This document shows positions 1 to 23,884 of a DNA stretch of 23,884 bases, in pieces. This DNA comes from a virus, in IMG/VR virus record IMGVR_UViG_3300020215_000137, positions 1 through 23,884 of that record. One strand, written 5' to 3'. The notes below the pieces were generated by a model. The model ran no database searches. It was given only the letters and a program-made list of their open reading frames with translations, and was not told where the DNA came from. Numbering within the stretch: position 1 is the stretch's first letter; every line of letters starts with the position of its first letter. A program made the position numbers and the translations under genes.

Positions 1-1
1 G

Positions 2-667
2 TTTGACGATACGACCCCCGACGCTGTTGACGAGGGGGATGCCGGCGCGGCCCGGATGTCGTCCCGTCGCGAAGTCTATGTGCAGATCCGGGACGCGGCA
101 GGGAATGAGCGCGGCCTGAACGTCGATGCCTCTAACCGCATCGCCGTGACCGTCGGATCGCTACCGGCCTCAACCAACACCATCGAAGTGGTGGGCGATG
201 CAGCGCATGACGCGGTTATCGCCGGCAACCCCGTCCGCATTGGCGGCCACGCGCGAAACGCGGACATCACGGCCGTTGCGAATGGTGACACAGCCAATTT
301 TATCACCGACCTGCAGGGTAAGCAGGTCGTCTTGCCCTTCGCGGTTCCGGAGCTGCTCTGGCAGGGCGTGACGGCAGCGATCACCGGAACGTCGGACACG
401 GCGGTCAAGGCTGCTGCCGGTGCTGGCGTTCGGAACTATGTGACCAGCATCACGGTCACCAATTCGCACGCCACGGTCGGAACCGTTGTCGAAATCAAAG
501 ACGGCACTACGGTCATCCATCGTGGCTATGCCAGACATGATGGCGGTGGATTTACCGTAACCTTTCCGACGCCCCTCAGAGGCACGGCCAACACTGCCAT
601 CAACGCAGCCTGCGTCACTACGGGCTCTAATGTTTACGTCTCCGCGTCGGGCTACACCGCGCCGTGA
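2..667 (+). CDS. Phage virion/tail-associated protein, 5'-truncated by the window edge
   Basis: The reading frame is open from base 2 with no stop. The codons before the ATG at 56 read FDDTTPDAVDEGDAGAAR, which continues smoothly into MSSRREVYVQIRDAAGNERG, so that ATG is probably internal and the true start lies left of the window. At least 221 residues are visible. The composition is typical of beta-rich phage surface proteins: many Thr, Val, Ala and Gly, short strands, and a C-terminal half (VRNYVTSITVTNS, then GTVVEIKDG) that looks like a small beta-sandwich. I recognise the style from tail or capsid-associated proteins of podoviruses and siphoviruses but cannot assign an exact role. It ends 16 bases before a LamG-like virion gene, so a place on the tail or capsid exterior is inferred. 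Confidence 0.7.
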   Translation, partial: FDDTTPDAVDEGDAGAARMSSRREVYVQIRDAAGNERGLNVDASNRIAVTVGSLPASTNTIEVVGDAAHDAVIAGNPVRIGGHARNADITAVANGDTANFITDLQGKQVVLPFAVPELLWQGVTAAITGTSDTAVKAAAGAGVRNYVTSITVTNSHATVGTVVEIKDGTTVIHRGYARHDGGGFTVTFPTPLRGTANTAINAACVTTGSNVYVSASGYTAP

Positions 668-683
668 TAAATGGGAATATTGA

Positions 684-1532
684 ATGTCTTGTTGTGATCC
701 TTGCGCCGATCTGGCGTCGATCAAGTCTGACCTTGCGGAGCTGAAAGCGAAGATGACGCTCCTGCTCCAGCATTGTGGGCCGCAGACGCCACCGGGTGGT
801 GGCGGAGCGGGTGAGATCACGGTTGACGCCGTCACGTTCGACGGGACGAACGACTATTTGACCCGAGGCTCGGACTTCACGAGCAATGCGGATGGCAGTC
901 AATTCATCCTGTCCACCTGGGTTCGACTTGCCGCTGCACCAGGCAGTTTCACCATTGTCGCCAACACCGATGGATGGGTTTTCATCGGAATCAACACCTC
1001 GGGGTTCTACTGTGCCGTTTTCAACGAAGCCGCCGATCGCTTCTTGGACGTGACGGATAATACGGTCACGCTTGGCGACGGCAACTGGCACCACATTGCG
1101 CTGTCAATCGACACGAATTTCGCTGCGGGCAACAAGCTGGTCAAGCTGGCAATCGACGGAACAGCCAAGACGCCAACCGTCACTGACGCAGACGGTGCGT
1201 TCAACATAGATTTCACGCAAGCCAATTGGTCTGTTGGTGCCACCACATCTGCCGGCGAGTTGTTCAACGGGGACATGGCCGAGCTGTATCTGGCACTCAA
1301 CCAGTATCTTGACGTGACGCAGGCGGCCAATCTGCAGAAGTTCCGCAGCAGTGGCGGCAAGCCGGTCAATCTTGGGGCTGATGGTTCTACGCCGACCGGG
1401 ACGGCGCCGACCCTCTACCTGCACCTGGACGACGGTGAGACGGCCAACAACTTCGCGGCCAACGCCGGCACGGGCGGCGGTATGACTGTGAACGGTGCGC
1501 TCACTACGGCTGCCACAAGTCCATCTGATTAG
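684..1532 (+). CDS. LamG-like (concanavalin A fold) phage surface protein
   Basis: The protein has 282 residues. Residues 1-31 start with a cysteine cluster (MSCCDPC) and run into a short amphipathic helix with heptad-like Leu/Ile spacing (LASIKSDLAELKAKMTLLL), probably a trimerisation or attachment stalk. A Gly/Pro linker (35-43) follows. Residues about 50-215 look like a LamG/Laminin_G_3 jelly roll: VTFDGTNDYLT at the first strand, the characteristic DGNWHHIALSID at 132-143, and FNGDMAELYLA at 194-204. Such domains often bind glycans or serve as fibre-tip domains. The ATG at 684 is preceded only by a weak GGGAA ribosome site. The neighbours are other putative tail-surface genes. Receptor or carbohydrate binding is an inference; the fold call is fairly firm. 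Confidence 0.75.
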   Translation: MSCCDPCADLASIKSDLAELKAKMTLLLQHCGPQTPPGGGGAGEITVDAVTFDGTNDYLTRGSDFTSNADGSQFILSTWVRLAAAPGSFTIVANTDGWVFIGINTSGFYCAVFNEAADRFLDVTDNTVTLGDGNWHHIALSIDTNFAAGNKLVKLAIDGTAKTPTVTDADGAFNIDFTQANWSVGATTSAGELFNGDMAELYLALNQYLDVTQAANLQKFRSSGGKPVNLGADGSTPTGTAPTLYLHLDDGETANNFAANAGTGGGMTVNGALTTAATSPSD

Positions 1533-1633
1533 CCGCTCCCTCAGGGATAACCGGCCCCGCCGCGTGACGGGCTCACGCATGGGCAATCCTGCCCCCAGCA
1601 CTTAAGCACTTCAGCAAACCAGGAGATCCCTGA
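1533..1633 (+). other. Short intergenic gap with two adjacent hairpins
   Basis: This 101-base gap contains two back-to-back inverted repeats. The first is GCGTGA/TCACGC (1562-1567 with 1573-1578, 6 bp, 5-base loop). The second is GGGCA/TGCCC (1581-1585 with 1590-1594, 5 bp, 4-base loop). Neither is followed by a T tract, so they are not convincing intrinsic terminators. They may be RNA processing or stability elements. The gap ends with a good ribosome site, AGGAG at 1620-1624, for the beta-helix gene. No open frame of note was seen in it. Confidence 0.5.
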
Positions 1634-2590
1634 ATGTCGTATCATTCGATTTACGGCCAGCATGTCGGCTATCGCAGCGGGCAGTTGGTCGTTGACGGTA
1701 AGCCCATGGGGCCGTTCCCCGCCTCTCTGGGTGGCTCCACCTTCTACGTCAACTCCGCGGTTGACGGTACCGACGGTCGCTCCCCAGCTACTGCTTTCGG
1801 CACCTTGGACGAAGCCTTCGCCAAGTGTACGGCGAACAAGGGCGATGTGATTGTGGTCATGCCGAATCACTCTGAGACCGTTACTGGCGCGGGCGGCATC
1901 ACCCATGACGTTGCGGGCGTTTCTGTGATCGGTCTCTACAGCGCATACAACCAGCGCCCCCGCTTCCTGATGGATGCCGGCACGACCGTCACATATCTGA
2001 TCTCTGCGGCGGATGCGTATGTCTCTGGCCTGGAGTTCGCTTCGGGTCACTCGAACGTCGCCACTTGTTTTGATGTGACCGCAGTTGGCGCGCACATCAA
2101 CGACTGCAAGTTCCGCAACAACACCACCAACGAGGACTTTCTGGTCTGCATCACGGCTTCGGGCGCGACCCGTACCGGTGATGGCTTGAAGGTCACGAAC
2201 TGCGACTGGTACACCACGGATACCGACGACAGCGCCATGATTTCGATTGTGGACGACTTGGCGGATCTGGTCGTGTGGGATAATCACATGGTCACGTCTT
2301 CGGCTACTGCGGCGCAGTTGATCAAGGTGACGGCTGGCCAGCTTCTGCTCAACGCGGACATTGGCTGGAATCGCCTGGTGAATGCGATGACCTCAGGCGA
2401 GCTGTTCATCTCGAATGACGGCACGACCAACACTGGCATCATCCACAACAACTATGTGGGCCATGCCGACGTGACCGGCGCCCACGATCCGGGTTGGGAT
2501 GCCGGCGGCTTCCGTCTCTTCAACAACTACTCGACCTCCGTTGACAACCTCCAGGGTGTCCTCATCCCGGCGGCGGACGTTAACCTCTAA
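1634..2590 (+). CDS. Right-handed beta-helix tail protein (tailspike-like)
   Basis: The protein has 318 residues. After a short head (residues 1-35) the sequence has the signature of parallel beta-helix phage proteins: FYVNSAVDGTDGRSPATAF, then TLDEAFAKC, GDVIVVMPNHSETV and VAGVSVIGLYS. The rest is repeated short strands rich in Val, Ile, Asn and Thr with Asn turns (NDCKFRNNT, VTNCDWYTT, HNNYVGHAD), as in pectate-lyase-fold rungs. This fold is used by tailspikes that bind or cleave surface polysaccharide. I could not identify catalytic acidic residues with confidence, so enzyme activity is not claimed. The ATG has a strong AGGAG site 9 bases upstream. It stands between the LamG-like gene and the hydroxylase gene, with only 5 bases to the latter. 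Confidence 0.75.
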   Translation: MSYHSIYGQHVGYRSGQLVVDGKPMGPFPASLGGSTFYVNSAVDGTDGRSPATAFGTLDEAFAKCTANKGDVIVVMPNHSETVTGAGGITHDVAGVSVIGLYSAYNQRPRFLMDAGTTVTYLISAADAYVSGLEFASGHSNVATCFDVTAVGAHINDCKFRNNTTNEDFLVCITASGATRTGDGLKVTNCDWYTTDTDDSAMISIVDDLADLVVWDNHMVTSSATAAQLIKVTAGQLLLNADIGWNRLVNAMTSGELFISNDGTTNTGIIHNNYVGHADVTGAHDPGWDAGGFRLFNNYSTSVDNLQGVLIPAADVNL

Positions 2591-2595
2591 CCAGA

Positions 2596-3066
2596 GTGAC
2601 GCACTTGCTGCTTGACCACGAATGCTACAAGCGCATCAAGCCGGTTCCGAATGTTCGGCATGTCCTGCCAATTCTGGACCGGATAACGTGGAAGGATTCA
2701 GGCAACGAGTGCGCGATTGTAAGTGACCCCAAGGTTCCGCTTCAGCGGCAGTTCATGATGCTGCTGATGAGGCTGGGCCTTGGGGGGCGCAATGGCCGGA
2801 TGTTTCTCCGAAAGCTCCCCGCGAGGATGGGTATACCGCCTCATGTGGACGATTGGATCGACCCGGCGCTGAACCTGCGGCGTTTCCATGTCCCCCTGAT
2901 CACCCATCCGGACATCATCATGAGATGGCCGGATGACAATCAGGAAGTCCACCTGGAGGCGGGGTGGCTGTGGGAAGTGCGCGTCGATCGCATGCATGAG
3001 GTCGTCCACAACGCTGACATTGACCGGATTCACATCCAGATCGATCAACTCGACGCGACCATATGA
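2596..3066 (+). CDS. Aspartyl/asparaginyl beta-hydroxylase-like Fe(II)/2-oxoglutarate dioxygenase
   Basis: The protein has 156 residues and a GTG start 5 bases after the beta-helix gene. The C-terminal half carries the core of the Asp/Asn beta-hydroxylase (PF05118-type) double-stranded beta-helix: LRRFHVPLITHPD with metal-ligand candidate His98, the turn HLEAGWLWEVRVDRMHEVVH with candidate second ligand His134, and DRIHIQID with Arg144 in the place of the 2-oxoglutarate-binding arginine. The family is known to use two histidines and often lacks the acidic third ligand, which fits here. Expected chemistry is O2- and 2-oxoglutarate-dependent hydroxylation of a protein side chain; the substrate is unknown. 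The stop overlaps the start of the DUF115 gene (ATGA), so the two are translationally coupled. Fold assignment is good from motifs; activity and target are inference. Confidence 0.75.
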   Translation: MTHLLLDHECYKRIKPVPNVRHVLPILDRITWKDSGNECAIVSDPKVPLQRQFMMLLMRLGLGGRNGRMFLRKLPARMGIPPHVDDWIDPALNLRRFHVPLITHPDIIMRWPDDNQEVHLEAGWLWEVRVDRMHEVVHNADIDRIHIQIDQLDATI

Positions 3067-3794
3067 GCAAGGTCGATTTCCGTGCGGTGTCGCCTTACTC
3101 CGACGAACACCTGAACCGGAACATCGAGCACGCGCGGTCTCTGGGCCTGCAGAACGTCGATGAACTGGAGCACAGCGGACCCATAGCTGTCATTGGCGGC
3201 GGCTTGTCCGTCATGGGGTATGTCGAAACCCTGCGACGTTGGGACGGCAATCTGCTGGCGATTAACGGTGCGTGGCGCTGGTGCCGAGAAAATGGCATCG
3301 ACGCCGTGTTCTTCTCGATTGATCCGAACCCGATAGTGGCGGAGATGGCGCGTGGCGCAGATAAGGCCATCCTTGCCGAGCGCTGCGATCCTGCTGCTTT
3401 CAGTTCAGCATCAACGACGTATCTCTACAGCGGAACGCTTGGCGGCTGTTCTAGTGCTGGGGCCGCTATCATTGCCGGGCTCAAGTCAGGCCACACGCAA
3501 GTAACGCTGTTCGGCTGCGAAGCCAATTACCAACAGCAACGTTCGCATGCCTACGGGAATGTGAAATCCCAGCATGAGCTGATCGTGAAGTGCTGCGGGA
3601 TGCACTTTCTGACCACCCCAACCCTGGTCATGCAGGCTAGGGAATTGGCGATCATGATTCTCGAAGCACAAGGGATCGTGCGTGAGACCTCGGGCGGGTT
3701 CCTGCGGGCGATGGTCAACGCCAACTGTGAGTATGACATCGTCGCCTGCACCCCTGGGTTTGAGGCGACACTAGAGCCAGCCGATGCTGCTTGA
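3063..3794 (+). CDS. MptE-like (DUF115) Rossmann-fold protein
   Basis: The protein has 243 residues and its ATG overlaps the hydroxylase stop. Residues 39-90 look like the first Rossmann unit of the MptE-like/DUF115 family: GPIAVIGGGLSVMGYVETL, then LLAINGAWRW, then DAVFFSIDPNP. A second unit has SGTLGGCSSAGAAIIAGL and VTLFGCEANY (about 123-156), matching the nucleotide-sugar or pterin-binding half of the fold. Known relatives are archaeal 6-hydroxymethylpterin diphosphokinase (MptE) and the Maf flagellin-glycosylation proteins; phage members are generally unassigned. It sits between a hydroxylase and TerL, overlapping TerL by 11 bases. A role in transferring a group to a virion or host component is only an inference. 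Confidence 0.65.
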   Translation: MSKVDFRAVSPYSDEHLNRNIEHARSLGLQNVDELEHSGPIAVIGGGLSVMGYVETLRRWDGNLLAINGAWRWCRENGIDAVFFSIDPNPIVAEMARGADKAILAERCDPAAFSSASTTYLYSGTLGGCSSAGAAIIAGLKSGHTQVTLFGCEANYQQQRSHAYGNVKSQHELIVKCCGMHFLTTPTLVMQARELAIMILEAQGIVRETSGGFLRAMVNANCEYDIVACTPGFEATLEPADAA

Positions 3795-5337
3795 TGAACT
3801 TCTCGCAAAGCTCGGCACAATGCCGGCGGCGGAACGGGCGGAGTTGGATAGGGCATATCTCCAGGAAGCGCCGAAGTGGCTCCCGAACGTGGGGCCGCAG
3901 ACGCTGGCGTATCTTTGTCCCGCTGACCTGCTGTTCTATGGCGGTCAGGGCGGGGGTGGTAAATCGGACCTTGGCCTTGGTCTCGCTTTCACCCAGCACA
4001 GGCGCTCACTGCTACTGCGGCGCAAGTATGTGGACCTGAATGCTCTTGTAGAGCGGGCGTTGGAGATCCATGGTTCTCGCGAAGGGTTCAACGGACAACC
4101 GCCCCCGAAGCTAAGAACGGCAGACAACAGGCTCCTGCACTTCGGCGCCAATCAACACCTAGGTGACGAGCAGAGCTGGCAGGGTCAGCCGTATGACCTG
4201 AAGTTCTTCGATGAGGTCGTTCAGTTCCTCGAAGCGCAGGTTCGGTTTCATCTGGGTTGGATACGCTCGACGGACGAAGGCCAGCGTTGTCGTGCTGTCT
4301 TGGGGAGCAATCCTCCCCTGGACGCAAACGGGCAATGGGTCGTGGGGATGTTCCGGCCGTGGTTGGATCTGACACACCCCAATCCCGCCAAGCACGGGGA
4401 GTTGAGGTGGTTCGTCACCGACCCTGACGGCAAGGACATGGAAGTCCCGGGACCGGGTCCGGTTCAGCTGGACGGCAAGACCCTGCTTCCACAGTCCAGG
4501 ACGTTCATTCCGGCCAAGCTGTCGGACAATCCGTTCCTGGTGAACACGAACTACCAGGCGCAATTGGATGCCCTCCCGGAGCCGCTACGATCGGCTGTGA
4601 GGGACGGCAACTTCATGGCCGCCCGCAAGGACGCCGAGAACCAGGTCATCCCCACGGCATGGGTAATCGCCGCTCAAGCTAGGTGGAGACCGGACGGCTG
4701 GAAGGACTACACCCAAACCGCAATAGGGTATGACCCAGCCGGTGGGGGGAAGGACGAAGCGACGATCGCCCTCCGTCATGGTGGGTGGTACGACAGGATC
4801 ATTTCCGTTCAGGGCGACAAAACCTTGGACGGCGCTGCGATGGCGGCGAAGGTTCTTGAGGTCCGAAGGGACAACGCTCCCGTTGTTGTTGACGTTGGCG
4901 GCGGATATGCCGGCGCGTCGATTGAGCGGTTCAAGGACAACGGTGTCATTCATACGCGGTTCAGCGGGGCAGGAGCTTCAACGGCTCGGGCCAAGCAATC
5001 GAACCTGCAGTTCGCGAACAAGCGCGCCGAGGCATGGTGGAAGTTCCGCGAGGCACTTGATCCACAGCAACAGGGTGGATCGGCGATTGAGCTTCCAGAT
5101 GATCCCCAGTTGAGAGCAGACCTCACCACCCCGACATGGGAGCTGAAGTCAGGCAAGATCCTCGTGGAGAGCAAGGAAGACATCCGGGAACGGTTGGGTC
5201 GTTCGCCGGATCGCGGTGACGCTGTCATTATGGCGCTCAGCGAAGGGGACGCCGCTCGTCGCAAGGAATTGTCACGCGCAACACTCGGCCAGGCGCCAAA
5301 GGTCGTCATGGGCCGAGCTCTAACCAGGAGACGATAG
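3784..5337 (+). CDS. terL: Terminase large subunit (packaging ATPase/nuclease)
   Basis: The protein has 517 residues, a usual size for TerL. The ATPase domain shows a Walker A loop GGQGGGGKSD at 53-62 (Lys60), Walker B LKFFDE at 139-144 (Asp143, Glu144) and the coupling motif VLGSNPP at 172-178. The C-terminal RNase H-like nuclease has acidic residues in the expected places: IGYDPAGGGKDEA (Asp317), VVVDVGGGYAG (Asp370) and SPDRGDAVIMA (Asp476/Asp479). It cuts concatemeric DNA and drives it through the portal. The ATG overlaps the DUF115 gene. No small terminase subunit was recognised in this window; in T7 the small subunit also lies away from the portal. Terminase stands ahead of the portal, unlike T7, where it lies at the far end of the late region. 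Confidence 0.95.
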   Translation: MLLDELLAKLGTMPAAERAELDRAYLQEAPKWLPNVGPQTLAYLCPADLLFYGGQGGGGKSDLGLGLAFTQHRRSLLLRRKYVDLNALVERALEIHGSREGFNGQPPPKLRTADNRLLHFGANQHLGDEQSWQGQPYDLKFFDEVVQFLEAQVRFHLGWIRSTDEGQRCRAVLGSNPPLDANGQWVVGMFRPWLDLTHPNPAKHGELRWFVTDPDGKDMEVPGPGPVQLDGKTLLPQSRTFIPAKLSDNPFLVNTNYQAQLDALPEPLRSAVRDGNFMAARKDAENQVIPTAWVIAAQARWRPDGWKDYTQTAIGYDPAGGGKDEATIALRHGGWYDRIISVQGDKTLDGAAMAAKVLEVRRDNAPVVVDVGGGYAGASIERFKDNGVIHTRFSGAGASTARAKQSNLQFANKRAEAWWKFREALDPQQQGGSAIELPDDPQLRADLTTPTWELKSGKILVESKEDIRERLGRSPDRGDAVIMALSEGDAARRKELSRATLGQAPKVVMGRALTRRR

Positions 5338-5541
5338 GTGGCGAAAACCGTAGGCAAAATCTTCGGCGGTGGCGCAAAGCCAAAAGCGCCCAAGGTCCAG
5401 CTTCCCCCTGTCGAGAAACCCACTCCCATGCCCGATGAGGAAGCGATCAAGCAGGCCAAGGCCAAGGAGATGGCGATGAAGTTCCGCGGCAAGGGTTCCC
5501 GTCAGGACACCATCCTGTCGATGGACGATAGCCTTGGCTGA
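5338..5541 (+). CDS. Small Lys/Pro-rich protein between terminase and portal
   Basis: The protein has 67 residues and a GTG start that follows the terminase stop without a gap. A good AGGAG ribosome site lies inside the end of terL. The N-terminal third is Gly, Lys and Pro rich (KIFGGGAKPKAPKVQLPP). The centre is a charged helix (DEEAIKQAKAKEMAMKF) and the tail reads GKGSRQDTILSMDDSLG. Similar short proteins with a flexible KPKAP start and a short helical tail often lie between TerL and portal in phages, but I know of no assigned function. Its tight coupling on both sides supports it being real. Confidence 0.65.
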   Translation: MAKTVGKIFGGGAKPKAPKVQLPPVEKPTPMPDEEAIKQAKAKEMAMKFRGKGSRQDTILSMDDSLG

Positions 5542-5632
5542 ATCAGCCCCTGTTACTCAGTATGTCGGCAGTAAGAAGCGCGCGACGATGAAGAAGCGCA
5601 CGGCCAAGAAGGTGAAAACCATTGCCTACTGA
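5534..5632 (+). CDS. Possible 32-residue strongly basic peptide bridging to portal
   Basis: A TTG-initiated frame (TTGGCTGA overlap with the previous stop) encodes about 32 residues: AESAPVTQYVGSKKRATMK followed by KRTAKKVKTIAY. It fills the otherwise empty 80 bases before the portal and overlaps the portal start by 11 bases. Every junction in this block is a stop/start overlap, so this ORF would complete the pattern. The ribosome site is weak and the start codon is rare, and an internal ATG at 5588 is an alternative. The basic, Lys-rich composition would suit nucleic-acid or capsid contact. It could also be chance translation of a leader. Confidence 0.4.
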   Translation: MAESAPVTQYVGSKKRATMKKRTAKKVKTIAY

Positions 5633-7292
5633 CCTGACTTGGTCTGATCGCCACACTGCGCTGCTGGGTCTGTCCGACAAGCTCTATGCCGCTCGTTCGC
5701 CTCTGGTCAGCTTCTGGGCGGAGGCTGCTGCCAATTTCTTCCCGGAAAGAAATACGTTCTTTACCAACGATATCGGCAAGGATTTCGCTGGAGACCTATC
5801 CACCTCATTTCCTCTGTTGGTGCGTCGTTCCCTCGCTGACTCATTCTCCTCCATGCTGAGGGTGGATGATTGGTTCAGCATGAAGGTCAACATCGGGGAT
5901 GACAAACTAGACTCTGCCGGTAAGGCGTTCCTTGAGTTCGCCACAGAAGTGCAGCGCAACGCGATGTATGACCGCGATGCGATGTTCACCCGGTCGATGA
6001 AACAGTGCGACCATGATTATGCGACCTTTGGTCAGGGTGTGCTGTCGATCGAAGCGAATCTCAATACCGCTACCCTGCTTTACCGCAACTGGCACCTCCG
6101 CGATGTTGCGTGGTGCGTAAATGCCCATGGAAAGATCGATTTCGTCTCCCGCAAGTGGGAGGACTGCACCGCTAAGGATGCCGTGAAGTTCTTCCCGAAG
6201 ACCGTCCACGCCAATGTTCGGAAGATGGTGACGGAGAACAACGGCAAGCGGATGTATGACCATGTCAAGATCCGCCACATTGTTCTGCGGTCGGAGGATT
6301 ACGACGGCCCATACGGTGGGCCTAAGGCGAAGTTCCCCTATGTGGGATTGTTCCTCGACCCGGTGAACAAGGTTGTTTTGGAGGAGATGCCCCGCAGGAC
6401 TCCGTACTACGTCATTCCCCGTTGGGTTCTGCTTTCGGATTCACAATACGCCTATTCCCCGGCTGTAACCTGCGCTCTTCCGGATGCGCGTGTTCTCCAG
6501 GCGATGACCTACACGCTTCTGGAGGCGGCGGAGAAGGCGACGAATCCCCCGATGGTCGCGGTGATGGATGCGATCCGGTCCAACATCGACATCATGCCGG
6601 GCGGTGTTACCGCTGTCGAAGCGGAATACGATGAGCGACTTGGTGAGGTTCTCCGTCCTCTGACTCAGGATTATCGCGGTCTTCCAACCGGCATTCAGAT
6701 GTCGGTGGATCAGAAGGCGCAGATTGAGGCTGCGTTCTACATCAACCGTCTGTCGATGCCCCCGATTACCCATGAGATGACGGCGGAGGAAGCAAGGCTC
6801 CGGGTCAACGACTGGATGCGCGATGCCCGTGCATTGTTCGAACCCGCCGAGCTTGAATACAACGCCCTCGTTTGTGAAGTCACGACTGAAGAGCTCTTGG
6901 CGGTAAATGCCTTCGGTCCTGCGGAGAACATCCCGGAATCCCTGAGGGGGAGGGATGTACAGTTCAAGTTCAAGTCCCCGTTGATGGAGGCCAAGGACTC
7001 CGAACTGGCGCGTACCTTCCTGGATGCCAAGGCGATGTTGCTTGAAGGTGCCCAGCTCGATCCTGCCGCGATGAAGATGCTCAACACCCAGAGCGCTCTC
7101 CGAGATGCACTGAAGGGCCGCTCTGTCCCGACCGATTGGGTCAAGGACGAGCGCGCGATGGAAGAGATCAACGCCCAGGCGGCTGCGGAACAGGCTGCGG
7201 CAAAACAACTGCAGGCGGTTACTGCGGGTGGTGTGGCGGCCGAACAGGCTGGCCGTGCTGGTGTGGCGATCAAGGAAGCGCAGGCGGCATGA
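5622..7292 (+). CDS. Head-tail connector (portal) protein, T7 gp8-like
   Basis: The protein has 556 residues, close to T7 gp8 (536). The N-terminus has the pattern of the T7-type connector family: RSPLVSFWAEAAANFFPER (25-43), then VRRSLADSFSSML and VDDWFSMKV (81-89). It continues with a long alpha/beta body, MPPITHEMTAEEARLRVN, and a C-terminal helical, Ala/Gln-rich end (AAAEQAAAKQLQAV). The portal is the 12-subunit ring at one capsid vertex through which DNA enters and leaves and to which tubular protein A binds. The start is TTG at 5622 with AAGGTG at 5609-5614 and 7 bases spacing; no better ATG lies nearby, since the conserved N-terminal region begins at once. The stop overlaps the next start (ATGA). 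Confidence 0.92.
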   Translation: MPTDLTWSDRHTALLGLSDKLYAARSPLVSFWAEAAANFFPERNTFFTNDIGKDFAGDLSTSFPLLVRRSLADSFSSMLRVDDWFSMKVNIGDDKLDSAGKAFLEFATEVQRNAMYDRDAMFTRSMKQCDHDYATFGQGVLSIEANLNTATLLYRNWHLRDVAWCVNAHGKIDFVSRKWEDCTAKDAVKFFPKTVHANVRKMVTENNGKRMYDHVKIRHIVLRSEDYDGPYGGPKAKFPYVGLFLDPVNKVVLEEMPRRTPYYVIPRWVLLSDSQYAYSPAVTCALPDARVLQAMTYTLLEAAEKATNPPMVAVMDAIRSNIDIMPGGVTAVEAEYDERLGEVLRPLTQDYRGLPTGIQMSVDQKAQIEAAFYINRLSMPPITHEMTAEEARLRVNDWMRDARALFEPAELEYNALVCEVTTEELLAVNAFGPAENIPESLRGRDVQFKFKSPLMEAKDSELARTFLDAKAMLLEGAQLDPAAMKMLNTQSALRDALKGRSVPTDWVKDERAMEEINAQAAAEQAAAKQLQAVTAGGVAAEQAGRAGVAIKEAQAA

Positions 7293-7549
7293 GAGAGCCA
7301 CAGAACGAACTCGAAGCCCTAGCTATGAACATAGCCAGGCAAGAGCACCGAGACATGCCGCGGCCTCGTCTAATAGACGTGACCGACAACAAGGACGGCA
7401 CGGTGACGGTCAATGCCGCCTCTGGCCCCTACATCAGCATCATGAAGCCAACGCACAAGGTTGACTTCTCGCTTGATGAGAACCGGCGGTTTGTGCCGGA
7501 CGTGAAGAAGATCGAGGATGATCCGAAGCCAGAGGCGCAAACCCGATGA
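7289..7549 (+). CDS. Small hypothetical protein downstream of portal
   Basis: The protein has 86 residues. The frame is open further upstream (to 7136) inside the portal gene, but the ATG at 7289 overlapping the portal stop (ATGA) is the sensible start. The N-terminal 25 residues are helical and charged (NELEALAMNIARQEHRDMP). The centre has short strands with KDGTVTVNAASGPYI, and the end is acidic/basic (DVKKIEDDPKPEAQTR). I do not recognise a family. It begins a run of four short genes joined by overlaps between portal and scaffold, where head-assembly accessory proteins usually lie. Confidence 0.7.
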   Translation: MREPQNELEALAMNIARQEHRDMPRPRLIDVTDNKDGTVTVNAASGPYISIMKPTHKVDFSLDENRRFVPDVKKIEDDPKPEAQTR

Positions 7550-7713
7550 CCTTCGAGGCAGTCGAGAGACCAGAACCCGTTTCATGTGATGATGTGCCGG
7601 GCTTCATAATCTCCGACTGCCTCGGACACCGTATCTGTTGGGCATGGAAGGACGCTGAGTTCTACACCGCTGTCCTGTTCCAGTATCCCTCGCCGAGCAG
7701 GTATCTGAATTGA
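7546..7713 (+). CDS. Short hypothetical protein (55 residues)
   Basis: The start ATG at 7546 overlaps the previous stop (ATGA), and the stop at 7711-7713 overlaps the TTG start of the following gene. The product starts MTFEAVERPEPVSCDDV and includes FIISDCLGHRICWAWKDAE before ending SPSRYLN. It has three cysteines and two tryptophans in 55 residues. No homologue is recognised. Codon use resembles its neighbours, and the exact stop/start overlaps on both sides are the main support that it is translated. Confidence 0.6.
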   Translation: MTFEAVERPEPVSCDDVPGFIISDCLGHRICWAWKDAEFYTAVLFQYPSPSRYLN

Positions 7714-7895
7714 AGTACGTCCCCATGACCCGACGCCCAAAGGCGCATTGGGACATCTGGGAGAAGCCCGCGACCATCGACACCACGATGACGGTCTATG
7801 AGCGCGAGGAAGAACCGGAAGACACCGGACTCCTGGATGAAACTGGCACGCCACTCTACCGCATGCCTGAAAAGAGGAAGATCGGCTACCTGTGA
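7710..7895 (+). CDS. Small hypothetical protein with HWDIW motif
   Basis: The protein has 61 residues from the TTG at 7710, which overlaps the previous stop (TTGA), or 56 from the ATG at 7725. The TTG is preferred because of the overlap and an AGGT at suitable spacing. The sequence has KYVPMTRRPKAHWDIWEK near the start, then an acidic centre (YEREEEPEDTGLLDETG) and the end PLYRMPEKRKIGYL. I have the impression that proteins with a RPKAHWDIW-like start occur next to phage portals, but no function is known to me. The stop overlaps the GTG of the next gene. Confidence 0.65.
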   Translation: MKYVPMTRRPKAHWDIWEKPATIDTTMTVYEREEEPEDTGLLDETGTPLYRMPEKRKIGYL

Positions 7896-8206
7896 AGAAA
7901 CCAACCAAGGAGACCACCTACGTCAAGACCACCATGCTCCCGGTGGACTTTCATGGGCTAACGCCCACCGATGTGGCTGCCATTAAGGCAGTCATGCAGG
8001 GCGGCGCTGACTCTGTGCAGCAGGTCGCAGCGATCAAAGCGATCGTCGATAAAATTTCCGGCTACTACCACTTGAGCTACCGCCCCGACGAACTCGGTGG
8101 CAGCAGAGCATCCGATTTCCTGGAGGGTCGGCGCTTCGTGGGTAAGTGGATACTGAACCTCCAGACCATGCCAACCAAACTCTTCGAGAAGGATTCAGCA
8201 CAGTGA
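7892..8206 (+). CDS. Bbp19-like small phage protein
   Basis: The protein has 104 residues, with a GTG start overlapping the preceding stop (GTGA). The stretch VAAIKAIVDKISGYYHLSY (45-63) followed, after a Gly/Ser loop, by FLEGRRFVGKWILNL (76-90) resembles the Bbp19-like family of short helical phage proteins. In those, an N-terminal 'vfnTpaG..vL' helix is followed by an 'eGrR..v..i' helix. In Bordetella phage BPP-1, Bbp19 lies between portal and capsid genes, and the same position is found here. The role is unknown; procapsid assembly is likely from location. The family call is by eye and moderate. Confidence 0.6.
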   Translation: MKKPTKETTYVKTTMLPVDFHGLTPTDVAAIKAVMQGGADSVQQVAAIKAIVDKISGYYHLSYRPDELGGSRASDFLEGRRFVGKWILNLQTMPTKLFEKDSAQ

Positions 8207-9153
8207 CCGAGCAAGCGGCCGGCTCGCAGGCGACTGCGACAACCCAGGCCACCACGACGGAAACGACTGCGACCCAAACGCAGGCTTCCACCACGCAACA
8301 GACTGGTACGCAGCAGGCCGGTCAGACCCAACAGACTCAGCAGCGCGGCACCACTGTCGAGACACAGCAGTTCCCCGCGAACTGGCGTGAGGTATGGGCC
8401 GGCGGCGATGAGAAGGCCCTGAGCCGACTGCAGCGCTTCACCTCTCCGGATGCGGTGTTCAAATCATACCGCGAGATGGAAGCGCGGTTCTCGAATGCTA
8501 AGTTCAAGACCGAACTTCCAGCTAATGCCACTCCCGAACAGATTGCGGAATACCGCCGCGAGAACGGCATTCCCGAAGAGCCAACCAAGTATTACGACGG
8601 CATCAAGAAGGTGACGATTGGCGAGGAAGACCGCCCCATCGTCAACAAGTTCCTTGAGCGCATGCACGCCGCCAATGCTACGACTCCGGTCGTGGAAGCT
8701 GCCCTGGATGCCTACTACGCCATCCAGGAAGAACAGCAGGCCGCGGATATCGACGCTCAGAAGCTCTACAAGACCGAACAGGAAGATGTCCTGCGGCAGA
8801 AGTGGGGGCCGGACTTCCGGTCCAACATCAACGCCATCCGCAACACGTTCGCCTCAATGCCAGAGGAGCTGAGAGAGGGCATCGAGAGCTGGACGGATCA
8901 CCAAGGGAACCTGCTGCTGAACAACGCGGCGTTCCTGGAGTGGGCCGGGGGGCTATCCCTTCAGCTCAACCCGATGTCCACCACTGTGCCCGCTGGCAAT
9001 GGTGATGCGATCAAGAACGTCGAAGCCCGGTTGGCCGAGTTCAAGGCCATGCGCCAGAAGAACATCGACGCTTGGTCGAAGAACGAAGCCGCCCAAGCCG
9101 AGGAACGGAAGCTGCTTGAGTGGCAGGCCCAGCAGCAGAGGCGGGCGGGTTAG
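8203..9153 (+). CDS. Capsid assembly scaffolding protein
   Basis: The frame is open upstream, but the GTG at 8203 overlaps the previous stop (GTGA) and has AAGGA 8 bases ahead, giving 316 residues, very near T7 gp9 (307). Residues 1-50 are extremely Thr/Gln/Ala rich and probably disordered (TTETTATQTQASTTQQTGTQ). From about 60 on the protein is helical and charged: NWREVWAGGDEKALSRLQRF, AVFKSYREMEARFSN, then YRRENGIPEEPTKYYDG, a pattern common to podovirus scaffolds. The C-terminus is a Lys/Gln-rich helix (ERKLLEWQAQQQRRAG), the usual capsid-contact end. It sits upstream of the major capsid protein as expected. It would assemble inside the procapsid and leave on DNA entry. Its stop overlaps the convergent membrane-protein gene by 4 bases. 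Confidence 0.85.
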   Translation: MTEQAAGSQATATTQATTTETTATQTQASTTQQTGTQQAGQTQQTQQRGTTVETQQFPANWREVWAGGDEKALSRLQRFTSPDAVFKSYREMEARFSNAKFKTELPANATPEQIAEYRRENGIPEEPTKYYDGIKKVTIGEEDRPIVNKFLERMHAANATTPVVEAALDAYYAIQEEQQAADIDAQKLYKTEQEDVLRQKWGPDFRSNINAIRNTFASMPEELREGIESWTDHQGNLLLNNAAFLEWAGGLSLQLNPMSTTVPAGNGDAIKNVEARLAEFKAMRQKNIDAWSKNEAAQAEERKLLEWQAQQQRRAG

Positions 9154-9452
9154 GACAGCAACCAGTACAAGCACACCAGCAGGGCGGCTGCGGCTATGAA
9201 TACCGCCCACATGGCGGCCCATTGACCGCCGAATAGCAGACCTCGTTTAACGCTCTCTTTTGCGGTCTCGCCCTTGCTGCGGGTTCCAAGCCCGATGCCG
9301 ATGAAGTTGGCAAGAAGGAATCCGACGAAAGCGAAGTAGGGGAAAGCCTCGCTCCGCTTGAAGTGAGGCCCGATCAGGAACATGAGGGCGATGAACGCTC
9401 CGAGCGTTCCGAACCACCAGATCACTATGGCTGGGTAATCGTGCTGCCCCAA
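9150..9452 (-). CDS. Three-TM small membrane protein on the minus strand
   Basis: The frame gives up to 100 residues from a TTG at 9452; a GTG nine codons in is an alternative, and neither has a strong ribosome site. It would be reached by translational coupling from the lipoprotein, whose end it overlaps by 28 bases. Three hydrophobic spans are clear: about 8-28 (IVIWWFGTLGAFIALMFLIG), 37-56 (FPYFAFVGFLLANFIGIGLG) and 72-98 (ending AAAALLVCLYWLLS). A charged loop KGETAKESVKR separates the second and third. Plus-strand frames across this stretch are poor. Function is not recognised. A holin or a superinfection-exclusion protein are possibilities; no motif decides. Confidence 0.7.
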   Translation of the reverse strand: MGQHDYPAIVIWWFGTLGAFIALMFLIGPHFKRSEAFPYFAFVGFLLANFIGIGLGTRSKGETAKESVKRGLLFGGQWAAMWAVFIAAAALLVCLYWLLS

Positions 9453-9574
9453 GCAGGGCGGCCAGTGCTCGCCATACCACCGCCCTTGCCGTGGTTCTGG
9501 TGCTTGCTAGCGGCTTCTGCAGCACAGCCCGCCAGCAAGGCGGCGATGGCTGCGATGATCAGTGACCTGCGCAT
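9425..9574 (-). CDS. Small lipoprotein (49 residues) on the minus strand
   Basis: The frame can be extended to 9649, but the ATG at 9574 has a strong GGAGG site 5 bases upstream and gives a textbook lipoprotein signal: MRRSLIIAAIAALLAGC, with lipobox L14-A15-G16-C17. After cleavage and lipidation at Cys17 the mature peptide is about 33 residues, starting CAAEAASKHQNHGKGGG and ending STGRPAWGSTITQP. It would be anchored in the inner or outer membrane (Ala18 at +2, no Asp). It overlaps the start of the three-TM gene. An Rz1 role is possible but unlikely: there is no proline-rich body and no overlapping Rz-type coiled coil. The motif ASTGRP near its end also occurs near the start of the plus-strand gene at 9667. 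Confidence 0.7.
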   Translation of the reverse strand: MRRSLIIAAIAALLAGCAAEAASKHQNHGKGGGMASTGRPAWGSTITQP

Positions 9575-9639
9575 TTGACCCTCCATGACCTTGGACGTGG
9601 CCCCGTTAACGTCTGTGGTCAAGCTGGACTCAATCACGA

Positions 9640-9648
9640 ATTGTAACA
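9640..9648 (-). promoter_or_regulatory. Candidate extended -10 promoter for the minus-strand pair
   Basis: On the minus strand these bases read TGTTACAAT, which is a TGn plus TACAAT extended -10 element, one base from the sigma-70 consensus. No good -35 hexamer lies 16-18 bases upstream, as is usual for extended -10 promoters. Transcription would begin near 9633 and leave a leader of about 60 bases before the lipoprotein ATG. This supports independent host-driven expression of the insert. A single short match by eye, so only suggestive. Confidence 0.35.
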
Positions 9649-9666
9649 TTCTTCAAGGAGATCGAC

Positions 9667-10161
9667 ATGGCCTCAGTTAGGGGTGGTGGCGGCGCTAGCA
9701 CGGGCAGGCCCGACTATGGCCGTGAACGCCCAATGGATAGGGTTGACCGGGAGCGCCGCTCTGGCGGCATGTCCCCATCCCTCCTGGACAGCAAGTATCC
9801 CGGCGCGAAGAAGAAAAAGGACCGCCAGTATGAGCTGAACGCCAGCAATCTGGCGAAGGTGGGCACCATTCTGGGCGGCCTCGTTGGCGGTCCTGGCGTG
9901 ACTGCGGCCAAACTCGGCCTGGATGCGCTGACCGGCGATCTCAGCATGGAGAGCGCGCTAGATCCGTTCTCCGGTCGTATGGCCGATGTTCCAAGCGTCG
10001 GCGCTGGCTACGCGGACAGCCGCGAGAACGACCAGGCCGCCACTGTCACCGGGCTCACGGCCGCGAAAAAGAAGAAGACCACGAAGCCGAGCAACCCGCT
10101 TGGCTCGGTCGGGACCATCCTTTCAGGCGCGGGCGGATCGCTCGTCGCCGGAGGTCTCTAA
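9667..10161 (+). CDS. Gly/Lys-rich hypothetical virion protein before the capsid gene
   Basis: The protein has 164 residues; the ATG has AAGGAG 6 bases upstream (9655-9660). The N-terminus is disordered and Gly/Arg rich (GGGGASTGRPDYGRERPMDR). The body contains a repeated unit: KKKK at 48-51 followed by VGTILGGLVGG at 65-75, then again KKKK at 134-137 followed by VGTILSGAGG at 148-157. Each pairs a basic patch with a Gly-rich hydrophobic segment that could insert into a membrane or pack in the capsid. No family is recognised. It lies after the minus-strand insert and before the capsid leader, so a minor head component is likely by position only. Confidence 0.65.
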   Translation: MASVRGGGGASTGRPDYGRERPMDRVDRERRSGGMSPSLLDSKYPGAKKKKDRQYELNASNLAKVGTILGGLVGGPGVTAAKLGLDALTGDLSMESALDPFSGRMADVPSVGAGYADSRENDQAATVTGLTAAKKKKTTKPSNPLGSVGTILSGAGGSLVAGGL

Positions 10162-10367
10162 CCAATTCACGCGGAATCGTCCGCGCTGATACCGCTGTGA
10201 GTAGCCGTCAACCCGCATAAGCGGCCCGGCGAAGAGCAGCACAAACCCGCCGACACAAAGCTCTGCAAGCAAGCTGAAGGACCGCCAGCAATGGCGGCAA
10301 CCCCGACGCGCGCCTGCGGATAACCGGAGTCGAGGCACCTGAAAACAAGCAAAAGCAGGTGCTAACT
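10162..10367 (+). other. Capsid-gene leader region with several hairpins
   Basis: This 206-base gap is the longest in the plus-strand array. It holds three clean inverted repeats: CGCGGA/TCCGCG (10170-10175 with 10180-10185, loop ATCG), CCGCCA/TGGCGG (10282-10287 with 10292-10297, closing a GCAA GNRA-type tetraloop), and the hairpin over the capsid ribosome site described separately. None is followed by a T tract. A minus-strand frame at 10123-10338 has one hydrophobic stretch but a poor start and was not accepted. No phage or sigma-70 promoter was recognised, though one is likely here. Confidence 0.5.
10335..10362 (+). promoter_or_regulatory. Hairpin sequestering the capsid-gene ribosome binding site
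   Basis: GCACCTG (10335-10341) is an exact reverse complement of CAGGTGC (10356-10362), giving a 7-bp stem, extendable by a G-T pair, with a 14-base A-rich loop (AAAACAAGCAAAAG). The 3' arm contains AGGTG, the only Shine-Dalgarno-like sequence before the capsid ATG at 10368, at 6 bases spacing. The 5' arm therefore mimics the 16S anti-SD. Folding would hide the ribosome site. Regulation of capsid synthesis is inferred. Confidence 0.55.
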
Positions 10368-11216
10368 ATGGCTGAATCAGCCGCAATTACCCAATACCGC
10401 GAAGAGGTCGTGGATGGGTTCGAACAGCGCCAGTCGTTGCTCCGCGATGCGGTGACGACTGAAGCGGTCATCAAGGGCAATACCGCCACTTTCCTGATCG
10501 CTGACAGCGGTAGTGCGACCGCGACCACCCGAGGCTTGAACGGCCTCATCCCGGCGCGAGCCGACTCTCTGACCCAGACCAGCGCGACTCTCGAAGAGTG
10601 GCATGACCTGGTGAAGAAGACCAACTTCAACATTTTCATCTCGCAGGGCAACCAGCGAGCGATCATGCAGAAGTCCACGATGGGCACGATCAATCGCAAG
10701 ATCGATCAGCTCATCATCACCCAGCTCGACACCGCCACCACCACGACTGGCGGCGCGGTTACGGCCTCTCTCAGCCTCGTGCTGAAGGCCAAGACCATCC
10801 TGGGCGTCAACGAAGTTCCGTTCGACGGAAACATCTGGGGTCTGATCAGCCCGGCTTTCGAAGCCTATCTGTTGCAGACTTCGGAGTTCTCCTCGGCGGA
10901 CTACGTTACGCGCAAGCCGATGGAAGGTGGCACTGCCTGGAGCGACCAGCCAGGCTTCTACCGCTGGCTCGGCGTCAACTTCATCGTTCATCCGAACGTG
11001 ACCGGCGTCGGCACTTCTTCCGAGAAGTGCTACCTGTTCCACAAGTCGGCGATCGGCCACGCGGCTGATATCGCCGGCATGGACGTGAACCTCGGTTACG
11101 ACGGTGAGCAGGCATACTCCTGGTGCCGTGTTTCCATGCACATGGGCTCCAAGCTGCTGCAGAACAGCGGCGTGGTGCAGATGCTGCATGACGGCAGCGG
11201 CTTCGCGGCTTCGTAA
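10368..11216 (+). CDS. Major capsid protein
   Basis: The ATG at 10368 gives 282 residues; an in-frame GTG at 10359 lies inside the ribosome-site hairpin and is less likely. The sequence begins MAESAAITQYREEVVDGFEQ. A helix, a long glycine-poor strand region (SATLEEWHDLVKKTNFNIFI) and a spine-helix-like segment (STMGTINRKIDQLIITQLDT) follow. Then come conserved-looking IWGLISPAFEAYLLQTSEF and FYRWLGVNFIVHPNVTG, and a Gly-rich end (HMGSKLLQNSGVVQMLHDGS). Size, position after the scaffold and this pattern match the HK97-fold capsid proteins of podoviruses. The HK97 fold is from family knowledge, not visible directly. A small capsid-associated gene follows 21 bases later with a strong GGAGG site. 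Confidence 0.85.
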   Translation: MAESAAITQYREEVVDGFEQRQSLLRDAVTTEAVIKGNTATFLIADSGSATATTRGLNGLIPARADSLTQTSATLEEWHDLVKKTNFNIFISQGNQRAIMQKSTMGTINRKIDQLIITQLDTATTTTGGAVTASLSLVLKAKTILGVNEVPFDGNIWGLISPAFEAYLLQTSEFSSADYVTRKPMEGGTAWSDQPGFYRWLGVNFIVHPNVTGVGTSSEKCYLFHKSAIGHAADIAGMDVNLGYDGEQAYSWCRVSMHMGSKLLQNSGVVQMLHDGSGFAAS

Positions 11217-11237
11217 CAACTGAAGGAGGGCTAGAAA

Positions 11238-11522
11238 ATGGCCTATTCGACTTCCAACCCCCCGACCCTGGTGTTCCAGGCGATCGCTGGCAAGCGGTAC
11301 TGGGCATACAACGGGTCGGACGACAACGCGGCTACCCGTGATGCGGCCAACTACATCACGAACGCTGCGGCTCTTGGCATGAAGGCCGGTGACGTGGTCT
11401 TCGGCCAGGACAACAATGATGCGGCGTTCCTGACTGCGGGTCACACCGTGGTTACGGTCGGCTCCTCGGGCGCTGACCTGTCGGACGGCACGACCATCGC
11501 CGGCTCGGCCAACGCCGACTAA
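11238..11522 (+). CDS. Small conserved capsid-associated protein
   Basis: The protein has 94 residues with a good AAGGAGG site just upstream. It opens MAYSTSNPPTLVFQAIAGKR, continues with WAYNGSDDNAATRDAANYI, then GMKAGDVVFGQDNN and ends VTVGSSGADLSDGT. I recognise this arrangement (SNPP start, 'G.kvGD.v' in the middle, VTVG end) as a short protein often found directly after phage capsid genes. Its function is not established to my knowledge; a decoration or head-stabilising role is inferred from position. It is the last gene before the hairpin and terminator array, so it should be made at levels similar to capsid protein. Confidence 0.7.
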   Translation: MAYSTSNPPTLVFQAIAGKRYWAYNGSDDNAATRDAANYITNAAALGMKAGDVVFGQDNNDAAFLTAGHTVVTVGSSGADLSDGTTIAGSANAD

Positions 11523-11526
11523 CAAC

Positions 11527-11548
11527 CCCGCATAAACGCGGGCTTTAT
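11527..11548 (+). terminator. Weak terminator-like hairpin after the capsid operon
   Basis: CCCGC (11527-11531) pairs with GCGGG (11538-11542) across ATAAAC, followed directly by CTTTAT. The layout is that of an intrinsic terminator with a short stem and an interrupted U tract. It begins only five bases after the stop of the capsid-associated gene. Confidence 0.45.
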
Positions 11549-11551
11549 CGT

Positions 11552-11565
11552 CCGTATTGATACGG
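11552..11565 (+). repeat. Near-perfect palindrome between two terminator hairpins
   Basis: CCGTAT (11552-11557) and ATACGG (11560-11565) flank the two bases TG. The centre is too tight for a stable RNA loop unless the innermost pair opens, so it could be a protein-binding operator-like site as well as part of the RNA structure around it. Confidence 0.4.
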
Positions 11566-11571
11566 GCGACC

Positions 11572-11607
11572 GGGGAGGGGCTTCGTGCTCCTCCCCATCC
11601 TTTTCTC
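11572..11607 (+). terminator. Strong intrinsic terminator downstream of the capsid genes
   Basis: GGGGAGGGGC (11572-11581) pairs with GCTCCTCCCC (11587-11596) through 10 base pairs, one a G-U, around the loop TTCGT. ATCCTTTTCTC follows as the pyrimidine/U tract (TTTT at 11601-11604). This is the most stable hairpin I found in the window. Only 24 bases separate its end from the next start codon, leaving little room for a new promoter, so it is likely to act as a partial terminator. Confidence 0.75.
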
Positions 11608-11631
11608 ACGCCAACCCTCAGGAGAGACAAC

Positions 11632-12084
11632 TTGGCATCCTTGCGCGCCGGCCGCTTCCAGCAGGCCGATTACTTCTTCACGACCTTTGCGGTGAACGCC
11701 GAGGCCAACACACCCATCGAGGAAATCCTCAAGCCGGAGTGGTGGGCCAACGTCGCCATGAACCTCAAGCCCATGGATGAAATCATTGTCCGGGCTGAGG
11801 ACGGGGCATACCGCCTTCACTTGTTCGTGGAGAACTGCGGTCGCACCTGGGCGAAGGTTCGTTTCGTCAGTGAGCCTCTGATCATGCAGACCCTCGACAC
11901 GCCGGAGGTTTCCGTTGGCGATGGCGAGTTCCTGGTCAAGTGGTTCGGTCCACATGACCGTTATTGCGTGCTTCGGGCCTCTGACAAGGAGAAGATTTCG
12001 AAGGGCCATCAGACGCGCGATGCCGCCGAGTTGTGGGCGAAAGAGCACGTCAAGACGATCGCCCCGCGTCCTAAGGCCGCCTGA
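11632..12084 (+). CDS. Conserved hypothetical protein between capsid and tail genes
   Basis: The frame is open from 11557, through the terminator, but the TTG at 11632 has AGGAG 7 bases upstream and gives 150 residues starting MASLRAGRFQQADYFFTTF. Next come TPIEEILKPEWWANVAMNL, IIVRAEDGAYRLHLFVENC and GRTWAKVRF, then an acidic turn and a Lys-rich helical end (RDAAELWAKEHVKTIAPR). I associate this arrangement with a phage protein of unknown function located before tail tubular protein A. It overlaps that gene by one base (TGATG). A role in head completion or connector binding is inferred from place only. Confidence 0.7.
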   Translation: MASLRAGRFQQADYFFTTFAVNAEANTPIEEILKPEWWANVAMNLKPMDEIIVRAEDGAYRLHLFVENCGRTWAKVRFVSEPLIMQTLDTPEVSVGDGEFLVKWFGPHDRYCVLRASDKEKISKGHQTRDAAELWAKEHVKTIAPRPKAA

Positions 12085-12722
12085 TGGCGACTCCCACACA
12101 GCTCACGATCTACAAAGGCGCTTGTCTAGCCCTGGGGGAGAGGCGCATTGCGTCTCTCTCCGCCACCGACGCCATCCGGTACGAACTGGATGCTGTGTGG
12201 GATACCGGGTTCGTGAAGGGCTGTCTTGAGGATGGGCTGTGGAACTTCGCCCTTAGAACCTCACAGTGGGACTACGACACGTCCTACACCGCGCAGTTCG
12301 GGTATGCGTATCGCTTCGACAAGCAGTCCGATCATGTTCGACTTGCGGAAATAGCGGAGGATGAGTTCTTCCGCTGCCCCCTCACACGATACCAGGACGA
12401 AGGCAATTACATCTTTGCCGATCTGCAGACGATCTACGTTCGGTACGTTTCTGATGGGGCTTCCTACGGGACTGACTATTCGAAGTGGCCGGAGAGCTTC
12501 ACGCGCTATGTGGAGCACAAACTGGCCTCTCGGGTGGTCCAGATCCTGACCGATGCAAAGGTCGATGCCGATGCCCTGATGAGGGAAACGGCGAGACTGC
12601 TCACTGTCGCGAAATCCCGTGATGCCATGAAAGACCCGACGAAGTTTCCGCCCGAGTCCTCTTGGAACTCGGCCCGACGCGGAAGTCGTTCGGGCCGCTG
12701 GAATCAGCATCCGTATCGGTAA
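12084..12722 (+). CDS. Tail tubular protein A-like adaptor (T7 gp11-like)
   Basis: The protein has 212 residues, near T7 gp11 (196). The N-terminal helix pair (LTIYKGACLALGERRIASLS), the motif YELDAVWDTGFVKGCLEDGL followed by WNFALR, and later DLQTIYVRYVSDG with WPESFTRYVEHKLASRVV (135-152) are characteristic of this adaptor family. The protein forms a 12-subunit ring below the portal and links it to the nozzle. A basic tail (RRGSRSGRWNQHPYR) ends the protein. The ATG overlaps the preceding stop and the stop overlaps the next ATG (TAATG), matching the head-to-tail assembly order. Confidence 0.85.
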   Translation: MATPTQLTIYKGACLALGERRIASLSATDAIRYELDAVWDTGFVKGCLEDGLWNFALRTSQWDYDTSYTAQFGYAYRFDKQSDHVRLAEIAEDEFFRCPLTRYQDEGNYIFADLQTIYVRYVSDGASYGTDYSKWPESFTRYVEHKLASRVVQILTDAKVDADALMRETARLLTVAKSRDAMKDPTKFPPESSWNSARRGSRSGRWNQHPYR

Positions 12723-15700
12723 TGCCGAAGCAGTCGGTTTCGCTGAATACATTTAACAGAGGCCGCGTTTCAAACCTAGCGCTCGCGCGTACCGACATCG
12801 ACCGCATCGCGATGTCGGCGGAGACGCAGACCAACTACGTCCCACGGGTTCTTGGGTCGATGATGCTTCGACCGGGGTTGAAATATATCGACTCAACACT
12901 CTCTGACAATCAGGCCCATCATCTGCCGTTCGTATTCTCGACAGACGATCAGGCGCTGATCGAGCTGACGAACGAATCCATGCGGGTGCGGGTCAATGAG
13001 ACAGTTATCTCGCGCTCGGCCGTATCTACTACGATGCGCGGCGGTGACTTCTCCGCCGACGTAACTAATTTCAACAAGCAGACCGATCTTGCTGCATTTC
13101 CAGCGATCGGCAACGAAGTGGCTTTCAGTCCAGACGGGACTATTCTGGCGGTTGCCCACAACAACGGCAGCAGCCGCACGGTTACGTGCTACTCGGTTTC
13201 CGGAACCACTCTTACCGCACTTACAAATCCAACGGGCGGCAGTACCACGGCCAATGGTCTTTCGGTGGCCTTCTCCCCCGCCGGGGATGTTCTTGTCGTT
13301 GGTAATGATAGCGCTTCTGGTTGGGATGCATGGTCGATTAGTGGCACTGGGGCGAGCGCCACCTTCAGCATTCTGACCACCCCAGCGCTCAATCCAGGCG
13401 ATGCCGTCAATGGCGTGGAATTTTCACCGGATGGGCAGTTCCTTGCCCTGGCACATGCCGTTAGTCCATTTGTCAGCATCTATCAGATTAGCGGTAGCGG
13501 AGCATCAACGAGCTTCACGCTTCTCTCCAATCCAGCGACCCTTCCTGCGGGCACTGGAAATGGTGTGGGTTGGTCGTATGACAGCAGGTTTCTGGCCGTG
13601 GCGCATACGACGACACCGTTTGTTACCATCTATGAAGTCAACGGCACTACGTTCACAAAACTAAGTGACCCTGGCACGCTACCGAACGCCAACGGCAACG
13701 GTGTGACGTTCAGCAGGGACGGCAACTATATGGCCGTTGCTCACGGCACGTCTCGCTTCATTACCATTTATTCTATCTCCGGGACAACGTTCACCAAGGT
13801 AACCGATCCGGCCACACTGCCTACTGGCGGTGCGTTCGATTGTGCTTTCAGCTCCGATAACCAGTTCTTGGCCGTGGGGCACGATGTCTCGCCATTCATA
13901 TCCATCTATCGAAATGTCTCTGGCACTTGGACCAAACAGTCCAATCCAGCAACACTTCCTGATGACGACTGTCAGGGAGTAGCATTCTCTCCAAACAACA
14001 ACCTGCTGTTCACGACAGGGCCGACCAGTCCATTCCATACGTTCTATCAAGCCTATCAGTGGCTAGACATGGATGGGAGCGGGGCGAGCAGCACGTATTC
14101 GTCCGGCGGCGGGACTTACGAGACGGCATTTACGCAGACCATAACGGGCGCATCTCCGGTCGCGGCTGGCGCGAACGGTCTGAACGTTCGCAACGTGATT
14201 GATGGGTCTCTTCTGACCCGAACCGGAAACAAAGTTAAGCTGACATTCAAGTCGGCAACCAGCGGTTCGCAGAACTTTATCATCGACAAGTGCTATATCG
14301 GCAAGCAAGCGTCGAGCGGCGATGCTTACGATTTTGCTTCTGCCCCCACTCAGGTCACGTTCAATGGCGGATCAGCCGGGTTCACCATCTCGAATGGCGG
14401 CAATACGCTCACCAGCGATGAGATCGTGTTTGATTTCGACGGAAGCGACATCATTGTGTCGTTTCACACCGTCAGCAACACTGGCGAAGGATTTTCTGTA
14501 AAGACCGCCGCATCTAGTGCGATGCAGGCGTATTACAAGAGTGCCTCTGACGACAGCGGTACGGTGAATGCTTCCGGCTATTCCGATATGAGCCGTGACC
14601 TGGCTGGCTTGACGAAGATCGAAGCTCTGGAGGCCACTGACGGCGGTGCCGGCCTGTTCTTCGTCGGCACGCTCTACAATGAGGCCAAGCGCGTCCAAGC
14701 TGTTTCGATTCTGAATGCCGACAAGAACGATGAACACGCACTCAGGATCACGGTCGATCAGGGCAAGATAATGCTCCGGGTCGGGTCTGAATACGGTGAG
14801 GAAGACCTGGTCGGTGAGACAACTCTTGGGGTTGGTACGCACTCTCTCGCATTTACCCCGACGACCAATCTGTTCTTTGTTCAGTTCTCATCGAACACCG
14901 AATATTCATCGATCCTGTCGAGCTGCCAGATCGAGGGTTCGGGAGATATGACTCTCCCAACGGTCTGGGGAACGTCGGATCTGGATTTCATCAACTACGC
15001 TCAATCTGGCGATATCGTCTATGTCGCCTGCAAGGACAACCCAAGATACAAGATCGAGCGCCGGGCAACACGTTCGTGGTCGATCGTCAAATATCAACCG
15101 GAAGATGGGCCGTTCAGGACACTGAACACCTCTCTGATCACCCTGACGCCATCTGCCCTGTCCGGTGATATTACTCTGACCGCCAGTCGTGACTTGTTCC
15201 GCGAAACCCATGTTGGGGCGCTGTTCAAGATCAGGTCCGCGGGCCAACAGACATCCGACAGTTTCAACGGCGCCAATCAGTTCTCGGCAAATAACATCCG
15301 GGTGACGGGCGTCGATAACGCCCGAGCGATTTCAATTACTCGTTCAGGAACCTGGTCAGCCACAATCACGCTTCAGCGTTCGCTCTCTGAACCCGGTAAC
15401 TGGACCGACGCCGTCGAGTTCACCAGCAACGGCACGTCCACCTATACAGACGATCTTGATAACCAGATCGTCTATTACCGGATCGGAATTAAAACTGGAG
15501 ACTACACCTCTGGCACCGCCACAGTGGTGATGGAGTATGCCTCTGGCGGCATTGTTGGTGTTGCGCGTGTAACAGCTTTCACCGATCGCCAGAATGTTGA
15601 CGCCATTGTCCTGACGCGGTTCGGTTCGACCGATGCGTCGGAAAACTGGAATGAGGAGGTCTGGTCGGACTTCCGCGGCCATCCGTCTGCTGTAGCAATT

Positions 15701-16969
15701 TATGAAGGTCGATTGGGTTGGGCCGGCAAGGACCGCCTTACCCTGTCCGTTTCGGACGCTTATGAGAGCTTTGACGAAGAGACGGAAGGGGACTCAGGTC
15801 CGATCAACCGCACGATCGGTGAAGGCCCGGTCGATACGATCAATTGGCTTGTCCCTTCCAAAACGCTCATCATGGGCGGTGAGGGCGCGGAGTTCTCTGT
15901 CGGAACCACGGCGTTTGACGAAGTCCTCACTCCGTCGAACTACAACAACGATCCTGTTACGAACATCGGTTCGGCTCCTGTTGCGGCAATAAAGATCGAC
16001 AAGGAAGTGATCTTCGCTGCTCGTACACGGACGAAGGTCTACCAACTTTCATACCAGTCGGACATTTACAATTACACCACTGCTGACCTCACCCGTCTCA
16101 TCCCGGAGATGTGCGAGGACGGGATTGTCCGGATCGAATACCAGAGATACCCGGACACCAGGCTTCATTGTGTCCTGGAGGATGGAACGGTTGCGCTGCT
16201 GATTTTTGAGCGCGAAGAGGATGTTGTCTGCTGGGTCGATATCGAGACGGATGGGTTGATTGAGGATGTGGTAATTCTCCCCGCTGATGACGGGGTGGAA
16301 GAGGACAAGGTCTATTACGTTGTCAATCGCACCATCAACGGATCAACCAAACGATACCTCGAGAAGTGGGCGCTGGAATCCGAATGTGTTGGCGGGACGC
16401 TGAACAAGCAGGCGGATTCGTTCAAGATATTCACCAATGACCCAGCGTCAGCGACGGTCACAGGTCTTTCCCATCTTGAAGGCGAAAGCGTTGTGGTCTG
16501 GGCGGACGGGAAGTGTCTGGATGACTCCAATGGAGACATCGCGACTTTCACCGTCTCCTCGGGCCAAATCTCGCTGACCAATGACGGATCAGCTTACACC
16601 GCGACTACGGGCATTGTCGGTCTCGCCTATCGGGCGCGGTTCAAATCAACCAAGCTCGCTTATGCGGCAGGTGGCGGGTCTGCTCTGAACCGGAAGAAGA
16701 AGATCACTCGATTGGGTCTGATCCTCGCCTACGCTCATGCGAAGGGCATTAAGTTTGGCGACTCTTTCGACTCTGACAAGATGCGCCAGATGCCCTCCAT
16801 GGAGAATGGACAGGCGGTTGATGAGGATACCGTTCACACCCATTACGATGAGCCGCTGACTTCTCCGATCGGAGGATGGGATACGGATTCACGTCTTTGT
16901 CTGGAAAGCAACGCCCCCCGTCCGTGTACCGTTCTCGCGGCAACGGTTGAAGTTGAAACGAATGGCTAG
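12722..16969 (+). CDS. Tail tubular protein B-like nozzle protein with inserted beta-propeller
   Basis: The frame is open from 12662, but the ATG at 12722 overlaps the previous stop and starts at the conserved end: SLNTFNRGRVSNLALARTD, then ETQTNYVPRVLGSMMLRPGL, typical of podovirus nozzle/stabilisation proteins. The product has 1415 residues, far longer than T7 gp12 (794). Residues about 125-447 are seven WD40-like blades. Residues about 455-620 look like a beta-sandwich. The C-terminal half returns to the nozzle pattern: DFRGHPSAVAIYEGRLGWAG, NRTIGEGPVDTINWLVPSK, then KKKITRLGLILAYAHAKGI near 1322 and a YDEPLTS end. It should form the hexameric tail nozzle that controls DNA release. The added propeller may contact the host surface or fibres (inference). 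Confidence 0.85.
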   Translation: MPKQSVSLNTFNRGRVSNLALARTDIDRIAMSAETQTNYVPRVLGSMMLRPGLKYIDSTLSDNQAHHLPFVFSTDDQALIELTNESMRVRVNETVISRSAVSTTMRGGDFSADVTNFNKQTDLAAFPAIGNEVAFSPDGTILAVAHNNGSSRTVTCYSVSGTTLTALTNPTGGSTTANGLSVAFSPAGDVLVVGNDSASGWDAWSISGTGASATFSILTTPALNPGDAVNGVEFSPDGQFLALAHAVSPFVSIYQISGSGASTSFTLLSNPATLPAGTGNGVGWSYDSRFLAVAHTTTPFVTIYEVNGTTFTKLSDPGTLPNANGNGVTFSRDGNYMAVAHGTSRFITIYSISGTTFTKVTDPATLPTGGAFDCAFSSDNQFLAVGHDVSPFISIYRNVSGTWTKQSNPATLPDDDCQGVAFSPNNNLLFTTGPTSPFHTFYQAYQWLDMDGSGASSTYSSGGGTYETAFTQTITGASPVAAGANGLNVRNVIDGSLLTRTGNKVKLTFKSATSGSQNFIIDKCYIGKQASSGDAYDFASAPTQVTFNGGSAGFTISNGGNTLTSDEIVFDFDGSDIIVSFHTVSNTGEGFSVKTAASSAMQAYYKSASDDSGTVNASGYSDMSRDLAGLTKIEALEATDGGAGLFFVGTLYNEAKRVQAVSILNADKNDEHALRITVDQGKIMLRVGSEYGEEDLVGETTLGVGTHSLAFTPTTNLFFVQFSSNTEYSSILSSCQIEGSGDMTLPTVWGTSDLDFINYAQSGDIVYVACKDNPRYKIERRATRSWSIVKYQPEDGPFRTLNTSLITLTPSALSGDITLTASRDLFRETHVGALFKIRSAGQQTSDSFNGANQFSANNIRVTGVDNARAISITRSGTWSATITLQRSLSEPGNWTDAVEFTSNGTSTYTDDLDNQIVYYRIGIKTGDYTSGTATVVMEYASGGIVGVARVTAFTDRQNVDAIVLTRFGSTDASENWNEEVWSDFRGHPSAVAIYEGRLGWAGKDRLTLSVSDAYESFDEETEGDSGPINRTIGEGPVDTINWLVPSKTLIMGGEGAEFSVGTTAFDEVLTPSNYNNDPVTNIGSAPVAAIKIDKEVIFAARTRTKVYQLSYQSDIYNYTTADLTRLIPEMCEDGIVRIEYQRYPDTRLHCVLEDGTVALLIFEREEDVVCWVDIETDGLIEDVVILPADDGVEEDKVYYVVNRTINGSTKRYLEKWALESECVGGTLNKQADSFKIFTNDPASATVTGLSHLEGESVVVWADGKCLDDSNGDIATFTVSSGQISLTNDGSAYTATTGIVGLAYRARFKSTKLAYAAGGGSALNRKKKITRLGLILAYAHAKGIKFGDSFDSDKMRQMPSMENGQAVDEDTVHTHYDEPLTSPIGGWDTDSRLCLESNAPRPCTVLAATVEVETNG
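13094..14062 (+). repeat. Seven-unit repeat encoding a beta-propeller in the nozzle gene
   Basis: Units of about 45-50 codons recur. Each has an 'xxVAFSPDG..LAVAH' strand pair, 'SPFVSIY' and 'NPATLP' spaced 45-47 codons apart in the best copies: N/DPxTLP occurs at about 13529, 13670, 13805 and 13943, and PFVSIY-type strings occur in units 3-6. Units 1, 2 and 7 are diverged, as would be expected of the ends. Seven copies would close one complete propeller. Confidence 0.7.
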
Positions 16970-17330
16970 GATCGAGCTTCGGCCGATCCGGGCCGGAGAC
17001 TATGAGGCGATCTATGGAGAGCCCCTAAAGCACTCCATCCGGGGATGGGTTGCGACAGTAGACGGAGAGCCCAAGGGGATAGCCGGCGTGGCATACGTCA
17101 GTGGTCAGGTGAATGCCTTCTCCCGGTCTCTCCCCGGTCTACCGAGAACATGGATTGCAAGGGGTGCGTTAGCCACTCTTCGGATGATCCGCGAAATGAA
17201 CTGTCCGGTCCTTGCTGTTGCAGATCCGGAGATACCAACCGCCCCGGCGTTTCTAGAGCGCTGCGGGTTCGAACACGTCACGACCAATTCTCAAGGCGAG
17301 GTCTTTAGATGGCGCAAGCAGCCGCAATAG
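16962..17330 (+). CDS. GNAT-like acetyltransferase-fold protein
   Basis: The protein has 122 residues from the ATG at 16962, overlapping the nozzle gene by 8 bases; upstream TTG codons are less likely. It has a GNAT-type layout: MARIELRPIRAGDYEAIYGE at the first strand and helix, GWVATVDGEPKGIAGVAYV as the beta2-beta4 core, a helix LATLRMIREM and the common C-terminal motif APAFLERCGFEHV. The acetyl-CoA pyrophosphate loop (Q/RxxGxG/A) is not clear; GLPRTWIARGALAT is the nearest candidate, so the protein may be structural rather than catalytic. In T7 the small internal protein gp13 occupies the same place. Gene order therefore suggests a minor virion component or an ejected effector. Confidence 0.6.
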   Translation: MARIELRPIRAGDYEAIYGEPLKHSIRGWVATVDGEPKGIAGVAYVSGQVNAFSRSLPGLPRTWIARGALATLRMIREMNCPVLAVADPEIPTAPAFLERCGFEHVTTNSQGEVFRWRKQPQ

Positions 17331-17905
17331 CAGCCACGGTCGTCAGTACCGTTGGCACTATTGTGTCGTCCAATGACGCCGCAGCAGCCGCTCGTGCTGA
17401 GGGTGATAACGCCCGCAAGATAGGTGACTGGCAGGCCGCACAGCTACGTCAACAGGCAGGACAGGAAAGAGCGGCGGCACAGCGTCAGGCTGAGAATGAG
17501 CGGCGTGCCGGTCGTCTTGCTGTGTCCAAGGCAAGGGCAATTGCTGCAGGCTCCGGCGGGGGTGCCTCTGATCCCACGGTGATGAACATCTATTCCGACC
17601 TCGCGGCGGAAGGCGAAACGAACGCCATGACGACCCTGTGGGAAGGCGAAGAAGCGGCCAGGGGTCTGGAAGCCCAAGCTGCCGGGGCTCAGTATGAAGG
17701 TGCGGCGGCGTACGAAGCGTCTCGTATGACCTCACGAGCCTATAAGCGGGCTGGGTATCTTTCTGCCGCCGGGAATCTCTTGGCTGGTGGATCGGATTTC
17801 TATTCCAAGTATGGGATGGCTGATGCCCCGGCCTATGCCGGAGCCACGCTGAAGCCGGGTTACTCTGACGGGACGTACGGGCGCACCCGTGCGAACTTCG
17901 GCTAA
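17309..17905 (+). CDS. Internal virion protein B-like (T7 gp14-like)
   Basis: The protein has 198 residues, almost the size of T7 gp14 (196). The N-terminus is a hydrophobic Ala/Val/Thr segment (MAQAAAIAATVVSTVGTIVS) suited to outer-membrane insertion. A long Ala/Gln/Arg helix follows (QLRQQAGQERAAAQRQAENE), then GSGGGASDPTVMNIYSDLAA and a second Ala-rich helical stretch, ending in a Gly/Tyr-rich tail (YSDGTYGRTRANFG). The family is ejected first and forms the outer-membrane part of the translocation conduit. The ATG lies within the GNAT-like gene with GAGG 7 bases upstream. Confidence 0.75.
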   Translation: MAQAAAIAATVVSTVGTIVSSNDAAAAARAEGDNARKIGDWQAAQLRQQAGQERAAAQRQAENERRAGRLAVSKARAIAAGSGGGASDPTVMNIYSDLAAEGETNAMTTLWEGEEAARGLEAQAAGAQYEGAAAYEASRMTSRAYKRAGYLSAAGNLLAGGSDFYSKYGMADAPAYAGATLKPGYSDGTYGRTRANFG

Positions 17906-19494
17906 TGGCGAAACTCCCAACGACCCTGGGTGAGAGAGCGGTCCCAAGGCCGCGCCGTGGCGTTGTTGCCGTTCGTCCGGGCATTGTCGAAGGCGCGATG
18001 CTGGAGAGCGCGAAGCTAAACCAATATGCCTTCCAGCGATTTGGTCAAGATCTGCAACAGGTCTCCGAAACCCTGTATGCAAAAGAGCAGCAGACACTTG
18101 AGATCGCCCGCAGGCAAAAGCTATCCGACAGTCGTATCGGGGCATTCACTGAGCTTGCCGACCTTCAGTTGGCTTTCGATGTCACCAAAGATCCGGCTAC
18201 GGCGGGTGATAGGTGGAAGGCCGATACCGACCGCATCTACAAGAAATATGAGCAAGGGCTTGGTGGCGACGCGGCGCTGATCAGCGCGTTCAAGGAAGAC
18301 TTCGAAACCAAACGGTTATCGGGTGCCCTGGATGTCAGGACCAAGGCTGTCAAGTTCGTCAATGACAAAAGCATAGCCGATCTGGATGCCAAGTCCGACA
18401 CCCTGCTGAGCCTGATGTCAGGCAATCAAGACCCTGTACGTGAGCAGCAGATTGTCGATGAGATGATGTTGCTGACCGAAGATGCGGTCGAGACTGGTGT
18501 CATCTCTGCGGAAGAGGCCGGTAAGCGCCGCCGCGATTTCGCATCGAAGGGTCAAGAGGCCCGCGCGCGTAACGATATCATCCTCAATCCAGAATCCGCC
18601 TTACTTAAGCTAAACGATCCGAACAGCTACAAGGGCATGGATGAGGTAAAGCGCACGACGCTGGTGGATATGGCGACCCGCCGCGTTGATGCACTCAGGT
18701 CTGACCGTATTCGTCTTGCGGAGAAGGCGGAACGCGATGCCGAAAAAGCGTTGAAGCTTCAGGGCGACACGCTATTCAAGGACTTGTCCGGCAAGGCCGC
18801 AGACAAAAGCCTTACACGCGACGACGTGGAAGCAGCAAGGCCGAACCTTGATCCAACGGACTACCGCGCGCTTTTGGCTGATCTGGAAAAGCAGGACGAT
18901 CCAGAGAAGGTGGTTGATGATCCCGGTGTGGTCGCCAATCTGGAATTTCGCGTCGATAACGAGGATATCAGGCAGGACTTGTTGAAGGCGCTAAACAGCA
19001 AGGAGATATCGCTCGCTACGTTCCGGTCGCTGAATCAGAAGAACCGTGAGATGCGAAAGCCAGATGCAACTGATGGCCCGCCGTCTCCGTTCAAGTCAGG
19101 TCGCGAGTTCGTCAAAACCACCCTTAATCCCGGTGATTTGTTGGATGGTCCGGCTGCGGCAGTCGCGCGAAGCGGTCTCGCTAATGCCCTTGTGGAATAC
19201 GACAACTGGGCCGAAGCACATCCCGAGGCAACCAGGGCCGAAGCTCAGCAGCAAGCCAATGACATCGTGGCTCGCTACCAAGCGGTGAACTACAGCCAGA
19301 TGAGTCTCGCGACGGGTTTGCCCACGGGCTACACGGGCAGTCGCGAAGACCTGAAGGCCGCCGATCTTGATGCTGCCGAAGATCGGGTGTTGGACGATCT
19401 CGAAATGAACCGTATCACTGAGGCGCAGGCTGCGCAGGAACTTCGCAAGATCAACAGTTGGCGCGCCATCCTTGAAAAGCGAGTGAAGCAGTAA
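17905..19494 (+). CDS. Internal virion protein C-like (T7 gp15-like ejection protein)
   Basis: The protein has 529 residues, mostly charged helices with no membrane segment. It is Asp/Lys/Arg rich, with long helical runs such as ARRQKLSDSRIGAFTELADL, IRLAEKAERDAEKALKLQGD and AEAQQQANDIVARYQAVN. A Pro/Arg-rich N-terminus (RAVPRPRRGVVAVRPG) precedes the first helix. T7 gp15 is longer (747) but similarly all-helical and forms the periplasmic tube. Assignment rests mainly on position between the gp14-like and gp16-like genes and on this helical character. Start and stop both overlap neighbours (TAATG). Confidence 0.65.
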   Translation: MAKLPTTLGERAVPRPRRGVVAVRPGIVEGAMLESAKLNQYAFQRFGQDLQQVSETLYAKEQQTLEIARRQKLSDSRIGAFTELADLQLAFDVTKDPATAGDRWKADTDRIYKKYEQGLGGDAALISAFKEDFETKRLSGALDVRTKAVKFVNDKSIADLDAKSDTLLSLMSGNQDPVREQQIVDEMMLLTEDAVETGVISAEEAGKRRRDFASKGQEARARNDIILNPESALLKLNDPNSYKGMDEVKRTTLVDMATRRVDALRSDRIRLAEKAERDAEKALKLQGDTLFKDLSGKAADKSLTRDDVEAARPNLDPTDYRALLADLEKQDDPEKVVDDPGVVANLEFRVDNEDIRQDLLKALNSKEISLATFRSLNQKNREMRKPDATDGPPSPFKSGREFVKTTLNPGDLLDGPAAAVARSGLANALVEYDNWAEAHPEATRAEAQQQANDIVARYQAVNYSQMSLATGLPTGYTGSREDLKAADLDAAEDRVLDDLEMNRITEAQAAQELRKINSWRAILEKRVKQ

Positions 19495-22400
19495 TGGCCG
19501 ACCTTATTGATGCAGACGATGGGTCCAATGAATACATGGCCTATCGTGATCGCGCTGGGTCGGAGTCTTTGATCGACGCTGCACGGGCCAGGCGTGATCA
19601 GAGAGCCAAACCTACTCAGGTCCAGCCCACCACCCCCAAGCCGTCACAAACCGACCCTGCGGTCATTGTAGCGCCCCCTGCGGCTGGGGCTGTCGACAAG
19701 GTAATTGGTGTCGTCAAGGATATTGGCCGGGGTGTACTGGAGGCTCCAAAGCAGGCAATCGGCGGCGTTTCCGACGCTGTCCATGAGCTATTCACCGCAG
19801 GCGATCATCTGGCTGATTGGCTGAATGAAAACGTCATTGATTTGGAGATTGGTGAGCGCCAAGACCCAGCAACGCTTAATCCAATCGGTCAGTTGCTGCA
19901 AAACCCTGCCGAGGCAATTGCAGGGAGTGGCGATGAGGTGGGAGAGGCCAAGTCGGTCACTGGCGGACTGGCGCGTGACGCCGTTCAGTTTATTACCGGC
20001 ATGGCCGGCCCGACAAAGGCTCTCAAGGCCGCAGGCGTTCCGACAGCACCGGCAATGATGGCCGGCGGTGCTTATTCTGACGTAATGGCGCAGAGTCCGG
20101 AAGAAGACACACTGGCGGAATTTGTCCAAAAGTATCCTCAGTTTGAGAATCCCGTCACCGAGTTCCTTTCCTCCGACACGAACGATCCGGAAGTCGTTAA
20201 GCGCCTGAAGAATGCTGTTGAAGGTTTTCTGGGTGGCGAGCTGACAGATGGGTTTGTTCGCGGTCTTAAGTTCATCGCCTCAAAGCGCAAGGCCGCCCCA
20301 CAGATCGGGGCGCAACCGATGCCGAATCAAATCGAGCAGCCACAACTTAAGTCACAGGACTTGGCGCTGCTTGGTGACTCCTCTGCTCCGCTGGTCGAGA
20401 TCAAGGACCCGCCCGCCGCAGATCGAGCTGTTGCTGGGAAGATCGAGAGGGGACTGACCGAAACCGAGACGGGCGTCCCGGATGAGGTCGCGGCCACAGC
20501 TCTAACGAAATCCGGAGAACCCGGCGGCAAAGAGGTCTATGTCAACTTCGCGCGGATCAACTCTCCGGATGACGTGAAGTCTGTCATCGGTCAGATGGCC
20601 GATGCGTTCTCTGGTCATATTGATGAGACACGACGTGGCGTTCGGACGAATGAGGCAACCCAGGAAGCCGCCGATGCTTTGGGCATGTCCGTTGCTGACG
20701 TTCTGCGTCGCCGGAAAGGGCAGGGGTTCAACGCCGAAGAAGCTTTGGCTGCACGCCAACTTCTAACATCGTCCGGAGAAAAACTCCTGGAGGCGGCAAA
20801 GAAGGCTGCGGCCCCCGGCGCATCCCCTGCCGATCAATATGTGTTCCGCAAGATGATGGCGACCCACTACGCTATCCAGGCTGAAGTAATCGGTGCCAGA
20901 ACAGAAACGGCCCGTGCGCTCCAGTCATGGTCGATTCCCGCGGGCGGGAGCGCGGAGCAAATGAAGGCGCTGGAAGCGATGATCGCCAACTCCGGTGGGT
21001 CTGATGTCTCTGCCCAAATGGCGAAGCGCCTGGCTTTGCTTGCCGAGAGCGGGGCAGACGCAGCGACGATCAATCAAGCCGTCCGCAAGGGATGGTCTGC
21101 AACCACCATGGACGCGGTCAAAGAGTTCTGGATCAACGGTCTTCTGTCCAGCCCGACGACGCACATCGTCAACACGGTATCGAACTTCCAGGTCGCGCTT
21201 CAGCAAATTGCCGAGCGCGGGATTGCTGGGAAGGTTTCCAGGATGACAGGATCTGGCGGTGTCGCCGAAGGCGAAGCGACTGCCATGATGTTCGGGCTTG
21301 TCCAGGGCACCAAGGATGCGTTCATAACGGCCGCCAGAACAGCCCACACCGGGGAAGCGCCGACAATGCTCGGCAAGATGGATGCCGTGCGGGAACCGGC
21401 GATTTCCGCGAGGGCATTCAATCTCGATGAAGGTGGTGGCGTTGGTCGAACGGTGGATCTGCTGGGGTCGGCGCTTCGCATTCCCGGTCGTGCATTGGAA
21501 ACACAAGACGCTTTCTTTAAGTCCATCGGGTATCGGATGGAGCTTTGGGCACAATCCTATCGACAGGCTTCATCGGAAGGTTTGGAAGGCAAGGCTCTTG
21601 GAGAGCGCGTTGCTCAGCTCGTGAACGACCCACCCGAGAACATTCGCATCGCCGCTGCTGACGCAGCGCTCTATAACACCTTCACCAATGAGACCGGCGA
21701 GATTGGCAAGTCTGTCATGAAACTCCGGGGCTCGTGGGCACCCATCACCTTCGTCCTTCCTTTCGTCCGAACCCCCGTCAACATTGCTCGCTATTCATTC
21801 GAGCGCACCCCACTTGCGCCTCTCGTTGGGCAATGGCGCGCCGACATTGCTGCTGGTGGCGCCCGTCGTGATCTCGCGCTTGCCCGTATGGCTACCGGTT
21901 CCGCGGCAATGACCATCGCCGCTGATATGGCGATGAATGGTCAACTGACTGGTCGCGGTCCTTCTGATCCGGCCGAACGTGCCGCGCTTCAGCGTACCGG
22001 CTGGCAACCATACTCCGTTCGCGTCGGTGACAAGTGGGTTGCCTATAACCGTCTTGATCCTCTTGGACAGACCCTTGGATTTGCCGCCGACTTTTCCGAA
22101 GCCATGGGCCGCGGGGATATAGACCCCGAAGATATGGACGAATGGCAAGAGGTCATGGCTGGGGGTATCGGTGCCGCTTCTCAATTCGCCGTCAACAAGA
22201 CCTATCTGCAGGGACTGGCGGACCTTCTCAACATGACGACCGACCCAAATCGGTACGGTGAGGGTTACGTAAATGATTTCATCGCATCGTTCGTTCCGTT
22301 CACATCGGCTATGGGTGCGGCTGAGAGATTCGTTGATCCGACCGGGCGAGAAGTAGAAACCCCAATGGACGCCATGCTGGCGAAAATCCCCGGCCTCTCT

Positions 22401-22910
22401 GAAAAGCTTACGCCCAAACGTGATCTATGGGGTGCGGAGATCAAGCCGCAGCAGGTGTTCGGGCGAGCCTACGATGTTCTATCGCCGGCTCGCGTTTCGC
22501 AGGACATCGAATCGCCGATCGACCGTGAATTGTTGAGGCTGAAGAACTATCCAACGCGCATCCAGAAAAAGACGACGTTTCAGGGCGTGGATGTCAACCT
22601 CTCCAAATGGCCAGAGGTCTATGACGCTTACGTGCGTCTTGCTGGGAACGAGGTCAAGGACATCGCCTTCGGCATGGGTGCCAAGGAATACCTGGACGCC
22701 ATCGTGTCTGGTAATCACGAACTGTCCGAGGTCTACCGGATGTTGTCCGATGGGCCTGATGGAACCAAAGCCGCCTTCATTCGCAACGCCATCCTAGATT
22801 ACCGCCAGCTTGCTCAGATACAGATCATGAACGATCCGCAATTCGCGGAGTTCGCTCAGTTCGTCCGAGAGCAGCAGGAAGCGAAGTTCAAGGCTTCTCT
22901 GCCCCAATAG
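19494..22910 (+). CDS. Large internal virion/ejection protein (T7 gp16-like position)
   Basis: The protein has 1138 residues. The N-terminus is acidic and flexible, with a Pro/Gln/Thr linker (QVQPTTPKPSQTDPAV, about 38-55). Amphipathic helices follow (VVKDIGRGVLEAPKQAIGGV). A central motif WINGLLSSPTTHIVNTVSN (about 545-563) and KLRGSWAPITFVLPFVRTPV (about 743-762) are features I associate with large ejection proteins of alphaproteobacterial podoviruses. The C-terminal third is helical with IPGLSEKLTPKRDLWGAEI. No soluble lytic transglycosylase signature was found at the N-terminus, where T7 gp16 has one, and no other peptidoglycan enzyme motif. It probably spans the cytoplasmic membrane during DNA entry. 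Confidence 0.7.
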   Translation: MADLIDADDGSNEYMAYRDRAGSESLIDAARARRDQRAKPTQVQPTTPKPSQTDPAVIVAPPAAGAVDKVIGVVKDIGRGVLEAPKQAIGGVSDAVHELFTAGDHLADWLNENVIDLEIGERQDPATLNPIGQLLQNPAEAIAGSGDEVGEAKSVTGGLARDAVQFITGMAGPTKALKAAGVPTAPAMMAGGAYSDVMAQSPEEDTLAEFVQKYPQFENPVTEFLSSDTNDPEVVKRLKNAVEGFLGGELTDGFVRGLKFIASKRKAAPQIGAQPMPNQIEQPQLKSQDLALLGDSSAPLVEIKDPPAADRAVAGKIERGLTETETGVPDEVAATALTKSGEPGGKEVYVNFARINSPDDVKSVIGQMADAFSGHIDETRRGVRTNEATQEAADALGMSVADVLRRRKGQGFNAEEALAARQLLTSSGEKLLEAAKKAAAPGASPADQYVFRKMMATHYAIQAEVIGARTETARALQSWSIPAGGSAEQMKALEAMIANSGGSDVSAQMAKRLALLAESGADAATINQAVRKGWSATTMDAVKEFWINGLLSSPTTHIVNTVSNFQVALQQIAERGIAGKVSRMTGSGGVAEGEATAMMFGLVQGTKDAFITAARTAHTGEAPTMLGKMDAVREPAISARAFNLDEGGGVGRTVDLLGSALRIPGRALETQDAFFKSIGYRMELWAQSYRQASSEGLEGKALGERVAQLVNDPPENIRIAAADAALYNTFTNETGEIGKSVMKLRGSWAPITFVLPFVRTPVNIARYSFERTPLAPLVGQWRADIAAGGARRDLALARMATGSAAMTIAADMAMNGQLTGRGPSDPAERAALQRTGWQPYSVRVGDKWVAYNRLDPLGQTLGFAADFSEAMGRGDIDPEDMDEWQEVMAGGIGAASQFAVNKTYLQGLADLLNMTTDPNRYGEGYVNDFIASFVPFTSAMGAAERFVDPTGREVETPMDAMLAKIPGLSEKLTPKRDLWGAEIKPQQVFGRAYDVLSPARVSQDIESPIDRELLRLKNYPTRIQKKTTFQGVDVNLSKWPEVYDAYVRLAGNEVKDIAFGMGAKEYLDAIVSGNHELSEVYRMLSDGPDGTKAAFIRNAILDYRQLAQIQIMNDPQFAEFAQFVREQQEAKFKASLPQ

Positions 22911-22918
22911 GAGACCAA

Positions 22919-23293
22919 ATGGCTTCCACCGTTACAGACCGCCTCGCCTCCGGTTCAGGGGTGGCGTTCAAAGCCCCATGCCGTGTCGCAACCACGGCCA
23001 ACATCACTCTCTCAGGAGAGCAGACGATCGACGGTGTTTCGGTTGTTGCTGGCGATCGTGTGTTGGTGCGCAGCCAGACATCTGGCGTGGACAACGGTAT
23101 TTACATCTGTCGAGCTTCCGCATGGGAAAGAGCGCCGGATTGGGATGGTGTCGATGATGTTGTGACCGGGACGCTGGTCTTTATCACCGCCGGTTCAACC
23201 CTTGCCCTCAAGCTCTATCGCGTCACTACCACCGGAACCATCACCCCAGGAACCACGTCCGTTGCGTTCACGGCTGGGACGACTCTGTCGTGA
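22919..23293 (+). CDS. Orphan tail-fibre N-terminal domain-like protein
   Basis: The protein has 124 residues with AGGAG 7 bases before the ATG. The sequence KAPCRVATTANITLSGEQTI, then DGVSVVAGDRVLVRSQTSG and VDNGIYICRASAWERAPDWD, is the repeat-like domain that begins or lies within many phage tail fibres, where it usually continues into a long shaft. Here it stops after one copy with GTTSVAFTAGTTLS. It could be an adaptor that plugs into the nozzle and carries other spikes, or a virion decoration. Its 3' end overlaps the minus-strand gene by 26 bases. Confidence 0.75.
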   Translation: MASTVTDRLASGSGVAFKAPCRVATTANITLSGEQTIDGVSVVAGDRVLVRSQTSGVDNGIYICRASAWERAPDWDGVDDVVTGTLVFITAGSTLALKLYRVTTTGTITPGTTSVAFTAGTTLS

Positions 23294-23435
23294 ACAGAGA
23301 ATCAAGCGTCCGCCATTCAACCCCGTCCTTGGTGGCGCACAGGCCGACATCGGGGATGAACTCAACGCGGTACCCAAGACGCTCGGCTTCTTCCTTGGCC
23401 CGTCTTTCTTCCTCTGTCAGATCGAGGTTGTCCAT
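23268..23435 (-). CDS. Small acidic hypothetical protein (55 residues), minus strand
   Basis: The minus-strand frame reads MDNLDLTEEERRAKEEAERL, then GYRVEFIPDVGLCATKDGVE and WRTLDSLFTTESSQP. It begins with an amphipathic helix and continues as a likely beta hairpin, a sensible small protein. Plus-strand frames through the same bases are Ser/Arg/Pro rich and look like shadows. GGAAG lies 7 bases before the ATG. The ATG (complement of 23433-23435) shares two bases with the plus-strand ATG at 23434, so the two genes diverge head to head with overlapping starts. The 3' end overlaps the fibre-domain gene. Function is unknown; no homologue recognised. Confidence 0.6.
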   Translation of the reverse strand: MDNLDLTEEERRAKEEAERLGYRVEFIPDVGLCATKDGVEWRTLDSLFTTESSQP

Positions 23436-23733
23436 GCCGAAACTTCCACTAATGGCGGTAGCCCTGTCAACCCTGCTCTCCGCCCCGGCGTGGGGGCAGG
23501 ACTGTCAACCAGTGGCTGACATGAAGGAATGGTTGGCCACCAAACACCAGGAAACGCAGATCGGCAGCGGCATATCGCTGTTGGACCGCGCGATGGTCGT
23601 TTTGTTCGCCAAGCCAGATGGCTCGACATTCTCAGTAATCAAGGTGAGTCCACAGGGAATTGCCTGCATCGTTGAGGCGGGTGAGGACTGGCAAGCAATT
23701 GTGCCGGAACCTGATCAGGGGACCGGGCTATGA
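23434..23733 (+). CDS. Secreted two-cysteine small protein next to holin
   Basis: The protein has 99 residues from the ATG at 23434, with GAGG 6 bases upstream; the longer frame from 23290 is rejected because that part encodes the minus-strand gene. It has a signal peptide (LPLMAVALSTLLSAPAWG, likely cut near Gly21), then QDCQPVADMKEWLATKHQE with Cys24, FAKPDGSTFSVIKVSPQG and ACIVEAGEDWQAIV with Cys78. The two cysteines would form a disulfide in the periplasm. I associate this layout (DC...W/L..KY.E...G, then P.G..C.V..G..W) with a small alphaproteobacterial periplasmic family of unknown function. The stop overlaps the holin-like start (ATGA), suggesting a place in the lysis cassette. Confidence 0.7.
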   Translation: MPKLPLMAVALSTLLSAPAWGQDCQPVADMKEWLATKHQETQIGSGISLLDRAMVVLFAKPDGSTFSVIKVSPQGIACIVEAGEDWQAIVPEPDQGTGL

Positions 23734-23884
23734 CCATCCCTATGCAGAGAGCCGCTGAGGTCGCTGTCGGCGTTGGTTCCGGCGGCACTGGCGTAGCGGT
23801 GTGGATGGGCTGGATACAAGGGACGGCAGCCACTGTCGCAGCGGTAATCGGCGCTGTGATCGCCTGCATCACTCTCTACCGGAT
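23730..23884 (+). CDS. Holin-like membrane protein, 3'-truncated by the window edge
   Basis: Fifty-one codons are visible. The start overlaps the preceding stop (ATGA). A polar start (MTIPMQRAAEVAVG) is followed by a weak Gly-rich hydrophobic stretch (VGVGSGGTGVAVWMGWI) and then a clear membrane span (TAATVAAVIGAVIACITLYR). Two short spans close together, small size and location after the tail genes suit a holin, which would open the inner membrane to release or activate the endolysin. The rest of the protein and any endolysin lie beyond the window. Confidence 0.55.
   Translation, partial: MTIPMQRAAEVAVGVGSGGTGVAVWMGWIQGTAATVAAVIGAVIACITLYR

Follow-up and report, generated by a model that had tools for sequence, protein, structure and literature searches.

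The analyzed window is the full IMG/VR record IMGVR_UViG_3300020215_000137 (23,884 bases), and it contains the late gene set of a podovirus-type phage. The plus strand carries all likely genes except a strand-switched block in the head region (Table 1) and a doubtful short ORF at 23268-23435. The latter encodes 55 residues, beginning with MDNLDLTEEERRAKEE, and has an exported-protein ORF (23434-23733) as its head-to-head neighbor; no family match was found. The block occupies 425 bp (9150-9574) inside the 513-nt gap between the scaffold-like gene and g9667, which agrees with the roughly 430 bases of switched coding strand given in the original prediction.

Table 1 Coordinates of the block, its signals and the surrounding late genes in the window.
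Feature	Position	Strand	Remarks
Terminase	3784-5337	+	
Portal	5622-7292	+	Head-tail_con, E 1e-43
Flanking scaffold-like gene	8203-9153	+	phrog_3742
Tail-to-tail overlap TTAG, 4 nt	9150..9153	.	three-TM stop TAA and scaffold stop TAG
Three-TM protein gene	9150..9452	-	hydropathy and model helices
Lipoprotein gene, 49-residue precursor	9425..9574	-	ATG, Shine-Dalgarno, lipobox, LPAM_1
Lipoprotein copy of shared peptide, KGGGMASTGRPAWG	9446..9487	-	C-terminal half of mature lipoprotein
Shine-Dalgarno GGAGGG of lipoprotein gene	9579..9584	-	sequence; ends 4 nt before ATG
Extended -10 promoter-like element TGTTACAAT	9640..9648	-	no -35 box found
Flanking gene g9667, 164 residues	9667-10161	+	separates block from capsid gene; in L009 its homologue adjoins scaffold
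g9667 copy of shared peptide, RGGGGASTGRPDYG	9679..9720	+	residues 5-18 of g9667 protein
Capsid gene	10368-11216	+	Phage_capsid_2, E 2e-29
Tail and internal virion proteins	up to 22910	+	

The upstream gene of the block runs from an ATG at 9574 to a TAG at 9427-9425, and its precursor reads MRRSLIIAAIAALLAG followed by CAAEAASKHQNHGKGGGMASTGRPAWGSTITQP. The N-terminus has a charged start, then a hydrophobic stretch and then the lipobox LAGC at residues 14-17, i.e., the signal peptide II with lipobox that characterizes exclusion lipoproteins such as Llp, Cor and Rtp45. Pfam LPAM_1 scored 19.8 bits, just below its cut-off of 20. Lipidation is predicted at Cys17, leaving a mature part of 33 residues, and sorting to the outer membrane is expected from the alanine at +2. 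Matches to the Cor family phrog_1119 (E 0.13) and to a spanin (E 0.22) covered residues 1-20 only and the signal peptide only, respectively.

The second ORF can start at TTG 9452 (100 residues) or at GTG 9425 (91 residues), the GTG being the more likely start. The first base of this GTG is also the last base of the lipoprotein stop (TAGTG), the overlap amounting to 1-28 nt depending on the start, and translation of the two genes is probably coupled through this stop/start arrangement. A -1 frameshift joining both ORFs was rejected, as by eye the overlap is devoid of a slippery heptamer and the TAGTG overlap is simpler. In a single-sequence AlphaFold model (mean pLDDT 71) the protein forms helices at residues 6-30, 33-56 and 64-99.

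The lipoprotein start and g9667 are 92 bp apart, and this leader contains the extended -10 element, predicted for this strand beforehand and indeed present, and, on the other strand, the Shine-Dalgarno sequence of g9667 itself. The window contains the loose pattern TGNTANAAT two times where 0.73 would be expected, so its presence on the right strand of the 92-bp leader has a chance of about 1 in 1000, for a pattern picked post hoc. A sigma-70 promoter with a -35 box was not found for the block. There is no terminator at its end either; the nearest minus-strand sites, at 9108 and 9079, are inside the scaffold gene, and the count of terminator-like sites equals the shuffle mean. GC content is about 0.60-0.62 within and around the block and 0.583 over the window, with no compositional difference between block and surroundings.

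No dinucleotide shuffle of the 513-bp gap (0 of 3000 in each case) produced a three-helix ORF of 90 residues or an ORF with a lipobox. Minus-strand tiles of 513 bp from relatives (n = 2581) contained a three-TM ORF in four cases and a lipobox ORF in two; none combined a lipobox ORF with a Shine-Dalgarno sequence, and none held a lipobox and a three-TM ORF together. The lipobox lipoprotein and overlapping three-TM protein of the original prediction are thus both present and above chance in shuffles as well as in relative tiles. Using a codon score model trained on the plus-strand genes, we found both frames to be the best of six at their own sites. The three-TM frame scored only narrowly above the in-register antisense frame, and the codon score by itself would not prove that it is coding.

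Neither protein could be assigned to a family. Comparison of both ORFs with 150 fetched loci gave chance-level matches only (E up to 1), and a Pfam DUF3796 match (E 0.024) fell below the cut-off and was rejected. For the three-TM protein, there was no PHROG or Pfam match above cut-off, no relative in viral_contigs, no homologue in 45 whole virus records and nothing useful by tblastn against phage and plasmid collections. Against 50 relative records or genomes and 754 genomes of two proteobacterial classes it gave two partial matches, both within 400-residue proteins and judged to be chance. Its model matched nothing in BFVD and PDB at E <1, a structure search being uninformative for a three-helix bundle. 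For the lipoprotein, tblastn against phages gave no match at E 10, and no homologue was found in the relatives or the phage collection, the two sets that its homologue search covered.

Capsid and terminase searches provided 136 viral loci and 14 loci from bacterial genomes. The closest relative with a matching local layout, L009, carries terminase, portal, scaffold, g9667 homologue and capsid in order, with identities of 58-60%, 53%, 42%, 46-49% and 66-67%, respectively; searches with the g9667 and scaffold proteins found none closer. In L009 the scaffold stop (4343-4345) is separated from the next start (4360) by 14 nt compared with 513 nt in the window, so the block was either inserted relative to L009 or lost in L009. 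The proposed check for the block in close relatives therefore finds it missing from a colinear relative. A tyrosine integrase is encoded in 12 of 28 records of the phage group, including that of L009, and some relatives sit in long bacterial contigs, which indicates that the group includes temperate members. In the large tail protein (12725-16969, compared with L158 3-2888), the first 965 residues are 80% identical to those of L009 and the C-terminal part about 55%, a sign of mosaic exchange within this gene.

The scaffold-capsid interval is a cargo slot. Among 102 distinct intervals 61 are shorter than 350 bp, 26 measure 350-799 bp and 15 at least 800 bp, and small basic proteins are found among the occupants, as are HNH/AP2 and LAGLIDADG endonucleases and exported proteins. 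Since other relatives hold endonucleases here, the interval evidently tolerates cargo. An insert does interrupt the scaffold-to-capsid order in the window, as had been claimed, but the order is not strictly contiguous across the group: 41 of the 102 intervals reach at least 350 bp, many of them with small genes inside, and in the window the plus-strand g9667 also separates the block from the capsid gene. Endonuclease or lookalike ORFs were seen in L021 (4003-4803), L062 (4284-4793), L060 (1514-2323), L043 (4168-4980) and L054 (4159-4980). A credible minus-strand exported gene was found in only two of the 102 intervals, that of the window and that of L005. The L005 gene (4368-4745) encodes 125 residues with a signal peptide, has a Shine-Dalgarno sequence and, like the block in the window, shares 4 nt (4368-4371) with the stop of the plus-strand gene before it; its product weakly resembles Rap1a (E 0.005, below cut-off).

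The lipoprotein and the g9667 protein have a peptide of 14 residues in common, 10 of them identical, with the pattern GGGxASTGRPxxG. The match scores 54, compared with maxima of 41 in 2000 shuffles of the mature lipoprotein and 50 in 5000 double shuffles; since both sequences are rich in glycine, the margin is genuine but of limited size. The score is the top one among all 406 protein pairs of the window (next 42), and in a six-frame scan of window and relatives (2.86 million positions) the next best peptide site scores 40. Different codons are used at 6 of the 10 identical residues and no inverted repeat was detected between the two copies at the DNA level, so that the likeness resides at the protein level. 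This argues that both frames are translated and, for the lipoprotein frame, supports its translation. A degenerate DNA pattern of the peptide had no match in viral_contigs, and the peptide is missing from the g9667 homologue of L009. In several relatives (L010, L011, L012, L015, L019, L020, L028, L070 and L074) the first small protein encoded downstream of scaffold has a loosely similar motif, GS..YTG..P; these small proteins are poorly conserved and frequently show an RTPLS-like closing motif. Both motifs are possible docking motifs of head proteins.

We consider the block very probably a real accessory cassette. That it is such a cassette and in addition serves superinfection exclusion is, as a joint claim, a tentative proposal somewhat short of an even chance. 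According to this proposal, a two-gene moron cassette separates the scaffold-like gene from the gene that follows it in the head region. A putative minus-strand promoter at the extended -10 element would produce a short two-gene message from about position 9633 leftwards, and the stop/start overlap would couple translation of the two proteins. The lipoprotein would be lipidated and sent to the outer membrane, and the three-TM protein inserted in the inner membrane. Acting together, they may change the cell envelope during infection or lysogeny, most likely so as to exclude competing phages. The original description of a moron expressed on its own holds for the anatomy, given the L009 layout, the block's own ribosome binding site, the promoter-like element and the parallel in L005; its own transcription is predicted only. 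Exclusion is our first choice because small phage exclusion lipoproteins are documented and the group includes temperate phages. A role in exclusion or in the envelope is plausible from the protein type only, and since the searches above found no homologue of either protein any function rests on that type. We know of no exclusion lipoprotein with a three-TM partner; as head-module position and membrane partner are unlike the known cases, we do not file the block in the exclusion-lipoprotein family. Both proteins are orphans in a variable slot, and their role is an unproven guess.

The same anatomy, i.e., the chance tests, the 14-nt gap of L009 and the interval survey, would equally be expected of a moron cassette that brings the lysogen or infected cell another envelope benefit (stress, permeability or competition with neighboring bacteria) and does not serve phage exclusion. 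In its favor, the L005 cargo weakly resembles Rap1a, an exported immunity-protein family and not an exclusion protein, and the lipoprotein precursor is similar in length to colicin-release and entericidin lipoproteins. However, Pfam, NCBIfam and PADLOC gave no match to such a family outside the signal peptide, and we regard this possibility as unlikely but worth keeping in view. A different doubt concerns expression itself. If the block were spacer DNA or a decayed remnant, its frames being leftovers or chance, then the absence of homologues and of a terminator, the weak start codons of the second ORF and its modest codon score close to the antisense frame would all be accounted for. The chance tests, the strong Shine-Dalgarno sequence and lipobox, the protein-level peptide common to the neighboring protein and the exact filling of the gap by the two frames, from the scaffold stop to the short leader region, speak against it and make it improbable.

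Lysis, mentioned as an option in the original prediction, would cast the three-TM protein as a class I holin and the lipoprotein as an outer-membrane spanin subunit or lysis lipoprotein. The length and three modeled helices of the former fit a class I holin such as lambda S, and spanin pairs include small lipoproteins. Yet L009 encodes a lysozyme (PF00959, E 4e-41) and an Rz-like spanin (E 2e-10) beyond its g22919 homologue, where the late genes end, and in the window the matching end contains an exported ORF and an ORF with one helix (23434-23884). In addition there is no holin or spanin family match, and the mature lipoprotein is not rich in proline. With the lysis genes of L009 situated in another place, this option is disfavored and we hold it to be highly unlikely.

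The shared peptide is the sole feature that could raise the block above the ordinary. The lipoprotein might bear a copy of a g9667 docking peptide and so be displayed by the infected or lysogenic cell as a decoy that captures the partner of the head protein, bringing about exclusion or head tethering by self-mimicry, an idea that we treat as a long shot. If the peptide is functional, the block would allow mimicry of a virion component by a phage lipoprotein to be tested; if it is not, the block is one more orphan envelope cassette. The scaffold-capsid interval of this little-studied, partly temperate podovirus-type group is a cargo slot that twice hosts minus-strand exported proteins.

Among known systems, the exclusion lipoproteins offer the comparison on which the proposed role draws. 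Closing of phage receptors from the periplasmic side by small lipoproteins is established: Llp of phage T5 closes FhuA (PMC9586334), and Rtp45, of about 6 kDa, binds LptDE (PMC12685063). Like these and the Cor proteins of the T1/phi80 type, the block encodes a small phage lipoprotein with a lipobox and an expected outer-membrane location. However, it has no similarity to them beyond the signal peptide, and its mature part is shorter than Rtp45. In T5 and T1-like phages the exclusion lipoprotein genes adjoin receptor-binding or tail-tip genes (PMC9586334), whereas the block lies in the head module, away from a receptor-binding gene, and has a three-TM companion.

With class I holins the membrane protein shares about 100 residues and three TM helices, and with two-component spanins the block has in common a small lipoprotein whose reading frame overlaps another; it differs from both in lying outside the lysis module and in having no family match. 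The overlap is moreover an end overlap of 1-28 nt and not an embedded o-spanin gene. As in phage morons, the block separates two genes that adjoin each other in the nearest relative, is on the opposite strand and has its own ribosome binding site, a promoter-like element and cargo unrelated to assembly. It differs in having no detected terminator or compositional shift, both of which are typical of morons but not obligatory. The nearest parallel within the group is the exported gene of L005. It is a single gene of unrelated sequence, its signal peptide has no lipobox, and it was inserted after a g9667-like gene whereas the block precedes g9667; the two nevertheless share the scaffold-capsid interval, the strand, a Shine-Dalgarno sequence, an export signal and the 4-nt overlap with the upstream stop.
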